A stretch of DNA of 64,000 nucleotides from Anaerolineaceae bacterium (lineage in GTDB: Bacteria > Chloroflexota > Anaerolineae > Aggregatilineales > Phototrophicaceae): positions 1 through 64,000 of the forward strand of contig JAPOVC010000018.1 of the NCBI GenBank assembly GCA_026708325.1, written 5' to 3'. Below are positions 1-64,000 of this stretch, piece after piece. The translations under genes and the position numbers were made by a program. The stretch's first letter is position 1, and each line of letters opens with the position of its first letter. The notes under the pieces are model-generated. The model saw only the letters and a list, made by a program, of their open reading frames with translations, ran no database searches and was not told the DNA's origin.

Positions 1-698
1 ACGCACCACCTCTGCTGCCAGCCTTCGGGCTTGGCGATGCGAGCACTGCGATCCAACAGGCGGCCGAGAGTTCCGTCACGGCCAAGTTCCGCAACAACGG
101 CCAGGTCTGTATTTCGCCCTCGCGTTTCTACGTCGAGCAGCCCGCCTACGAGGACTTTCTCGAGGCGAGCAAGGCCGCCGCCGAGCGACTGGTCCTGGGC
201 AACGGCCTCGATGAAGGCGTCACCGTCGGCCCCATGGTCACCGAAGCCGGCCGCGACAAGGTCGAGGACTTTGTCGGGGATGCCCTGCAGCGCGGTGCGA
301 AGGTGGTCACCGGTGCCTGTCGTCCGGAAGGGATGGACGAGGGCTGGTTCTACAGGCCGACGATTCTGACCGACATTTCCGACGACATGCGTCTGAGTTG
401 CGAGGAGGTCTTCGGACCGGTGATGGCCGTGTCCTCCTACCGCTCGCTGGACGACGCCCTCGCCCAGGCCAACGGCACGCCCTACGGTCTGGCGGGTTAT
501 GCGATCACGCGCGACGTCGGCAACATGGTGCGCGTCGCCGAGGAACTGGAGTTCGGCATTGTCGGTGTCAACGATCTGGTGCCGGCGGTGGCGCAGGCGC
601 CCTTCGGCGGCATGAAACAGAGCGGCTTCGGTCGCGAGGGCGGTCAGGAAGGCCTGCAGGAGTACCTGGAAACGCGCTTCGTCTCGCTGGCCTTCTGA
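1..698 (+). CDS. NAD(P)-dependent aldehyde dehydrogenase, C-terminal part (5' end outside window)
   Basis: The reading frame is open from the window edge to a TGA at 696-698, so only the last ~230 residues are present. An ALDH catalytic-cysteine block, FRNNGQVC, is encoded around nt 99-122. The C-terminal blocks EEVFGPV, NGTPYGLAG and APFGGMKQSGFGREGG are typical of the superfamily. The last block most resembles succinate-semialdehyde and alpha-ketoglutarate-semialdehyde dehydrogenases. The stop lies 7 nt before an IlvD/Edd sugar-acid dehydratase on the same strand, so the two are probably one operon. With such a neighbour, the likely role (inference) is oxidising alpha-ketoglutarate semialdehyde or a related aldehyde in non-phosphorylative pentose breakdown. 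The exact substrate cannot be read from the sequence. Confidence 0.9.
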   Translation, partial: APPLLPAFGLGDASTAIQQAAESSVTAKFRNNGQVCISPSRFYVEQPAYEDFLEASKAAAERLVLGNGLDEGVTVGPMVTEAGRDKVEDFVGDALQRGAKVVTGACRPEGMDEGWFYRPTILTDISDDMRLSCEEVFGPVMAVSSYRSLDDALAQANGTPYGLAGYAITRDVGNMVRVAEELEFGIVGVNDLVPAVAQAPFGGMKQSGFGREGGQEGLQEYLETRFVSLAF

Positions 699-705
699 GG
701 CGGCC

Positions 706-2427
706 ATGGCGGAGAAGCGGCCGCCGGGTCTCGCCGGTGGACTGACGGAATATGGCGACCGCGAGTTCGCGCAGTATCTGCGGCGCTCCTTCGCCAGCGC
801 GATGGGCCATACAGCGCAGAGCCTGGGCAAGCCCGTCGTCGGGGTGCTCAACACCTGGAGCGAACTGAACAATTGCCACCGCGGCCTGCGCGAACTGGCG
901 GAAGCCGTCAAACGGGGCGTGTGGCAGGCCGGCGGTCTGCCGCTGGAATTCCCGGTCATCTCTCTCGGCGAGATCTTTCTAAGCCCGACCAGCATGTTCC
1001 TGCGCAACCTGATGGCGCTCGACGTGGAGGCCATGCTGCGCGCCCAGCCCCTGGACGCGGTGGTGCTCATGGGCGGCTGCGACAAGACCCTGCCGGCCCT
1101 GCTGATGGGCGCCGCCAGCGCGGACGTGCCCGCCATCGTGCTGGCCGCCGGCCCCATGCTCACCGGCAGCCACGAGGGCGAGCGCATCGGCGCCTGCACC
1201 GATTGCCGTCGCTTCTGGGCGGCCTACCGTCGCGGCGAACTGGAGCGCGCGACCATTGACAACATCGAGGGGCAGCTGGCGCCGACCGCAGGTACCTGCG
1301 GCGTGATGGGCACGGCCAGCACCATGGCCTGCCTCAGCGAGGCCATGGGCATGATGCTGCCGGGCGGGGCGGCCATCCCCGCCGTGCACGCCGACCGCCT
1401 GCGCCATGGCGAGCGCAGCGGCATCCAGGCCGTGGCCCTCGCCCACAAGGGCCTGAAACCCTCGCAGATCATGACGGAATCGGCCTTCGACAACGCCCTG
1501 CGCGTGCTGCAGGCCATCGGCGGCTCCACCAACGCCGTCATTCATTTGACCGCCATCGCCGGGCGGCTCGGCATCAAACTGGAACTTGATCGACTGGACG
1601 CGATGGCTGACAGCACGCCCGTGCTGGTCGGCCTCAAGCCCTCGGGCGCGGCCTACATGGAAGACTTCCATCGCGCCGGCGGGCTGCCGGTCGTACTGCA
1701 GGCCTTGCGCGGGCAACTGCACGGCGACTGCCTGACCGTGACCGGCGCGACCCTTGGCGAGCAACTGGCGAAACCCTTTGAGTGGCCGGACTGGCAGGAC
1801 GTGATCCGCCCGCCGGACGATCCCCTGCAAGAGCAGGGCGCGCTGATCGCCCTGCATGGCAGCCTTGCGCCCGACGGCAGTGTGCTCAAGCGCTCCGCCG
1901 CCAGTCCCGCGCTACTGCAATCCGAGGCGCGCGCCGTCGTCTTCTCCTCGCTGACCGACCTGGCCGCGCGCATCGATGACCCGGCGCTGGACGTGCGCCC
2001 GGACGATTGCCTGCTGCTGCAGAACGCCGGTCCCCTGGGCGGGCCGGGCATGCCCGAGGCCGGCTATCTGCCGATCCCGCGCAAGCTGGGCGGCCAGCGC
2101 GACATGCTGCGCATTTCCGACGCGCGCATGAGCGGCACGGCCTTCGGCACCATCGTGCTGCACGTCGCGCCCGAGGCCGCGCTTGGCGGGCCCCTGGGTC
2201 TGGTGCGCAGCGGCGACCGCGTGCGCCTGGATGCGCAGCGAAGGCGTCTGGATTTGCTGGTCGACGAGCGCGAACTGCTACGCCGCGGCGAAGAGGCCCG
2301 CCATGCCGCGCCGCTCGCGCCGACGGCCTCCCGCGGTTACGAGCGTCTCTACCGCGAGTCGGTGCAGCAGGCGCAGCTCGGCGTCGACTTTGATTTCCTG
2401 CGCCACGAGAGTCTGCAGGGTGGGTGA
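706..2427 (+). CDS. IlvD/Edd-family sugar-acid dehydratase (arabinonate/xylonate dehydratase-like)
   Basis: 573 residues, normal for the IlvD/Edd dehydratases, which use an Fe-S cluster to dehydrate hydroxy acids. Family signatures are present: GGCDKTLPALLMG (Cys of the cluster), PTAGTCGVMGTASTMA (second cluster Cys), GGSTNA and GGPGMPE. The blocks GACTDCRRFW and GTCGVMGTAS are nearer to sugar-acid dehydratases such as L-arabinonate or D-xylonate dehydratase than to the valine/isoleucine enzyme. A second, canonical IlvD is encoded at 20615-22336, which supports a separate catabolic role here. It follows the aldehyde dehydrogenase by 7 nt, matching a pathway from a pentonate through a keto-deoxy acid to a semialdehyde and its acid (inference). 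The ATG at 706 follows a weak GAGGCG. Confidence 0.85.
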   Translation: MAEKRPPGLAGGLTEYGDREFAQYLRRSFASAMGHTAQSLGKPVVGVLNTWSELNNCHRGLRELAEAVKRGVWQAGGLPLEFPVISLGEIFLSPTSMFLRNLMALDVEAMLRAQPLDAVVLMGGCDKTLPALLMGAASADVPAIVLAAGPMLTGSHEGERIGACTDCRRFWAAYRRGELERATIDNIEGQLAPTAGTCGVMGTASTMACLSEAMGMMLPGGAAIPAVHADRLRHGERSGIQAVALAHKGLKPSQIMTESAFDNALRVLQAIGGSTNAVIHLTAIAGRLGIKLELDRLDAMADSTPVLVGLKPSGAAYMEDFHRAGGLPVVLQALRGQLHGDCLTVTGATLGEQLAKPFEWPDWQDVIRPPDDPLQEQGALIALHGSLAPDGSVLKRSAASPALLQSEARAVVFSSLTDLAARIDDPALDVRPDDCLLLQNAGPLGGPGMPEAGYLPIPRKLGGQRDMLRISDARMSGTAFGTIVLHVAPEAALGGPLGLVRSGDRVRLDAQRRRLDLLVDERELLRRGEEARHAAPLAPTASRGYERLYRESVQQAQLGVDFDFLRHESLQGG

Positions 2428-2468
2428 GCAAGAGCTTCCCCGGAAGCAATCCCTGTGCTGGCGATAGC

Positions 2469-2547
2469 GAGCGCTGATACGATAAGGTAGCGCCCTTCGT
2501 CCTGAGCATTCAGCCAGTGCATCGCCGCTCGCATGACCGACTTCTGG
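2469..2547 (+). repeat. 79-bp direct repeat, copy 1 (before first toxin-like gene)
   Basis: This 79-bp segment recurs at 3853-3931 with about three mismatches. Each copy ends inside the first codons of a toxin-like gene (both proteins begin MTDFW). Recombination between the copies would remove the first toxin-like pair and the thermonuclease gene. Confidence 0.9.
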
Positions 2548-2901
2548 TGTCGCCTCGCCACTGCCCAACTTGATCTGCCCGAACAGATCGCTGTTGACCC
2601 GGACGGACACCCCGTCTTCATGTCTCGCAGGGTGTGGGAGCGTCATATTCTGGCAAAACGTGCATACATGACGGGGCTGAGGCATCTGCTGATTTGTGCA
2701 ATTGAGTCTCCGGATGTGACCGAGCACGAGCACGGCGGGGCCATCCGTTACTTCGCCAAAATTCCTGAAGATGGCTTTGGCGCTCTTTCACGACACTGGC
2801 TCAAGGTCGTGGTAAAGTATGTGTATCCTCCCGTACGGGATGGCGCGCGCACCGGCCTGGTCAGTACCGCCCGGGCGGCGCGCGCAAGGGAGTTGCGTTG
2901 A
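2533..2901 (+). CDS. Small toxin-like protein, copy 1 (BECR/RelE-type nuclease-like, perhaps degraded)
   Basis: 122 residues, paralogous to the product of 3917-4294: both begin MTDFW and share a DLP/DIP...AVDPDG block, a WxxHI helix start, I..A..(S/A)PD, and a C-terminal VVVKY-YPP...G..TG(L/F)VSTA strand pair. The layout of a His-containing helix followed by a beta-rich end with a terminal STA(Y) motif is that of barnase/EndoU/RelE-fold (BECR) toxins. That assignment is by pattern only. This copy has lost two positions kept in copy 2: HPE is replaced by KRAY, and the terminal TAY reads TAR, so it may be less active. Its stop codon overlaps the next gene's start as TGATG, a translational-coupling arrangement usual for toxin-antitoxin pairs. 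Confidence 0.55.
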   Translation: MTDFWCRLATAQLDLPEQIAVDPDGHPVFMSRRVWERHILAKRAYMTGLRHLLICAIESPDVTEHEHGGAIRYFAKIPEDGFGALSRHWLKVVVKYVYPPVRDGARTGLVSTARAARARELR

Positions 2902-3203
2902 TGTATCCCAAAATCAACACCATACGTGGAACGCTCAACGGCAGGCGGAACGCCACCTGGGAATACAGTGACTTCCAGGACATTCTGGACATCCACCTCG
3001 AACCTGACGCTTGCAATCTCGTCTATGAGGAAATTGAAGGGCAGCCGGGTATTTCCCGGGCCTACGACGGCCCCGCCACGCGTTTGGCCGGTATCAGCGC
3101 CGAGTGTGTTACCCGTCGCCTGAATGCTGAAAGGCCCACGGACGCGCAGTTGGCCGCCCTTGCCGAACACCTCGTCGCGCAGTTTGCGCCTCCGGAATAT
3201 TGA
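2901..3203 (+). CDS. DUF2283-like antitoxin candidate, single domain
   Basis: 100 residues from the ATG at 2901, which overlaps the upstream TGA. A TTG three bases earlier is possible but has no advantage. The pattern W(E/K)Y...(D/E)IL.(I/V).L...(I/V)..R resembles DUF2283, a small beta-rich domain often encoded beside putative toxins. After the domain comes a helix, L.ALAEHLVAQFAP, that is repeated after both domains of the paralogue at 4294-4878. Probable role (inference): the partner that neutralises the preceding protein. Family assignment is from motif spacing only. Confidence 0.55.
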   Translation: MYPKINTIRGTLNGRRNATWEYSDFQDILDIHLEPDACNLVYEEIEGQPGISRAYDGPATRLAGISAECVTRRLNAERPTDAQLAALAEHLVAQFAPPEY

Positions 3204-3360
3204 ACTCGCGGGCGTCGGCATGGCGGATTGCTGCGTCCCGGTCCAAACCCGTCCAAATTGCCATGTGCTGTTGGCTCTGCATTGCCGCCCATTGGCGCAG
3301 GGGTGGCGGCGGCAAAACGGAACCGGGCAGGATGCGGCGCCATGAGGTAGCGTTGTCGGC

Positions 3361-3861
3361 ATGATTCTATTGCTCGTCCTGATGATGTTTCTGGCGCTCT
3401 TCACCGCCACGGAAGAACAGGCCACCCTGCCGCCGACCCCTACCCCTGTCGTCGGTGAAGAGGCGCGCGTCCTGCGCGTCATCGATGGCGACACCATCGA
3501 GGTATCGCTCAACCGACGCAATCGCCGGGTGCGCTACATCGGCATCAACACGCCGGAGCGCGACGAGCCCTGCTCTAACGCCGCGACGGCCGCCAACCGA
3601 CGCCTGGTCGGCGGCCGCGACGTCACCCTGGTGCGCGGCGCCGAAGAGACCGACCGCTACGGCCGCCTGCTGCGCTACATCTACGCGGACGGCGTTTTCG
3701 TCAACGAGGTCCTGGTGCGCGACGGCTTCGCCGAGAACTTCGTCTGGGAGCCGAACACGCGCTTCGCAGACCGCTTCCGCGCGCTGGAGGCCGAAGCGCG
3801 GGCGGCGGGACGCGGCTGCCATCCCTCCGGCGTGTTCGACGATGGCAACACGGAGCGCTGA
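3361..3861 (+). CDS. Secreted thermonuclease-like (SNase domain) protein
   Basis: 166 residues. An N-terminal hydrophobic stretch (about residues 2-16) reads as a signal peptide or membrane anchor, followed by a Thr/Pro-rich linker. The SNase domain fills the rest: VIDGDTIEV, VRYIGINTPE (the Arg and Glu matching R35 and E43 of staphylococcal nuclease) and DRYGRLLRYIYADG (the Arg matching R87), then VNEVLVRDGFA. All three catalytic residues seem intact, so an active Ca2+-dependent DNA/RNA endonuclease is likely, acting outside the membrane. The gene sits between two copies of a toxin-antitoxin-like pair. Its final codons and stop lie inside the second 79-bp repeat, so the repeat boundary coincides with the gene's end. 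Confidence 0.88.
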   Translation: MILLLVLMMFLALFTATEEQATLPPTPTPVVGEEARVLRVIDGDTIEVSLNRRNRRVRYIGINTPERDEPCSNAATAANRRLVGGRDVTLVRGAEETDRYGRLLRYIYADGVFVNEVLVRDGFAENFVWEPNTRFADRFRALEAEARAAGRGCHPSGVFDDGNTER

Positions 3862-3931
3862 TGCGATAAGCTAGCGCCCTTCGTCCTGAGCATTCAGCCA
3901 GTGCATCGCCGCTTGCATGACCGACTTCTGG
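3853..3931 (+). repeat. 79-bp direct repeat, copy 2 (thermonuclease 3' end to second toxin-like gene)
   Basis: Partner of 2469-2547, equal in length with about three substitutions. It covers the last codons of the thermonuclease gene, the short spacer and the start of the second toxin-like gene, marking one edge of an ancestral duplication. Confidence 0.9.
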
Positions 3932-4294
3932 CAGCGCCTCGCCGCCGCTCCCCCCGATATTCCCCAGGCGTTCGCCGTCGACCCGGATGGCGCGCCCGTT
4001 CTGCTGGCCCGCGAAGAGTGGGCGCATATCCAGGAAGGGCATCCCGAGATGCTCGCGTTGCGGGACCTGATCATTCAGGCTGTCAGCGCTCCCGACCATG
4101 TGAAAAAGGAAGACCCCGCCGGGAACTTCATCCACTATTTCAAGGTGGTTCCTCCCAAACTGTCTGCTGAAATGTCAGCGAGGGACCACGAAATCCTGGT
4201 TGTGGTAAAGTACCTGTATCCACCTGAGGCCGGCGGGCAACGGACGGGATTTGTCTCGACGGCCTATTCGCCACCTCTGGGAGAGAAACGCTGA
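3917..4294 (+). CDS. Small toxin-like protein, copy 2 (BECR/RelE-type nuclease-like)
   Basis: 125 residues, paralogue of 2533-2901 but with the more canonical residues: EEWAHIQEGHPEM, IIQAVSAPDHV, then EILVVVKYLYPP and TGFVSTAYSPP. A His in an N-terminal helix, HPE, and a terminal TAY are the pattern seen in phage- and plasmid-borne BECR-fold RNases. RNase activity is an inference from this pattern. The stop overlaps the next gene's ATG (TGATG), as in copy 1, so synthesis of the two proteins is probably coupled. The start is fixed by alignment with copy 1 inside the 79-bp repeat; no strong ribosome site is visible. Confidence 0.6.
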   Translation: MTDFWQRLAAAPPDIPQAFAVDPDGAPVLLAREEWAHIQEGHPEMLALRDLIIQAVSAPDHVKKEDPAGNFIHYFKVVPPKLSAEMSARDHEILVVVKYLYPPEAGGQRTGFVSTAYSPPLGEKR

Positions 4295-4878
4295 TGTATT
4301 CCCGTACACATCCCCATCCCAACCCGACACTCTCATTCGAATACGATACTGCCCGGGATGTTCTGCATGTCATGCTGGAGCCATACGACGGCAGCACTTA
4401 CTTTCTCAGCCTCGATGGCTTCCCCGACGTGTTTTTGCGTCACAGCGACTGGGACAAGCGCTGTGTTGGCATTTCATTGAAGTACGTCTCGCGCCATTTG
4501 GAAAGGGACGCGCCCACTGCTGGAACCCTGCGCCAACTGGCTGACCGGCTTGTCGCGCAGCACGCGCCGGTCTGCCGCAAGGCCGGCGGCCTGATGTCGC
4601 GACGGGTGCTCGATGACAATCCGGCCGTCACCTGGAAATACCATGCCTTTGGCGAGATTCTCTATGTCAATCTGAGGCGCGACATTGGCCATACTGACTA
4701 CGACACTGCCGACGACGATCCAGACGTCATTGTGCGCCGTGACCCGCAGGAAAATGATCGTGTCGTCGGGTTCATGGTTGAGCGTATCCCGCGTCGTTTC
4801 GGCACCGACATGCCCGACGACGAGGCCTTGCGCGCCCTGGCGCGGGAACTCATCGCCAGGTACGCGCCGGAGGCCTGA
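4294..4878 (+). CDS. Double-DUF2283-like protein (fused antitoxin candidate)
   Basis: 194 residues made of two successive copies of the domain found once at 2901-3203. Domain 1 (about residues 12-60) reads FEYDTARDVLHVMLEP...VGISLKYVSRHL. Domain 2 (about 110-165) reads WKYHAFGEILYVNLRR...VGFMVERIPRRF. Each is followed by the same helix type: LRQLADRLVAQHAP and LRALARELIARYAP. A duplication with in-frame fusion explains this. The ATG overlaps the toxin-like gene's TGA. Two antitoxin domains in one chain could let the protein bind two toxin molecules or gain DNA-binding avidity (speculation). Confidence 0.6.
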   Translation: MYSRTHPHPNPTLSFEYDTARDVLHVMLEPYDGSTYFLSLDGFPDVFLRHSDWDKRCVGISLKYVSRHLERDAPTAGTLRQLADRLVAQHAPVCRKAGGLMSRRVLDDNPAVTWKYHAFGEILYVNLRRDIGHTDYDTADDDPDVIVRRDPQENDRVVGFMVERIPRRFGTDMPDDEALRALARELIARYAPEA

Positions 4879-4940
4879 ACCGCACGCGCCGGGGACGCTT
4901 AAACCACGGCCCCGGCGCATGATGTCACCAGCCAGCCAGT

Positions 4941-6704
4941 TCAGACCGTGATATTGGTCAGGGCGCTGGCCACTTCCTTGTCCCGGCTGACGAAGGCCAG
5001 GCGCACCGTGGCCGTCAACTGGTAACTGTCGTAGTAGGGCAGGTAGTCGAGGCTGACCGCAATGCGACGGCGGTAGCCCACGTACCAGCCCGGCCGCGCC
5101 ACGCAGAGCGCCGTCCCCTTCGTGTTGCTGCTGGTCGTGGTGGCGTTGACCTTGCCGGCGGCGCCCTCGCTCAGCGGCATCTCCGCGCTGACGATCACCG
5201 GCGCGCCGTCCATGAAGCCGATCTGGCCGCTGCGCGCCGTGGCCTGCGGCCCGGCCTTGTCCATGGTCAGGAATTCATCCAGACCCAGCAATTTGGCGTA
5301 GGTGCCGCTGTCGACGATCCACGCCAGGTCCGCCGGCCGGGCCGCGTGACGCGCCGCCAGTTTGAAGCGCGCCGAGCGCAGCAGCGCCAGACCCGGCGCG
5401 CCATTGGCGTCGACGCGGCCGCCGCTGTGGCTCACGAGCGCCAGCTTGCGCAGACCGTCGAAAGCCCTGTAGCGGCTGCTGCTGTCGGGCGTCTGGCCGT
5501 TGCTGTTGACGTTGCCGCTGCCGGCCGTGTCGCCGTTGAGCAGCACGTGGTCGATGCTGTCGGTGATGGCGCGCATGGCCTGCTCGCGGTAGATGGCCAG
5601 CACCGGCACGATGGAGTCTTCCACCAGTTCGGCACTGAAGCCGACGCGCAGCGCCAGTTTCTTCGCGTTCAGTTGCACCTTGCCGCTGCCGATCTTGCTC
5701 TCCGGGATGGGGTTGCCGCTGCCGAGGGTCAGATGCGCCTCGTCGCTGGTCTCCGGCACGAAATGGACGCTCGGGTCCGCGCCCTCAACCGGCAACTCGA
5801 AGGGGTTGGAAGGCATCTCGATCGACTGGAAGAGCGGCAGGATGGCGTTCTCCAGGCGCGCCTGTTGCCAGATCTGGCTGCTCCACAGGTCCGGCACCCA
5901 CTCGTCGCCGAAGCCGGCCTGGGTGCTGTGGCTGAGTTCGTCGGCCTTGACCGCGCTCAGCCCCTCGCGCTGCAGCTTGTGCGCCAGGGCGTTGCCGTAG
6001 CGCTCGCTGACGCCGCGGAACTGCTTCGTCGCACTCAGCAGCATGTAGCCGTGCAACATGTCCATGGCCGCCAGCGAGTCGTAGGGGCTGCTGACCCGTG
6101 TCAGCTTCAGCGCCTCGTCGGCGCTGGCCAGCGGCAGGCGTTTGCGCGCCGGCGTCGTCGTGCTGTTTTCTCTCATGTCCTCTCCCTGTGTTTCCCTGTT
6201 TTCTGTGGTGACGGGTTCGGCAAGCAGGGACGCATCCATGCCCAGCGCCTCCCAGGCGCTCTTCAGGGTTCGGGCGTCGCTGCGGCGGGGCTGGGCCGGC
6301 GTGGGCGTCAGACTGCCCTCGACGATCGGCCAGCGGCGGATCTTGCCGTCATCCGCCACCTCGACCAGATGCGCCAGGCTGCCCGAGGACCAGCCGAGCA
6401 CGCCCTTCTCGATCAGACGCTGCACGGCGCGCGCCCAGCGCTGGCGCAGGTCCAGCTGCGCCTCGGCCCACACGCCGGTCTCGTCCGGCAACAGCGTGTC
6501 TATGGCGCCGATCACGGCCGCCTTCAGGGCGCCGTCCAGCCCGTGCTGATAGAGCAGCGGGCGCTGCGGATACCAGCCCAGGCCCAGTTCCGTTTCCGCT
6601 GTGAAGTATTCGCCCTGCAGGTCGCGTTCTTCGGGGCCGCCCCAAACCACCAGGTAGCCGCCGATGCGTCCCCTGGCGTCCAGGGCCTTCAGTGTTGTTT
6701 GCAT
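4941..6704 (-). CDS. HK97-family prohead protease fused to major capsid protein
   Basis: 587 residues from the ATG at 6704, which follows GGGAG. A longer reading frame extends upstream, but its added residues look non-coding. Residues 1-~150 form an HK97-type prohead protease (peptidase family U35): LLYQHG (His), GWSSGS (Ser) and EGSLTPTPAQP, the usual end of this domain. From ~200 a phage major capsid protein of the HK97 fold follows: a helical N-arm, FELPVEGADPSVHFVPE, KKLALRVGFSAELVEDS, DHVLLNGD, GAPVIVSAEMP and a C-terminal beta region. Protease and capsid are usually separate genes, though fusions are known in some phages. It has no phage neighbours within 3 kb. Portal and terminase genes lie further along the same strand in phage order. 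Confidence 0.88.
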   Translation of the reverse strand: MQTTLKALDARGRIGGYLVVWGGPEERDLQGEYFTAETELGLGWYPQRPLLYQHGLDGALKAAVIGAIDTLLPDETGVWAEAQLDLRQRWARAVQRLIEKGVLGWSSGSLAHLVEVADDGKIRRWPIVEGSLTPTPAQPRRSDARTLKSAWEALGMDASLLAEPVTTENRETQGEDMRENSTTTPARKRLPLASADEALKLTRVSSPYDSLAAMDMLHGYMLLSATKQFRGVSERYGNALAHKLQREGLSAVKADELSHSTQAGFGDEWVPDLWSSQIWQQARLENAILPLFQSIEMPSNPFELPVEGADPSVHFVPETSDEAHLTLGSGNPIPESKIGSGKVQLNAKKLALRVGFSAELVEDSIVPVLAIYREQAMRAITDSIDHVLLNGDTAGSGNVNSNGQTPDSSSRYRAFDGLRKLALVSHSGGRVDANGAPGLALLRSARFKLAARHAARPADLAWIVDSGTYAKLLGLDEFLTMDKAGPQATARSGQIGFMDGAPVIVSAEMPLSEGAAGKVNATTTSSNTKGTALCVARPGWYVGYRRRIAVSLDYLPYYDSYQLTATVRLAFVSRDKEVASALTNITV

Positions 6705-7105
6705 GCTTTCTCCCTGTTGGCCCCTGCTGGCAGAAATGACGCGCGGACCGGGGCCGTCCAACGCCTGGCTTTCCCCTCGGTCCGTCCGCACGCGGCTGGC
6801 AACGATGGTGCAGGGGCGGGGGTCATGCGGGTGTGGGGTCGGCGCCGTCGGACGCCCGCAGGCGCGACCGCGCGTCAGCGACACCGTTGTCCGTGTAGGG
6901 GCCTGTGGGCCCGTCCCGGAGGCGCTGCTACGGCACAAGCCTGACAGCCTTGTTCAGCTCTGTGGGTCACGGGTGTGCTGCATTCGGAGAAGGGGCGGCG
7001 ACTCGTGAAACAGGCCCCGCTCCCGGGGGGGAACAGGGCCTGAAGGGCTATCCTGAACTGCAGGCGATCAGGTCAGCGCCGGTGCGGGGCAGGCATGCTC
7101 GCTGC
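6705..7105. other. Intergenic region upstream of the capsid gene
   Basis: About 400 bp with no convincing coding frame. It holds the capsid ribosome site and, at 6782-6826, a ~45-bp sequence closely matching 25021-25065 beside the terminase gene. Nothing else is recognised. Confidence 0.6.
6782..6826 (+). repeat. ~45-bp direct repeat beside phage gene (copy 1)
   Basis: It begins with 19 bases identical to those starting at 25021, followed by GATGGTGC in both and a partly matching remainder. This copy is 78 bp upstream of the capsid start. The other is about 80 bp beyond the terminase stop, in the same orientation. Confidence 0.6.
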
Positions 7106-8062
7106 TTAGCCCTGCAGCCAGGCAAGGCTGTAGGCCAGCGCCTCGTCGATCACTTCCGACCGCTCCGCCAGCACGTCGAAGATGTGGTCGCCATCCAGCA
7201 TCACCAGTGCCTCCTCGCCCTCATGGTAATCGAGGAAGACCTGACCGGCCTGCGGTTGCGGCGTCACGGTGGTGTCGCGCTCACCCACGATGACCAGCAG
7301 CGGGCCGCCGTAGCCGGCGATTTCGGCCACCGGGTCCACCAGGAAGATTTCCTCGAAAAAGTGGCCCCTGAGCGAAGTCTCGACGCCCCAGGGCAGCATG
7401 ATGGTCGTTACCTCGTCGCCGCCGGACGCGGCGGCCAGGATGGTGTCATGGCCCAGCAGGATGCCGTAACTCACGGGCGGGCTGGACACCGCCGACCAGA
7501 GCACGACGTTGCTGACGCGGTCGTCGCGGCCGGCCGTCGCCGCGGCCACCAGGCCGCCCTGGCTCAGGCCGATAATGCTGATGTTGCCGCTGTCGACGCC
7601 CTCCAGCATCTCCAGATAGTCGATCGCGGCGATGGCGTCGGAGACCTGGCCGCTGAAGGTCGTGTCCTCCCAGGCGCCGTCGCTTTCACCGGAGCCGCGG
7701 AAGTCGATGCGCAGACTGGCGACGCCGCGCTCGCCCAGCCAGCGCGCGGCGCGGCTGAACATCGAGTCTTCAGTGCCGAGTACCGGCAGTTCATGGCGCG
7801 TGCCGGTGAAGCCGTGCAGCAGCAGGGCGACCGGGAAGGGCCCCTCGCCGTCGGGCAGCGCCAGGGTGCCGACGATGTTGTGGCCCATGTTGTCAATACT
7901 GACGTCGCTTTCGCCAACGCTGTGCTCCGCCATCGATCCGGCCAGGGCGGCCACGGCGTCGGCGAGGCCGTCCTGCGCTGCCAACGGGGTCGCCAGCAGG
8001 GCGAGTGTCAGCAACAGTGTGAGGCAGAACAGGGCGTGGCGTGGGTACGCTCTGGCAGGCAT
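7106..8062 (-). CDS. Secreted alpha/beta-hydrolase (esterase/peptidase-like)
   Basis: 318 residues from the ATG at 8062 with GGGGGA just upstream; a TTG 12 bases further is an alternative. Residues 1-~30 are a signal peptide ending in an Ala-rich site. The alpha/beta-hydrolase fold follows: LLLHGFTGTRHE (oxyanion region), LRIDFRGSGESDG, IGLSQGG (nucleophile Ser), GERDTTV (acid) and DGDHIF (His). The triad is complete. It resembles exported or periplasmic hydrolases related to dienelactone hydrolase or acyl-peptidase, but the substrate is unknown. It is transcribed divergently from the inositol monophosphatase gene. Confidence 0.85.
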   Translation of the reverse strand: MPARAYPRHALFCLTLLLTLALLATPLAAQDGLADAVAALAGSMAEHSVGESDVSIDNMGHNIVGTLALPDGEGPFPVALLLHGFTGTRHELPVLGTEDSMFSRAARWLGERGVASLRIDFRGSGESDGAWEDTTFSGQVSDAIAAIDYLEMLEGVDSGNISIIGLSQGGLVAAATAGRDDRVSNVVLWSAVSSPPVSYGILLGHDTILAAASGGDEVTTIMLPWGVETSLRGHFFEEIFLVDPVAEIAGYGGPLLVIVGERDTTVTPQPQAGQVFLDYHEGEEALVMLDGDHIFDVLAERSEVIDEALAYSLAWLQG

Positions 8063-8183
8063 TTGTTCCCCCAAATCAAACTTTTTTTGTCACTGCCAGG
8101 AATCTAGCGCGGGCGCAGGTCCGGCGCGAATGGCGCATCCCGCGCGGCGCGCCTACAATGGCCCGCCAGCAGGAGGAGAGCCC

Positions 8184-8987
8184 ATGGACCTCGACGCCGC
8201 ACTGGAAACCGCCAGCGTCATCATTCGCCAGGCCGGAGCGCGGGCGCTGCAACGCTACGGGCAAGGGCATCAGGAAGTGAGCAAGTCCTCCGTTTTCGAC
8301 ATCGCCACGGAAGCGGACCGCGAGGTGGAGGCCTACCTGGTCGCGGCGCTGGGCGAGGCCTTCCCGCTGCATCACGTCGTCGGCGAGGAAGGCGGCCACG
8401 CCGGCGCCCCGGCCAGCGCCGACTTTCACTGGTACATCGACCCCATCGACGGCACCAGCAACTACGCCGGCTCGCTCCCCTTTTTCTCGGTCAGCATGGC
8501 CCTGTGTGACCGGGAGCTGCGGCCCCTGCTGGGGCTGGTGCTCAACCCGGTTGCGGACGAGCTCTTCAGCGCCCGGCGCGGCGGCGGGACGACCCTGAAC
8601 GGCGCGCCCGTGCAGGTGTCGCAGACGGATTCCCTGCAAAACGCGATCCTGTCCTGCGGCTATTCGCGGCATCCCGTCCACGGCGCGGCGCGCAACGCCC
8701 CGATTCTGCGTTTGCTGCCGCGGACGCGGGGGATGCGCTGGCTGGGTTCCTCGGCGCTGGAGCTGGCCTGGGTCGCCTGCGGCCGACTCGATGGCTATTT
8801 CGAACCAGGCCTGAATCCCTGGGACTTTCTGGGCGGACTCTTGCTGCTGCGCGAGGCCGGCGGCTGCGTCAGCGACTACAGCGGCTGCGAGGAAGGTCTG
8901 ACGGGCGCGGAACTCCTGGCCAGCAACGGCCATCTGCACCAGGCGCTGCTGCAGGAGCTCGGGCCCGACCCCGCCGATCTGCCCTGA
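8184..8987 (+). CDS. Inositol monophosphatase family protein
   Basis: 267 residues, the family's usual length. The ATG at 8184 follows AGGAGGAG; the open frame extends upstream but has no coding character there. Metal-binding and catalytic motifs are present: GEEGG, YIDPIDGTSNY (signature 1) and NPWDFLGGLLLLREAGG (signature 2). It is a Mg2+-dependent phosphatase probably acting on inositol 1-phosphate, histidinol phosphate or another sugar phosphate. The family cannot be split further by eye. It stands alone, with a spacer on each side. Confidence 0.9.
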   Translation: MDLDAALETASVIIRQAGARALQRYGQGHQEVSKSSVFDIATEADREVEAYLVAALGEAFPLHHVVGEEGGHAGAPASADFHWYIDPIDGTSNYAGSLPFFSVSMALCDRELRPLLGLVLNPVADELFSARRGGGTTLNGAPVQVSQTDSLQNAILSCGYSRHPVHGAARNAPILRLLPRTRGMRWLGSSALELAWVACGRLDGYFEPGLNPWDFLGGLLLLREAGGCVSDYSGCEEGLTGAELLASNGHLHQALLQELGPDPADLP

Positions 8988-9303
8988 CCTGGTCCGGCCT
9001 GGCCCGCGGAAGTCCTGGCCAGCCTGACCCGCACAGGTGGCAAGCCCTCCTGGGGAGCGCACACCTGGGCGACGAAACCCTCACCTGCAGTCCCGTCAGG
9101 GCGCTGCCCCGGTTTCTAACGAAATACCAATCCGGCTTCGCATAGGCTGAAGTCAAGGGGACGCCACGAACCATGTTTCGGGCCTTTCGGCTCCGGCATG
9201 ATCTCGCGAGCCGGGACTGCAGGAGACCGGGAACAGGGGCAGTCGTCTCCGGCACCGAACGCCCGGCAGACCGGGCAGGGAACAGGGAGGAAAGAGGAGA
9301 ACG
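8988..9303. other. Intergenic spacer, no feature recognised
   Basis: 316 bp between the inositol monophosphatase gene and the membrane-protein gene. Only the purine-rich ribosome site of the next gene (GGGAGGAAAGAGG, near 9285-9297) is clear. Confidence 0.5.
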
Positions 9304-9774
9304 ATGCACTACAACGCAAGGCGCCACGGACCCTGGCTTTCCATCGCAGTCCTGGGGATTACACTGGTCGCAGCCGGCCTCTTCATGGTTGTGCGCGGCT
9401 CGGAAGCCTGGGCCGACATCGAACGCGAACTCAGCGCCGAGGAAGTGATGACCAGTGGCGACGCCGCGATTCCGGGCGTGCTCGTCACGGACGCCGCCAC
9501 GGCGCGCGCGCAGGCGGACGTCATTAAGGAACACACGCTCGGCCGGTGGGGGCCCTACTCCTCGCTGGACCGGGAAGACCCGAGGCGCGCTTCCTTCATC
9601 GATGGCGTCGCGCTGCGCAGCGCGCTCAACATGGCGGTGATGGGCTTTGCACTGGCTGAACTGGCGATCGGCGCCGGCATCATCATCCTGATCGCCGGTG
9701 CAGCCACGCTGCTCTTTGCTGTCCCGACGCTCCACATCCTGGCCGGCCAGATCGTGCCGAAACCGTCGGACTAG
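9304..9774 (+). CDS. Two-helix membrane protein of unknown function
   Basis: 156 residues with a strong GGAGGAAAGAGG ribosome site. One transmembrane helix lies at about residues 12-32 and a second, longer hydrophobic stretch at about 108-148. Between them is an extracytoplasmic loop with IPGVLVTDAATARAQADVI, EHTLG and DREDPRR. This layout recalls small membrane proteins of actinobacteria that often carry the misleading name 'LigA'. That likeness is from memory and unverified. Its 3' end overlaps the end of the convergent portal gene by 4 bp. Confidence 0.7.
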   Translation: MHYNARRHGPWLSIAVLGITLVAAGLFMVVRGSEAWADIERELSAEEVMTSGDAAIPGVLVTDAATARAQADVIKEHTLGRWGPYSSLDREDPRRASFIDGVALRSALNMAVMGFALAELAIGAGIIILIAGAATLLFAVPTLHILAGQIVPKPSD

Positions 9775-11315
9775 ATCCTCTTCCGTTCCTGCCGCCCCGA
9801 CGGGACCTGCAGCCCGGCGGGGCGGCAGCATTGCCGGGCGAGGGCGCGGGATTCGGGCGCCCGCCGGAGCGAAGAACGCCGTCGCGTTGACAGCCCGCCA
9901 GGCCCCGCCCCGACCCGCAGTTGGCTGTTCCGCAGCCTCTCCCGCGCCTCCCGAAAAACCCCCTGCAGCTCCTGACGGTCATCCGCCGCCTGCAACTGCG
10001 CCGCAACCTCGAAGGCCAGTTCCGCCGGCAGCGCCCGCACCTCGAAGGGACGCGTCCCTTTCTCGCCCTGACGCCGCAGCGTGAAGCGCTCCCAGCGCCC
10101 CAGTTCCTGCAGGGCCGCGTCGCCAGGCGTCGCTTCAGCGGCCCTTTCCCCTGGCGAGGGCGCGGGCATGCCCGCCGGCAGCGCGCCCCAGGGGGCGGGC
10201 GGCAACTGGTAGTAGCGCTCGCGCAACTCGTTGATGCTGAGCACCGGCATGGCCGTGCGAATCTCGTCGAGCCGCGCCTGGGCGTCCGTCGGGCGGATGT
10301 CCTCGAACTGCGCCAGGTGTTCGCCGGGCCAGAAGGGCAGCAAATGCTGCGTGATCACGCTGGCGATGCGCACCAGGCGCGGCCACAGCGTGCGCTCGAT
10401 GAAGAGCCGCTCCGCCACGCGCGCGTTGGCCTCGGTGGCGTTTTCACTGACCAGACCGACCGGGATGCCGAAGAGGTTGAGGATTTCGTTGCGCTGCGCC
10501 TCGCGTCCCTTGAGGAAGTCGAGTTCGTTGTGGCTCAGGCCGATGTTCTGCCAGCTGATGCCGCCCCCGCGCAGAAAGGCCGTGCGTCGCTGCGGCCCGC
10601 CATAGCTCTGGCGCCACTCGCGCTTGATGCGCTCGAAGTCCGTGTCGCTGACGAAGTCGCGGATGCTGACGATACCGGCCGGCACGCCGCTGTCCTGGCC
10701 GAAGGCATTGTGGTTCCACTGCGCCATCGCGCCGTCGCTGCGGATGGCGAGGCGTCCGGCCTCCAGCGCCGAGAGGCCGTAGTAGTCGTTGGCGGGGTGC
10801 CAGCGGCGGAAGTGCAGTACCTCCGCCGCTTCCAGCGGGATGCGTTGCCCGTCGATCTCGTAGACGTAGCCGCGCACCAGGCCGGCGCTGTCCGGCACGA
10901 CGCGCATGCGGTCCGGCCGCAGCGGCCAGATCTGGTCGGGCGCGGCGCCCGCGCCGCTCAACAGCCAGTACGCGTTGCCCGTCAGTTCCAGCATGCCCAC
11001 CGTCTGTTCCATCAGCGCGAAGCGGCTGAGTTGCGGGTTGGGCGCGTCGAGCAGGCGTTCCAGCGGGTGACGCTCCACCGCCAGGCGCCGCTCGCCCTCC
11101 AGACGAAAGACCTGCAGCGGCACCAGGGCGGCCGCCTCGGCGATGCGGTTGATGGCGATGTAGACCCAGGGCGACTGCTGGTAGACGCGGGCGCGCGCCG
11201 CCTCGTCGCCCCCTTCGGGCCACAGACCGCTGTTGAGTTGCGTCAGGGGCTGCGGCTGCAAAAGGGCCTGGCGCCCTTTCCGCCCCGACAAACGCTTGCG
11301 AAGACTGTCCAGCAT
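9771..11315 (-). CDS. HK97-family phage portal protein
   Basis: 514 residues from the ATG at 11315 (AAGGA eight bases before). Portal-family features: SPWVYIAINRIAEAAALVPLQV near the N-terminus, HPLERLLDAPNP, LTGNAYWLL, VLHFRRWHPANDYYGLSALEA, and FLKGREAQRNEILNLFGIPVGLV, the region lining the channel. The last ~60 residues are Arg/Ser-rich and low in complexity, unlike a normal portal end, and may reflect loss of constraint or a shifted terminus. In phages the portal ring is the DNA entry site of the head and lies between terminase and protease genes. Here those genes sit 14 kb and 3 kb away on the same strand, with cellular genes between. Confidence 0.9.
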   Translation of the reverse strand: MLDSLRKRLSGRKGRQALLQPQPLTQLNSGLWPEGGDEAARARVYQQSPWVYIAINRIAEAAALVPLQVFRLEGERRLAVERHPLERLLDAPNPQLSRFALMEQTVGMLELTGNAYWLLSGAGAAPDQIWPLRPDRMRVVPDSAGLVRGYVYEIDGQRIPLEAAEVLHFRRWHPANDYYGLSALEAGRLAIRSDGAMAQWNHNAFGQDSGVPAGIVSIRDFVSDTDFERIKREWRQSYGGPQRRTAFLRGGGISWQNIGLSHNELDFLKGREAQRNEILNLFGIPVGLVSENATEANARVAERLFIERTLWPRLVRIASVITQHLLPFWPGEHLAQFEDIRPTDAQARLDEIRTAMPVLSINELRERYYQLPPAPWGALPAGMPAPSPGERAAEATPGDAALQELGRWERFTLRRQGEKGTRPFEVRALPAELAFEVAAQLQAADDRQELQGVFREARERLRNSQLRVGAGPGGLSTRRRSSLRRAPESRALARQCCRPAGLQVPSGRQERKRI

Positions 11316-11403
11316 GGTGCATCCTTTCTCCTGACTGATGCATGACGTGGGTTCTGCACGGCCCTGTCTGGCCGCTGACAGCGAAGGGAAGGCGGGACGG
11401 CCG

Positions 11404-11805
11404 ATGAGCGATCGCCCCGAACTCGATCTCATTAATCTGGTGCAGCGGGCGCGCATGGCGCACGACGACCAGGCGAAGCCCTCACAGATTCGAGGCGCCT
11501 ACTGGCTGGAGGCGAAGGCGTCCCCCGGCCTCCGGCCTGGACCGACGCGCCACGCCGCCGAATGGCGCGCCACCGTCGACCTGGCGGACGTCGACGCGCT
11601 CTGGGAGACCCTGCGCGCGGCGACGCAGGCCGGTCGTCTGGGCTACAAGGCGAAGGTCGCCACGGCTGCGCGCGAGGCCGCTCCCGGGCGGCGCGAGCTT
11701 CGGGTGCTCGTCGCCGACCGCCATGACGCGGCGGAACTGGCGCGCGTACAGGCCGAACTGCGGGCCCTGACGCCGGACCTGCGCTGGGAACTGCTGCCGG
11801 ACTGA
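11404..11805 (+). CDS. Putative phosphothreonine-lyase-domain-like small protein
   Basis: 133 residues from the ATG at 11404 with a GGGAAGG site. It contains YWLEAKASPG, RATVDLADVDALWETLRAATQAGRLGYKAKVATA and RELRVLVADRHDAAELARVQAELRAL. A tryptophan near the start, a DALW helix, GRLG.KAKVATA and a D-x3-RV..ELR end are the layout of the small proteins that databases call 'putative phosphothreonine lyase domain-containing' (DUF1917-like). Their function is not established. It is divergent from the portal gene, whose start is 88 bp away. Confidence 0.5.
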   Translation: MSDRPELDLINLVQRARMAHDDQAKPSQIRGAYWLEAKASPGLRPGPTRHAAEWRATVDLADVDALWETLRAATQAGRLGYKAKVATAAREAAPGRRELRVLVADRHDAAELARVQAELRALTPDLRWELLPD

Positions 11806-12205
11806 AGCGTCCGGTCCGCCCCTTCCCCTGCACCGAATGACGTACGGGCGACATACCATGTCGCCCGCGGGCGCTGCGGGTTACGGCGGGCGATTTGATA
11901 AATCGCCCCTGCAACGAGCGTGCGTTTTGCGGATACGGGCAATCTGATGCATCGTCCCGGCGGGATGCGTCGGGCCGGCCGGGCGACTTGATAAGTCGTC
12001 CCAACGGGATGCTTCGAGCTTGCGCTCTCGCTACCCCTGCAAAGGTTTCGGATTGTTGTACGGGCGACATATCATGTCGCCCGCGGGCACTGAGGCCCAC
12101 GCTATTCCGCGGGATGCTTCGAGCTTACGCTCTCGCTATCCCACGGGATGCTTCGGGCTGCGGCCCTCGCTACAATCGCGCAGCATTCACAGGGAAGGCG
12201 GCGCC
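11806..12205. repeat. Spacer with clustered palindromic repeats (families A and B)
   Basis: Family A hairpins (GGGCGA-arm/TCGCCC-arm, 21 bp) lie at 11846-11866, 11888-11908, 11981-12001 and 12062-12082. Family B units (GGGATGCTTCGAGCTTGCGC type, ~31 bp) lie at 12006-12036, 12111-12142 and 12145-12172. No gene is seen. The next gene's ribosome site AGGGAAGG is at the right end. Confidence 0.85.
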
Positions 12206-13051
12206 ATGGGCAACATCTGGTACGTGGACGGCGACTACGTGGACAGCGAGGCGGCGCAGTTGCCCGCCGCCGACCTCGCCGTGCTGCGCGGCTACGGCAT
12301 CTTCGATTTCACCCGCAGCTATGGCGGTCATCCCTTCCGCCTCGACGCCCATTTGCAGCGCCTGCAACGCTCGGCGGATCTGATTCTGCTGGACCTGCCG
12401 CTTTCGCTGCCGGAGATCCGCGACGTAACGCTGGAAACCCTGGCGCGCAACGGCTACCCGGGCAGGGGCGAGGCCCGGCTGCGCCTCGTGGTCACCGGCG
12501 GCGACAGCCCCGACGACATCACGCCGGCGGGGAACTCGCGTTTGCTGGTGCTGGTGACCCCCTTCGCGGACCAGCCCGCCGAACGCTACCGCGAGGGCGT
12601 CAAGCTAGTCACCAACCGCCAGGAGCGGCGGATGCCGGAAGCCAAGACCATCGACTACGTGTCGGCCATCCTGGCCCAGCGTCGCGCCCGACTGGCCGGC
12701 GCGGTGGAAGCGATTTACGTCAATCGCCAGGGGCATGCGCTGGAGGGCACCACCACCAACCTCTTCGCGGTCATCGATGGCCGCCTGGTGACCCCGGGCG
12801 ATGAAATCCTCTATGGCGTCACGCGCCAGGCGCTGCTGGAACTGGCGGAACTGCGCATGCCGGTCGAGCGACGCCCCCTGCCGCTGGATGAACTGCTGCG
12901 CGCCGATGAAGTGTTCATCACGTCATCGAGCAAGGAGGTCTGCCCGGTGCGCCAGGTGGACGACACGACCATCGGGCCGCCCGGCCCCCACACCCGCGCG
13001 CTGATGCAGGACTTCAGGGAGATGGCCGCCGCCTGGGCCCAGGGTGGGTGA
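12206..13051 (+). CDS. Class IV PLP-dependent aminotransferase
   Basis: 281 residues from the ATG at 12206. Class IV features: YGIFDFTRSYGGHPFRLDAHLQRL near the N-terminus, EAKTIDYVSAIL with the probable PLP-binding Lys, EGTTTNLFAVIDGRLVTPG, LYGVTRQALLELA and FITSSSKEVCPV. The family covers branched-chain aminotransferase, D-amino-acid aminotransferase and aminodeoxychorismate lyase. EGTTTNLF and the TSSSKEV block lean towards the D-amino-acid/branched-chain group, but I cannot assign a substrate. A IlvD lies 7.5 kb away, so branched-chain synthesis is possible, not shown. Confidence 0.82.
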   Translation: MGNIWYVDGDYVDSEAAQLPAADLAVLRGYGIFDFTRSYGGHPFRLDAHLQRLQRSADLILLDLPLSLPEIRDVTLETLARNGYPGRGEARLRLVVTGGDSPDDITPAGNSRLLVLVTPFADQPAERYREGVKLVTNRQERRMPEAKTIDYVSAILAQRRARLAGAVEAIYVNRQGHALEGTTTNLFAVIDGRLVTPGDEILYGVTRQALLELAELRMPVERRPLPLDELLRADEVFITSSSKEVCPVRQVDDTTIGPPGPHTRALMQDFREMAAAWAQGG

Positions 13052-13082
13052 AAGAAAATTGAACAAGGTTGAACCAAAAAAC

Positions 13083-13116
13083 TTGACAAAGTCTTGACAA
13101 TATAGAACACTTGTGC
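13083..13116 (+). promoter_or_regulatory. Promoter region with LexA-type box before the DUF5131 gene
   Basis: GAACACTTGTGC at 13105-13116 differs from GAACA-NN-TGTTC at one arm position. It lies 22 bp before the DUF5131 start. Two TTGACA hexamers (13083-13088 and 13094-13099) precede it, and TATAGA overlaps its left edge. Exact -10/-35 pairing is unclear. Confidence 0.6.
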
Positions 13117-13138
13117 CATTCACCAACAAGGTGAAGCG

Positions 13139-13936
13139 ATGAACCGGCAGAAAGAACCGAAAGGCATCGAGTGGACGCGCATCCGCCGGGCGGATGGCAA
13201 TGTGCTGCCCGGCTACACCTGGAACCCGACGGGCGGCTGTCTGCATGGTTGCACCTGGGAGATGCCGGACGGCTCGGTCACCGAATGCTACGCCAAGACC
13301 GTCGCCGAACGCATCGCCCGCAACTCCTATGTCCATGGCTTTGAACATCACTACTGGCGGCCCAACGCGCTGAAAGACCCCTTACGTCTGCGCGAACCGG
13401 CCGGCATCTTTGTCGGCAGCATGGCCGACCTCTTCGGCCACTGGGTGCCGCGCGAGCAGATCGACCAGGTGCTCGACGTGATGGGGGAGGCGCACTGGCA
13501 CACCTTTCAGACCCTCAGCAAGTATCCTTTACGCCTGTCGGAATTCGACTTTCCGTCCAATGTGTGGGTGGGAGTCAGCCTGCCGGCGGGGCACATGATG
13601 AGCGCGAAGGGCGCGGCACGCGCGCTGTCGGCCTACCTGCGCCACATGGAGGCTGTCGAGGCCAGCGTGCGCTTCCTGAGTATCGAGCCGCTGTGGTTCG
13701 ATGCCGCGCCGGTGTTCGCGCGCTGGCTGGAAGAGCGGGAGCAGTTGCCCTTCGAGTGGGCCATCATCGGCGCGGCGTCCAACGGCCGCCGCCTCTTTCA
13801 GCCGGAACCCGCCTGGACGCAGTCGCTGCTGGACCTGCTTGACGCCCAGGGCATCCCGGTCTTCTTCAAGGGCAATCTGGAATGGGACGAATGGCGCGAT
13901 GAGTTTCCAAAATATCCAAATGCGTTAACTGAATGA
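13139..13936 (+). CDS. DUF5131 (phage Gp37/Gp68-type) three-Cys-motif protein
   Basis: 265 residues. The N-terminal KGIEWTRIRRADG and TWNPTGGC-x3-C-x11-CYAKTVAER form the three-cysteine motif of the phage Gp37/Gp68 family (DUF5131). Further family blocks are GIFVGSMADLFGHWVP, WHTFQTLSKYP, NVWVGVS, RFLSIEPLW, WAIIGAAS and a C-terminal IPVFFKGN. The family is common in phages and accessory islands; its biochemical function is unknown. Its standard partner, TcmP, is encoded convergently and overlaps it by 12 bp. A LexA-type box lies just upstream, suggesting induction after DNA damage (inference). Confidence 0.85.
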   Translation: MNRQKEPKGIEWTRIRRADGNVLPGYTWNPTGGCLHGCTWEMPDGSVTECYAKTVAERIARNSYVHGFEHHYWRPNALKDPLRLREPAGIFVGSMADLFGHWVPREQIDQVLDVMGEAHWHTFQTLSKYPLRLSEFDFPSNVWVGVSLPAGHMMSAKGAARALSAYLRHMEAVEASVRFLSIEPLWFDAAPVFARWLEEREQLPFEWAIIGAASNGRRLFQPEPAWTQSLLDLLDAQGIPVFFKGNLEWDEWRDEFPKYPNALTE

Positions 13937-15172
13937 CATGTCCATACTGTTTCTAAGGATTTTGTAACTTACCCTTTTGTCTTTCTTGAGTTTCTTCATC
14001 GCTTCCCTGATGTCACCATAATAATATGGATCATCGCTCATCCGGCGCAGCACTTCGCGGAACCAAATGCGTTCTTCCTTGCAGCGTTCATAAATTAGAT
14101 TGGCAATGTGTGTATGGTCAGGATTCTTGGCCGTGGGCTTGGCCGGGTCATCCATACCTGATTCAAACAGCGACAATTGCCCTTGCTTTTTGACAACGTT
14201 TTTGTGTTCCTCCCGAAGCTCGTATTCTCTGCTCTCGGCATTGTCAAGAATTTCATTTAGTGCCAGAGCTCCCGTTGGATCGTGTGTAGTAAGCAACAGA
14301 TAAAACATCGTGCGATCTTTGTCAGTAAAAAGCAAACGAATTGTCTTGAGAGCTAACTCAGGATCCAATTCTTGCAGGGTTAACTGGTAAAGTTCTATCA
14401 GTTCGCCCTCCATCATTGGACGCCACTCTTTGGTCAAATCTCTATAGTATTTCGCAGCGATCTGGCGCCACTCCCTCCCTCCGTACATTTGGTCGTGGTG
14501 ATGATTGTGAGGAATATGTGCAGGCACGTTATCTACAGCAGAACGACTTTTTCTTTGTAGCTCAAGAAAAGGGTAATTGATCATCACATCAGTTTTTGGT
14601 TGAGAAATGACACGTTCAACGGCACTAAGTGGGATTCCCTGCGACCCATAAGGGTCAAGAAGATAAAACGCCCAAGTGAAATTCTTGCCAGTGAATGTGA
14701 GCAGGCTATCAAGATGATTTTGGTAATCGTCATTAATGAGAACAATGTCATCCGGGCTCAGGGCGGAAAGTTCCAGTCCTTCGCGGATTCTGGAGCCGTA
14801 ACCCAAAGAGAGGAGGGTTTCCAGTAGTTCACCGTAAACTTGTTTGTCCCTTTCTATGAGAAATGAAATCACAGGAAGTTCGAAACCGATAATTCTTTGC
14901 GATTTGTTTTTGATTTCATCCAAAGCCTGTATACCAAGAATTGCCGATCCCAAGGTCGGCTCATTACCTCCTATATCTGGAGCGTTCATTCCGCTGTTCG
15001 CAAAGCAGTCTACATAGGCAAAACGTGCTTTAAATGGGTATCCGGCCTCAATATATGATTTAGCGTGGTCCTTCAGACCTGTGATTATAATTTCTCCCCA
15101 CTTGGCAAGGTACTCAGCAAGAATTTCATGCTTCACTCTTGTCTGAATGGGTCGGTAACGGACTGTGCTCAC
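13925..15172 (-). CDS. tcmP: Three-Cys-motif partner protein TcmP
   Basis: 415 residues from a GTG at 15172 with AGGATCAGGAT upstream. The N-terminal TRVKHEILAEYLAKWGEIII, then FAYVDCFANSGMN, LGSAILGIQAL, FYLLDPYGSQGIPLSAV and MINYPFLELQRKS match TcmP (TIGR04474). That family was defined by its neighbourhood with DUF5131 proteins. The DPYG block and the N-terminal D-C-F-A-NSG segment resemble a nucleotide- or SAM-binding Rossmann core, but no activity is established. Base composition is visibly more AT-rich than the flanking genes, a sign of recent transfer. Convergent arrangement with DUF5131 implies separate promoters for the two partners. Confidence 0.85.
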   Translation of the reverse strand: MSTVRYRPIQTRVKHEILAEYLAKWGEIIITGLKDHAKSYIEAGYPFKARFAYVDCFANSGMNAPDIGGNEPTLGSAILGIQALDEIKNKSQRIIGFELPVISFLIERDKQVYGELLETLLSLGYGSRIREGLELSALSPDDIVLINDDYQNHLDSLLTFTGKNFTWAFYLLDPYGSQGIPLSAVERVISQPKTDVMINYPFLELQRKSRSAVDNVPAHIPHNHHHDQMYGGREWRQIAAKYYRDLTKEWRPMMEGELIELYQLTLQELDPELALKTIRLLFTDKDRTMFYLLLTTHDPTGALALNEILDNAESREYELREEHKNVVKKQGQLSLFESGMDDPAKPTAKNPDHTHIANLIYERCKEERIWFREVLRRMSDDPYYYGDIREAMKKLKKDKRVSYKILRNSMDMSFS

Positions 15173-15302
15173 TTGATGATCCTGATCCTAGACTGGTGAC
15201 TGAAAGCATAGCACAGATGAGCGAAATATGAACACGGAACGAACCCGAAATCGAAACAGGCCCGCCGCGTGGACGAACCTGCCACCTGAGCGTCGCGGCT
15301 GA

Positions 15303-17099
15303 CTACTGCGTCAATTCATCCAACCGGTCCACATAGTCCGCGAGGATGCCGAAGGTCGTCTCGACCGCCTCGGGGCCGGCCATGTCCACCCCCGCCGCGC
15401 GCAACGCCGGCACCGGATACTCCGCCCCGCCCGTCCTGAGAAACTCCAGCACGGCCTCCGCCGCGCCGGCCTCGCCATCCAGCAGCTTGCGCGAAAGCGC
15501 GTGCGCCGCCGAAATGCCGGTCGCGTACTGGAAGACGTAGAAGTTCATGTAAAGGTGGCGGAACTGCGCCCAGGTGCTGCCGACCCGCTCGCGGTCCACG
15601 TGCATTTCGTCGCCGTAGCCCTCGCTGAAAAGGTCGGCCATCAGTTCGTTGAGGTCGTCGGCGGTCAGCGCCTGGCCGCGTTCGGCGCGTTCGTGTGCTT
15701 CCAGCTCGAAACGCGCCAGGGTCGGCATGATGAAGAAGTACCGATGCAGGTTGTCCATCGCCTCCTCGATGATGCCGATCTGGAACTGCGGGTCGTCGTT
15801 GTTGCGGAAGAGGTGGTCGCGCACCAGCGCCTGGTTGAGGTTGGAGGCCACCTCGGCGACGAAAATCGTGTACTGGCTGTCGTGGAAGGTCTGGTGCCGC
15901 CGCGCCAGCAGCGAATGCATTGAGTGGCCCAGTTCGTGCGCCAGGGTGCTCAGCGCGCCGAGGCTGTCGTCGTAGCTCATCAGGATGAAGGGGTGCGTGT
16001 CGTAGGAACCGAAGGAGAAAGCGCCCTGGGTCTTGCCCTGGTTGGGCGCGCGGTCCACCCAGCGCTGCTCCAGGCAGCCCCGACGCATCTCGCGCACGTA
16101 GTCCTCGCCCAGTGGCGCCATGCCCTCCGCGATCCAGTCCACCGCCGTCTCCCAGGGGATTTTCGGCAGGTCTTTGGCGATCGGCGCCCAGATGTCGTAG
16201 GGATGCAGCGTCTCGACGCCCAGGGCGCGGCGGCGCACGGCCCAGTAGCGGTGCCAGGTCGGGATGTGGCGGCGGCAGGTGTCGATCAGGCTGTGAAAGA
16301 CCTCGGGCGGGATGTTGTCGGGGAAGAGCGCGGCCTGCAGCGAAGAGCCGTAGCGGCGCGCGCGGGCGTTGAAGACGTCGCGGCGCACCACGGCGTTGTA
16401 GTTGCTGGCGAAGGTGTTTTTCAGCGACAGGTAACCGTCGGCGTAGCTTTCCCAGGCGCTGCGCCGCGCCGCGCGGTCGCCCTCGCCGAGGATGGTCTGC
16501 AGCGTGCCCTGGGCCACCTCGACCTCCTCGCCCTGGCTGTTTCTGGCGGGGGCGAAACGCAGGTCGGCGCCGGACAGCAGCTCGCCGGTGGTGTCGATGG
16601 CGGCGAAGGGCTCGCTGGTCAGGGCCAGTACCTCCTCCACCTCCGTCGAGCGCACGTGGGCGGCCTTGCGGAAGAGATCGTCGAGCCAGTGGGCCCAGGC
16701 CTGCAGCGCGGGCTCTTCGGCGACCATGGCCTGTACCCTCTCCTCACCGAGGGCCAGAATCTCCGGCTCGGCGAAGGAGCAGGCCGCCAGGAAGCGGCCG
16801 TAAAGGCTCTCGACCTGGCCGACCATGGCGGCCGCGGCCTGGTCCGCCGTATCCACCGCCTGGGACATGAAGGCGTAAAAGGCCAGCTTCTCGATGCGCC
16901 GTCCCAGTTCGTTTTTCAGCGCAAGCCAGGCGGCCAGTTGCGCACTGCCCTGACCCAGCGTGCCGGGGCAGGACGCGGTGCCTTCCAGCGCCGCGGCGAA
17001 AGACTCGCGCTCCGCCTCCCAGGCCTGCGGCGAGTCGTAGACGCTCTCCGCGTTCCAGGTTTCTTCGACGGGGACTTCACTGCGAGGAGGCAGGGCCAT
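15303..17099 (-). CDS. pepF: Oligoendopeptidase F (M3 family metallopeptidase)
   Basis: 598 residues, typical for PepF. The zinc motif LAHELGHSMHSLLARR (HExxH) lies at about residue 395, with the third ligand in the downstream EVASNLNQAL helix. The N-terminal WNAESVYDSPQAWEAE and the block FPDNIPPEVFHSLIDTCRRHI are typical of the family. It is a cytoplasmic zinc peptidase that cleaves oligopeptides. The start at 17099 follows GGGAG. It is divergent from the MATE exporter gene. Confidence 0.93.
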   Translation of the reverse strand: MALPPRSEVPVEETWNAESVYDSPQAWEAERESFAAALEGTASCPGTLGQGSAQLAAWLALKNELGRRIEKLAFYAFMSQAVDTADQAAAAMVGQVESLYGRFLAACSFAEPEILALGEERVQAMVAEEPALQAWAHWLDDLFRKAAHVRSTEVEEVLALTSEPFAAIDTTGELLSGADLRFAPARNSQGEEVEVAQGTLQTILGEGDRAARRSAWESYADGYLSLKNTFASNYNAVVRRDVFNARARRYGSSLQAALFPDNIPPEVFHSLIDTCRRHIPTWHRYWAVRRRALGVETLHPYDIWAPIAKDLPKIPWETAVDWIAEGMAPLGEDYVREMRRGCLEQRWVDRAPNQGKTQGAFSFGSYDTHPFILMSYDDSLGALSTLAHELGHSMHSLLARRHQTFHDSQYTIFVAEVASNLNQALVRDHLFRNNDDPQFQIGIIEEAMDNLHRYFFIMPTLARFELEAHERAERGQALTADDLNELMADLFSEGYGDEMHVDRERVGSTWAQFRHLYMNFYVFQYATGISAAHALSRKLLDGEAGAAEAVLEFLRTGGAEYPVPALRAAGVDMAGPEAVETTFGILADYVDRLDELTQ

Positions 17100-17169
17100 T
17101 GGGGGTCTCCCTTGTCAGCGGGCATTGGTGCTGTTGACAGAAGGGCGATAGTGCTGAAAACTCGCGCCA

Positions 17170-18543
17170 GTGTCAACACCCGGCCTGCCTGTGAACGCAG
17201 TTGCGCAACATCCCTTTCTGACCCGGCCCCGGCGCACGGTGCTCGTGCTCACCCTGCCGGTCGTCATTTCGCAGATCGCCGAGCCGCTCACCGGCCTGGT
17301 CGATACGGCCTTCGTGGCGCGCCTCGGGGCGCCGCCGCTGGCGGCCCTGGGCGTGGGCAGCGCGGCGATTTCAATGCTGCTGTGGCTCTTCTACTTTCTT
17401 GGCATCAGCACCATGACCGAGGTGGCGCAGGCCCTGGGGCGCGGTCAACTGCTGCGCGCGCGCGAGATCGCCAGCTTGGGCCTGTTGCTGGCCGGCATCG
17501 CCGGCACGTTGATGCTGCTGGCCGGCCTGATCGGCCCGGACCTGCTGGCGCGATTCATGGGCGCGGCGCTGGAGGTCCATGACCTGGCCGTCGATTACAT
17601 CCGGCTGCGTCTGTTGGGCGCGCCGGCCGTGCTGCTGACGATGGTCGGCTTCGGCGCGCTGCGCGGTCTGCAGGACATGCGCACGCCGCTGCGCATCGCC
17701 GTGGTGGTCAACCTGATCAACATCGCGCTGGACCTGCCGTTCATCTATGGCGTCGGGCCGCTGCCGGCCCTGGGCGTGAGCGGCGCGGCGCTGGCCAGCG
17801 TCATCGCGCAGTATCTGGGCCTGGCCATGCTGCTGCGGCATTTGCGGCGGCGACCCGGCCTCTGCTGGCATCTGGACCGCCACGACATCCAGGTCCTGCT
17901 GCGGGCCGGTCGCGACCTCGTGGTGCGCAGCGGCCTGCTGACCGTCTTCCTGTTGCTCTCCACCCGGGTCGCCAACCAGATCGGCCCCGAAGCCGGCGCG
18001 GCCCACCAGGCCATGCGCACCCTGTGGCTCTTCGGCAGCTGGCTGGCGGACGCCTTCGGCACCTGCGCCCAGAGCCTGGTCGGCTTTTTCTTCGGCGCGG
18101 CGCAACTGCGTTATGCGCGCCGGGCCGCCGCCGTCACCATTCTGCAGGGCCTGGCGACCGGCATTGCCCTTTGCCTGATCTCTCTGCTGGCCACCTCCCT
18201 GGTGCTGGAGGCCTTCGTGCCGCCGGAAGCCACGGCGGCCTTCCTGTCCGCCTGGCCGGTCGCCGCGCTGACGCTGCCCCTGGCCGCCCTGGCCTTCGTC
18301 ACCGACGGCATCCACTGGGGCACGGGCGACTACGCCTGGTTGCGCAACGGCATGATCGTCTCCACCGCGATCGCCGGGGCCGCGTTGCTGCTGACGGATA
18401 CCTCCGCGCCGCAGGCCTTCCTGCTGGTCTGGCTGTCGCTCCTGCTCTGGCTGGCCCTGCGCAGCTGCTTCGGTCTGCTGCGCATCTGGCCCGGCCACCT
18501 GCGCGCGCCGCTGCGACACATGCGTGCCCCGGAGGCGGTGTGA
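17170..18543 (+). CDS. MATE-family efflux transporter
   Basis: 457 residues with about twelve hydrophobic helices. The MATE layout is visible: LTLPVVISQIAEPLTGLVDTAFVARLGAPPLAALGVG at the start of repeat one, GFGALRGLQDMRTPL near helix 5, and the second repeat from about residue 245. It exports cationic drugs or metabolites, with H+ or Na+ import. It lies nearest the DinF-like branch by eye. The start is uncertain: the GTG at 17170 gives the longest frame and no good ribosome site is visible, so a later GTG at 17191 is possible. Confidence 0.9.
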   Translation: MSTPGLPVNAVAQHPFLTRPRRTVLVLTLPVVISQIAEPLTGLVDTAFVARLGAPPLAALGVGSAAISMLLWLFYFLGISTMTEVAQALGRGQLLRAREIASLGLLLAGIAGTLMLLAGLIGPDLLARFMGAALEVHDLAVDYIRLRLLGAPAVLLTMVGFGALRGLQDMRTPLRIAVVVNLINIALDLPFIYGVGPLPALGVSGAALASVIAQYLGLAMLLRHLRRRPGLCWHLDRHDIQVLLRAGRDLVVRSGLLTVFLLLSTRVANQIGPEAGAAHQAMRTLWLFGSWLADAFGTCAQSLVGFFFGAAQLRYARRAAAVTILQGLATGIALCLISLLATSLVLEAFVPPEATAAFLSAWPVAALTLPLAALAFVTDGIHWGTGDYAWLRNGMIVSTAIAGAALLLTDTSAPQAFLLVWLSLLLWLALRSCFGLLRIWPGHLRAPLRHMRAPEAV

Positions 18544-18886
18544 AGCTGGCCCTCACCCTAAATCCCTCTCCCTCAGGAAGAGGGACCTTGGCCTTGTGGG
18601 TTGATCCCCGCTTCAGACCCCTGACAACCGCGTCCCGACCCACTGTCGCTCGCTCTTCACAGGATCTGGCTTCACCCCTTTCTGAAAGCTCCTTCTACTT
18701 CGGCAATTGCCCCCTCTCCCTAAGGGAGAGGGGGTCGGGGGGTGAGGGCCCGGCCACCTCCGCGCCTCCTGCGACACATGCGCCTGGCGGAGCCGGTTTG
18801 ACCCTGAGCGATTCCCTGGTATGCCGGAAGTTCGCTAACATTGACCCGGCTCAGCCGATTTGGGGCAGGCAGTAGGCGGAACAGTC
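18544..18886. repeat. Spacer with two family C palindromic elements
   Basis: Family C elements (CCCTCACCC...CTCTCCCTCAGG-type, GGGAGAGG return arm) lie at 18550-18586 and, in a fuller form, at 18708-18750. No coding sequence is recognised. An AGGCGGA site precedes the next start. Confidence 0.75.
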
Positions 18887-19585
18887 ATGATCGTCACGGA
18901 TGCGCAGCGCGAACAATACCGCCGCGAGGGCTACTTCATTCTCGAGAGCGTGATTCCCGAGGCCGCGCTGGAGGGTCTGCGCGGGGAATGCGGCAGCCTG
19001 CTGGCGAAGCGGCAAAGGCGGTGGGAGGTCAGGGGCATCGCGGGGTTCGGCCTCGACTTCTATCGCAGGAATGAAAGCCCCGACAGGGAGTGGCGCCCCG
19101 ATCCGCTCGTTCGGGACTTTCTCTTCAGCGACCTGATGGTGGAGGTCGGGCGCGCCACGCTGGGCGAGGACGTCTACCTCTTCAACGAACAGTACGTCAT
19201 CACGGCGGCGGGGGACGGCATTACGTTCTTCAGTCAACGGGACTTCGGCCACTATCGCCGGCCCTGCCTCTCCTGCTGCTGCGCGCTGGATGACATGACG
19301 GTCGAGCTCTTCGAGCACCGCGTCGAGGACAGTTCCAACGACAGGGTCGGCTACCACGGCGACGACCCCGCCGTGGCGGCACTGGCGCCGGCCGGCTGCA
19401 TGGTGGCCTTCAGCAGCCGCGTTTTCTATCGCAGCGGCCCCGGCACGAGCGAGCGCATGCGCCGCGCCTACCTGGCGCAGTTTTCCGCCGAGCCGATCAT
19501 GAACAGGGAATGGAATCAGTCCATGCCGCTGCTGCTGAAGGGCGAGCGGCAGCCGGCGCCGGAGCCCGGCGCCGCCGCCAAATGA
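18887..19585 (+). CDS. Phytanoyl-CoA dioxygenase-like protein lacking the iron-binding residues
   Basis: 232 residues from the ATG at 18887, chosen by alignment with the paralogue that follows (both begin with TDAQREQYRREGY / TEAQREQYRREGY). The two share most of their length, but this copy lacks the features needed for catalysis. WHQDSGY becomes FSQRDFG at the HxD site, the distal FHRSGP becomes FYRSGP, and a ~20-residue segment (ENGTVYVLPYERAG... in the paralogue) is deleted. The 2-oxoglutarate-binding Arg region, RRAYLAQFSAEP, remains. It is probably a decaying duplicate or a non-catalytic partner; the frame is otherwise intact. Confidence 0.8.
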   Translation: MIVTDAQREQYRREGYFILESVIPEAALEGLRGECGSLLAKRQRRWEVRGIAGFGLDFYRRNESPDREWRPDPLVRDFLFSDLMVEVGRATLGEDVYLFNEQYVITAAGDGITFFSQRDFGHYRRPCLSCCCALDDMTVELFEHRVEDSSNDRVGYHGDDPAVAALAPAGCMVAFSSRVFYRSGPGTSERMRRAYLAQFSAEPIMNREWNQSMPLLLKGERQPAPEPGAAAK

Positions 19586-19622
19586 ACGCCGCATCGTCCG
19601 CCAGGGAGGGCAACGGAGAGCC

Positions 19623-20375
19623 ATGTTGGTCACGGAAGCGCAGCGCGAACAATACCGCCGCGAGGGTTACTTCATTCTCGAAAGTGTGATTCCCGAAGTC
19701 GTGCTGGATGGCCTGCGCGAGGAATGCGGCCGCCTGTTGGCCGAGCGGGACGCGAGGATGGAGGCCAAAGGTATCACGACCGACGGCATCAGCCACTACC
19801 GCCAGCGCTACTTCATCAGCAACGAGTGGCGTACCAGCGCTGCCATTAGCGATTTTCTCTTCGGCGACCTGATGGCGGAGGTCGGGCGGGCCACGCTGGG
19901 CGAAAACGTCTTCCTCTTCAACGAACAGTACGTCGTCAAGGCGGCGGAGCGCGGCATGAAGTTCGCCTGGCACCAGGATTCGGGCTACATCGGTCACTAT
20001 CACCGGCCCTACCTGTCCTGCTGGTGCTCGCTGGACGACATGACGGTCGAGAACGGCACGGTGTACGTGCTGCCCTACGAACGCGCCGGTATGCAGCCGG
20101 ATGACCTCTTCGACCACAGGGTCGAGGACAGTTCGAACGACAAGGTAGGCTATCATGGTGATGACCCAGGCGTGGCGGCGCTGGTGCCGGCCGGAAGCGT
20201 GGTGGTCTTCAGCAGTCGCACCTTTCACCGCAGCGGCCCCAACACGACCGACCGCATGCGCCGCGTCTATCTGGCCCAGTACTCCGCCGAGCCGATCTTG
20301 AACAAGGCCGGCGACGCGCACTGGAACCAGGCCATTCCCCTGCTGCTGAACGGGGAACGTCAGGCGGCCCCGTAG
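19623..20375 (+). CDS. Phytanoyl-CoA dioxygenase family Fe(II)/2-oxoglutarate oxygenase
   Basis: 250 residues. The double-stranded beta-helix oxygenase motifs are present: KFAWHQDSGY (HxD iron ligands), NGTVYVLP, a distal FHRSGP (third iron ligand) and RRVYLAQYSAEP (2-oxoglutarate contact). The start at 19623 follows GGAGGGCAACGGAG. It begins 37 bp after the degenerate paralogue, on the same strand, so both are probably co-transcribed. Substrate is unknown; the family hydroxylates small molecules, lipids and natural products. Confidence 0.87.
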   Translation: MLVTEAQREQYRREGYFILESVIPEVVLDGLREECGRLLAERDARMEAKGITTDGISHYRQRYFISNEWRTSAAISDFLFGDLMAEVGRATLGENVFLFNEQYVVKAAERGMKFAWHQDSGYIGHYHRPYLSCWCSLDDMTVENGTVYVLPYERAGMQPDDLFDHRVEDSSNDKVGYHGDDPGVAALVPAGSVVVFSSRTFHRSGPNTTDRMRRVYLAQYSAEPILNKAGDAHWNQAIPLLLNGERQAAP

Positions 20376-20430
20376 CCCGGGCGCCACGTCATTGCCCAAT
20401 TCCTGGCAACACACCGGCGTTGCAGTGTCT

Positions 20431-20475
20431 GGCCCTCACCCCCAACCCCTCTCCCTCAGGGAGAGGGGCTTCAGG
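20431..20475. repeat. Family C palindromic element
   Basis: A GGCCCTCACC...CTCTCCCTCAGGGAGAGGGG element with the inverted pair CCCTCTCC/GGAGAGGG form. It is one of several similar copies (18708, 46521, 46693) in this window. Confidence 0.75.
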
Positions 20476-20614
20476 GAGTAGAATTGGCCTTTCTCTCTCT
20501 GACAGGAATCCCTGCAGCGGATGAGGAAATAAATGGGCCGGGGAGGGTGAGCGCCACCCCCTTCCTGCGCTACAATGGCGGCCCTGTGATTGAGCCTGTC
20601 AAAGGATGGTCGCC

Positions 20615-22336
20615 ATGGCCGATTCGACCGCCGTCAATGGACGCGCGCTGAACGAGAACAGCCGCACCCTGGTAGGAGGCGTCAGCCGCGCCGGCGCCCG
20701 CGCCATGTTCAAGGCCACCGGCCTCGGCGACGAGGACCTCGAGAAGCCGCTGATCGCCATCGCCAACACCTGGACCGAGGTCGGACCCTGCAACATCCAC
20801 CTGCGCCGCCTGGCGACCAAGGTCAAGGAGGGCATCCGCGCCGCAGGCGGCACGCCGCTGGAATTCAACACCGTCACCATCAACGACGGCATCACCATGG
20901 GCACGGCCGGCATGAAGGCCTCGCTGATTAGCCGCGAGATGATCGCTGACTCGATCGAGCTGGTCACGCGCGCCAACTACTTCGACGGCATCGTCGCCCT
21001 TTGCTCCTGCGACAAGACCATCCCCGGCACCATCATGGGTCTGATCCGCCTCAACATTCCCGGCCTGGTGCTCTATGGCGGCACCATCCTGCCCGGCGAC
21101 CTCGACGGCGAGCCGCAGGACATCGTCAGCGTCTACGAGGCCATCGGCGCCTACAGCGCGGGCAAGATCCCGGCGGAGCGGCTCAAGCAGGTGGAGGACG
21201 TCGCCTGTCCGGGGCCGGGCGCCTGCGGCGGGCAGTACACCGCCAACACCATGGCCAACATCTCGCAAATTCTGGGTCTCTGCCCGATGGGCTTCGCCGA
21301 CATCCCGGCCGTCGACGAACAGAAGGACGAGGTCGCGCGCCAGGCGGGCGAGATCGTCTTGCGCCTCGTCGCCGAGGACCTGCGGCCCGACCGGCTGGTG
21401 ACGCGCAAGAGCCTTGAGAACTCCATCGCCGCCTCGACCTCGACGGTCGGCAGCACCAACAGCATCCTGCATACCCTGGCATTCGCGCGCGAGGCCGGCA
21501 TCGAGTTCACCCTCGACGACATTGAGGCCATCAGCCGCCGCACGCCGGTCATCGCCGACATGCGCCCCACCGGTCGCTACGTCGCGCTGGACATGTACCG
21601 CGCCGGCGGCCTGCGTCTGCTGGCGCAGCGCCTGATCGACGGCGGCCTGATCGACGGCAGCACGCCGACGGTCACCGGCCGCACGCTCGGTGAGGAAGCG
21701 GCCGGGGCCCAGGAGAGGCCGGGCCAGGACGTCATCGTGTCGCTGGACAAGCCACTAAAGGAGACCGGCGGCCTGACGGTGCTGCGCGGCAACCTCGCGC
21801 CCGACGGCGCGGCGGTCAAGCTCAAGGGCATCGAACCGCTGCGGCATCGCGGCCCGGCGCGCGTCTTTGACAGCGAGGAAGACGCTTTCGTGGCCATCGA
21901 CAACCAGGAGATTCGCCCCGGCGACGTGGTCGTCATCCGCTACGAGGGTCCGGTCGGCGGCCCGGGCATGCGCGAGATGCTGCAGACCACTGCCGCGCTG
22001 GTCGGTCAGGGCCTGGGGCAGGACGTGATGATGGTCACCGACGGGCGTTTCAGCGGCGGCACGCGCGGCCTGATGATCGGCCACGTGGCGCCGGAGGCCA
22101 TGCTGGGCGGCCCGCTGGGTCTGCTGCAGGAGGGCGACATCATCTCGGTGGACGTCGAGGCGCGCAGTATTGACGTCGAACTGGATGACGCGGAACTGGC
22201 GCGGCGGCGCGCGGAATGGCGGGCGCCGCCGCCGCACTTTACGACCGGCGTGATGGCCAAGTACGCGCGCACGGCGGCCCAGGCCGACGACGGTGCCGCG
22301 ACAAACATCGTGCCGCTGCGGGAAAAGGTGCGTTAG
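20615..22336 (+). CDS. ilvD: Dihydroxy-acid dehydratase
   Basis: 573 residues from the ATG at 20615, eight bases after AAAGGA; an ATG at 20606 overlaps that site and is less likely. Fe-S cluster cysteines are in [17 protein letters not shown] and [16 protein letters not shown]. The [24 protein letters not shown] and [20 protein letters not shown] blocks are those of true IlvD. It dehydrates 2,3-dihydroxy-isovalerate and -methylvalerate in valine and isoleucine synthesis. It is a single gene here, with no ilvB/C/E neighbours. Confidence 0.95.
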
Positions 22337-22356
22337 TCGGGCGAGAGAAAATTGCG

Positions 22357-22773
22357 CTACCAGATTATAGGAACGTAGTTTGAATCTATAATCATGGGGT
22401 CATTTGTCACCAGTGGCAAACCGAGCTTGCGTGCGTGCCCGGCTATAAGGCGATCATGCATCTCCGGAATTGCGCGTAGTTCTAGGAATTCACGTGCTTG
22501 CTTTACTGTCAGGGGGACAAATTCAAACCACGAACTGGCTTCGATCTCGTCCAAGACTTCCTGAATGTTATCAAAATGGTCGTGTTTCCCATTCCAGTAG
22601 TAAAACTCGCCAATCAGTATTGGTGAAATAATGAGGCTGGAACGTCCCTCTTCCGCCGCAGCAAAGACTGCCTTGGCCTGCTTTCCCAGTTTCTCATACA
22701 CTGTCAGATATTGAACTAGGGCAACTGTGTCAATGACACACCGTTCAGGGATTCGAATCGCGTTGCTCGTCAA
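22357..22773 (-). CDS. PIN-domain (VapC-like) ribonuclease toxin
   Basis: 138 residues from a TTG at 22773 with GGGAAG upstream. The acidic PIN residues are present: CVIDTVALVQYL (first Asp), ISPILIGEFYYW (Glu), EMHDRLIAGHARKLG (Asp) and LVTNDPMI (Asp). It is a probable Mg2+-dependent RNase. Its start lies 29 bp inside the preceding gene, so the two are tightly coupled. That preceding protein is not a known VapB, so the inhibitor in this operon is unclear. The locus is more AT-rich than its surroundings. Confidence 0.8.
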   Translation of the reverse strand: MTSNAIRIPERCVIDTVALVQYLTVYEKLGKQAKAVFAAAEEGRSSLIISPILIGEFYYWNGKHDHFDNIQEVLDEIEASSWFEFVPLTVKQAREFLELRAIPEMHDRLIAGHARKLGLPLVTNDPMIIDSNYVPIIW

Positions 22774-23173
22774 AGTCTTCTTCCCACTGCGATCGTATTT
22801 CCTTTAGTGTCGCACGGATTTCTTCGTCGCTGTAGCTAACTCCGGGTTTGGCGTAGCGATTTGCAAGGCTGATATGCTTTTTTGCTTTGGCAGAGACTGG
22901 TTTGGCTTGTGCCGGCGCGGCGACATTTTGTTTGAATGGATGCCAACGATTTGGCATGGGCTGAACGCGATATGTACCGGCATGAAGCAACCCAAACGCA
23001 TCCTGTCCTGTGGCACGATAGACAAGGTAAACACTGTGGGTGTCAGTACGTTCAATAATCCCCCACTGGCCGTGGCCCCATGGCATTATGTAACCGGTCG
23101 GAGATACACCAGCGAAAAAGGCGTCTGTTGTATTGATTGAATTCGACGAGTTGGTCAATTGCAGCGTCGACAT
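22745..23173 (-). CDS. Unknown protein of the TIGR04255-PIN operon
   Basis: 142 residues. The ATG at 23173 follows GAGGGAGAAACGG, a good ribosome site, although it lies 122 bp inside the end of the TIGR04255 gene. A later ATG at 23086 has no ribosome site. The N-terminal half is beta-like (GYIMPWGHGQWGIIERTDTHSVYLVYRATG). The C-terminal half is charged and helical, ending with SYSDEEIRATLKEIRSQWEEDFDEQ. Its position just before a PIN gene suggests an antitoxin or targeting partner (inference). I do not recognise the family. Confidence 0.6.
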   Translation of the reverse strand: MSTLQLTNSSNSINTTDAFFAGVSPTGYIMPWGHGQWGIIERTDTHSVYLVYRATGQDAFGLLHAGTYRVQPMPNRWHPFKQNVAAPAQAKPVSAKAKKHISLANRYAKPGVSYSDEEIRATLKEIRSQWEEDFDEQRDSNP

Positions 23174-23852
23174 CCGTTTCTCCCTCTACAAAGAAATCGC
23201 TGTCTATGCCATAGCCGATGAGCTGGTTTGTTTCAGGGTGCCTTGCATACCCGTGCTGTATGTGTACCTTCGCCGGACCAGCGTCTATCGTCAGCAGTAT
23301 TCTGTAGGCAATGTCTTCGATGGCCTCACCCAAGCCAGGTGTTGCCAAGTCCCTGATCAGGTCTTCACCAAGTAGCTCCGGCCATTCAGCATCCTCAAGT
23401 TCTAATTTGTCCTTTTGTATCAGGTTTCGATAACGCAAACCGATTCTGGTGTAGGGATCTGGAGAATAAACTTCCCTGAGCGCATCCAGAGCCAGCTGTA
23501 TTCCAACGAAAAACTGTTCCCACCTTTCGTAGTTGCCGCTCGTTAGTGAGACGAAACCGGATGACAGTCTCACAATCAACGAACCTTCGTTAGTCGCAAA
23601 CTCATACACCTTTTGGCTCGGTTTCAAGGACTGTATGACGTCCTGGCTGAGAATCTGCACAAGTTCCGGTGGTAAAATCGCAGCAAATTCGGACTTTTCC
23701 TGATATTGGGGGAAATGCCCACGGATTCTTTCCTGAAAATCTGCAGGAGTTTCCGCTTCAATTCTAAGAACTGTCGGAAAGCGCAATTGGCAAATCACTT
23801 GCTCCAGAGGATTGTTTTCATAGATGACGCGCTCAGTCTCTGGAAACAACAT
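23052..23852 (-). CDS. TIGR04255-family protein
   Basis: 266 residues from the ATG at 23852. The N-terminal NNPLEQVICQLRFPTVLRIEAETPADFQERIRGHFP and the middle VSLTSGNYERWEQF and YTRIGLRYRNLI blocks match the sporadically distributed TIGR04255 family, whose function is unknown. It is first in a three-gene minus-strand operon with nested overlaps (122 bp and 29 bp) ending in a PIN ribonuclease. The AT-richer composition and sporadic distribution of the family suggest acquisition by transfer. Confidence 0.75.
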   Translation of the reverse strand: MLFPETERVIYENNPLEQVICQLRFPTVLRIEAETPADFQERIRGHFPQYQEKSEFAAILPPELVQILSQDVIQSLKPSQKVYEFATNEGSLIVRLSSGFVSLTSGNYERWEQFFVGIQLALDALREVYSPDPYTRIGLRYRNLIQKDKLELEDAEWPELLGEDLIRDLATPGLGEAIEDIAYRILLTIDAGPAKVHIQHGYARHPETNQLIGYGIDSDFFVEGETDVDAAIDQLVEFNQYNRRLFRWCISDRLHNAMGPRPVGDY

Positions 23853-23953
23853 GACACCATACCTTGGGCAGCAAGTTGGGACTCAGGATTTCTGCTCTGG
23901 ACGAACAGTATACATTGTTACACAAGGCCTGCCTGCACCAATCTAGTCCACAG

Positions 23954-24820
23954 CTAACCCGCACATAACCCGCATAACTCCGCGCTGAGCGCCCAGAGGC
24001 GCCGCGCCGCGTCGTCGTCCTGCGCCGCCGCAGAGGGCTCGCGCAGCCGGCGACGGTCATAGTAGCCACCGCTCCGGCCCTCCATCTCCCCGGCCGTGGC
24101 CAGCCAGATCAACGTGTCCGCGCCCTGCTCGGGCGTCTTCATGAAGACCGGCGCCAGGGCCCCGAGCACCAGCCCTCCGATGCCACCGACGTTCTGGAAC
24201 AGCCCCGTGTTGACCACGCCCGGATGCATGCTGTTGACCGTGATGCCCGACCCTTCCAGACGCCGCGCCAGTTCGCGCGTGAAGAGGACGTTGGCCAGCT
24301 TGCTTTGGCTGTAGGCGCCGAAGCCAAACATGCCCCAGCGCTTTCGTCCGTCGAGATTGTCGAAGTCGAAAGTCCGCTGCTGCCGATGCGCCTCTGACGA
24401 GACGTTGACGATGCGCGCCGGCGCGCTGGCCTGCAGCAGGTCCAGCAGCAGGCGCGTCAGCAGGTAGTAGGCGATGTGGTTGACGGCGAAGGTCCGCTCG
24501 AGGCCGTCTGCCGTGTCGGCGCGCTCGCGGAAATTCGCGCCGGCGTTGTTGAGCAGGATATCAAGGCGATCGTGCTGCTCGCGGAAGGCATCGGCCAGCT
24601 GACGCACCCCGGCCTGGGTGGAGAGGTCCGCCAGCAGGCCGCTGACCGCCTCGACACCGCTTTCCGCGCGGAGCATGGCGAGCGTGTCGTCCAGGCGCTG
24701 CTGGCTGCGCCCGGCCACGGCGACCGTCGCGCCCCGCCTGGCCAGGGCCAGCGCCGCCGCCCGCCCGATCCCGTTGGTCGCGCCGGTGATGAGGACTACC
24801 TTGCCCTGCATGTCGCTCAT
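23954..24820 (-). CDS. Short-chain dehydrogenase/reductase (retinol-dehydrogenase-like)
   Basis: 288 residues. Rossmann motif TGATNGIG near residue 13, NNAG, a Ser in IVNVSSEAH and the catalytic YSQSK are all present. The block HPGVVNTGLF is usual for the retinol-dehydrogenase-like group of classical SDRs, which act on alcohols, aldehydes or ketones with NADP(H). Substrate unknown. It stands alone, between the TIGR04255 operon and a repeat-bearing spacer. Confidence 0.88.
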   Translation of the reverse strand: MSDMQGKVVLITGATNGIGRAAALALARRGATVAVAGRSQQRLDDTLAMLRAESGVEAVSGLLADLSTQAGVRQLADAFREQHDRLDILLNNAGANFRERADTADGLERTFAVNHIAYYLLTRLLLDLLQASAPARIVNVSSEAHRQQRTFDFDNLDGRKRWGMFGFGAYSQSKLANVLFTRELARRLEGSGITVNSMHPGVVNTGLFQNVGGIGGLVLGALAPVFMKTPEQGADTLIWLATAGEMEGRSGGYYDRRRLREPSAAAQDDDAARRLWALSAELCGLCAG

Positions 24821-25145
24821 GGTCCGCTCCCGTGTTGTCCGGGCAACAGCATAGCAGAAGCCGCATTTGTCCTGGCGTCCCGGGAGTGTCCAAAGTGATG
24901 GAGTTGGAGTGGCGGGCGACCTGCCAGGTCGCCCCTACATCTGTGTCGGGCAGGGCGGGCGACCTGACAAATCGCCCCTGCCATTGTGTTGGACGGGAAT
25001 CGGGTGGCTGCCTCGCGCTGCCGTCCGCACGCGGCTGGCGTGGATGGTGCGGACGCGGACAGCCATGCAGGGCGCGGGCCCGCGCGCCTTTCTCCATGAG
25101 GGAGGCGGGCGCGACGGACGGGCGGCCGTTGTCAGGGATGCGCGC
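24821..25145. repeat. Spacer with two family A hairpins and the second ~45-bp repeat
   Basis: Family A hairpins lie at 24914-24934 (inner stem CCT/AGG) and 24957-24977. At 25021-25065 is the second copy of the sequence found at 6782-6826. No gene is recognised in this 325-bp spacer. Confidence 0.75.
25021..25065 (+). repeat. ~45-bp direct repeat beside phage gene (copy 2)
   Basis: Matches 6782-6826: 19 identical bases at the start, then GATGGTGC in both. It lies about 80 bp beyond the stop of the large terminase gene. Confidence 0.6.
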
Positions 25146-26324
25146 TCAGGCGAAAGCCAGCGCCGTCCCGCTGCGCTGCAGGGCGTGCCAGGCCAGGGCC
25201 AGCGCCATCACCAGGTCGTCATGCAGACCCGGCGGCGCGCCATAGCGGTAACTGCCGTCCGGCCGCCGCCGCAACGTGTAGTTGGCCAGTTCGTTCAGCA
25301 GGTCCTCGTTCGGCAGCAGCGCCAGTTGACCGCTCTCGATCGCCAGCGCCAGGGCTTCGATCAGGGCGCGCTTGGCCGGCGCGGTGGTCTGGAAGCCGGT
25401 CACCGGCAGCCCCGCCTGTTGCAGCGCCTCGATGTTGGGTTCGCCCATGCTGTTGCTCTCGGCGACGATTCGCGACAGGTCCCAGCGGGCGTGCAGGGCC
25501 TGCAGACGTCCGCGTTGCCGCGCCCAGCCCAGCTGACGGAAACGGTCCAGCGCCACCACTGCCCGCCGCTCGCCGTCCAGAATGACGATCGCCGTGTAAT
25601 CGCGCGCCCGACCCCAGTCCACGCCGGCGACGTAGTGGCCCTGCGCCTGCGGCCGCGCGTCAGCGGGCGCCCTGGCCGCCGCGTGCAGGTTGTCGAACAC
25701 CTGGCCGCTGTCGCCGAGGAATTCGGCAAGGTACTCCTCGCGGAAGACGCGCTCCGGCGTCGTGCGGCGGATCGCCGCCAGCTCTTCCGCGTCCACCAGG
25801 GGGTTGTCGACCGAGGTATGGCGGAAGGACTGCCACTGCGTCTGCGTCTGTTCCCGGCCCAGTTGATAGAGCTGCCAGAACCAGTTACGGCCGTTGGGGC
25901 TGCTCAGAAACAGGGCGCCGCCGCGCCGCTCCAGCAGCATCGGGCGGACGACTTCCGGCCAGACGCTTTCCTCCATGAAGGCCGCCTCGTCCAGCACCGC
26001 GAAGTCCAGCCCGGCGCCGCGCAGATGGTCGGCGTGGTGGGTGCTGCGAATGGCCAGCAGGGCGCCGCCGGGCAGGTCGATGCGCTGAGCGGACTCGCTC
26101 ACCCGCGCCTCCGGCAGCGGCGCCAGGGTCTGCTTCAGGTCGCGCCAGACCTGGTCAGCCATTTGCAGCGTCGGCGCCAGCCACCAGCAACGCGCGCCCT
26201 GCAGGAAGCGACAGACGAGCGCCAGCTTGCCCAGCTCGGTCTTGCCGAAGCGCCGGCCGCAGGCCACCACCCTGAAGCGCGCCCTACTGGCCAGAATCTG
26301 CTCCTGCCCAGGGTGGGGCCTCAT
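25146..26324 (-). CDS. Phage terminase large subunit
   Basis: 392 residues from the ATG at 26324; a TTG at 26363 would add 13 residues. ATPase motifs: VVACGRRFGKTELG (Walker A), CWWLAPTLQMADQVWRDL, FAVLDEAAFM (Walker B) and LFLSSPNG (coupling motif). Nuclease motifs of the RNase H fold: YVAGVDWGRARDYTAIVILD, IVAESNSMG and GLHDDLVMALALAW. All key residues appear intact, so this could be a working packaging motor and headful or cos nuclease. The start overlaps the small-terminase-like gene by 41 bp. The portal gene that usually follows is 14 kb further along the strand. Confidence 0.92.
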   Translation of the reverse strand: MRPHPGQEQILASRARFRVVACGRRFGKTELGKLALVCRFLQGARCWWLAPTLQMADQVWRDLKQTLAPLPEARVSESAQRIDLPGGALLAIRSTHHADHLRGAGLDFAVLDEAAFMEESVWPEVVRPMLLERRGGALFLSSPNGRNWFWQLYQLGREQTQTQWQSFRHTSVDNPLVDAEELAAIRRTTPERVFREEYLAEFLGDSGQVFDNLHAAARAPADARPQAQGHYVAGVDWGRARDYTAIVILDGERRAVVALDRFRQLGWARQRGRLQALHARWDLSRIVAESNSMGEPNIEALQQAGLPVTGFQTTAPAKRALIEALALAIESGQLALLPNEDLLNELANYTLRRRPDGSYRYGAPPGLHDDLVMALALAWHALQRSGTALAFA

Positions 26325-26745
26325 GAGCCGCACCGTCCTCACCCTGGAATTCGACGCGTACAAGCACTTCCTCCTGCCGTGGCAACAAGGCCATGATCTT
26401 CAGGATCTTGTCCAGCAACTGGTTCAACGCCGTGGCCCGCTGCCCCAGCGGCGCGTCGTCGATGACCTCCTGCAGCGAACCGGCGAGCTGGCGCGCGTCC
26501 TCCAGCAAGTCGACCAGCACCAGACGCTCAAGTTGCTGCTGCGGATCGCCGGGTGGGGCCGGCGCAGGCCAGTTCGCGTCTTGCTGCGCCGCCGCTCCGC
26601 TCCTGTACCCCTGCCTTTCCTGTCGCGCCCAGCGCCGCAGGGTGGATACCGAAATCCCCGTCGCCGCGCTGGCCTCGCGGTAGTTGCCCTCCTGCGCCGC
26701 CAGACAGGCCAGGGCCGCGCGGCGGGTTTCCGCGTCATAAGGCAT
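26284..26745 (-). CDS. Small terminase-like helix-turn-helix protein
   Basis: 153 residues. The N-terminus holds a helix-turn-helix: RRAALACLAAQEGNYREASAATGISVSTLRRWARQ (about residues 8-42). A Gln/Ala/Pro linker follows, then a helical oligomerisation-like region (LERLVLVDLLEDARQLAGSLQEVI, RATALNQLLDKILKIMALL). HTH plus coiled helices directly before TerL is the layout of phage small terminases. Sequence likeness to a named TerS family cannot be judged by eye. The ATG at 26745 follows GGGGGC. Confidence 0.65.
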   Translation of the reverse strand: MPYDAETRRAALACLAAQEGNYREASAATGISVSTLRRWARQERQGYRSGAAAQQDANWPAPAPPGDPQQQLERLVLVDLLEDARQLAGSLQEVIDDAPLGQRATALNQLLDKILKIMALLPRQEEVLVRVEFQGEDGAAHEAPPWAGADSGQ

Positions 26746-26957
26746 GTTGCCCCCGCGTTATTCCAGACTGTTGCAATGGGTCCCGGACGGGACCTGCATC
26801 GACCGGTAAAACCGGGAGGGGCGTTCGTGCCCGCTCCCGGTACGCTGACCGGCAGGCTCACCATCCGGCTGAAGGCGGTTCGGCAGTGGCTGTCGCGTGG
26901 GCTTGGCCGACCGCGCTGCGCGGTTCAGTGTCGGGTGTGGGCGCCGCCTGCGCGCCT

Positions 26958-27179
26958 TCAGCGATCGTGCTGCAGGTCGAGCAGCGCAATGCTGCGTGGC
27001 TTGTTCAGCTCGCGCGAGATGCGACCGGCGGCGCAGAGCCTGTCGAGGTAGCGCACGACGGTCGTCGTGCTCATGTAACAGGCCCTCGCGATTTCACGCA
27101 GGGTAGGGGAGAAACCGTGTTCGGCGATGAAGCGCTGGATGAAGTTGTAGACGTCGTTGCTGGTGTCGATGTCGGACAT
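26958..27179 (-). CDS. LexA-like DNA-binding domain protein without peptidase domain
   Basis: 73 residues from the ATG at 27179, eight bases after AAGGAG. The whole protein is a winged helix resembling the N-terminal domain of LexA encoded at 45715-46353: VYNFIQRFIAEHGFSPTLREIARACYMSTTTVVRYLDRLCAAGRISR against ILRYMDQYMGEHGYPPTIREIGAATHINSTSVVNYNLNKLVQAGYLER. It lacks the S24 peptidase half and so cannot undergo RecA-stimulated self-cleavage. A perfect-arm LexA box lies upstream. Its position before the terminase genes, on the same strand, suggests a repressor or modulator of the phage-derived genes that recognises the same or a related operator (inference). Confidence 0.75.
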   Translation of the reverse strand: MSDIDTSNDVYNFIQRFIAEHGFSPTLREIARACYMSTTTVVRYLDRLCAAGRISRELNKPRSIALLDLQHDR

Positions 27180-27221
27180 TCCCTGTGCCTTCTCCTTCGA
27201 ACTGTGGAGGGATACTAGCAC

Positions 27222-27239
27222 AGTATAGAACATTTGTTC
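27222..27239 (-). promoter_or_regulatory. LexA-type operator and -10 element before the LexA-like small gene
   Basis: GAACATTTGTTC at 27228-27239 has both arms perfect (GAACA/TGTTC). On the minus strand it directly abuts a TATACT -10 hexamer (27227-27222). A -35 is not obvious. A bound repressor here would block the promoter 48 bp before the start codon. Confidence 0.75.
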
Positions 27240-27295
27240 GTAACACGTGTACCTCTCCGCGGCGGCGATTGCTGCGGGATACGGCAAGGAGTCGC

Positions 27296-28609
27296 CTAAG
27301 GGGTGGCAGGAACCTGACGTCGCGATTGCCACCACTGCCAGATTGCCAGCAGGGCGCTGGCCGAAAAGAGAAAGAGCAGGGGGTCGGTGGGCGCGCGATA
27401 GCGCGTGGACGGGTGGTAGATGACGTAAACCAGGGTCTGGGACAGCTGTACCAGCCACAGCAGCGAGACCTCGCGCCAGCGCGACCTGGTGATCGCCAGG
27501 CCGGCCAGCGCCAGCAGCAGCAGCCCCCCCCAGTACAGGCGATGCACCTGTCGACCGATCTGGTCAAAGAGCGGCGAGGAGTAGGCGTTGACAGGGTCCC
27601 CCTCGGGCAGGGCGTCGCCAACCGGGTTGCGGCGCGGGGTGACGTCGATGCTCCACTGGGTCTGGAATTTCACCCACAGCAGTTCAGGGATCAGGGCAGG
27701 ATTTGCGCCCAGCCAGTCGAGCGCCAGCGCCGCCAGCGCCGCATCGCGTTCGCGCGCGTTCAGACGCCCGTCGGGCGCCGGGATCCAGATCCACTGCACG
27801 TCGAAGCCCGCGCGCAGGGTGGGCAGGGTCTCCGCGTTGTTGCCCTGCCACAGGTTGGCGCCGGAGGTCGTGGACATGGGCACGAAGGCGTCGAAAAGTT
27901 GCTGGTTGCGCAGGGCCCAGGGCAACAACAACAGCAGGGCCACCAGCCCCACCGGCGCCAGTCGTCGCAGCGTCTGGCGCAGGTCAAGCCGCAGCAGAAA
28001 CCACAGGGCCAGCAGCGGCGCCAATGGCAACAGGGCCGGTCGCGTCAGCAGGGCCAGCCCCAGCGCAACGCCGCCCGCAAGCGAAAGGCGCAGGATGGCG
28101 CGCGCCGACGACTCCCTGCGGCGCAGTTCGATCATCAGCAGCAGGAAGGCGTGCAGCAGGCAGATGTACAGGGAGGTGTCGATCAGCGTCAGGCTCTGGA
28201 ACACGAGATAGGGATAGAAGGCGAAGCCCAGCGCCGCCAGCAGCCCGGCCCTCTCCCCCTGGGGGAACAGGCGCCGACCGATGGCCGCCAGCAGCAGCAG
28301 GGAAACGCCATCCAGCAGGCTGTGAAACAGACCCAGTTGAAGATGGCCGCGCCCTGCCAGCGCGTAGAGGCCGGCCAGCGCCACGCTGTACAGTGGCGGC
28401 AGTTTGGCGTCGGGAATCCCTGCCTGCTGGCCGTAGATGCCGGTCGCCAGCAAATTGCGGGCGTAACTGTCGTAGGCTGACGATCCCTGGATGACGCCCG
28501 TGCGCTCGAAGGCGAAGACCCCCGGCAGGGCCAGCAACACACCCATGCGCAGCGCGATCGCCAGCAGCAGGATGATCGTCAGCGGATGACGGCGAATGTG
28601 ACCTGGCAT
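27296..28609 (-). CDS. GT39/ArnT-like membrane glycosyltransferase
   Basis: 437 residues with roughly ten hydrophobic helices. An acidic/aromatic loop after the first helix (GSSAYDSYARNLLATGIYG) carries the Asp typical of GT-C enzymes that use polyprenyl-phosphate sugars. RALLPLAPLLAL and the C-terminal YVIYHPSTRYRAPTDPLLFLF, with its loop RYR-PT, also fit the dolichyl-phosphate-mannose mannosyltransferase superfamily. It probably moves sugars onto extracytoplasmic acceptors. The methyltransferase gene upstream ends 5 bp before its start, so the two form an operon. Confidence 0.8.
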   Translation of the reverse strand: MPGHIRRHPLTIILLLAIALRMGVLLALPGVFAFERTGVIQGSSAYDSYARNLLATGIYGQQAGIPDAKLPPLYSVALAGLYALAGRGHLQLGLFHSLLDGVSLLLLAAIGRRLFPQGERAGLLAALGFAFYPYLVFQSLTLIDTSLYICLLHAFLLLMIELRRRESSARAILRLSLAGGVALGLALLTRPALLPLAPLLALWFLLRLDLRQTLRRLAPVGLVALLLLLPWALRNQQLFDAFVPMSTTSGANLWQGNNAETLPTLRAGFDVQWIWIPAPDGRLNARERDAALAALALDWLGANPALIPELLWVKFQTQWSIDVTPRRNPVGDALPEGDPVNAYSSPLFDQIGRQVHRLYWGGLLLLALAGLAITRSRWREVSLLWLVQLSQTLVYVIYHPSTRYRAPTDPLLFLFSASALLAIWQWWQSRRQVPATP

Positions 28610-28614
28610 GGCAT

Positions 28615-29547
28615 TCAGGTGCTCCCCGTCCCCTTGCGCGCCGTGACCTGAATGATATCGAAAGGGTTGACATACAGGGATAGCGTAGACAAACCGGCCA
28701 GGTCTTCTGCGACATTAAGCAGGCGGGCCATCAGCGGAAAGTACATCCCCAAACGGTTGCGAAACAGGGCCAGGGAAACGTGCTTGCCGATGTGTCTGGT
28801 CTGCAACACCGTGAAACCGGCGGAATCCAGCATCTGGCTGAGTGTGCGCTTCGAGAAGAAAGTGACGTGCTCGCCTGAGAGCTTGTAACCAACCCAGGCC
28901 CTGCCAGCCAGGCGGGCAGGAATGCTTTCCACGTTGGGTGTGGCCAGGGTGAGCACGCCGTCATCGCGCAGGAGCCGCCTGACCTGGCGAATACATCCTG
29001 CCGGGTCCGACACATGCTCAATTACATCCCACATGGTGACAAGGTCGAAGGATTGCGCCGGCAGGTTCACGTTTTCCAGTGTGCCGTGCAGCACGTCCAG
29101 CCCGAAGTGATTGCGGGCGTACTGCACGGCGAAATCGGAAGGATCCAGACCGGTGACAGACCAGCCTGCCTTCTGCGCCTCATCCAGGAAAAACCCGGTG
29201 GCGCAACCGATGTCCAGCAATCTCCCCTTGACTGCGTGGCGCTGTAGCTGCCGCAACCGTCGGCGAGCGGTGCGACGGATGTTGGCCTCGTCGGCGACGT
29301 AATCTGTGTACCCCAGGTGTCGCGAGTTCCTGCTACGGTAGTAACTTTCCCCGTATAGCGCGTTGAGTTCGCTCTGTTCCGGATGTGAACGGACACGAAC
29401 CAGACCGCATTCCTGGCAGCGCACCAGATTTTTCCTGACGAAGGGCTCATGCGTGAAGCTGCCACACAAATTGCAGGAACGGATCGAATCCCCGTCCACA
29501 ACAACTGCGGCCAGCCCCCCTGGCCTGACTGAGTGTTTCGGATTCAC
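28615..29547 (-). CDS. Class I SAM-dependent methyltransferase with N-terminal zinc-ribbon-like motif
   Basis: 310 residues. The N-terminus holds CNLCGS...LVRCQECGLVRV, a CxxC...CxxC zinc-ribbon pattern. A class I methyltransferase follows: LLDIGCATGFFLDEAQKAGW (motif I), GLDPSDFAVQYAR, FDLVTMWDVIEHVSDP and LLRDDGVLTLATPN. This architecture is common among sugar, lipid or cell-envelope methyltransferases in glycan clusters, and the next gene is a glycosyltransferase. It is divergent from rsmA with a 68-bp gap. Confidence 0.87.
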   Translation of the reverse strand: MNPKHSVRPGGLAAVVVDGDSIRSCNLCGSFTHEPFVRKNLVRCQECGLVRVRSHPEQSELNALYGESYYRSRNSRHLGYTDYVADEANIRRTARRRLRQLQRHAVKGRLLDIGCATGFFLDEAQKAGWSVTGLDPSDFAVQYARNHFGLDVLHGTLENVNLPAQSFDLVTMWDVIEHVSDPAGCIRQVRRLLRDDGVLTLATPNVESIPARLAGRAWVGYKLSGEHVTFFSKRTLSQMLDSAGFTVLQTRHIGKHVSLALFRNRLGMYFPLMARLLNVAEDLAGLSTLSLYVNPFDIIQVTARKGTGST

Positions 29548-29615
29548 TGTGGCACCGGTTGTCGTGAGAAAGGATGTTGTGTCACTGTGTTATGCTGCCC
29601 TGCGTGAGAGAAGCG

Positions 29616-30434
29616 ATGAACCCCAAAGCCCTGCTCGAACAGCACGGCATTCACCCCAGTCGCGCGCTCGGTCAGAACTTCCTGCATGACCCCGGCGCGC
29701 TGCAGAAAATCGTCGCCTGCGCCGACATTGCGCCGCAGGAGACCGTGCTGGAAATCGGCGCGGGTACCGGCACGCTCACGCAGGCCCTGCTGGGCGGCGG
29801 CGCGCCCGTCATCGCCGTCGAGACCGACGCGCGCCTGCTGCCGCTGCTGCGCGCCACCTTGCCGGACACGCCGCAACTGCGCCTGCTGCATGCCGACATC
29901 CTGACGCTGGACCTGGCGGCGTTGCTGGCGCCGCATCCCTGGGTCTGCGTCGCCAACCTGCCGTACTATATCACCGGCGCCATCCTGCGCCATTTGCTGC
30001 AATGCCGCCACAGGGCGCGATGCCTCGTGCTCACCCTGCAGCTGGAAGTCGCCCGGCGCCTCGTCGCCGGCCCCGGCGACCTGGGCCTGCTGGCGGTCAG
30101 CGTGCAGTTTTACGGCCGACCGCACATCGTGGGCCGCCTGCGCCCGGCCGTCTTCTGGCCGCGGCCGGAGGTCGACAGCGCCGTCATCCGTATCGACCTG
30201 CATCCGCAGCCCACGCTGGACGTCCCCGACGAGGCAACCTTTTTCCGCGTGCTGCGCGCCGGCTTCAGCCAGAGGCGCAAGCAACTGCGCAACGCCCTGG
30301 GCAGCGGCCTGGGGATACGCGCCGGCGCCGCCGCCGACCTGCTGGCCGCCGCGAACATCGATCCGCGCCGCCGCGCCCAGACCCTGGCGCTGGAAGAGTG
30401 GGCCGCGCTGGCCCGCGCCCTGCGCGACGCCTGA
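29616..30434 (+). CDS. rsmA: 16S rRNA dimethyladenosine transferase RsmA (KsgA)
   Basis: 272 residues from the ATG at 29616. Family features: FLHDPGALQKIV, VLEIGAGTGTLTQAL (SAM motif I), VANLPYYITGAILRHLL (the NLPYY active-site motif), FWPRPEVDSAVIRI and GFSQRRKQLRNAL. It dimethylates two adjacent adenosines near the 3' end of 16S rRNA during 30S maturation. Upstream codons of the open frame are outside the conserved start. Confidence 0.95.
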   Translation: MNPKALLEQHGIHPSRALGQNFLHDPGALQKIVACADIAPQETVLEIGAGTGTLTQALLGGGAPVIAVETDARLLPLLRATLPDTPQLRLLHADILTLDLAALLAPHPWVCVANLPYYITGAILRHLLQCRHRARCLVLTLQLEVARRLVAGPGDLGLLAVSVQFYGRPHIVGRLRPAVFWPRPEVDSAVIRIDLHPQPTLDVPDEATFFRVLRAGFSQRRKQLRNALGSGLGIRAGAAADLLAAANIDPRRRAQTLALEEWAALARALRDA

Positions 30435-30551
30435 AGGCGACTCCGATGGCCTGCCCGGCGTATACTCTCTACAGATTGCGCGCTTCCGGTGGCAGGACGG
30501 CGGGCGCGCGACCCGGTTTGTCGCCCTTGCAGTCCAGGCAGGAATAGACAG

Positions 30552-31322
30552 ATGGCGCGTACCCTTTTCGGCCTGTTCCTGACCGTCGCCGGCGCCGCGG
30601 CGCTGCTGGAAGGCGACGGCAACCTCTTTTCCCTGGCGCTGCTGGGGCTGGGCATCAAGCTGCTGAACGATGCCCGCCCGCAACGTGAGGAGCAAGGGGC
30701 CGCCAGCTCTGACAGTGCACGCAGCGCGCCAGCCACTCGCGACTCGGGTCGCAGGGGCCCGCGCCGTACCCCCGGCCACGCCGACCTCGCGCTGCGCAAC
30801 GCCGGCCACGACCCCGCCACCATGGCCCTGCGCGTCGATGACATTGGCGTCTTCGCCATTTGCCACGAACGGGAGACCCTGGTGCACCGGCTGCAACCCG
30901 TGCGCGATGACGTCGACTACATCCAGCCCTGGGTCGGGTTGCGCTTGCCCCGGGCCGCCGCGGGCACCATTGGCTTCGAAATCCGCGATATGGACGACCG
31001 GCTGCACTTCCGTCACGAGCGCAAACTGCATCTGGACGCCGGTGAAAACCTCGTCAGCCCCGCCGCCCGCATGCCCGTTCATGACGCCCTGCTCACCGAA
31101 GGCGACTGGCAACTACAGGTCTATGCCGATGGCAGGTTGCTGGCGGCGCACAACTTCTTTTGGGTGGAGGCCGAGGCCGAAGAGGGTGAAAGTCGCCTGC
31201 GGGTCCACCTGCAGGAAGACGGGGAAATGAACGACGACCTGCGCCAGGCTTTCGAGGCCAGCAACCGGGAGGAGAGTGTCAGCCTCGACGATTTGCTGGA
31301 ATTTCAGGGTCGCCAGGCCTGA
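30552..31322 (+). CDS. Membrane-anchored protein of unknown function (paralogue of next gene)
   Basis: 256 residues from the ATG at 30552. One or two short hydrophobic helices (residues 4-35) are followed by a charged linker rich in Ser/Arg. A beta-rich domain follows, with LRVDDIGVFAICHERETLVHRLQPVRDDVDYIQPWVGLRLP and TEGDWQLQVYADGRLLAAHNFFW, then an acidic helical tail ending in EESVSLDDLLEFQ. The paralogue at 31442-32218 shares the order: anchor, linker, VD.G(V/L)I, RP(Y/W)..L..P, (F)EIRD, GDW.L.V. and EE(L)..D tail. No known family recognised. Confidence 0.65.
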   Translation: MARTLFGLFLTVAGAAALLEGDGNLFSLALLGLGIKLLNDARPQREEQGAASSDSARSAPATRDSGRRGPRRTPGHADLALRNAGHDPATMALRVDDIGVFAICHERETLVHRLQPVRDDVDYIQPWVGLRLPRAAAGTIGFEIRDMDDRLHFRHERKLHLDAGENLVSPAARMPVHDALLTEGDWQLQVYADGRLLAAHNFFWVEAEAEEGESRLRVHLQEDGEMNDDLRQAFEASNREESVSLDDLLEFQGRQA

Positions 31323-31441
31323 CCTGGGCTCGCCCCGCCGCACTCTCCAGTGGGTAGTTTGCGCGTTCCTCGCCACAGTCGGTTACAGGGCCGGCGCCCT
31401 TTGGCGTATACTTCTGTCAGGCTTTTGACCAGGAGGCTTCC

Positions 31442-32218
31442 GTGCGCCTGCGGCGTCAAAATCTCCCCTGGCTCGTCGTCACCGCTGCCATGCTGGGCTT
31501 GGCCCTGCTGCCCGGCGCGGCGGGCCCCACGCTGGTCGCAGCCCTGCTGGCCTGCGGCGCGCTGGCGCTGGGCAGTTCGCTGACTCTCAGACCCGGCGCG
31601 CTGGATGCCGGCCGCCTGCGCGAGTCCCTGTCGGCCCTGCCGGGGCGAGACAGGTCTGGCCAACAGAAGCCGGAGGTCAGCGAGTCGGCGCGCGCCGCCA
31701 GCGAAAGGGCGCGCCTTTTCTCGGGCAGCGGCCTGACGCCCGACCTGACGTTGCTGGATGTCGGACTGATCGGCTCGCGCCTCGGCCCGGAGGGCATGAC
31801 CATGCGCAAAGGCCTGCGCTTTTCCGGCGACGACGACGGCCTGCGCCCCTACCTTTGCCTGCTGGTGCCGGAACATGAGGCGGAGCGCAGCGCGCGTCTG
31901 CGTTTCGAGATCCGCGATCAGCGCGGCGCGGCGCGCCTTGTCCACGAACAGGATATCTGGCTGCGCGCCGGGGTACGCGACGTCCTTTCCGAGAATCACC
32001 TGCCCCTGGCGGGCAGTCCGGATCTGCCGCGCAGCAGCGGCGACTGGGAACTGCGCGTCAGCCTGGATGCCACGCCGCTCGGCGTACTCCCCTTCACCAT
32101 GACGCCCTCGCTGCGCCAGCGGGCCGCGGAACTGGAAGGGCGCCAGGCCCGTCCCGCCGTCCCGCAGGACCCGCCCACGCTGGAAGAACTGATGGATGAG
32201 CCGCGCCGGCCGGATTGA
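31442..32218 (+). CDS. Membrane-anchored protein of unknown function (paralogue of previous gene)
   Basis: 258 residues from a GTG at 31442 with AGGAGG six bases before, a strong start. Two hydrophobic helices (about 9-45), a charged linker, then a beta-rich domain: LTLLDVGLIGSRLGPEGMTMRKGLRFSGDDDGLRPYLCLLVPE, LRFEIRDQRGAARLVHEQDIWL and SSGDWELRVSLDATPLGVLPFTM. The acidic tail ends in LEELMDEP. The shared fold with 30552-31322 and tandem placement indicate an old duplication. Probably exposed on one face of the membrane; function unknown. Confidence 0.65.
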   Translation: MRLRRQNLPWLVVTAAMLGLALLPGAAGPTLVAALLACGALALGSSLTLRPGALDAGRLRESLSALPGRDRSGQQKPEVSESARAASERARLFSGSGLTPDLTLLDVGLIGSRLGPEGMTMRKGLRFSGDDDGLRPYLCLLVPEHEAERSARLRFEIRDQRGAARLVHEQDIWLRAGVRDVLSENHLPLAGSPDLPRSSGDWELRVSLDATPLGVLPFTMTPSLRQRAAELEGRQARPAVPQDPPTLEELMDEPRRPD

Positions 32219-32244
32219 GCCATCGTCGCGGGGTGACAGGGCGA

Positions 32245-32772
32245 TCAGGGAAAATCTTGCCTGATCGGGGTGTCGGTTCCTGACGCAAGCGCGCCGCCAC
32301 TGTGGCTCTCCCCGCCGTTTTTGCGCTTTCGGCGGCCGAAACGGTTCAGATCAATCCCGTAAAAGGCCAGCACGTTGATCAGCAACAGTGAGGCGCCGGC
32401 CTCGTCCAGGTTGCCAATCAGGGGCAGGTTGTCGGGCAGTAACTCAAGGAAGCCGGCAGTCGGGTTGACCAGGTAGAGCGCAGCCAGCGCGCCGGCAAAC
32501 AGCGCCAGCAACTGCGACAGCAAATTGCGCCGACTGCTGCCCAGTGTATTTCCCCGGTAGCCTGGTTGAAAGCCGTACCAGGCCAGCACGTTGGTCAGCA
32601 AGAGCGTGGCCGTGCCTTCATCCAGGTTTCCCACGCCGGGCAGGTTGTCCGGCAACAATTCGAAGAGGCCGGCCGTCGGGTTGACCAGATGCAGCAGCGC
32701 CAGCGCGCCAAACCCCAGGGCCAGTACATGATGCAAAAGGCTCCGCCGGTCTCGTGGCTCGTCCCGCTTCAT
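32245..32772 (-). CDS. Membrane protein with two DUF1232-like repeats
   Basis: 175 residues. The same ~60-residue unit occurs twice: ALALLHLVNPTAGLFELLPDNLPGVGNLDEGTATLLLTNVLAWYG (about 20-65) and ALAALYLVNPTAGFLELLPDNLPLIGNLDEAGASLLLINVLAFYG (about 90-135). The LVNP...ELLPDNLP..GNLDE pattern is a variant of DUF1232, found in small membrane proteins of unknown role. The tail is Lys/Arg/Ser-rich. It starts 41 bp after the dehydrogenase gene and may belong to the ppk1 operon. Confidence 0.7.
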   Translation of the reverse strand: MKRDEPRDRRSLLHHVLALGFGALALLHLVNPTAGLFELLPDNLPGVGNLDEGTATLLLTNVLAWYGFQPGYRGNTLGSSRRNLLSQLLALFAGALAALYLVNPTAGFLELLPDNLPLIGNLDEAGASLLLINVLAFYGIDLNRFGRRKRKNGGESHSGGALASGTDTPIRQDFP

Positions 32773-32813
32773 GGTCGCTCAAATCCCTTGTTCATTCGGT
32801 CGGTGCGCCGCGC

Positions 32814-33824
32814 TCAGTCCACGTGGGCGCAGACCTGATCGGTGAATTCCTGCGTCGACAGCGCGTTGTCGCTGTGAATGTCGCCGGTGTGGTCGCCCTG
32901 ACGCAGCGTCTCATAGATGGCCTGCTCGACGCGGCGGGCGTCCTCCGTTCGCTGCCAGTGGTGCCGCAGCAAGAGCGCCACGCTGAGGATGCTGGCCGTC
33001 GGGTTGGCGATGCCGCGTCCGGCGATGTCCGGCGCCGTGCCGTGCACCGGCTCGGCGATGGCCACGTCCTCGCCCACGCTGATCGAGGGCGCCATGCCCA
33101 GCCCGCCGCCCCAGGCGGCCGCCATGTCCGAGAGGATGTCACCGTAGAGGTTGGGCGCCAGCACCACGTCGAAACGCATCGGTTCCTTCACCATCCAGTA
33201 GGCCGCGGTATCCACCAGCAACTCGTCGGTCTCGATGCTGGTGAAGTACTCGCTGATCTCCAGCGCCGCCTGGCGAAAGAGACCGTCGGAGCGCGGCATG
33301 ACGTTGGACTTGTGCACGATCGTTACCTTTTTACGGCCGGTGCGGCTGGCCAGTTCAAAAGCCAGGCGCGCCACGCGTTCGGATGCGCCGCGGGTGATGA
33401 CCTTCTGCGCCACGCCGGTCCGCCCGCCGTCCTCCGTAGTCTCGTTGCCGACGTAGAGGTCTTCGGTGTTCTCGCGCACGATGACCAGGTCCACGCCCGC
33501 GCGCGCGGTCGGCACCGGCAGATAGCGCGTGGGCCGCAGGTTGGCGAAGGCCTGCAATTCGCGACGCAGGCGCACCACCGGGGAGAAATAGTTCTCTACC
33601 GGCCAGGACGGTGAGTCCACCGCTCCGAAGAGCACCGCCCGACAGCGCCTGGCAAGCGCGAGCGACTCCTCCGGCAGGGGCGTTCCCTGCTCCTGAAAAC
33701 ATGACCAGCCGCCGGCCGCCGGAAGTATACGAATGTCCGGCGCCACGTGTTGCAGCACCTGAAGTGCCGCCGGAATAACCTCATGGCCGACGCCGTCGCC
33801 CTCGAATACGCAAAGTTCCGTCAT
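32814..33824 (-). CDS. Isocitrate/isopropylmalate dehydrogenase-family beta-decarboxylating dehydrogenase
   Basis: 336 residues. Family motifs: VFEGDGVGHEVIPAAL, FANLRPTRY (substrate-binding Arg), DLVIVRENTEDLYVG, RKKVTIVHKSNVM, PNLYGDILSDMAAAWGGGLGMAPS (metal-binding Asp pair) and EPVHGTAPDIAGRGIANPTASILS. The REN-TEDLYVG segment is nearer to NAD-dependent isocitrate or homoisocitrate dehydrogenases than to LeuB. The cofactor loop after EPVHGTAPDIAG appears to favour NAD, though the substrate is not fixed by eye. The ATG overlaps the ppk1 stop (ATGA), so the two are co-translated. Confidence 0.85.
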   Translation of the reverse strand: MTELCVFEGDGVGHEVIPAALQVLQHVAPDIRILPAAGGWSCFQEQGTPLPEESLALARRCRAVLFGAVDSPSWPVENYFSPVVRLRRELQAFANLRPTRYLPVPTARAGVDLVIVRENTEDLYVGNETTEDGGRTGVAQKVITRGASERVARLAFELASRTGRKKVTIVHKSNVMPRSDGLFRQAALEISEYFTSIETDELLVDTAAYWMVKEPMRFDVVLAPNLYGDILSDMAAAWGGGLGMAPSISVGEDVAIAEPVHGTAPDIAGRGIANPTASILSVALLLRHHWQRTEDARRVEQAIYETLRQGDHTGDIHSDNALSTQEFTDQVCAHVD

Positions 33825-35986
33825 TCTGAAGCCCCCTGGGCAGCCTTGTCTGTAGCCCGCTCCAGCAGGCGCGGGTCACCGAAACTGTGTTTCATGAAAA
33901 TGGACTGACTGTCGATTTCGGGGTCATCCGGGCCGGGCCGGATGCGCGTGTAGAGTCCGTCCGTCCCCAGACTCCAGCCCTTGCAGTTGTCAGCCATTGA
34001 GGTGATCAGCATGGTCAGCACGCTTTCCTGATGGTCGGCCTGCAAGAGCGGGAACACCACCTCCACGCGGTTGTAAAGGTTGCGACGCATCAGGTCCGCG
34101 CTTCCCAGGTAGACCCGCTGCGCCGCCGGCGCGTTGCGGAAGTAATAGATGCGGCTGTGCTCCAGGAATCGCCCCACGATGCTGTGTACGCGGATGTTTT
34201 CGCTGATGCCGGGCAGGCCGGGCACCAGACAGCAGAGCCCGCGCACCAGCAGGTCGACCTGCACGCCTGCCTGCGAGGCCTGATAAAGCTTGCGGATCAC
34301 GACGTCTTCTTCCAGCTGGTTCATCTTGAAGATGACGCGCGCCGGCCGCCCCTCCCGCGCTGCCGCGATTTCCCCTTCCAGCAGCGCCAGCAGGCGGTCC
34401 CGCAGATACTCCGGCGCGACCAGCAGACGTTTGTACTGTGTGCCCGGCGCGTAGCCGGTCAGGCGATTGAAGAGGTTAAGCGCGTCGGTGCCCAGGGTCG
34501 GATCGCTGCTGAGCAGACCCAGGTCGGTGTACAGGCGCGCGGTGGAGGCGTTGTAGTTGCCCGTCCCCAGGTGCACGTAATGTCGCACGCCCTTTTCCTC
34601 ACGGCGCACCACAAGCGTGACCTTGGCGTGCGTCTTCAGCGGCAGTTCCTCCACGCCATAGGTCACGTGAACGCCCTTGCGTTCCAGCATGCGGGCCCAC
34701 TCGATGTTGTTTTCCTCGTCGAAGCGCGCCTTGAGTTCCACCAGAACCGTGACCTGCTTGTCATTCTCGCGCGCCTCGGCCAGGGCATGCACCACCGGCG
34801 AGTTCGATCCCACCCGATACAGCGTGGTCTTGATGGCCAGCACTTGCGGGTCGCTCGCCGCGCTGCGGAAAAACTCCTCGACCGGCAGGAAGGAATCGTA
34901 GGGATGGTGCAGCAGGATGTCGCCGCGGCTGATCGTGCTGAAAATGTTGTGGCCGGGCTCGGAAATCGCCGGCAGGATGCGTGGCACCCAGGGCGCGTGG
35001 CGCAGCTCGGGGCGGTCGACCTGTTGCAGTTCCATCAGGTCCGCCGTGCCCAGCGAACCATCCACCCTGTAGACGTCGTGTTCCGGGTCCACCTGCAATT
35101 CGCGTTCGAGACGCCGCAGGGTGCGATCGTCGATGGCCATGTTCACGCTCAGCCGCACCACGTCGCCGAATTCGCGCTCGCGCAGGGTTTCCTCAATCAG
35201 CGTGCTGATGTTTAGAAAGCGGTCTTCCAGTTCATGCTCGTAGTCCACGTCGGTGTTGCGCGTCACGCGGAAGGGATGCCGCCCCACGACCGTCATGCCC
35301 GGAAAGAGCAGGTCGAGATTGTCCGAGATGATGTCTTCCAGCCACAGGAAGTTCTCACCACCACGCCGGGTTGTGCCCCTTCCCCCGCTCACCTGGCGCA
35401 GGTCCACCAGGCGCGGCAGGACGTCCGGCACCTTCAGCCGCACGAACTCCGGCTCGCGCCGCCTCCCGTTGTCGCGCCGGACCCAGATGGCGAGGTTCAG
35501 GCTGAGATTGGAGATGAAGGGAAAGGGCCGGGCGTGATCGACCGCCAAAGGAGTCAGGACCGGGAAGACCTCTTCGCTGAACCAGGCCCGCAGCGCCCTG
35601 CGCTCGCTCTCCACCAGATCATGGGTCTGCAGGATGCACACGCCGTTTTCCGCCAGTTCCGCCAGCACCGCCCGCAGGGAGGCGCGCTGTTGCAGCATCA
35701 GCGTCGTCACGCGGCGGCGAATCTCCCGCAGGAGCGGGCGCGGCTGCATGCCATCCGGCCGCTGCGTACCCAGCCCCAACTGCATGCGGTTGTGCCAGCC
35801 GGCGACCCGCACCATGTAGAACTCATCGAGATTGGTGCTGAAAATCGCCAGAAATTTCACACGTTCCAGCAGGGGCAGGGCAGGGTCCTGGGCCAGCGCC
35901 AGCACCCGCCGGTTGAATTCAATCCAGCTAAGTTCGCGGTTGGTACAGGTTTCCGGAGTAAGTTCCGGCCCCTCGTCGGCAGTCAT
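33821..35986 (-). CDS. ppk1: Polyphosphate kinase 1
   Basis: 721 residues, the usual size. N-domain: NRELSWIEFNRRVLALAQ and FLAIFSTNLDEFYMVRV. Catalytic region: FLRNATH is replaced in this group by VTYGVEELPLKTHAKVTLVVRREE (with the phosphorylated His in THAK), then YVHLGTGNYNASTARLYTDLGLLSSD, LVRGLCCLVPG and the terminal GSADLMRRNLYNRVEVVFPL. It makes polyphosphate from ATP reversibly. It is first of a minus-strand operon with the dehydrogenase (4-bp overlap) and perhaps the DUF1232-like gene. Confidence 0.95.
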   Translation of the reverse strand: MTADEGPELTPETCTNRELSWIEFNRRVLALAQDPALPLLERVKFLAIFSTNLDEFYMVRVAGWHNRMQLGLGTQRPDGMQPRPLLREIRRRVTTLMLQQRASLRAVLAELAENGVCILQTHDLVESERRALRAWFSEEVFPVLTPLAVDHARPFPFISNLSLNLAIWVRRDNGRRREPEFVRLKVPDVLPRLVDLRQVSGGRGTTRRGGENFLWLEDIISDNLDLLFPGMTVVGRHPFRVTRNTDVDYEHELEDRFLNISTLIEETLREREFGDVVRLSVNMAIDDRTLRRLERELQVDPEHDVYRVDGSLGTADLMELQQVDRPELRHAPWVPRILPAISEPGHNIFSTISRGDILLHHPYDSFLPVEEFFRSAASDPQVLAIKTTLYRVGSNSPVVHALAEARENDKQVTVLVELKARFDEENNIEWARMLERKGVHVTYGVEELPLKTHAKVTLVVRREEKGVRHYVHLGTGNYNASTARLYTDLGLLSSDPTLGTDALNLFNRLTGYAPGTQYKRLLVAPEYLRDRLLALLEGEIAAAREGRPARVIFKMNQLEEDVVIRKLYQASQAGVQVDLLVRGLCCLVPGLPGISENIRVHSIVGRFLEHSRIYYFRNAPAAQRVYLGSADLMRRNLYNRVEVVFPLLQADHQESVLTMLITSMADNCKGWSLGTDGLYTRIRPGPDDPEIDSQSIFMKHSFGDPRLLERATDKAAQGASE

Positions 35987-36154
35987 TGCGGGCGTTCATT
36001 CCTGACGGGATGGATGGGGGATTTTAACCTTTACCTGCCTGAAACCCAAACATTGTGGCGCAGTCCGCAACGCCCGGGCGTCCGTAGACAGCCTGCCCCT
36101 TCCCAGGCTATCATGGGCCCGGATGAGAAACCGGGAACCATGAGGTAACGCAGG

Positions 36155-36469
36155 ATGCCCGTCTACACCTACCGTCGTGAAGACGGCAGCACCTTTGATA
36201 TCCGTCAGCGTTTCAGCGACGATGCGCTGGAGCTTTGTCCTGAAACCGGGCAAAAGGTGACTCGCCTTGTCCAGGCGGCCGGCATCATTTTCAGGGGCTC
36301 CGGTTTCTACGTCAACGACAGCAAGAAGTCCGCCAACGGCAAGTCGGGCGGGGCGGGCGAAAGTGGCAGGGACAAAAAGGACAAGAGCTCCGCGAAGGCG
36401 GAGAAAAAGGACGCCGGCGCCGCCGCGAAAAAGGAGAAGGCGGCGCCTGGCAGCGGCGACAAGTCCTGA
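36155..36469 (+). CDS. FmdB-type regulatory-domain-like protein with lost zinc cysteines
   Basis: 104 residues; GAGGT precedes the start. The first ~55 residues follow the FmdB/zinc-ribbon family: MPVYTYR....FDIRQRFSDDALELCPETG..VTRLVQAAGIIFRGSGFYVND. In the family two CxxC pairs bind zinc. Here the first pair reads RREDG and the second keeps only one Cys (LCPETG), so zinc binding is unlikely. The rest is a Lys/Ala/Gly-rich disordered tail. Function unknown even for intact members. A perfect terminator hairpin follows. Confidence 0.75.
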   Translation: MPVYTYRREDGSTFDIRQRFSDDALELCPETGQKVTRLVQAAGIIFRGSGFYVNDSKKSANGKSGGAGESGRDKKDKSSAKAEKKDAGAAAKKEKAAPGSGDKS

Positions 36470-36493
36470 GTCGGCGCCCCCTGGCTTAACGGC

Positions 36494-36527
36494 AACGCCC
36501 GGCCACGCAGGCCGGGCGTTCGTCTTT
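36494..36527 (+). terminator. Intrinsic terminator after the FmdB-like gene
   Basis: A perfect 11-bp stem (AACGCCCGGCC at 36494-36504, GGCCGGGCGTT at 36510-36520) with loop ACGCA, followed by CGTCTTT. The weak U-tract makes it a moderate terminator; the stem could also serve the convergent small gene. Confidence 0.75.
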
Positions 36528-36534
36528 CGGGGCT

Positions 36535-36690
36535 TCAGTTCTGTTCCTCGTCCGCCTGCTGCTGCGCCCGCTCCGCCAGCACGAAGGGGTGCGTGGAAGG
36601 TGGGCGGTGTGGCGGCTCCGTAAGCACCAGGCGCATCACCAGCGCCAGCGCGAGTATATCGACCAGAATGATGACGATCAGGATGCCCAC
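36535..36690 (-). CDS. Small single-helix membrane protein (51 aa)
   Basis: A 51-residue frame from a GTG at 36690, five bases after GGGAG, to a TGA at 36537-36535. Residues 1-23 (VGILIVIILVDILALALVMR) form one transmembrane helix. The rest is a short Pro-rich then acidic/Gln-rich cytosolic tail ending ADEEQN. Good ribosome site, sensible hydrophobicity profile and a terminator just beyond the stop support it as real. The function is unknown. Confidence 0.5.
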   Translation of the reverse strand: MGILIVIILVDILALALVMRLVLTEPPHRPPSTHPFVLAERAQQQADEEQN

Positions 36691-36763
36691 GTCCGCTCCC
36701 GATGATTGTCCGCTGACCGGTCGTCAGTGTAGCAATGTGACGCACCTTACGCCAGAGGCTCCC

Positions 36764-38596
36764 TCACCCCTGTGAAGTCGTAACCGTGCCTGGCGGGCCG
36801 CCAATGCGGTCAACCGTACTGACCACGACGCCGTTCAGGTCGTCCTGCAGGGTGACGTGATGCACCTTGCCCTCGCTGTTGGGGCCCTTCGCGAAGGTGA
36901 TGTTGCCATCATCTTCGACGAATACGGCAACGCGGCCGTCCGACGTGCTCTTGACCTGGTTGCCATTCCCGGTGTTGTCGACCTCCGTCTGCGTCACGCG
37001 CAGTACGAAAGTGCCCGTGCTGTCGGCCTCGATGCGGTACACGTCGATGGTGGTCACCGACTGCCCGGCGACGCGGCACAGCTTGCCAATGGCGCCCAGA
37101 TTCTGGAAGCAGTCATCCGCTTCCGGCGTGGCGGTGATCGCCGGTGTGGCCGTCGGCGCGGCCGTGGGCACCGGCGCGGACTGCCCCGGGAATTCGATCA
37201 GGCGAAATGCCTCGAAAGTATCGCCGGCCTGCGCCTGCGCCAGTTCCTGCCTCTCCGCCACCTGGGCGATGTAGGGCGGGCCGAACTGCAGGCCGCAGGG
37301 CCCCGTGCTGCTGTCGCTAATGATCCAGAACTTGTCCGCCGGCGCGTTGTTCTCGAAAGAGATGCAGCCGTTCAAATGGATGGTGGCGCCATCGCGGAAG
37401 TTCACCAGGGCGGCATCGCCCCCCTGATTGCCGCGGAAGATGGCGTCGGTGAAGCTGGCCACGCTGGTGCGGTATTCGGACCAGGCGAAAAGGACGCTGG
37501 CGGAATAGCGCGGCTCGACGTTGACATTGTTCTCGAAGAGCGCGCGGGTGAAGCTGGCCTCGCCCATGTTCAGAATCGCCTGGCTGGGCGCGTTGCGCAT
37601 GGCGACGTCGATGCCATTCAAACTGCCGAAATTGACCGTGCGGATGCCATCCAGGGTCAGATTTTCCATGGTCAGCGAGGCATTGGCCGCCGTCACAATA
37701 TTGATGCCGGGGATCGCGCCGCGGATGAAGTGGCCGTCACCCGTGATGGAGATTTCCACGCCGTCCGAGAGCAGCCACTGGCCGAAGCGCTCGCAATCGC
37801 CCTTGAGGGTGTAGGTGCCGGACTCGTCCAGAATGCCGCTGCCGGGAATGCCACAGGCCAGGGTCTCGGGGGCGGGCGCCGCGGCCTGACCCTCGTTGCC
37901 CACCTGGCCGCTGCAGGGGCCGCTGGAATCCGGGCTCCAGGAGCCGACCACGTTGTAGGGGATATTGCCGGAAAAACTCAGGCAGCCACTGGCCGCGAAG
38001 GCGGTTGCGCCATCGCGGATCACCACCGCCGCACCGCCAAACAGGTTGTCCCGGAAGACGACGTCCTCAATGCTGACGGAGGCGCCGCTGGCGACGTTCA
38101 GGGCGCTGCCCTTGCCGTCAACGTCCGCGCCTCTGCTGGTGTTGGTCAGAAAGAGCACGTCATTCAGGGTTACCTGCGCGCCGGATTCGGCCTCCAGGGC
38201 GGGCCCGCCCTGGCTGCGGGTGAAGGTCACCGCCGTCGCCGTCAACGTAGCGCTGGTGTTGACCAGCGAGCCGCGCTCCATGTTCAGGCCATCGACGGTC
38301 AGTTGCGACAGGTGAAGCGTGCTGCCGTCCAGACCGGAGAAAATGGCGCTGCCGTCCACGGGGCCGGAAATGCTGTGGCCGTTGCCGTTAATCGTGATGA
38401 TCGCGTCCGCGGCGACTTCAAGCTGGCCGTCCTGTACGCAGTCTTCCGTGAGCGTGTAGGTCACGGTCTCCGAGAACACACCCGCGGCCGGCAGACCGCA
38501 GGAAGCCGCCAACAGAACGTCCTGCACCAGCGCCGGACTGCCGCCGGCCAACAGGATGCAGGCCAGTAGCGCAAGCATTCCTCGCTTCAGGTTCAC
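36764..38596 (-). CDS. Secreted beta-helix protein with C-terminal 'LGAI' domain
   Basis: 610 residues from a GTG at 38596 with AAAGGA upstream. A signal peptide (about 1-30) is followed by two beta-helix-like segments. Each opens with a CG(L/I)P..G....YTL..(D/G)C module and ITI.G(N/D)GH.I.G, then repeated ASF/ATF..F..N turns like polymorphic outer-membrane or right-handed beta-helix proteins. A Pro/Thr/Ala linker (about 460-490) leads to a ~100-residue C-terminal domain: CFQNLGAIGKLC, FVLRVTQTEVD, DGRVAVFVEDDGNI, GPNSEGKVHHVTL and GVVVSTVD. That domain recurs in three other secreted proteins of this cluster. Probably a surface or wall-associated protein; function unknown. Confidence 0.75.
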   Translation of the reverse strand: MNLKRGMLALLACILLAGGSPALVQDVLLAASCGLPAAGVFSETVTYTLTEDCVQDGQLEVAADAIITINGNGHSISGPVDGSAIFSGLDGSTLHLSQLTVDGLNMERGSLVNTSATLTATAVTFTRSQGGPALEAESGAQVTLNDVLFLTNTSRGADVDGKGSALNVASGASVSIEDVVFRDNLFGGAAVVIRDGATAFAASGCLSFSGNIPYNVVGSWSPDSSGPCSGQVGNEGQAAAPAPETLACGIPGSGILDESGTYTLKGDCERFGQWLLSDGVEISITGDGHFIRGAIPGINIVTAANASLTMENLTLDGIRTVNFGSLNGIDVAMRNAPSQAILNMGEASFTRALFENNVNVEPRYSASVLFAWSEYRTSVASFTDAIFRGNQGGDAALVNFRDGATIHLNGCISFENNAPADKFWIISDSSTGPCGLQFGPPYIAQVAERQELAQAQAGDTFEAFRLIEFPGQSAPVPTAAPTATPAITATPEADDCFQNLGAIGKLCRVAGQSVTTIDVYRIEADSTGTFVLRVTQTEVDNTGNGNQVKSTSDGRVAVFVEDDGNITFAKGPNSEGKVHHVTLQDDLNGVVVSTVDRIGGPPGTVTTSQG

Positions 38597-38823
38597 AGGT
38601 CATCCTTTCACCCATGCCCGGTGTACGCGATGGACGATGCTGCAATCGTCCTCGTTGGGCTCACACTGGTGAGCACAAGTGTACTCAGTATTTTACTATT
38701 CGCCAACTATTCAGGAATAACTTCCTGTAGTAGCGTACCAGATACAAATATCTTACATCATGGAGCGTCCCCTTGCCTGCAGCGTGGCCCGGCCAGGTGG
38801 CTTCCCACCCAGGCGACGGCGGC

Positions 38824-39927
38824 TCAGTTGCCTGTCGGGGTCTCGTCGTCCGCCGCCTCCGCCGCATTCGCCTCGCGGATGACCAAAGTCTGGCCGACGC
38901 GGAGCCGGCGACCGCCAGGCGGCAGCTCGTTGCGTTCCATGAGGGTCTCCGGCTCGATGTCGTAGGCGTGGGCGATGAGGTCGAGAGTTTGACCCGCCTG
39001 CACGACGTGCAGGATCGGGCTGTCATCAACGCACTCGGCGGGCACTTCCCTGCCGCGGGTTTCGGGCCGCGTGACGCCAGGGATGACCAGTTCCTGCCCG
39101 GGATGCAACAGATTTCCCCTGTCGGCCAACTGGTTGCGGATGGTCAGCAACTCCCGCTTCACGTCAAAGGCCTGGGCGATCCTGTAGAGTGAGTCCCCCG
39201 GCCGGACGACGTAGACCACCGGGCCGTAGAACGCGCAGCGCCCGGGTTGTTCCGCTTCCTCCTCCTCCGGCGCCGCAGGAATCAGCAGTTCCACGCCGAC
39301 CGGCAACAGGCTGCCAGACAGATCGTTGTGCGCAACCAGCTCCTGCAACCCGACGCCGTAGGCCAGCGCGATCGCCAGCAGCGTCTGGCCAGGTTGCACG
39401 ACGTGGATGATGCTGCCGTCCTCGCGGGCGGGTTGCCGCGCGACGCGCCTTGCGGAGTGAGACGGGACGGACCTGGCGCCGCCGCTCCCGTCCCCTTCCG
39501 GCGCGACCGGGTCGGCCGGGATGTCTGGCGCTTCGGCGATGCTGTCGTAGGTGGCGATGACGGCGCCGCCCAGGTGTTGTTCGAAAAGGACGTGATGGAC
39601 CTTGCCCTCGTCCGTGGGGCCCATGGAAACGCGGACGTTGCCATCTGCCTGAAGGTAAAGGGCGACGCGGCCATCCGCCGTGGCCTGGACCAGGCTTCCC
39701 CTCCCTGCGGCCGCCACCCTGGTCTGCGTCACCCGCAATAGCAGCCTGCCTTCCTCCCCTGGCGCGAGCCCGCGGACCTCAATCGCCAGTTTCGGCTCGT
39801 AATGACGGCAAATCAGGCCGATGGCGCCCAGGCGCTGGAAACAGGACGATCTCGCCTGGGCGGGCGCGGCGGCCGGCAGGACCAGCAGGCAGGCGTAGAG
39901 GCAGGCGATGCCTGACTTCAGGGACAT
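38824..39927 (-). CDS. Secreted 'LGAI'-domain protein with three LysM repeats
   Basis: 367 residues from the ATG at 39927, chosen because it begins a clear signal peptide (residues 1-~26, ending AQA); a start further upstream adds an Arg-rich stretch. The shared domain is N-terminal here: CFQRLGAIGLIC, LLLRVTQTRV, DGRVALYLQADGNV, MGPTDEGKVHHVLF and GAVIATYDSI. Three LysM repeats follow, each with HVVQPGQTL / VVRPGDSL / HVVQAGQTL, I...Y.V/.F.V and an N-terminal asparagine (HND, IRN, RNE), ending LLIPA, LVIPG and LVIRE. LysM binds N-acetylglucosamine-containing glycans, so attachment to peptidoglycan or another polysaccharide is likely. Confidence 0.85.
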   Translation of the reverse strand: MSLKSGIACLYACLLVLPAAAPAQARSSCFQRLGAIGLICRHYEPKLAIEVRGLAPGEEGRLLLRVTQTRVAAAGRGSLVQATADGRVALYLQADGNVRVSMGPTDEGKVHHVLFEQHLGGAVIATYDSIAEAPDIPADPVAPEGDGSGGARSVPSHSARRVARQPAREDGSIIHVVQPGQTLLAIALAYGVGLQELVAHNDLSGSLLPVGVELLIPAAPEEEEAEQPGRCAFYGPVVYVVRPGDSLYRIAQAFDVKRELLTIRNQLADRGNLLHPGQELVIPGVTRPETRGREVPAECVDDSPILHVVQAGQTLDLIAHAYDIEPETLMERNELPPGGRRLRVGQTLVIREANAAEAADDETPTGN

Positions 39928-39996
39928 CACGGGCGACGATCGTCCGCGCCGCCATACACGGGTCCACACCGGTCCGGGGCCCCGCCGTCACGCATA

Positions 39997-41292
39997 TCAG
40001 GACTCCCCGGCACCGGCTTCAGAGTCTTCTGCTGCGGAGGGCAGGGCCTCGCGGATCACCAGCCCCTGGCCGGGCTGCAATGCAACGCCGTCATCCGGCA
40101 ACCGGTTGCCCTCGATGATGGCCAGCATATCCACCGCGTAGGCCATGGCGATGGCCTCGAGCGTGTCGCCGGAGCGCACAAAGTGGATCACCGGGCCGAT
40201 GTCGGCGCAGTACGCCGGCAGTTCGGTCGCCACCCCGTCCAGGGTCCAGCGCTCCGGGATGATCAGGCCTTGACCGACCGACAACCGCCGGCCCAGGTCA
40301 GGCAGGCCGTTGCGTATGGCCAGTGTCGTCGGGTTCAGGTCATACGCGCGCGCGATTCCGACAATGTTTTCTCCCTGCCCGGCGACGTGCGCGACCGCCT
40401 CGTATCGGGCGCATTGTGCTGCCCTGTCGGCCCGGATGAGCAGCTCCTGCCCGACGTGGATCAGACCGCGATTGGCGATCGCGTTGCGTTCGATGATCTC
40501 CTGCAGGGTGACGTCGTAGGCGCGGGCGATGGCGAAGAGCGTGTGACCCGGCTGCACCACGTGAACGATGGAACCGTCCATCTGCGCGGGTTGAGGGATG
40601 ACGGCGGCGCTGCGGCGGGGACGGGTCTGTTCTCCGGGCGGGCCGTCATAGGTGACGGCGGAAGCGATGATGCGACCGGATAGCGTGTGTTCGAGGGTGA
40701 CGTGGTGCACCTTGCCTTCCTGGTCCGGGCCCATGGAAAGGGTGATGTGGCCATCGTGCTCGACGCGCATGGCGATGCGACCGTCATCGGAGCTGGCGAT
40801 GTGTTGGCCGGGCGCGACGGCGTCCACCTCCCTCTGTGTGACGCGCAGGAGGTAACGACTCCGCTCGAAATGCCCGGTCCCCCAGATCTCGTGCGCGCGT
40901 TCCGGTGCGGCGACGAGGCAGATGGAGGCGATGGCGCCCAGCATGCGCTCGCAGCTGTTGTCGCCGATCACCTGCCCCGCGATGTAATGGATGACGCCGC
41001 TGCTCCGGTCAATGCGGAGGCCGGCCGGGGTCAAGGTGGTCACCATGCCATCGCCAATGGCGATCTGAAACGAGTATCCGTTGTGATGGATGGTGACGTG
41101 GGCGCCCTTGTCGACCACCAGGGATTCCCATCGCTCGCAATGGGAAGTGAGGTTGTAACTGGTCGACTGGACGATGGCCCCGGTCAGGGGCAGGCCGCAG
41201 GCCGTTGGCAGCGGGTTTTCCTGCGCCAGAAGCGGTGTCGCCAACAACAGACAGAACAGCATCAGCAGTATCGTCATTCTTCCGGTCGGCAT
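39997..41292 (-). CDS. Secreted 'LGAI'-domain protein with three LysM repeats
   Basis: 431 residues from the ATG at 41292, eight bases after GAGGAG; a GTG nine bases earlier overlaps that site. Signal peptide at 1-~24. Next is the CGLPLTG...YNLTSHCERW / VTIHHNGYSF module (about 30-75), also present twice in 36764-38596. Then the shared domain (about 114-217: CERMLGAIASIC, YLLRVTQREVDAV, DGRIAMRVEHDGHI, MGPDQEGKVHHVTL, GRIIASAVTYDG). Three LysM repeats (about 239-415) complete it. The middle one is divergent (AHVAGQGENIVGIARAYDL). Same strand, 69 bp before the previous protein's gene; the pair may be co-transcribed. Confidence 0.85.
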   Translation of the reverse strand: MPTGRMTILLMLFCLLLATPLLAQENPLPTACGLPLTGAIVQSTSYNLTSHCERWESLVVDKGAHVTIHHNGYSFQIAIGDGMVTTLTPAGLRIDRSSGVIHYIAGQVIGDNSCERMLGAIASICLVAAPERAHEIWGTGHFERSRYLLRVTQREVDAVAPGQHIASSDDGRIAMRVEHDGHITLSMGPDQEGKVHHVTLEHTLSGRIIASAVTYDGPPGEQTRPRRSAAVIPQPAQMDGSIVHVVQPGHTLFAIARAYDVTLQEIIERNAIANRGLIHVGQELLIRADRAAQCARYEAVAHVAGQGENIVGIARAYDLNPTTLAIRNGLPDLGRRLSVGQGLIIPERWTLDGVATELPAYCADIGPVIHFVRSGDTLEAIAMAYAVDMLAIIEGNRLPDDGVALQPGQGLVIREALPSAAEDSEAGAGES

Positions 41293-41301
41293 CGCTTTCA
41301 C

Positions 41302-41573
41302 TCCTCACACAAACGCAGCGTCAATGCAGGGGTAGCGAGAGCGCCAGCTCGAAGCATCCCGTTGGGACGATTAATCAGATCGCCCGCAGGGCACATGGCC
41401 ATGGACCCGCAACGGGGGCAGGGGCAGGAATCCCTGAAGTAACGGGATGTGATACTTCTGAGGCAGTACGGCTTCAATGCAAATGCTTTTAATGCTTGCG
41501 CAACTCTGCGCCGCATTTTAGCAGGTTATAGCGCCCAGGAATTAACGGATATCACACAATGTGAGAACAGGGG
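41302..41573. repeat. Spacer with a family B repeat and partial family A
   Basis: A family B unit in reverse orientation at 41330-41360 (GGGTAGCGAGAGCGCCAGCT...CATCCC) is followed by a degenerate family A arm near 41365-41385. The remainder, more AT-rich (41440-41560), shows no gene. Confidence 0.6.
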
Positions 41574-42230
41574 TCAGTTGCGTTTGGCCAGCGCCCGCGC
41601 CGCCGCGAAGTTCGTCTCCGGATCGGGGTCATCCAGCGCCGCGCGCAGGGTTGGCAGCGCCGCGTCGCCCAGCTGTAGCAATGCTGTCGCCGCCGCGTCG
41701 CGCACCCTGGTGTCGGGGTCGCGCAGGGCGACGCCGAGGGCCTCAACCGCCTCCGTCGCGCCCAACCGTCCAAGCGCCTGGGCGGCGAAACGCCGTTGCG
41801 CGGCATCGACGTCCTTCAGCGCTGCGGCCAGGGCCCGCAGGGCGGCCGCGTCGCGATGCCCGATCTTGCCAAGGGCCATGGCCGCCGCGCGTCGTACGGC
41901 CGGCCGGCCGTCGCCCAGCGCTTCCGTCAGGCCCTCCACCGCCGCCGCGCCGATGTGGATCAACGCGGAAGTCACCTGCACGCGCACGTACATGTCCTCG
42001 TCGCGCAGGCCCTGCAGCAGGGAGGACAGCGAGGCGGGGTCCGCGAACTGCACCAGGGTGCGCGCCGCCTGGTAGCGCACGGCAAGGTCTACGTCGAAGC
42101 GCAGCCGTTCGCCGACCTCCGGCAGCGCTGCCCGCAGCGAGAGCGACTGCACCATGTGCAGGCCGCCGACACGGGTTTGCGCGTCCCCGTCGCGCAGGGC
42201 CGCGCGCGCCTTGTCGAGGGCGTCCGCCAT
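41574..42230 (-). CDS. HEAT-repeat (PBS-lyase-like) protein
   Basis: 218 residues from the ATG at 42230, eight bases after GGGAGG; the frame extends upstream but that part is out of register with the alignment. Repeats of ~30 residues: VRYQAARTLVQFADPASLSSLLQGL, VRVQVTSALIHIGAAAVEGLTEAL, VRRAAAMALGKIGHRDAAALRAL, RRFAAQALGRLGATEAVEALGVAL and VRDAAATALLQLGDAALPTLRAAL. Such alpha-solenoids act as protein-binding scaffolds. It is last in a four-gene minus-strand operon with an unknown protein, OsmC and another unknown protein, separated by 4-14 bp. Confidence 0.85.
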   Translation of the reverse strand: MADALDKARAALRDGDAQTRVGGLHMVQSLSLRAALPEVGERLRFDVDLAVRYQAARTLVQFADPASLSSLLQGLRDEDMYVRVQVTSALIHIGAAAVEGLTEALGDGRPAVRRAAAMALGKIGHRDAAALRALAAALKDVDAAQRRFAAQALGRLGATEAVEALGVALRDPDTRVRDAAATALLQLGDAALPTLRAALDDPDPETNFAAARALAKRN

Positions 42231-42244
42231 GGCCTGTTCCTCCC

Positions 42245-42820
42245 TCAATTCCGCGCCCGTGGCCGGCGATACAACCAGGGGAAGTCCGCGTGGGGGTAAA
42301 GGGTCTCCAGCTGCGCGTCCCACAGGAAAGCGCAGGGCTCGTCGGCGATGGCCAGCAGCAGGGCATCGATCCGCCGCGCCTTCGCCTCCAGGGCGTCGTC
42401 CTGGTGCTGCGCGCGCGCCATCACGCGACGCAACTCCTCGACGATGCTGCGCCGCAGCAGTTCCGGCTGCCAGTTGCGGGCGGCCTGGGCCGGCTCGCCC
42501 ACCATGTCCTGCAGGTAGCGCCCCATGGTATCCAGGCGCGAATGCGCCTCCCGCTCGACTTTGCGCCGGTAATGCAGCGGCCACTCTTCACGGACGGCGT
42601 CGTGCTGCGCCTGCAAACCCGCGACCCTGGCGCCGGCCAGTTGCCCCAGGCGCCGCAGCCGCAATTCCAGCGCGCCCACGGTCAGGGCCGGCATGCGCTG
42701 AAAGCTGAAGCCGCCACCGACACTGCCATACAGCGAATCGCCGCGCAGGTAGTTTTCCAGACCGGCGACCATGGCTTCTGCCTCGCGCAGGTCCCTTTCC
42801 AGGTCGTATTGTCTTGTCAT
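42245..42820 (-). CDS. Unknown helical protein in the OsmC operon
   Basis: 191 residues from the ATG at 42820. Mostly helical and charged, with LRRLGQLAGARVAGLQAQHDAVREEWPLHYRRKVEREAHSRL and a C-terminal FLWDAQLETLYPHADFPWLYRRP. No family recognised. It lies 10 bp after the osmC-like gene and 14 bp before the HEAT-repeat gene, so it belongs to the operon. Its ribosome site is weak, in keeping with translational coupling. Confidence 0.7.
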   Translation of the reverse strand: MTRQYDLERDLREAEAMVAGLENYLRGDSLYGSVGGGFSFQRMPALTVGALELRLRRLGQLAGARVAGLQAQHDAVREEWPLHYRRKVEREAHSRLDTMGRYLQDMVGEPAQAARNWQPELLRRSIVEELRRVMARAQHQDDALEAKARRIDALLLAIADEPCAFLWDAQLETLYPHADFPWLYRRPRARN

Positions 42821-42830
42821 GCCGGACGCG

Positions 42831-43259
42831 TCAGGGGTCCTTGTCAGCGTCGACGAAAAAGGCCGGGCTTTCGACGATGCGGTGCACCGGGCAGCGCCCG
42901 GCGATTTCGAGGATGCGACGGCGCTGCGATTCATCCAGCGGCCCCTGCAGGGTGATCTGCTGGCTGACCTCGTGCACAAAGGACGAGTCGCCACCGTAGC
43001 CGGGGTAGTCCGCGCCGCGCCGCCGCTCGATATCAAGGGTGATTTCCACGCCTTCCAGCGGCCAGCCCTTGCGTTGGGCGTAGAGGCGGGCGGTAATCGC
43101 CATGCAGGAACCCAGCGCGCCGAGCAATTGCTTCACCGGGTCGGCGGCCGTGTCGCTGCCGCCGGCGTCCAGCGGCTCGTCGACGTGGTAGACGTGAGCG
43201 TCGGCGACGACCGTGGTGCGCAGGCCCTCTGCACCGAGGCGAATGACAGTGCTGCCCAT
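42831..43259 (-). CDS. OsmC-family peroxiredoxin-like protein
   Basis: 142 residues from the ATG at 43259. OsmC-fold markers: two cysteines in LLGALGSCMAITARLYAQRKGWPLEGVEITLDIERR and GRCPVHRIVE, with HEVSQQITLQGPLDESQRRRILEIA between. The pair are the redox cysteines that reduce organic hydroperoxides in OsmC/Ohr proteins. It sits in an operon with two unknown proteins and a HEAT-repeat protein. Confidence 0.88.
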   Translation of the reverse strand: MGSTVIRLGAEGLRTTVVADAHVYHVDEPLDAGGSDTAADPVKQLLGALGSCMAITARLYAQRKGWPLEGVEITLDIERRRGADYPGYGGDSSFVHEVSQQITLQGPLDESQRRRILEIAGRCPVHRIVESPAFFVDADKDP

Positions 43260-43263
43260 GGGC

Positions 43264-43665
43264 TCAGCCCGCCCGCAGCAGGCGCAGGCCCTGGAAGTGG
43301 GGGTCGCCCTGGATCTCGCGCCAGCGGCCCTCGCCGCCGTCGCAGTGCCACTCAACGACGTGCATGCCCTGCGGGTCATCATAGGAGAGGGTGGGGCGCA
43401 GCATCAGAATCTGGCGCATCACGCCGATCAGTTCGCGGCTTTCCTGCTGCATGCGCAGACGGAACCAGGCGCCTGGCTGCCACTCGAAGACCACCCGGCT
43501 GCCGCCCTGGTTGCCTTCCATGCGCACCGGGTCGCTGACCTGCACGCAGCGCATGAAAAGGGTCTGCAGCCGGTTCTTCCACAGCGTGTGGTTGACGCGT
43601 TCCTCAATGTAGTAGGGTCGCGCTTCGGGTGTGCTGTAAAACCAGGTGCGCGAACTGGTCGCCAT
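43264..43665 (-). CDS. Unknown protein, first gene of the OsmC operon
   Basis: 133 residues from the ATG at 43665. MATSSRTWFYSTPEARPYYIEERVNHTLWKNRLQTLF starts it. A beta-rich centre (RVVFEWQPGAWFRLRMQQESRELIGVMRQILML) and a C-terminal MHVVEWHCDGGEGRWREIQGDPHFQGL follow. It contains many aromatic residues and no signal peptide. No known family recognised. It begins the operon, 4 bp before osmC. Confidence 0.7.
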   Translation of the reverse strand: MATSSRTWFYSTPEARPYYIEERVNHTLWKNRLQTLFMRCVQVSDPVRMEGNQGGSRVVFEWQPGAWFRLRMQQESRELIGVMRQILMLRPTLSYDDPQGMHVVEWHCDGGEGRWREIQGDPHFQGLRLLRAG

Positions 43666-43852
43666 GCCCTTGTTCTCCGCGTGTTGCCTGTGCCGCGGGG
43701 CAGTGTACACGAAAGGCGCGCGCCAGGCCAGCGCGGCGCGCTGCTGGCCCGCCCGGCCGCGGGTTTTCCCCCAAAGCGCTTTTTTGCCAGGCGGGGCCTG
43801 CGCCCTTCCGGGAGAGACGCAGGGACCGTGAGACAGGCGCTGACGACGCGGC

Positions 43853-45115
43853 TCAGGGGGCGTCGCGGATGGTTAGTTCCTGACCGGGGCGGAGCAGGTC
43901 GCCGTCGCCGAGGTCATTGCGCTCGATGAGGCTTTGAATGGGGACGTTATAGGTGAGGGAGATGAGGGAGAGGGTTTCGCCATAATGGACGACGTGCACG
44001 AGGGAGCCATCCGGGCGCGGGTCCTGGGGGGACAGCGTCGGCAGCTGGCGGGTAGAGGGGCTGGCGCCCTCGCGGATGACCAGTTCCTGGCCGGGGCGGA
44101 GCAGGGCGCCGTCGCCGAGGTCATTGCGCTCGATGAGGCTTTGAATGGGGACGTTATAGGTGAGGGAGATGAGGGAGAGGGTTTCGCCATAATGGACGAC
44201 GTGCACGAGGGAGCCATCCGGGCGCGGGTCCTGGGGGGACAGCGTCGGCAGCTGGCGGGTAGAGGGGCTGGCGCCCTCGCGGATGACCAGTTCCTGGCCG
44301 GGGCGGAGCAGGGCGCCGTCGCCGAGGTCATTGCGCTCGATGAGGCTTTGAATGGGGACGTTATAGGTGAGGGAGATGAGGGAGAGGGTCTCGCCGTAAC
44401 GGACGACGTGCAGGATGGCGTCAGGCGGCATCGTTTCCTGCCTGGCGGGGAACCGGGCGTAGGTATCCCAGGTGCCGAGGACGGGGCCGTGCACGCTGCC
44501 ACGCAGGTTGACGTTGTGAATCTTGCCATCGGGGCCTGGGCCCATGGACACTTCGATTTCCCGGCTTTCCTTCACGCACACGGTGACGTATTCGTCAGCA
44601 GTCCCGGCAACGCGGCCTTCGGGCTGGACGGCATCGACCTGCGACTGCGATACGCGCAACAGGAAGACCCCCTGACTTTCACGCGTGACGGCCCAGATGT
44701 CGAGCACGGGCGTAGACTGGTCCTCCATGCGGCACATGAGGCCGATGGCGCCCAGACGCTGGAAACAGCCGGGAGGCATGGCTGAGGGCGGGGAGCGCAT
44801 CGAGCTTCTTGCCGACTCATCCGACGGGGTGCAGCAGAAACAATCGTTGTTGTCGCCCTGTTGCCGCAGCTTGTAGCGCGCTGCCGCTACCGGGTTGGCG
44901 CCTGACGACAGAACCAAAAACAGAAGGCAACAAAACAGTAGCGCAAGTCTCTTCTTGTCCGTTCTGCTGCGATCAGCATTCGGCAGCGTCCGGTTGCGAG
45001 GAATTGTCCGGCCTTTCGTGCCCGGGGTTGGCAGCGACGACGCGAATTTTTTTGTCAACCAGAGTCCGGAACGCCCGGCACTTGTCCCCGACCGGACGCG
45101 CGTGACGACAGTCAT
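43853..45115 (-). CDS. Secreted 'LGAI'-domain protein with three near-identical LysM repeats
   Basis: 420 residues from the ATG at 45115. The N-terminal ~55 residues before the hydrophobic segment (KKRLALLFCCLLFLVLSSG) are unusual for a signal peptide, so the real start may be later. The shared domain is present: CFQRLGAIGLMC, VFLLRVSQSQVDAV, GPGPDGKIHNVNL and GPVLGTWDTY, although its DGR.A strand reads ADEYVTVCV. The C-terminal half is three LysM repeats (HVVxYGETLSLISLTYNVPI, IERNDLGDG, LLRPGQELVIRE). They are almost identical in DNA with a 207-bp period, joined by a GASPSTRQLPTLSPQDPRP linker. Fourth member of the secreted cluster. Confidence 0.83.
   Translation of the reverse strand: MTVVTRVRSGTSAGRSGLWLTKKFASSLPTPGTKGRTIPRNRTLPNADRSRTDKKRLALLFCCLLFLVLSSGANPVAAARYKLRQQGDNNDCFCCTPSDESARSSMRSPPSAMPPGCFQRLGAIGLMCRMEDQSTPVLDIWAVTRESQGVFLLRVSQSQVDAVQPEGRVAGTADEYVTVCVKESREIEVSMGPGPDGKIHNVNLRGSVHGPVLGTWDTYARFPARQETMPPDAILHVVRYGETLSLISLTYNVPIQSLIERNDLGDGALLRPGQELVIREGASPSTRQLPTLSPQDPRPDGSLVHVVHYGETLSLISLTYNVPIQSLIERNDLGDGALLRPGQELVIREGASPSTRQLPTLSPQDPRPDGSLVHVVHYGETLSLISLTYNVPIQSLIERNDLGDGDLLRPGQELTIRDAP
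43868..44417. repeat. 207-bp tandem repeat encoding LysM units
   Basis: The same sequence restarts at 43921, 44128 and 44335, exactly 207 bp (69 codons) apart, with only a few differences. The last copy is partial, covering about 80 bp. Confidence 0.92.
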
Positions 45116-45714
45116 CAGAGACCGTGGCGGACGACGGGCCTTTTGCCCGTGTGGACCGGACGGAGGCCGACGGAGGTCGGCGAGTTGGGTTCAGGGAGGG
45201 CGGGGGAATGCGGGAACAGGCAGGTAAAGGGGGAGAAGGGCGCGACGCGATGCTGCAAGGGTGGCCACCTCCTGGCTGCCAGGATTTTCGATTGTCAACC
45301 GAGCCTTTGCATACAAAACGATAACATCTAGCGCAGAATTGTCAAATAATACACATATAACCTGATGATACCAGGCAATGCAAAAGGCTCTATGGTGTAA
45401 CAATGAAGCGCTTTACGTTAGCTTTCATGTGAAACGCGAGTGGATTCCGTAAGACCCTGTCAGACAGGCAGCGGGCGACATGGTATGTCGCCCGTACAAC
45501 CAACCGGATTCCCTGTACGGGTAGCGAGGGCGCAAGCTTGAAGCATCCCGCAGGGGCAGCAAGAGCGGAAGCTCGAAGCATCCCACAGGGACGATTTATC
45601 AATTCGCCCGCCCAACCATTGGCAAGCGCCGTGGCAGGCGCCGGGATTTCTGACAGGGGAGACCTCAGGTCTCCCCCTTCCCTGAACGAGGATTCAGATG
45701 GGGAATTGCAACGC
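45116..45714. other. 599-bp intergenic region with repeats and an AT-rich part
   Basis: No gene recognised. 45290-45420 is clearly AT-rich and may hold the LysM gene's promoter. Family A at 45473-45493 (inner stem CAT/ATG), a family B unit in reverse orientation at 45519-45549, a shorter one near 45558-45587 and a degenerate family A at 45590-45612 are present. Confidence 0.65.
45318..45345 (-). promoter_or_regulatory. Possible sigma-70-type promoter upstream of the LysM gene
   Basis: On the minus strand TTGACA (45345-45340) and TATCGT (45323-45318) are separated by 16 bp, inside the AT-rich stretch about 200 bp before the LysM gene start. Only four of six -10 bases match. Confidence 0.3.
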
Positions 45715-46353
45715 TCAGTGACTGTGGCGGATGACCGCGACGACCACCCCCTGCACGCGGCACTGGGCGGCGTCGACGTAGATGGGGTCCATGGTCGGGT
45801 TTTCGGGTTGCAGCCGTACGCGCTGGCCCTCGTGGTAAAAGCGCTTGAGGGTGGTGGCTTCCTCGTCCGCCAGCCAGACGGCCACCAGGTCGCCGTTTTG
45901 GGCGGTGTCGGCGCGGCGCAGCAGCACGAGGTCGCCGTCGGCGATCATGGCGTCGATCATCGAATCGCCCTGCACCGTCAGCGCGAAGACCTCCCCGGGC
46001 GGGTGGTTGCCCAGCGTGGCCGGGGCCACCTCCAGCACGTCGCCGCTGACGTCCGCGTAAGCCTCGACCGGCGCGCTGGCCACAATGCGCCCGGCGAGCG
46101 GCACGCGCAGCAGGTTGTCGGCGGCGCGGCCCCACTTGACCAGGCGCATCCCGCGCGAGACCCTGTCGCGTCGTTCCAGATAGCCGGCCTGCACCAGCTT
46201 GTTCAGATTGTAGTTGACCACCGACGTGGAGTTGATGTGGGTGGCGGCGCCAATCTCGCGGATCGTGGGCGGGTAACCGTGCTCGCCCATGTACTGGTCC
46301 ATGTAACGCAGGATGTGCTGTTGCCGTGCTGAAAGCCCTTTTCGTTTGGTCAT
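45715..46353 (-). CDS. lexA: LexA SOS-response repressor
   Basis: 212 residues from the ATG at 46353. N-terminal winged helix: LSARQQHILRYMDQYMGEHGYPPTIREIGAATHINSTSVVNYNLNKLVQAGYLER. C-terminal S24 peptidase: VQGDSMIDAMIADGD (catalytic Ser) and TLKRFYHE (catalytic Lys). The scissile region aligned with VAAGEP of E. coli LexA reads IVASAP, so the usual Ala-Gly bond appears as Ala-Ser. It represses SOS genes and is released by RecA-stimulated self-cleavage. A LexA box within its own promoter implies autoregulation. Similar boxes precede three other genes of this window. Confidence 0.93.
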   Translation of the reverse strand: MTKRKGLSARQQHILRYMDQYMGEHGYPPTIREIGAATHINSTSVVNYNLNKLVQAGYLERRDRVSRGMRLVKWGRAADNLLRVPLAGRIVASAPVEAYADVSGDVLEVAPATLGNHPPGEVFALTVQGDSMIDAMIADGDLVLLRRADTAQNGDLVAVWLADEEATTLKRFYHEGQRVRLQPENPTMDPIYVDAAQCRVQGVVVAVIRHSH

Positions 46354-46396
46354 CGCGCCGACCCTGATCTGGTTGACAGAACATCCATTTCAGTTC

Positions 46397-46425
46397 AGTA
46401 TAGCGGTACACTTGTTCTATGTCAA
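46397..46425 (-). promoter_or_regulatory. lexA promoter with overlapping LexA box
   Basis: On the minus strand a perfect TTGACA (46425-46420) and TATACT (46402-46397) have the optimal 17-bp spacing. The LexA box GTACACTTGTTC (46406-46417 on the + strand; one arm mismatch) lies entirely within the spacer. Bound LexA would shut off the promoter, a classic autoregulatory design. Confidence 0.85.
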
Positions 46426-46838
46426 ACCAAAGGTGATTGAGGACGCTTGTGGCGGGAGTGACAGTTTTGTGGCGCCCTCACCCCTTGGCCCCTTACCCGT
46501 CCTGGGGGGGGGGGACGTGCGCCCTCACCCCCCAACCCCCTGTCCCTGAGGGAGAGGGGGAGAAATCAGGATAGATCATGGGTTAAGGCCTTTTGTCCTG
46601 GGGATCTCCCATCATTTGACCGGGAAGGGATTCCCCGACACATGCGAAAAGTGGCTCGTCATGTGATGGCGCTTCGCAACAGAGATGATTTAAGATCCCT
46701 CTCCCTCAGGGAGAGGGGTCTGGGGTGAGGGCGCAAGACAGACATCCGCTCTCCCGGTCTGGTCATGGTTCTCCGCACATTGCCTGCGTGCCCTTCCCGC
46801 TGATGGTATGCTTGCCCTGAAGCGAGCGGGAGCTTCGA
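46426..46838. repeat. Spacer with two family C elements and a poly-G run
   Basis: Family C elements at 46521-46560 and 46693-46732 are in opposite orientations. A run of twelve G (about 46504-46514) could be an assembly weak spot. No gene recognised. Confidence 0.75.
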
Positions 46839-48026
46839 ATGCGCATCACCGGCGTTGAACCCCTCATCCTGCGCGCCCCGCTGGGCGCGGCGCGCTTCCT
46901 TTCCTCACAAAGCGCCTTTCCCGAACGCAACAGCCTGCTGGTGCGAATCGAGACCGACGACGGTCTGGTCGGTTGGGGCGAGGGCGGCCAGTATGGCCCG
47001 CCGGAACCTGTGGCGGCCTGCATTCAGGCCGTGCTGGCGCCGCAAATCCTCGGGCGCGACCCGCGCCAGCCCGTACGCATCCAGGAGTTGCTCTATGCCC
47101 TGACGCGCGACTTCGGCCAGAAAGGCGCTTACGTCGAGGCCATCAGCGCCATTGACATCGCGCTCTGGGACCTGACGGGTCAGGCGCTGGGCGAGCCGGT
47201 GCATCGCCTGCTGGGTGGGGCCTTCCGCGATCGCGTCCACGCTTACGCCACGGGTTGCTACTATCGTCCCGAACATCAGCATGACCCCGCCGGTCAGTTG
47301 CCGGCCCTCGCCGACGAGGCCCGATCCTATGTCGACGCCGGCTTTGACACCATCAAGATGAAGGTCGGCCTGCTTTCCATTGCGGACGACGCCGCGCGCG
47401 TCGCCTGCGTGCGCCAGGCCATCGGGCCGGGTACGCGCCTGCTGGCCGACGCCAACCACGCCTACAACGGCTACAGCGCCCTGCGCATGGGACGCATCCT
47501 GGAAGCGCAGGACGTCCTCTGGTTTGAGGAGCCCGTGGTGCCCGAGGACCTGGACGGCTACCGCCTGCTGCGCTCTTCGCTGGACGTCGCCATCGCCGGC
47601 GGCGAATGCGAGTTCATGCGCTACGGCTTCCGCCGTCTCTTCGAGCAGGGTTGTGTGGACATCGCCCAGCCGGACCTCTGCGCCGCCGGCGGGCTGTCCG
47701 AATGGGTCAAAATTCATGCCCTGGCCTCCAGCTTCGGCATCGCCACCATTCCGCACGTCTGGGGTTCCGGTGTCGCCCTGGCTGCCGCCCTGCACGCCCT
47801 CGCCGCCACGCCGCCCTTTCCCTATACAGCGCTGCCCCAACCTCTGATGAACGAACCTCTGGTCGAATTTGACCGCAACCCCAACCCCCTGCGCGACGAG
47901 TTGCTGGTGACGCCGCCGCGCCTGGTGGAGGGTTGTTTGCCCGTGCCGCAGGGGCCCGGTCTCGGCATCCAGGTGGACGAGGAGGCCCTGCAGCGCTACC
48001 GGCAGCCGGACCTGCTGCCGGGCTGA
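46839..48026 (+). CDS. Mandelate racemase/muconate lactonizing enzyme family (enolase superfamily)
   Basis: 395 residues; GGGAG precedes the ATG. Superfamily motifs: SFDTIKMKVG variant (AGFDTIKMKVGLL, with the catalytic Lys pair region), RLLADANHAYNGYSALR (metal Asp), LWFEEPVVPEDLDGY (metal Glu), AGGECEFMRYGFR (third metal ligand) and IPHVWGSGVALAAALHA (catalytic His). KxK and His-Asp together place it in the MR subgroup, which abstracts the proton alpha to a carboxylate: sugar-acid dehydratases and racemases. The substrate is not assignable by eye. An XPB-N-terminal-like gene follows 8 bp later. Confidence 0.88.
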   Translation: MRITGVEPLILRAPLGAARFLSSQSAFPERNSLLVRIETDDGLVGWGEGGQYGPPEPVAACIQAVLAPQILGRDPRQPVRIQELLYALTRDFGQKGAYVEAISAIDIALWDLTGQALGEPVHRLLGGAFRDRVHAYATGCYYRPEHQHDPAGQLPALADEARSYVDAGFDTIKMKVGLLSIADDAARVACVRQAIGPGTRLLADANHAYNGYSALRMGRILEAQDVLWFEEPVVPEDLDGYRLLRSSLDVAIAGGECEFMRYGFRRLFEQGCVDIAQPDLCAAGGLSEWVKIHALASSFGIATIPHVWGSGVALAAALHALAATPPFPYTALPQPLMNEPLVEFDRNPNPLRDELLVTPPRLVEGCLPVPQGPGLGIQVDEEALQRYRQPDLLPG

Positions 48027-48034
48027 AGCGCGCC

Positions 48035-49732
48035 ATGAAGTCCCTCTACCGCACGCTTGAGGACAGCGAGCGCAGCCTCCTCCCTCTGCTGGCGCAGACC
48101 TGGGGCGTGACGCAGGTCGATCTCGAGCCTGGGGAACTGGTCACCGAACTGAACAGCGCCATGCGCGTGGCGGAGCGGGTCGAAGCTGTCTGGACGGCGC
48201 TGGACGAGGGGCAGCGGGGCGCCCTGCAACATTTGCTGGCCTCGGGCGGCCGCATGCCGGCCAACATGTTCACCCGCATTCACGGCGACATCCGTCAGTC
48301 CGGCGCCGGCCACGTCGCCGAAATCGCGCAACAGCCGGCCAGCCCTGCCGAGGCGCTCTTTTACCGCGGACTCATCGCCCAGGCCTACGAGAGCGCGGAG
48401 ACCGGCCCGCGTCTGGTCGTCTATGTGCCCGATGACCTCATCGACGTGCTGCCCACGCATCTGACGGCCCTGGATTCCGGCGCGGCCGCTGCCTCCCTGC
48501 CGACGGTGACGGCGCTCGACGCGGTCGAGGACCCGCGGCCGGCGGACACCCGCATCGTCGATGACATGACAACCCTGCTCGCATGGCTGCAGTTGCGCGG
48601 CGCCGCCCTGCAGGAGGGCGAGCTGGCGCCGCCGGATGGCGCCGCGCTGACGCCATGGCTGCTGGCGCCGGAGCCGGCTCGCCTGCGATTTTTGACCGGA
48701 GTGGGCCTCGCTGCCGGCCTGATGGCCACGTCGGCGGGGCGGGCCCAGGTCAGCCGTGACCTGGCGCGGGACTGGCTGGCCGAAGGGCGGGGCGCCCAGT
48801 TGCGTCAACTGGCGCGGGCCTGGCGGGACAGCCAGAGCCTGCGGGACCTGTGGCAGGTGCCGGGCCTGGCGCCGGAGGAGGACGGTCTGGTCGGGCATGA
48901 CCCCACCGTGGCGCGCGGCGCCCTGCTCAATTTCATCGGCGAGCTGACGCCGGCGGACGACTGGTGGTCGCTGTCGGACCTGGTCGCGGCTGTCAAGCTG
49001 GCCGACCCCGATTTTCAGCGTCCGGGCGGCGACTACGACAGCTGGTACATCCGCGATGCGCGCGGCGAGTATTTGCGCGGCTTTGATACCTGGGACCAGG
49101 TCGAGGGCGCGCTCATTCGCTGGCTGGTCCAGGGCCCCCTGCACTGGCTGGGCATGATCGACCTCGCCGACGGCGCCGCGCGCCTCACCGCCTGGGGCCG
49201 CGCCTTTCTCGACATGGGCGCCTGGCCGGAACTGGTGGAGCCGCAGGATGCCATTGAGATCGGCCTCGACGGCGCCCTGCGCGTGCCGCGCCGTTTCTCG
49301 CGCCTGGACCGCTTCCAGATCGCGCGTTTCACGTCCTGGAGCCAGCCCGGCGACCCCTGCGTCTATCTGCTCGACGGAGCGGGCATCGCCCAGGCCGAAC
49401 GCCAGGGCATCAACGCCGCGCAGATACAGGCATTTCTGCATCGCGTCTCCGGCGAACGTCCCTTGCCGCCGGGCGTCGCCCGCCTGTTGCAGAACTGGCT
49501 GGAAGGCCCCCTCGCCCGCGTCACGCTCGAGCGCCAGGTCCTGTTGCGAGCGGAATCGGCGGAGGCGCTGACGGAGATCTTTGAGACGCCCGCCCTGCGC
49601 CGCTATCTCGGCGCGCAACTGGGTCCCACCGCCGTGTTGGTGAGGCCGGAACAATGGCCGGCATTGCAGGCCGCCCTCGCCGAAGCCGGCGTTCAGGTGG
49701 CCTTGCGCGACCTCGGCGAGGAGTCGCAATAG
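48035..49732 (+). CDS. XPB/Ssl2 N-terminal-like (helicase-associated) protein without helicase core
   Basis: 565 residues from the ATG at 48035. The C-terminal ~200 residues carry the helicase-associated pattern (Helicase_C_3 type): RFQIARFTSWSQPGDPCVYLLDGAGIAQAERQGINAAQIQAFLHRVSG, LPPGVARLLQNWLEGPLARV and LRAESAEALTEIFETPALRRYLGAQLGPTAVLVRP. The N-terminus starts LYRTLEDSERSLLPLLAQTWG. In many bacteria this domain precedes an XPB-type helicase. Here no Walker motifs are present and no helicase gene is next to it. Perhaps a stand-alone regulator or adaptor. Spaced 8 bp from the enolase-superfamily gene, probably by chance of compaction. Confidence 0.7.
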   Translation: MKSLYRTLEDSERSLLPLLAQTWGVTQVDLEPGELVTELNSAMRVAERVEAVWTALDEGQRGALQHLLASGGRMPANMFTRIHGDIRQSGAGHVAEIAQQPASPAEALFYRGLIAQAYESAETGPRLVVYVPDDLIDVLPTHLTALDSGAAAASLPTVTALDAVEDPRPADTRIVDDMTTLLAWLQLRGAALQEGELAPPDGAALTPWLLAPEPARLRFLTGVGLAAGLMATSAGRAQVSRDLARDWLAEGRGAQLRQLARAWRDSQSLRDLWQVPGLAPEEDGLVGHDPTVARGALLNFIGELTPADDWWSLSDLVAAVKLADPDFQRPGGDYDSWYIRDARGEYLRGFDTWDQVEGALIRWLVQGPLHWLGMIDLADGAARLTAWGRAFLDMGAWPELVEPQDAIEIGLDGALRVPRRFSRLDRFQIARFTSWSQPGDPCVYLLDGAGIAQAERQGINAAQIQAFLHRVSGERPLPPGVARLLQNWLEGPLARVTLERQVLLRAESAEALTEIFETPALRRYLGAQLGPTAVLVRPEQWPALQAALAEAGVQVALRDLGEESQ

Positions 49733-49947
49733 CGTCGGAACGCACATCGACTGCGACGTGCGCGGGCGACATGATTTGTCGCCCCTGCGGGATGCTTCGG
49801 GTTGGGGCCCTCGCTACCCGTACAACTATCCCCACTCCACGCAGAGGTAGCGAGAGCGCAAGCTCGAAGCATCCCGCAGGGACGGTTGATCAAATCGTCC
49901 GCAGGCCTTAAATCCCGCCGCCGGGCCGGAGCGCCCTGCATTCACGC
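49733..49947. repeat. Spacer with family A and B repeats
   Basis: Family A at 49764-49784, family B at 49789-49819 and 49846-49875 (opposite orientations), and a degenerate family A arm pair near 49878-49900. Confidence 0.75.
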
Positions 49948-49988
49948 TTGACATCCCTGCGTACATCCATAGCATAGAACATGTGTTT
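49948..49988 (+). promoter_or_regulatory. Promoter with LexA-type box before the first VOC gene
   Basis: TTGACA at 49948-49953, TAGCAT-like -10 at 49970-49975 (16-bp spacer), and GAACATGTGTTT at 49977-49988, one mismatch from the box consensus. The box lies just beyond the -10, 39 bp before the start codon, a position where bound LexA would block transcription. Confidence 0.6.
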
Positions 49989-50027
49989 AGTGTTTCACCG
50001 TAGCCGAAGTGTACAACGAGGAGTTCA

Positions 50028-50834
50028 ATGTTCACCGTCACCAAGTACCCGCACGGCACCTTTTCCTGGGCGGACTGCATGACCAGCGACGCCGCCGCCG
50101 GCAAACAGTTCTACGCGGACCTCATGGGCTGGGATATCAACGAGATCCCCATGGGCGAGGGCATGGGCAGCTATTACATGTTCCAGCAGGAAGGTCGCAA
50201 CGTCGCCGCGTTGAGCGGCATGATGCCGGACATGGAGGGCGTCCCGCCCGTCTGGAACAGTTACATCACCGTGGACGACGTCGACGCCCTTGAGCCGCGC
50301 ATCGCGGAACTGGGCGGAAAGGTCGTCGCCGGCCCCTTTGACGTCTTCGACAGCGGTCGCATGCTCACCCTGCAGGGCCCCGACGAGGCGCATGTTTCCC
50401 TGTGGCAGCCCCGCAATCACATCGGCGCCGAACTGGTCAACACGCCCGGCGCGCCCTGCTGGAACGAGCTCTACACGAAAGACCCCGCGGTCTCGACGGC
50501 CTTCTACGGCGCGCTGCTGGGCTGGACCTTCATGCAGGACCCCAACACGCCCGGTTACCAGATGATCCAGAACAACGGCCGCATGAATGGCGGCATCTTC
50601 ACCATGGACGAGGACATGTCCGCCTGGATGCCGCCGGTGTGGATGCCCTACTTCTCGGTGGCGGACATCGACGCCGCGGCGGAGCGCGTGAAGGCGCTGG
50701 GCGGGAACGTGCAGATCGGCCCGCTGCCCGCAGGGGAAGTCGGTCGCTTTGTGCTGTTCAGCGATCCCCAGGGCGCGCATTGTTACGTGATCCAGCTGGC
50801 TCAGCCTGAAGCCTGGATCGAACACACGGCCTGA
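50028..50834 (+). CDS. Two-domain VOC (glyoxalase/bleomycin-resistance-fold) protein, copy 1
   Basis: 268 residues made of two VOC domains. Domain 1 starts at YPHGTFSWADCMTSDAAAGKQFYADLMGW and domain 2 at GAPCWNELYTKDPAVSTAFYGALLGWTF. The second ends DPQGAHCYVIQL. Tandem paired beta-alpha-beta modules bind a metal or small ligand in glyoxalases, dioxygenases and antibiotic-binding proteins. Function here is unknown. A GAGG-type site precedes the ATG. First of four paralogues on one strand; only this one has a LexA box. Confidence 0.85.
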   Translation: MFTVTKYPHGTFSWADCMTSDAAAGKQFYADLMGWDINEIPMGEGMGSYYMFQQEGRNVAALSGMMPDMEGVPPVWNSYITVDDVDALEPRIAELGGKVVAGPFDVFDSGRMLTLQGPDEAHVSLWQPRNHIGAELVNTPGAPCWNELYTKDPAVSTAFYGALLGWTFMQDPNTPGYQMIQNNGRMNGGIFTMDEDMSAWMPPVWMPYFSVADIDAAAERVKALGGNVQIGPLPAGEVGRFVLFSDPQGAHCYVIQLAQPEAWIEHTA

Positions 50835-51235
50835 CGCCGGCAATTGCCGGAACAGGGATTCCGGTTTGTTGTACGGGTAGCGAGGGCCCCAACCCGAAGC
50901 ATCCCGTTGGGGCGACATACCATGTCGCCCTGCACCATGTGGGCGCCGGGGTGATGCGGGCGACTTGATAAGTCGCCCGTACAGAAGCTTTGCGTTTTGT
51001 GGATGCGGGCGATTTAATCAATCGTCCCTGCGGGATGCTTCGGCCCGAAGCCCTCGCTACCCGTACAGGAATTCCGGTTCGTTGTATGGGCGACATTTCA
51101 TGTCGCCCACAGGAAACTCATAACGCCCGCGGGTACATCGGCGCATCGGGCGTTGCGGGTTGCGGCGGGCGATTTGATCAAACGTCCCCAAGGGATGCTT
51201 CGGGCCGTCTTTAGCCATCAGCGTGGAAAGAACCT
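50835..51235. repeat. Spacer between VOC genes 1 and 2: repeats only
   Basis: Family A hairpins at 50910-50930, 50958-50978, 51007-51027 and 51088-51108, plus family B at 50879-50904 (reverse) and 51030-51062, and a last pair near 51171-51210. These repeats and the next gene's upstream region fill the 401 bp. Confidence 0.8.
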
Positions 51236-52045
51236 GTGTTCACCGTCACCTCTTATCCGCATGGTGCCTTTTCCTGGGTGGACTGCAGCAGCAGCGATGC
51301 CAATGCCCGGCATTTCTACGCCAGCCTCATGGGCTGGAACATCGAGGAAGCCCCCATGGGCGGGGGGTTGACGTATTACACCTTCCTGAAGGATGGCCAC
51401 AGGGTGGCGGCCCTGAGCGAACTGCCCCCGCAGATGGCGCATCTACCGCCCTCCTGGAACAGTTACGTCACGGTCGATGACGTCGATGCCCTCGCGCCCC
51501 GGGTTGGTGACCTGGGCGGCGCCGTACTGCAGGAACCCTTCGATGTCTTCCACAACGGTCGCCTGCTGATGTGCCAGGACCCGCAGGGAGCGGCCATATC
51601 CTTCTGGCAAGCAAACAACCATATCGGCGCCGGCCTGGTCAACACGCCTGGCGCGCTCTGCTGGAACGAACTGTGGACCGCGGACCCGCAAGCCTCCAGG
51701 ACCTTTTACGGCGGGCTGCTGGGCTGGGAATTCGAGGACCTGGTGTACGACCCGGAAAGGCCCGCGTACAACTGGATCCGCAACAACGGGCGGTCCAATG
51801 GTGGCCTGTTTGCCATGGATGACGGGGCAGCGGCCAACAGGTCGCCGGGGTGGATTCCGTATTTTTCCGTGGCGGACATAGAATTGTCCGCCGCCCGCGC
51901 CGTGGGACTGGGTGGTGAACTTCTCTCCGGCCTTGAAGAACACAGCGATGGCGGCAGGGCAATGCTCATCAGCGATCCCCAGGGCGCGCAGTGCTACCTC
52001 ATCAAGGTGCATGAACCCGAGCCCTGGATTGAGCACGTGACATGA
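51236..52045 (+). CDS. Two-domain VOC protein, copy 2
   Basis: 269 residues from a GTG at 51236 aligned with the MFTVT start of its paralogues; a GGAAAG site precedes. Domain 1: YPHGAFSWVDCSSSDANARHFYASLMGW. Domain 2: GALCWNELWTADPQASRTFYGGLLGWEF. It ends DPQGAQCYLIKV. Closest to copies 3 and 4 in domain 2. The GTG start and weaker ribosome site suggest lower expression than copies 3 and 4. Confidence 0.85.
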   Translation: MFTVTSYPHGAFSWVDCSSSDANARHFYASLMGWNIEEAPMGGGLTYYTFLKDGHRVAALSELPPQMAHLPPSWNSYVTVDDVDALAPRVGDLGGAVLQEPFDVFHNGRLLMCQDPQGAAISFWQANNHIGAGLVNTPGALCWNELWTADPQASRTFYGGLLGWEFEDLVYDPERPAYNWIRNNGRSNGGLFAMDDGAAANRSPGWIPYFSVADIELSAARAVGLGGELLSGLEEHSDGGRAMLISDPQGAQCYLIKVHEPEPWIEHVT

Positions 52046-52236
52046 TTCCGGCAATTGCCCCTGCATCACGCGCTGTCGCGGGCGGGTACGTCCCCGCATC
52101 GGGCGTTGCAGGTTAAGGCGGGCGATATGATAAAGCATCCCTTAGGGGCGACATATCATGTCGCCCGCAGGACCATCAAATCGCCCGCCATGCGCGTATG
52201 GCACTCCTGAAGGCATCCCGATTCCGGGAGGCAAAC
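52046..52236. repeat. Spacer between VOC genes 2 and 3 with family A repeats
   Basis: Family A at 52146-52166 (CAT/ATG inner stem), with a degenerate copy near 52117-52137. GGGAGG before the next start. Confidence 0.75.
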
Positions 52237-53040
52237 ATGTTCACCGTCACCTCTTATCCCCATGGCACTTTCTGCTGGGCGGACCTGAGCACTCACGGCG
52301 GCGAAGCGGCCGTGGACTTCTACAGGCAGTTGATGGGCTGGGAGTCAGAGACGCAAGACACGGTTGTTGGCACGACCTGTACCACCTTCAGCCAGGACGG
52401 GCATACGATTGCCGGGCTCGCCTGGCTGCCGCCGGAGATGAGCGAGATCCCCTCCGCCTGGAACTGCTACGTCAACGTCGATGACGTTGATGCGCTGATG
52501 CCGGTGGTGACGGAGGCAGGCGGCCAGATCATCCAACCGCCCTTCGACGTCCCGGAGGGCGCGCGCATCGCCCTGATTGTGGACCCCGACGGCGCGGCCC
52601 TCGGTCTCTTTCAGTCCCGCGGCAAGATCGGCGCCGGCCTGGTCAACACGCCCGGCGCGCTCTGCTGGAACGAACTGTGGACCGCGGACCTGCAGACCTC
52701 AAAGGCCTTTTACGGCGCCCTGTTTGGCTGGACCTTTGAAGCTGACCCAAAGGTCCCGATATACACCATCCTGTTGAACAGGGGGCGCAGAAACGGCGGC
52801 ATCCTGGCCATGGGGGAGGAGATGGCCGCGGAGACGGCGCCAGTGTGGGTGCCTCACTTCTCGGTGGCGGATATCGAGGCTGCGGCCCGGCGCATCGTGG
52901 AACAGGGCGGGGAAGTGCAGGTCGGTCCGCGGGACGACGGTGACGGCAAGCGCTGGCTGCTCTTCGCGGACCCGCAGGGCGCGCATTGCTATCTCTTGCA
53001 ACTGGACAACCCCGAACCCTGGCTTGAACATGAGGCCTGA
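52237..53040 (+). CDS. Two-domain VOC protein, copy 3
   Basis: 267 residues from the ATG at 52237, six bases after GGGAGG; an upstream in-frame ATG gives a 13-residue extension without support. Domain 1: YPHGTFCWADLSTHGGEAAVDFYRQLMGWESETQDTVVG. Domain 2: GALCWNELWTADLQTSKAFYGALFGWTF, ending DPQGAHCYLLQL. It is nearly identical to copy 4 across domain 1, in both DNA and protein, implying a recent duplication. Confidence 0.86.
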   Translation: MFTVTSYPHGTFCWADLSTHGGEAAVDFYRQLMGWESETQDTVVGTTCTTFSQDGHTIAGLAWLPPEMSEIPSAWNCYVNVDDVDALMPVVTEAGGQIIQPPFDVPEGARIALIVDPDGAALGLFQSRGKIGAGLVNTPGALCWNELWTADLQTSKAFYGALFGWTFEADPKVPIYTILLNRGRRNGGILAMGEEMAAETAPVWVPHFSVADIEAAARRIVEQGGEVQVGPRDDGDGKRWLLFADPQGAHCYLLQLDNPEPWLEHEA

Positions 53041-53248
53041 AGCCCGACGACCGGCGACCTGCGCGGGCGACTTGATAAGTCGCCCCTACAGGGTAGAGGG
53101 ATTTGGGATTGTTGTACGGGCGACATATCATGTCGCCCGCAGGTAAATCAAATCGCCTGCAGGAACCTAATGTCGCCCGCAAGACCATAAAATCGCCCGT
53201 CATGCGCGGACCGCACTCTTGAAGGCATCCCAAATGCAGGAGGCAATG
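53041..53248. repeat. Spacer between VOC genes 3 and 4 with family A repeats
   Basis: Family A at 53065-53085 (CTT/AAG) and 53118-53138 (CAT/ATG), then half copies. AGGAGG before the next start. Confidence 0.75.
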
Positions 53249-54064
53249 ATGTACACCGTCACCCGTTATCCCCATGGCGCTTTCTGTTGGGCGGACCTGA
53301 GCACCCACGGCGGCGAAGCGGCCGTGGACTTCTACAGGCAGTTGATGGGCTGGGAGTCAGAGACGCAAGACACGGTTTTTGGCACGATCTATACCACCTT
53401 CAGCCAGGACGGGCACAGGATCGCCGGGCTCGCCTGGCTGCCGCCGGAGATGAGCGAGATCCCCTCAGCCTGGAACAACTACGTCAGCGTCGATGACGTC
53501 GACGCGCTGTTGCCGACGGTGACGGAGGGCGGCGGCCAGATCATCCAGCCACCTTTCGACGTCCCGGAGGGCGCGCGCATCGCGGTGATTGTGGACCCCG
53601 CCGGAGCGGCCCTCTGCCTCTTTCAGGCGCGCGGCAACATCGGCACGACCCTGGTCAACACGCCCGGCGCGCTCTGCTGGAACGAGCTCTACACGGCCGA
53701 TCCCGAAGCCTCAAAGGCCTTCTATGGCGCCCTGCTGGGCTGGGAGTTCCAGGACTCACGGGACGGCGAGGACGGCAGTCCGGGCTATGTCTCGATCTAC
53801 AATCGCGGACGCGCCAACGGCGGCATGCTGGTGATGGACGAGGGCATGGCCGCCAACGTGCCGCCCATGTGGGTGCCGTATTTCTCGGTTGCCGACGTCG
53901 CCGCCGCAACCGAACAGGTGAAGTCAACGGGCGGAAAGATCATCATGGGCCCGCAGGAAGAGGGCGGGGTCGGACGCTGGTTGCTGTTCTTCGATCCCCA
54001 GGGCGCGTCCTGCTATGTTGTGCAACTTGACCGGCCCGAACCCTGGCTCGAACACCGTTCCTGA
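53249..54064 (+). CDS. Two-domain VOC protein, copy 4
   Basis: 271 residues from the ATG at 53249, five bases after AGGAGG; an ATG three bases earlier is too close to that site. Domain 1 starts YPHGAFCWADLSTHGGEAAVDFYRQLMGWESETQDTVFG, almost the same as copy 3. Domain 2: GALCWNELYTADPEASKAFYGALLGWEF, nearer to copy 1 in its NELYT and to copy 2 in LLGWEF. It ends DPQGASCYVVQL. Mixed resemblance hints at gene conversion within the array. Confidence 0.86.
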   Translation: MYTVTRYPHGAFCWADLSTHGGEAAVDFYRQLMGWESETQDTVFGTIYTTFSQDGHRIAGLAWLPPEMSEIPSAWNNYVSVDDVDALLPTVTEGGGQIIQPPFDVPEGARIAVIVDPAGAALCLFQARGNIGTTLVNTPGALCWNELYTADPEASKAFYGALLGWEFQDSRDGEDGSPGYVSIYNRGRANGGMLVMDEGMAANVPPMWVPYFSVADVAAATEQVKSTGGKIIMGPQEEGGVGRWLLFFDPQGASCYVVQLDRPEPWLEHRS

Positions 54065-54287
54065 GGTGAGGCCCCGCTGTTCCGCAGCCAGGATAAGGTT
54101 TTGTCAGGTGTATTCAGGCGTACCGTCAGTTTGTGATGGCTGCACTTTCGCGCGCGCGCAAAACGCAGTATAGTCCCCGCAACCGGCCTGGCACAAGCAA
54201 CCAAAGAATTATGGGGGAATATGCTGAAATTAGGGACTGGTGGCGGGTGACGGGCCAAAAAGGAAGTTAATCCCAGGGAGGAACGTC

Positions 54288-54752
54288 ATGAACAACGAAG
54301 CCTTAAGAAAGGGGATCGTCCCGGGCATCATCGCCGGGTACATCTTCCTCGCCTTCATAGGAGCGGGCATGGTGCCTGTCATGGATGCCGAAGGCGCCAT
54401 GAGCGGTATGGAAATGGGCAATGGCATGCTGGATATGGTCGGCGGCATGATTGGCGCTGACGCTTTCATAGGATTCATCCTGCACATCATAATCAGCGCC
54501 ATCGCCGGCGCGCTTTACACGGCGGTTTTCGTCGACAACGTGAACCTCGGCAGCGCTCTGGTGAACATTGTGGTCGGCGGCCTGATTTACGGTCTGATCT
54601 GGTGGATCGTCGGCGGCAACATTATCGGCCCGGCCGTCTCCGGTGGCGACGTGCTACAACTGTCCATCGACTCCAGTTTCTTCGGCCACATCATCTTCGG
54701 CCATCTGCTGGCCTTCATCGTCATGCGCGACGCGCTGATGAGCGAGGAGTAG
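54288..54752 (+). CDS. Small four-helix membrane protein of unknown function
   Basis: 154 residues from the ATG at 54288, seven bases after GGGAGG. Hydrophobic helices at about residues 7-30, 48-75, 77-95 and 100-125, Met/Gly-rich between the first two, with a short cytosolic end (MRDALMSEE). Helix 4 carries GLIYGLIWWIVGGNIIGP. It resembles small integral membrane proteins of unknown function. No operon partners. Confidence 0.7.
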   Translation: MNNEALRKGIVPGIIAGYIFLAFIGAGMVPVMDAEGAMSGMEMGNGMLDMVGGMIGADAFIGFILHIIISAIAGALYTAVFVDNVNLGSALVNIVVGGLIYGLIWWIVGGNIIGPAVSGGDVLQLSIDSSFFGHIIFGHLLAFIVMRDALMSEE

Positions 54753-54921
54753 AGGCGACAAATCCTGTCGCCCGCCATACCGGTCGCCCGCCCTTGCGCC
54801 ACACGCAGCGGCGGGCGATTTTGTTAATCCCCCGCACACGCATTTCAGCTTGTTATACGGGTAGCGAGAGCTTGCGCTCTCGCGGCCCGTACAGGCCACG
54901 TATCATGTCGCCAGCCGCAAA
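54753..54921. repeat. Spacer with degenerate family A and a family B repeat
   Basis: Family A-like at 54753-54773, another loose copy near 54812-54832, and family B in reverse orientation at 54859-54888. Confidence 0.7.
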
Positions 54922-55803
54922 TCAGCCTTTCACGGCCCCCAGTGTGAAGCCCTGTACCAGGCGGTCCAGAAACAGGTTGTAGACCAACCCCACCGGAATG
55001 GCCACCAGCAGCGCCGAGGCCAGCAGGGGTTGCCAGAAAAAGACGTCGCCGCGAATCAGCTCGGTCGGCACGCCGGTACTCAGCGTGCGCACCTCCGATG
55101 CCGAGATGAAGACCAGCGAGTAGATGAACTCGTGCAGGGTCAGCGTGAAGGTGAAGACCACCACCGAGATGATCCCCGGCCGCGCCAGCGGCAGCACCAC
55201 GCGCCAGAACGCCTCGTAACGCGTGAAACCGTCGACCAGCGCCGCTTCCTCCAGTTCGGGTGGAATGGACTTGAAAAAGCCCATCAGCAACCAGGTGCTG
55301 AAGGGCACCGAGATACTGGGGTAGACCAGAATTAGCGAGAGCAGGTTGTCGCGCAAGCCCAGTTGCACGATGATGCGGAAGAGCGGAATGAAGAGCAGCG
55401 TGGGCGGCACCAGGTAAACGATGAACATCAACATGCCGGCGCGCTCGCCCCAGCGTCCGGTCAGGCGCGCCAGCGCCCAGGCGGCCGGCAGCGACAGCAC
55501 CAGCGTGACGACCACGACGGCGATGCCGGTGACCGTGGAGTTGCGCACAAAGGACAGATAGCGCGTGTCGTTGAAGAGGTTGTCGAGGTGCTCCAGGGTC
55601 GGCATGTCCTCGTAATCGAAGGGGCTGGCGCCGCGCCTGTAGAGGTCCTGGTCCGTCTGGAAGGTGACGACGCCCATCACCAGGAAGGGCGAGGCCGCCA
55701 GCAGGCAAAAGAACAACACCGCTGTCGTGTAGAGCGTCCCCCGCAGGACGCGCAGCAGGCGCGGGCCGCCGGCCGGAGTCGGAGTGGCTGTCAGGGTGGC
55801 CAT
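54922..55803 (-). CDS. Carbohydrate ABC transporter permease (MalG/UgpE type)
   Basis: 293 residues with six helices. The EAA loop EEAALVDGFTRYEAFWRVVLPLARPGI, which contacts the ATPase, is at about residue 185. It follows the MalF-type permease with a TGATG overlap and is last in the operon. It moves an unknown solute, probably a sugar or polyol derivative, across the cytoplasmic membrane. Confidence 0.9.
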   Translation of the reverse strand: MATLTATPTPAGGPRLLRVLRGTLYTTAVLFFCLLAASPFLVMGVVTFQTDQDLYRRGASPFDYEDMPTLEHLDNLFNDTRYLSFVRNSTVTGIAVVVVTLVLSLPAAWALARLTGRWGERAGMLMFIVYLVPPTLLFIPLFRIIVQLGLRDNLLSLILVYPSISVPFSTWLLMGFFKSIPPELEEAALVDGFTRYEAFWRVVLPLARPGIISVVVFTFTLTLHEFIYSLVFISASEVRTLSTGVPTELIRGDVFFWQPLLASALLVAIPVGLVYNLFLDRLVQGFTLGAVKG

Positions 55804-56744
55804 CAGCGGATCTCCGCCCGGCTGGCCGTGCGCAGGAGCACGACGGCAACCAGCAGCAGCACCGGAAAGATGAAGAGCGAGACCGCCGCGCCCTGGGCCA
55901 GGTTGCCGCCGTCGATGCCCACCAGGAAGGAATACATGGGCAAGGTCAGCGTGTGGGTGATCGGCCCGCCGCGCGTCAGGATGTAGACCACCGTCAGATC
56001 GCCGAAGGTGAAAATGAAGCCGAAGAGCAGCGAGATCAGCATGATCGGCATGATCAGCGGCAGCTTCACCTGGAAAAGAGTGCGGAAATAGCGCGAGCCG
56101 TCCACCTCCGCCTGGTCCAGCAGATCGGTGGGGATGGACGACAGGCCGGCCATCAGGATGACCGTCGCCAGCGGCGTCATGCGCCAGACGTGCACGAAAA
56201 TGATGGAGGCCTTGGCCAGCAGGGGCTTGCCCAGCCAGATCAGGTTGTTGGCCGGCCCCCAGACCGTGCCCGGGCCCAGCAGCGCGAGTTCGCGAAAAAT
56301 GTAGTCAATCGGGCTGTACTTGGAATCGAACATCCACAGCCAGCCCACCACCGAGAGCGACAGCGGCGTGGCCCAGGGCAGAATGAGCAGCATCCGCGCA
56401 ATCCACATGCCGATGCGCCCGCTGCGGCGCTGCGGCAGCGGCGTGGTCAGCAACTGCGCCAGGATATTGGCCAGAATGATCGTGCAGATCTGGGCGACCA
56501 CGGTGAAGGAGAAGGTGTTGACCAGCGCGTCGCGAAAGGCGGGCGTCTGCCACACGTTGGCAAAGTTACGCAGACCGACGTAGTTGAAGGAGGCATCGCC
56601 GACCGTCGCCGTACTCACGCTGAAAAGCAGCGCCGTGACGAAGGGCAGGCCCACCAGCAGCACAATGTAGAGGGTCGCAGGCGCCAGAAAGACGATTCCC
56701 ATCAGACGGCTGTCATCGATCCAGCGGGACATGATCGCGTTCAC
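55803..56744 (-). CDS. Carbohydrate ABC transporter permease (MalF/UgpA type)
   Basis: 313 residues, six helices, with the EAA loop DLLDQAEVDGSRYFRTLFQVKLPLIMPI at about residue 208. Its start overlaps the ATPase gene's stop (ATGA) and its stop overlaps the next permease's start. Partner permease of 54922-55803. Confidence 0.9.
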   Translation of the reverse strand: MNAIMSRWIDDSRLMGIVFLAPATLYIVLLVGLPFVTALLFSVSTATVGDASFNYVGLRNFANVWQTPAFRDALVNTFSFTVVAQICTIILANILAQLLTTPLPQRRSGRIGMWIARMLLILPWATPLSLSVVGWLWMFDSKYSPIDYIFRELALLGPGTVWGPANNLIWLGKPLLAKASIIFVHVWRMTPLATVILMAGLSSIPTDLLDQAEVDGSRYFRTLFQVKLPLIMPIMLISLLFGFIFTFGDLTVVYILTRGGPITHTLTLPMYSFLVGIDGGNLAQGAAVSLFIFPVLLLVAVVLLRTASRAEIR

Positions 56745-57787
56745 GCCGCGACCCCTTCCTCCAGGCGCTCGCCGCTGGCGACGTCGAAGAAATGCAACTG
56801 GTCGTGCGCGACGCCGAATTCGCAGACCGTGTCCAGCGGTATCTCGATCGTCACGTTGCTGGGAAGGCGCGAGACGGTCAACTGCATCTCGCCGCGAAAG
56901 TCCGCCAGGTGGCCGTAGAGCAGCCGGTCCGAGCCAAGGTTTTCCACCCGCGTGACGCGCCAGGAGAAGGGCTCGTGGGCCGCGCCGGGCGGCAACTCCC
57001 CAAGTGGCAACAGATGTTCCGGCCGGAAACCGCGCTGCACCTGGTCCGAAACCAGTTGCAGGTTCATCCCCGGCGAACCGAGGAAGGTGGCCACAAAGGT
57101 GTTTTGCGGCCGGTCATAGATGGCCTGGGGCGGGCCAACCTGTTGCACGAGGCCGTCGCGCATCACCACGATGCGATCGCCCAGACCCATGGCCTCGATC
57201 TGGTCGTGGGTGACGAAGACGGTCGTGATCCCCAGTTTGCGCTGAAAGCCTTTCAGTTCGTCGCGCGCGTAGGCGCGCAACTTGGCGTCGAGGTTGGAGA
57301 GCGGCTCGTCGAGCAGGAGCACCTCCGGCTGCGAGACGATGGCGCGGGCGATCGCCACCCGCTGCCGCTCGCCGCCGCTGAGCTGCCGCGGCCGCCGGTC
57401 CAGCAAATGCTCGATCGAGACCATCTGCGCCGCCTGGTAGACGCGCTGCTCGCGCTCCGCACGGTCGGGGCAGCGTCCCTGGGCCTTCAGCGGAAAGCCG
57501 ATGTTGCCCGCCACCGACATGTGCGGATACAGGGCGTAGGACTGGAAGACCATCGCGATACCGCGCTTGCGCGGCGGCAGGGCCGTCACGTCGCGCGCGC
57601 CGATGCTGATCTGTCCTTCTTCCGGCTTTTCCAGGCCGGCGATGGTGCGCATCAGGGTCGTTTTGCCGCAACCGGAAGGGCCCAGCACCACCAGAAACTC
57701 GCCCGAGTTTATGTGCAGGTCCACCCCGGCGACGGCCTGCACGTCACCAAAGCGCTTGACAACGCCCTTCAGGTTGACTTCGCTCAT
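56741..57787 (-). CDS. ABC transporter ATP-binding protein (UgpC/MalK type)
   Basis: 348 residues. Walker A GPSGCGKTT, Q-loop FQSYALYPHM, signature LSGGERQRVAIARAI, Walker B VLLLDEPLSNLD and switch His in VFVTHDQIEAM are all present. The C-terminal ~110 residues form the regulatory OB (TOBE) domain. It energises the two permeases it overlaps. The SBP genes upstream are on the same strand but separated by a repeat-bearing spacer. Confidence 0.93.
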   Translation of the reverse strand: MSEVNLKGVVKRFGDVQAVAGVDLHINSGEFLVVLGPSGCGKTTLMRTIAGLEKPEEGQISIGARDVTALPPRKRGIAMVFQSYALYPHMSVAGNIGFPLKAQGRCPDRAEREQRVYQAAQMVSIEHLLDRRPRQLSGGERQRVAIARAIVSQPEVLLLDEPLSNLDAKLRAYARDELKGFQRKLGITTVFVTHDQIEAMGLGDRIVVMRDGLVQQVGPPQAIYDRPQNTFVATFLGSPGMNLQLVSDQVQRGFRPEHLLPLGELPPGAAHEPFSWRVTRVENLGSDRLLYGHLADFRGEMQLTVSRLPSNVTIEIPLDTVCEFGVAHDQLHFFDVASGERLEEGVAA

Positions 57788-58205
57788 GCTGTATTCCTGT
57801 GCAAGTCGAACACCCGGTTGTCTGCGGACACAGGTATCAGGCGCAGGCCGGTGTTTCTGCCTGCGCCATTATAGTCCCGCCACCGTCGCGCTTGCCAGCG
57901 GGGACCTTCACCTCACGCGGCCAGCCGCGCCGCGGGTTCTGCGGGATGCTTCGAGCTTGCGCTCTCGCTACCCGTACACCAATTGCAGATTGCTGGACGG
58001 GCGACATACCATGTTGACCGCCTGTGAAATTCCGACGGCGCGGGCGATGGGGTAAGGCTGCGGGACGTTCGCCCGGGTTCTCGCCCTCACCCCAACCCCT
58101 GTCCCACGTCCGACTATTGCCGTAGAGGCGACGAGGCGGGCGACATATCATGTCGCCCGCGAGTAAATCATGTCGCCCGCCAGTACACCATGTCGCCCGC
58201 GAGTT
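57788..58205. repeat. Spacer with family B, C and A repeats
   Basis: Family B at 57943-57973, a broken family A near 57999-58020, half a family C near 58082-58105 and family A at 58138-58158 followed by two half copies to 58202. It separates the SBP genes from the ATPase gene by 418 bp. Confidence 0.75.
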
Positions 58206-59531
58206 CTACTGGCCCTCGCCGCCGCCGACCAGGCCCTTTGCGCGCCATGCGTCGAAGATCGCCTCGGCGCGCGCGTGGGCCTCGGCGACGGCCTGCTCCG
58301 CCGTCACTTCTCCCAGCGCCACGCGAGCCACCATGTTAACCAGATGGTTCTCGGCGAAGAACTGCGCCACCGCCGGGTTGGCCGGGCCAGGATGACCCAC
58401 GTAGGCGGTCCACTCGCCGGCCCCCTTCAGCACGGCCAGTTTGTCCGCCGGCTGCGAGCCGAAGGGATCATCTTCCAGCCAGGCGTCCAGTTGCGGCGCC
58501 GTGGCCGGGAAGCAGGGGAAGCTGTACAGTTCGGAGTGGTAAACCGCGTCGCCGTAGGCGCCGGCGTGGTCCAGCAGGAACTTTTTGGCCAGTTCCAGTT
58601 CGCGGCCCTCGACGTAGCGCGGGATGACGTAGCCAATGACGCCATTGGTGCCGGCATAGGCGCCGGTCGGCCCCGCCAGCGCCGGCGTGAAGTGGATGTC
58701 CGCCGCCGCCTCGGGATCGATTTTCTGCAGGCTGCGGTAGGCCGAGACCGGATTGATGATGTAGCTGACCTCACCGGCGATGAGCGCCTGGTTGTTGGAG
58801 GCCGGCGTCCAGCCGAAGACCTCGGCGCTCATCGCCTCGCGCTGCAATTGCGCCAGGAAGCGTACGGCGGCGACGGTCTCCGGCGAGTCCAGCACGACCC
58901 GCTCGTCTTCGTCCTGTACGCTGCCGCCAAAGGACCAGAGCGCCGAGTAGACGGCCCCCTGGCTGTCGATTTCCGGGCTCATGCCCAGGCCCAGGGGCAC
59001 ACCCGCCTCTGCGTAAATCGTCCGGCCGGTCTCGTATAGCTCCTGCCAGGTGGTCGGCCCCTGCGGCAGACCCGCCGCGGCCCACAGGCCCTGTTGATAG
59101 TTGCCCGGCCCCGGCAGGTAGCCCAGCGCGAAGCTGTACCAGGTGTCGACCACCGGCAAATAACTGGCGGTGGCGCAGGTCGACACACGCTCGCCAAAGG
59201 TCGCGGCGGCGGCGGCGTTGACGTCGTTGAGCGGGTGAAGACCCTCCAGCCAGGCGGCGCCGGGCACCAGCAACTGGATCAGGCTGTGGCCCTCGCCGGC
59301 GTCAATGGCGCCCGCCAGCGCCTGCGGAATTTGCTGGAAGTTGATATGGTCGACGCGGACGCGCGCGCCGTTCTGCGCGCCCCAGTCCGCCGCCCAGGCG
59401 TCGAACCAGGGGTCGTGTTCGGGCACGAAATGGCTCCACTGCAGTATGGAGAGTTCAGGCGCTTCCTGGGCCCGCGCCAGCGGCGCCAGCAGGGTCAAAC
59501 ACGTCGCCAGTGCAATGGCGGTCCTCAGCAT
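58206..59531 (-). CDS. ABC transporter solute-binding protein, copy 1
   Basis: 441 residues. Signal peptide 1-~22 (ARA cleavage). The family 1 extracellular solute-binding fold: ILQWSHFVPEHDPWFDAWAADWGAQNGARVRVDHI near the mature start, IDAGEGHSLIQLLVPGAAWLEGLHPLNDV, TTWQELYETGRTIYAEAG and VYSALWSFGGSVQDEDE. Shares its whole length with the proteins of 59607-60929 and 61406-62731. The ligand is unknown, perhaps a sugar. Confidence 0.9.
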   Translation of the reverse strand: MLRTAIALATCLTLLAPLARAQEAPELSILQWSHFVPEHDPWFDAWAADWGAQNGARVRVDHINFQQIPQALAGAIDAGEGHSLIQLLVPGAAWLEGLHPLNDVNAAAAATFGERVSTCATASYLPVVDTWYSFALGYLPGPGNYQQGLWAAAGLPQGPTTWQELYETGRTIYAEAGVPLGLGMSPEIDSQGAVYSALWSFGGSVQDEDERVVLDSPETVAAVRFLAQLQREAMSAEVFGWTPASNNQALIAGEVSYIINPVSAYRSLQKIDPEAAADIHFTPALAGPTGAYAGTNGVIGYVIPRYVEGRELELAKKFLLDHAGAYGDAVYHSELYSFPCFPATAPQLDAWLEDDPFGSQPADKLAVLKGAGEWTAYVGHPGPANPAVAQFFAENHLVNMVARVALGEVTAEQAVAEAHARAEAIFDAWRAKGLVGGGEGQ

Positions 59532-59606
59532 TGTGGCATTCTCCCGTCAGCGCTGGCGGACAACAGTACCGAACGCGCTGCGCCGACGATCAGGGGCCTG
59601 GCGGGG

Positions 59607-60929
59607 TCAACCGCCGCCGCCGACCAGTCCCAGCGCGCGCCACTCCTCAAAGATGACCTCGGCGCGGGCGTGGGCCTCGGCCACCGCATCCTCCGCCGTC
59701 CTCTCGCCCAGCGCCACACCGGCCACGATGTTGGCCAGCCAGTTCTCGCTGAAAAACTGCAGCACGGCGGGGTTCGACGGGCCCGGATAGCCCGGGAAGA
59801 CGGACCACTCGCCGGCGCGGCTCAGCACGGTCAGCTTGTCCGCCGGCACCGAGCCGAAGGGGTCGTTCTCCAGCAGGGCCTGCAGGTCCGGCACTGTGGA
59901 GGGAAAACAAGGGAAATTGTAGAGCGCCGAATTCAGCACGGCGTCGCGATAGTTGGCGGTGTGATCGAGGATGAACTGTTTGGCAGCCTCCAGTTCATCG
60001 CCCTGAACGTATTTCGGAATGATGTAGACCAGCCAGCCATGGGTGCTGGCGATCGGGCCGGCCGGCCCGGCCAGCGCCGGCGCCAGCCCGATATCCGCCG
60101 CCGCCTCGGGGTCGATGTGCTGCAGGGTGCGATAGGCCGAAATGGGGTTCAGGATGTAACTGGCCTCACCGGCGATGAGCGCCTGGTTATCGGAGGCCGG
60201 TGACCAGGCCAGCACTTCGGGGGTCATCGCCTCCCGATACAGTTGCGCGTAGTAATCGACCGCCGCGATCGTCTCCGGCGAATTGAACACGACCTTCTCG
60301 TTTTCGTCCTGAATGCTGCCGCCAAAGGACCAGATCGCCGCCAGAATGCCCGCCTGACTGTCCGGCTCGGGGCTGATACCCATGCCGACCGGGATCCCGC
60401 TGCTTTCGTAAATGGCCCGGCCGCCCTCCAGCAGGTCCTGCCAGGTGGCGGGGCCGTCGGGGTAACCCGCCGCTTCCCAGAGGCTCTTCACGTAATGTCC
60501 CGGCCCGGGCAGGTAACCGTGCGCGAAACCGAAGTACATGTCGGCGATGGCCAGATAGCTGCCATCCGGGCAGGTCTCCGCCGGCGCGCCATGGGCTTCC
60601 ACCGCCGCGGCGTTGATGTCATTCAGCGGGTGCAGGCCCTGAACGAAGGCGAAGGCCGGCACGATCATCTCGTAAATGCTGTGGCCGTCGCCGGCGCTGA
60701 TGGAGGCCGACAGGGTCTGCGGAATTTGCTCGATGTCCACGTGATCGACGCGAACGCCGACGTTGTTGGCCTCGCCCCACTCCGCCGCCCAGGCATCGAA
60801 CCACTGGTCGTGGCTGGGCACAAAGTGGCTCCATTGCAGGATGGTGATGTTCACGTCGTCCTGGGCCAGGGTCAGCGGCGCCGCCACCAACAGGCACACC
60901 ACCAGCAAAAGAACTCCAAAACGATTCAT
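59607..60929 (-). CDS. ABC transporter solute-binding protein, copy 2
   Basis: 440 residues from the ATG at 60929 after GGGAGGG; the frame extends upstream without support. Signal peptide 1-~22 (LAQ). Shared blocks: ILQWSHFVPSHDQWFDAWAAEWGEANNVGVRVDHVDIEQIPQTL, SAGDGHSIYEMIVPAFAFVQGLHPLNDI, ATWQDLLEGGRAIYESSGIPVGMG and AIWSFGGSIQDENEKVVFNSPETI. A paralogue of copies 1 and 3, with its own ribosome site and spacer. Ligand-loop differences suggest another substrate. Confidence 0.9.
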   Translation of the reverse strand: MNRFGVLLLVVCLLVAAPLTLAQDDVNITILQWSHFVPSHDQWFDAWAAEWGEANNVGVRVDHVDIEQIPQTLSASISAGDGHSIYEMIVPAFAFVQGLHPLNDINAAAVEAHGAPAETCPDGSYLAIADMYFGFAHGYLPGPGHYVKSLWEAAGYPDGPATWQDLLEGGRAIYESSGIPVGMGISPEPDSQAGILAAIWSFGGSIQDENEKVVFNSPETIAAVDYYAQLYREAMTPEVLAWSPASDNQALIAGEASYILNPISAYRTLQHIDPEAAADIGLAPALAGPAGPIASTHGWLVYIIPKYVQGDELEAAKQFILDHTANYRDAVLNSALYNFPCFPSTVPDLQALLENDPFGSVPADKLTVLSRAGEWSVFPGYPGPSNPAVLQFFSENWLANIVAGVALGERTAEDAVAEAHARAEVIFEEWRALGLVGGGG

Positions 60930-61342
60930 GAAACCCTCCCGATAAATGCTGTTGCAGGTCAGACGGAAATGGCCATCAAACCAGTACATTAGTGTACCGG
61001 CAATCGCCGCTTAAGCGTCACCATCTGGAATTAATGATTGCTCGTCTGTCAGCGCCATGACGCAGGGGCGACATACCGACGGGGCGGGCGATCTGTCAGA
61101 TCGCCCCTGCCGATGCCAGGGTATACGGGCGACATACCATGCCGCCCTCCATATATGTGGGCGCCGGAGTGATGCGGGCGACTTGATAAGTCGCCCGTAC
61201 AGTGGCGGCGCGTTTTGTGGATGCGGGCGGTCCGACAGATCGCCCCTGCCATTTGCAGCCCCTGCGGGATGCTTCGGGCTGGGGCCCTCGCGGCCCCTGC
61301 GGGATGCTTCGAGCTTGCGCTCTCGCTGCCGGGACCAGAAAC
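60930..61342. repeat. Spacer with family A and B repeats
   Basis: Family A at 61086-61106 (TCT/AGA inner stem), 61127-61147 (degenerate), 61176-61196 (CTT/AAG) and 61225-61245 (degenerate). Family B at 61266-61295 and 61301-61330. The copy 2 gene's promoter lies to the left but no clear -10/-35 is visible. Confidence 0.8.
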
Positions 61343-61372
61343 AAAAAAGGGACGGGCCGTCAGGCCCGTCCC
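61343..61372 (-). terminator. Intrinsic terminator after the third solute-binding gene
   Basis: A perfect 10-bp stem (GGGACGGGCC at 61349-61358 and GGCCCGTCCC at 61363-61372, loop GTCA) next to AAAAAA at 61343-61348, which gives a run of six U on the minus-strand transcript. It ends the transcript 34 bp beyond the stop at 61406. Confidence 0.9.
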
Positions 61373-61405
61373 GCTGTTTCCGTAATGACTGCGTGATCGC
61401 GCCGG

Positions 61406-62731
61406 TCAGCCGTCGCCGCCGCCGACCAGCCCCTTGGCGCGCCAGTCGGCGTAGACCGATTCGGCGTATTCATGGGCCTCGGCCACGGCGTCTTCGGCCG
61501 TCTTCTCGCCCAGCGCCACGCTGGCCACCATGTTGACGACAACGTTCTCACCGAAGAGCTGCATCACGGCCGGGTTGGCCGTGCCCGGGTAGCCGATGTA
61601 GACCGACCAGTCGTTGACCGTCTTCAGCACCTCCAGCTTGTTGGGCGGGTTGGAACCGAAGGGGTCCTCGGTCAGCCAGCCGTCCAGTTCCGGCACCGTG
61701 CTCGGGTAGCAGGGGAAGTTGTAGAGTTCGGAGTTGTAGACGGCGTCGCTGTAAATGGCCGTGTGGTCGAGGATGAACTGCTTCGCCATTTCCAGCTGGT
61801 CGCCCTCGACGTATTTGGGAAAGACGTAGATCTGCCAGACGTGGCTGCTGGCAAAGGCGCCGGCCGGGCCCGCCAGCGCCGGCACGAACTTGATGTCCGC
61901 CGCTGCGTCGGGGTCGATCTTCTGCAGGCTGCGGAAGGCCGAGATGGAGTTGAGGATGTAGCTCAACTCACCGGCGATCAGACCCTGGTTGTTGGACGCA
62001 GGATTCCACGCGAAGACTTCCTCGGTCATGGCGTCGTTCTGCAGTTGCGCGTAGAACTTGACGGCCTCAATGGTCTCGGGCGAGTTGAGCACGACGTTTT
62101 CGTTCTCGTCCTGCACACTGCCGCCCCAGGACCAGATGGCCGCGCGTGTGGCCATGCGGCTGTCCAGCTCGGGGCTCAGGCCGAGGCCGAGCGGCACGCC
62201 GAGGTTGTCCTTGATGTACACGCCGCCGTCATACAGTTCCTGCCAGGTGGAGGGGCCGTCCGGCAACCCCGCCTGTTCCCACAGGCTGGCCTAGTAGTCG
62301 CCGGGGTCCGGAATGTAGCCGTGCGTGAAACCGTAGTAGGTGTCGGCCAGCGGCAGAAAGCTTGTCGCCTGGCAATTGGAGGTGCGTTCGCCATGCGCTT
62401 CGGCGGCCGCCGCGTTGACGTCGTTGAGCGGGTGCAGGCCCTCGATGAAGGCCGCGGGCGGGAAGGCCATCTCGATCAGGGTGTGGCCTTCACCGGCGTC
62501 GATGGCCGCGGAGAGGGCGGCCGGCAATTCGCCGACGGACACGTGGTCGACGGTCACGTTGGCGCCGTTTTCAGTACCCCAGTCCACTGCCCAGCCGTCA
62601 AACCATTCGTCGTAGCGGGGCACGAAATGGCTCCATTGCAGAATCGAAATGTCCACCGCGTCCTGGGCCAGCGCTGCCGGCGCGAGGACGAGTACGCTCG
62701 CCAGCAACAAGAACACAATTTTGCGCTTCAT
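61406..62731 (-). pseudogene. Solute-binding protein, copy 3, interrupted by one in-frame amber codon
   Basis: The two halves (62731-62291 and 62290-61406) are in the same frame, split only by TAG at 62293-62291. Without it the product would be 441 residues, with signal peptide, ISILQWSHFVPRYDEWFDGWAVDWGTENGANVTVDHV and STWQELYDGGVYIKDNLGVPLGLGLSPELD. Aligned with copies 1 and 2 the stop falls where copy 1 has a Gln (PGNYQQGLW; here PGDY-stop-ASLW), so a single CAG-to-TAG change is the simplest origin. The ATG at 62731 has AGGAGG in place, and the rest looks under no decay. Recent inactivation, a sequence error, or readthrough. Confidence 0.8.
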
Positions 62732-62900
62732 AAGTAGCCTCCTGTTCAAGCGCCTGTTCGTATACCCGGGCCGGGATTTATTGCCCGGCCAGTTCCTGCA
62801 AGTGGAATTGTAACGCAGGGCGGGACGCGGCGCATGGAATCGACCGGGGCCTGGTGAGCCAGTCTGGCGGCATCCCGCTTCCCCGTTCTCGCGCCGTCCC

Positions 62901-63179
62901 TCAGAACAGCCGTTTGGCCAGGCCCGGCGCTCCCTGCTTCCAGGGGACGCGCTGCGTCACGCCGGAAGACGAGGCAAAGCGCTCCAGGTTGGCCACGTAC
63001 CAGTCGTAGTTGCGGATCAGCGCCTCGCGGTTGGAGTAACGCGGTTGCCAGCCCGGCGCGTTTTGCGCTTTCTCGATCGAGACGAAGGAATCGCGCAGCG
63101 CAGTCTCGTAGGCCCAGGGGTAGAGCGGGGAGAGACCTGGACGGTCCGGCAGGCGCAGGGCCCACAAGGCAGGCGCCAC
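62901..63179 (-). pseudogene. Truncated duplicate of the epimerase gene 3' end
   Basis: About 285 bp here repeat the last part of the neighbouring epimerase gene with an offset of 295 bp and scattered substitutions. It encodes the same C-terminal end: LSPLYPWAYETALRDSFVSIEKAQNA.GWQPRYSNRE, then NYDWYVANLERFASSSGVT. It lacks the nucleotide-binding N-terminus and has no start of its own that is convincing. Remnant, not a functional gene. Confidence 0.85.
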
Positions 63180-63483
63180 CGGCAGCGAGCCGGATTTAGA
63201 AGAATCGTTTGGCCAGGCCCAGCGCCCCCTGCTTCCAGGGGACGCGGTGCGTCACGCCGGAAGAGGAGGCAAAGCGCTCCAGGTTGGCCACGTACCAGTC
63301 GTAGTTGCGGATCAGCGACTCGCGGTTGGAGTAACGCGGTTGCCAGCCCAGCGCGTTTTGCGCTTTCTCGATCGAGACGAAGGAATCGCGCACCGCGGTC
63401 TCGTAGACCCAGGGGTAGAGCGGGGAGAGGCCCAGACGGTCCAGCAGGCGCAGGGCCCACAAGGCCGGCGCCACCGGCAGCGG
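62901..63483. repeat. Tandem direct duplication (two ~285-bp units)
   Basis: Unit 1 at about 62901-63188 and unit 2 at about 63196-63483 are the same sequence, offset 295 bp, with about 10 percent substitutions. The second is the true 3' end of the epimerase gene. Confidence 0.88.
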
Positions 63484-64000
63484 GATGACGCGTTTGCCAT
63501 GGCCGGCATGGTCCAGCACCGCCTGAAAGTCCTCGCGGAAGCTGCCGAAACGTTCGGCGCCGATGTTGAAGGTCGTGTTCACAGGCTCCGGCGGCAGGGT
63601 CGCGCAAAGCCAGATGGCCTCGCAGAGGTCCTCGACGTCCAGATACTGGTAAAGGTTCGCGCCGCGGCCGGGGATGGGAAAGTGGTGGCCCTCGCGCGCC
63701 CAGTCGTAGAGCAGCGCGAACACGCCCAGGCGTTCCGGCCCGATGAAGGACTTGGGCCTCAGCACGGGCAGGCAAAATCCCTCGCCGCGCGCCTGCTCGC
63801 AGAGGCGCTCGGCCTCGATCTTGGCCTCGCCGTAGGGCCCCACGCCAATCAGTGCGTCGGCTTCGCTCAGGGGATGGTGGTCCGGTACGCCGTAGACGGC
63901 GGTGGAGGAGATATGAATCAGGCGCGCGACATCGGCGGCGCGCGCGGCGGCGATGACCTGACGCGTGCCCTCCACCTCGGTCGAAAAAATATCCTCCCGA
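63196..64000 (-). CDS. NAD-dependent epimerase/dehydratase family protein (5' end outside window)
   Basis: The visible ~268 residues start mid-gene at the window edge, in a frame reading EDIFSTEVEGTRQVIAAARAADVARLIHISSTAVYG. Extended-SDR motifs follow: the catalytic Ser in HISSTAVYG, then GPYGEAKIEAE (YxxxK) and a substrate-binding region TFNIGAERFGSFREDFQAVL. The N-terminal GxxGxxG is outside. It is a probable nucleotide-sugar epimerase, dehydratase or reductase. The C-terminal ~95 residues are duplicated just downstream. Confidence 0.9.
   Translation of the reverse strand, partial: REDIFSTEVEGTRQVIAAARAADVARLIHISSTAVYGVPDHHPLSEADALIGVGPYGEAKIEAERLCEQARGEGFCLPVLRPKSFIGPERLGVFALLYDWAREGHHFPIPGRGANLYQYLDVEDLCEAIWLCATLPPEPVNTTFNIGAERFGSFREDFQAVLDHAGHGKRVIPLPVAPALWALRLLDRLGLSPLYPWVYETAVRDSFVSIEKAQNALGWQPRYSNRESLIRNYDWYVANLERFASSSGVTHRVPWKQGALGLAKRFF

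Follow-up and report, generated by a model that had tools for sequence, protein, structure and literature searches.

The four exported proteins encoded by a gene cluster in the window (the whole stretch of 64,000 nucleotides analysed here) share a domain of about 110 residues, hereafter called LGAI, which is a real and previously unlabelled domain family as judged by the libraries used. With the W2 copy as the reference, identity is 44% for W1, 41% for W3 and 37% for W4, and the four-copy alignment contains 20 invariant columns, including the motifs C-x3-LGAI-x3-C and GP..(E/D)GK.H.V. A profile (A5) built only from distant relatives, those of the DGRIN branch discussed below, and without any LGAI member, recovered the window copies in a whole-genome search with E-values of 4.5e-14 (the W2 copy), 4.4e-12, 4.5e-9 and 7.6e-8. 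As this independent profile finds all four copies, the similarity between them is not due to chance. The genome (3.3 Mb) encodes nine LGAI copies in total, four in the window and five elsewhere; the search returned ten matches, with the C17 copy counted once though it was matched in two pieces.

The four reading frames on the minus strand, as listed in the preliminary description, all exist, and the ends given there for two of them had to be revised: W2 extends to 39969 rather than 39927, and W3 to 41301 rather than 41292 (Table 1). The ATG codons at 39927 and 41292 are internal to W2 and W3, respectively, and both are possible as alternative starts. Each of the four proteins opens with a hydrophobic, signal peptide-like stretch, as read by eye.

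Table 1. Coordinates of the LGAI proteins, their domains and associated repeats in the window.
Feature	Position	Strand	Length	Description
W1, exported protein	36764..38596	(-)	610 aa	two predicted right-handed beta-helices, disordered linker, C-terminal LGAI; without LysM
W2, exported protein	38824..39969	(-)	381 aa	LGAI and 3 LysM
W3, exported protein	39997..41301	(-)	434 aa	CGLP stub, LGAI and 3 LysM
W4, exported protein	43853..45115	(-)	420 aa	LGAI and 3 nearly identical LysM
LGAI domain of W1	36767..37117	(-)		
LGAI domain of W2	39499..39849	(-)		
LGAI domain of W3	40603..40959	(-)		
LGAI domain of W4	44417..44773	(-)		
Three LysM repeats of W2	38878..39405	(-)		
Three LysM repeats of W3	40054..40563	(-)		
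LysM units of W4	43868-43996, 44075-44203, 44282-44410	(-)		
Tandem repeat	43863..44412	(-)	207-bp unit, 2.7 copies	97% matches; encodes the three LysM units of W4
Dispersed GGGATGCTTCGAGCTNGCGCTCTNGC repeat	12006-12136, 41335-41360, 45524-45584, 49850-49875, 57943-57968, 61266-61326			

The initial impression that the domain belongs to no named family has held up. Neither Pfam nor NCBIfam gave an above-cut-off match on the LGAI residues of W1-W4, the relatives scanned with Pfam were likewise without a named family on the domain, and a PDB sequence search (A1) yielded no match. The matches that the Pfam and NCBIfam searches did return were rejected as candidates, being LysM regions or sub-threshold noise. 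A phage origin was also rejected, as LGAI relatives are absent from the IMG/VR viral contigs.

The weak matches seen in related genomes belong to a second branch, whose signature is DGRIN...AVY...LYRLTTGEFQVN.GP..EGK. This DGRIN C-terminal domain of the Aggregatilineales, defined here, is homologous to LGAI across the domain, with a probability of 99 and an E-value of about 1e-18 in a profile-profile comparison of the two sets (hhalign). In contrast to DGRIN domains, members of the LGAI branch have a C-x3-LGAI-x2-(I/L/M)C hairpin, carry GKVHHV instead of GKxYVVIF and often possess a C-terminal LysM. In a tree of 58 domains, based on few columns and with many inner forks unresolved, an LGAI clade (27 rows) is set apart from the rest (31 rows) with a support of 96. 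On these comparisons, LGAI is one branch of a larger, order-wide family of DGRIN C-terminal domains, a relationship that the preliminary description had overlooked.

When the distribution of this family was assessed, the DGRIN profile matched at least 20 of 396 genomes in a sample of the class, all in the order of the window, and at least 2 of 400 genomes in a sample of the phylum, both of its family; among the matches listed for the two samples, none lies outside the order. The order to which all of the listed matches belong is, as we infer, the Aggregatilineales/SBR1031, its identity being derived from names and literature: a sponge Anaerolineae clade was placed in the order SBR1031 (PMC8941161), which was reassigned to the Aggregatilineales (PMC8067394). 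The LGAI form is narrower, as strong matches among 154 genomes of the order occur in three genera only, g1, g12 and g18 (the family of the window), and the other matches are few (E-values of 5e-7 to 5e-9). A same-genus metagenome-assembled genome, 277c_24, shares its name with the Petrosia ficiformis sponge specimen 277c (PMC8941161). Judging from such names of related genomes and from the literature, the bacterium of the window is probably sponge-associated.

An AlphaFold2 model of the W1 LGAI domain, computed from 21 aligned sequences, is all-beta, with nine strands and one short helix (pLDDT 89.6, pTM 0.84). An unnamed, order-restricted secreted domain is now defined whose fold is predicted with confidence and whose boundaries are clear, so that it could be given a family entry. 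The two motif cysteines sit in adjacent strands of the model (residues 2-6 and 11-15). Both are present in 18 of the 25 domains scored, neither in five, and a single one in two, although in one of these (L010) the first cysteine falls just one residue beyond the scanned stretch. As the motif cysteines are gained or lost as a pair, a disulfide between them (C3-C14 in the numbering of the W1 domain) is likely. Structural comparisons of the LGAI model returned weak matches at best (Foldseek against the PDB, E 0.04; VIA, Z 5.0 over 52 residues), and a search of BFVD gave no match below 0.001. A likeness of half of the domain to a propeller-type meander was considered and treated as a common arrangement only. 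Since the domain has no close solved fold relative, no function can be transferred to it from known structures.

One reading of this fold takes the domain to be, in its own right, a carbohydrate-binding module for glycans, either the exopolysaccharide of the bacterium or the matrix of a host. The domain is all-beta and tethered next to LysM and beta-helices, and the carbohydrate degradation repertoires of sponge Anaerolineae are expanded (PMC6306507), but the lack of a match to a CBM family in Pfam, the weakness of the fold matches and the pattern of conservation, which concerns mostly glycines, a proline and charged turn residues rather than exposed aromatics, make us doubt this reading, possible as it is.

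A Pfam scan of the proteins agrees with the arrangement originally described, in which LGAI stands at the C-terminal end of W1 and precedes three LysM repeats in each of W2-W4. The LysM family (PF01476) scores 107.5 bits in W2, 99.7 in W3 and 108.5 in W4, in three stretches each and against a cut-off of 20.9; in W1 nothing, LysM included, scored above cut-off. The LGAI domain of W1 ends seven residues before the C-terminus, an extreme position that is not found in W2-W4, where the LysM repeats follow. Of the domain copies, 69 lie on open reading frames whose C-terminal side is not truncated; in 49 of these, no more than 40 residues follow the domain (in most, no more than 10), and the exceptions looked at have LysM after the domain. 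In proteins without LysM, the LGAI/DGRIN domain comes at the very end, after secreted partners of various kinds or with little else in the protein: the upstream partner is a set of thrombospondin type 3 repeats in L066 (Pfam) and otherwise assorted beta-rich stretches, and the open reading frames L060, L061 and L018 encode scarcely more than a signal peptide and the domain. A separate observation concerns L007:1450-2994, in which a metalloprotease-like segment (HEFWHMVHH, noted by eye) precedes a C-terminal LGAI domain and which is without any Pfam match.

The C-terminal domains of the type 9 secretion system (T9SS) are small beta domains that terminate exported proteins of various kinds, and by description the LGAI/DGRIN domain can be set beside them for its size, its far C-terminal position and the high variety of its N-terminal partners. 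By a T9SS-like logic, it could be a C-terminal sorting or surface-retention signal for an order-specific export or attachment machine, with LysM having taken over as the anchor in W2-W4. In contrast to sorting tags, which are usually found in far more copies, the LGAI/DGRIN domain is present in merely about 1-10 copies per genome; moreover, it is nearly alone in some proteins, it is internal in LysM forms such as W2-W4, and the residues at the extreme C-terminus are not conserved. Because of the low copy number and the near-stand-alone relatives, the role in sorting or assembly that had been suggested at first is unlikely.

The AlphaFold2 model of W1 (residues 28-610, pLDDT 77.7) shows a strong likeness to right-handed beta-helices over its first 405 residues (VIA Z 15-18 over approximately 160-310 residues), with matches to pectate lyases, phage tailspikes and the serine-rich-repeat (SRRP) adhesin of L. 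reuteri (5nxk, Z 15.4). Model residues 1-210 and 219-405 align separately, which suggests that W1 carries two beta-helices. In contrast to the known proteins of the pectate-lyase superfamily, W1 has no above-cut-off Pfam match and its predicted helices are joined to LGAI; for the adhesive-domain model Pectate_lyase_5 (PF20585), W1 gives no match, and the relative L043 gives an E-value of 4.4e-4 and 20.8 bits against a cut-off of 24.3. The beta-helices are joined to LGAI by a linker, residues 410-466 (about 57 residues), with a pLDDT under 50. This linker bears on the idea of an inert, ligand-free domain with a purely structural role as cap or spacer, for instance a C-terminal cap that stabilises an upstream beta-rich domain. 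Such a role would agree with the focus of conservation on turn motifs (DGR, GP..EGK) and with the position of the domain behind many different beta-rich partners, but as the predicted disordered linker separates them, LGAI would not cap the beta-helix of W1, and the domain also occurs almost alone. We therefore consider an inert cap very improbable.

The preliminary description regarded W1 as a protein in which LysM had been swapped for beta-helix segments, a view that the relatives contradict. The commonest architecture of the LGAI branch is beta-helix - LGAI - LysM, beta-helix, LGAI and a single LysM are found together in full-length relatives of W1, and the LGAI matches in genus g18 mostly lie within open reading frames of about 700-760 residues. 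As relatives of W1 have both beta-helix and LysM, the ancestor was of the beta-helix - LGAI - LysM type, and W1 has retained its two beta-helices but lost LysM. W3 retains a helix-cap stub of the 'CGLP..Y.L..C' module, seen by eye in the translation, and in W4 LysM was re-amplified through the 207-bp units.

Several features of the genome and of related bacteria bear on the attachment of these proteins. Among the products of the genome are four Mur-ligase middle domains and several penicillin-binding-protein transpeptidases; the bacterium thus makes peptidoglycan and offers LysM a murein target. With three LysM repeats in each of W2-W4, LysM as a wall anchor, already proposed from the first reading, is plausible. 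The LysM family binds GlcNAc-containing glycans (peptidoglycan, chitin), a putative activity for W2-W4 by analogy. LysM (CBM50) outnumbers every other CBM in sponge Chloroflexi and is restricted to the Anaerolineae and Caldilineae, which retain peptidoglycan genes (PMC6306507). Like other LysM surface proteins, W2-W4 carry repeats that score well above the Pfam cut-off; unlike them, the window proteins are without a recognisable hydrolase domain and have an unnamed beta domain as partner, and W1 is without LysM.

The reading that we favour, and for which we see the chances as evenly balanced, is that the LGAI proteins are non-covalently wall-attached, surface-binding (adhesin-like) secreted proteins in which LGAI is an accessory module that faces outward. 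The LysM repeats would hold W2, W3 and W4 to the bacterium's own peptidoglycan. LGAI, a small beta module that is probably stapled by a disulfide, would be displayed on the outside and serve as an accessory for binding or as a scaffold. The outer part of W1, and of proteins with the commonest architecture, would be a pair of right-handed beta-helices of a kind present in polysaccharide-binding proteins and adhesins; the beta-helix, where present, would be the binder and LysM the anchor. The binding target would probably be a glycan or a matrix outside the cell, perhaps that of the sponge, and the family would diversify through gene duplication, domain loss and repeat amplification. Wall attachment is not general to the family, as its deep members are without LysM and beta-helix. 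More tentatively, and with considerable reservation, LGAI/DGRIN might be a new beta-domain superfamily of one Chloroflexota order that serves as a standard surface-display module, the LGAI branch having been recruited with beta-helix and LysM into a fast-turnover family for sponge attachment. Little is known about cell-surface attachment in these abundant, uncultivated and probably sponge-associated Chloroflexota, and the LGAI proteins, should they prove to be wall-attached adhesins, would be candidates for the molecules through which these bacteria make contact.

The genes around the LGAI cluster encode a polyphosphate kinase, a HEAT-repeat protein, an OsmC-like protein and LexA, and the genes flanking it are collinear in at least one of two genomes of the same genus, with about 80-97% protein identity. 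Same-genus orthologs of the LGAI proteins are 80% (W1, partial), 70-75% (W2) and 63% (W3) identical, and W4 is absent from the syntenic location in both genomes. The copy of W2 in genome G001 contains an in-frame TAG, and in one G002 copy LGAI and LysM are not encoded in the same frame, for which an assembly error is possible. On this comparison, the LGAI genes appear to diverge, jump and decay in a birth-and-death manner while the flanking genes stay collinear; alternatively, weak constraint could cause their rapid divergence and decay. The two same-genus LGAI and LysM copies with a decayed appearance, one with the in-frame TAG and the other with the split frames, are located at L039:8932-9987 and L038:9770-11532, and assembly errors are possible in both.

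A dispersed repeat with the core GGGATGCTTCGAGCTNGCGCTCTNGC is present in nine copies in the window (0 expected) and in 34 copies in the genome at up to two mismatches. W3 and W4 each have a copy directly upstream, and the LGAI gene on C21 also has one next to it; the repeat could be REP-like and promote duplication.
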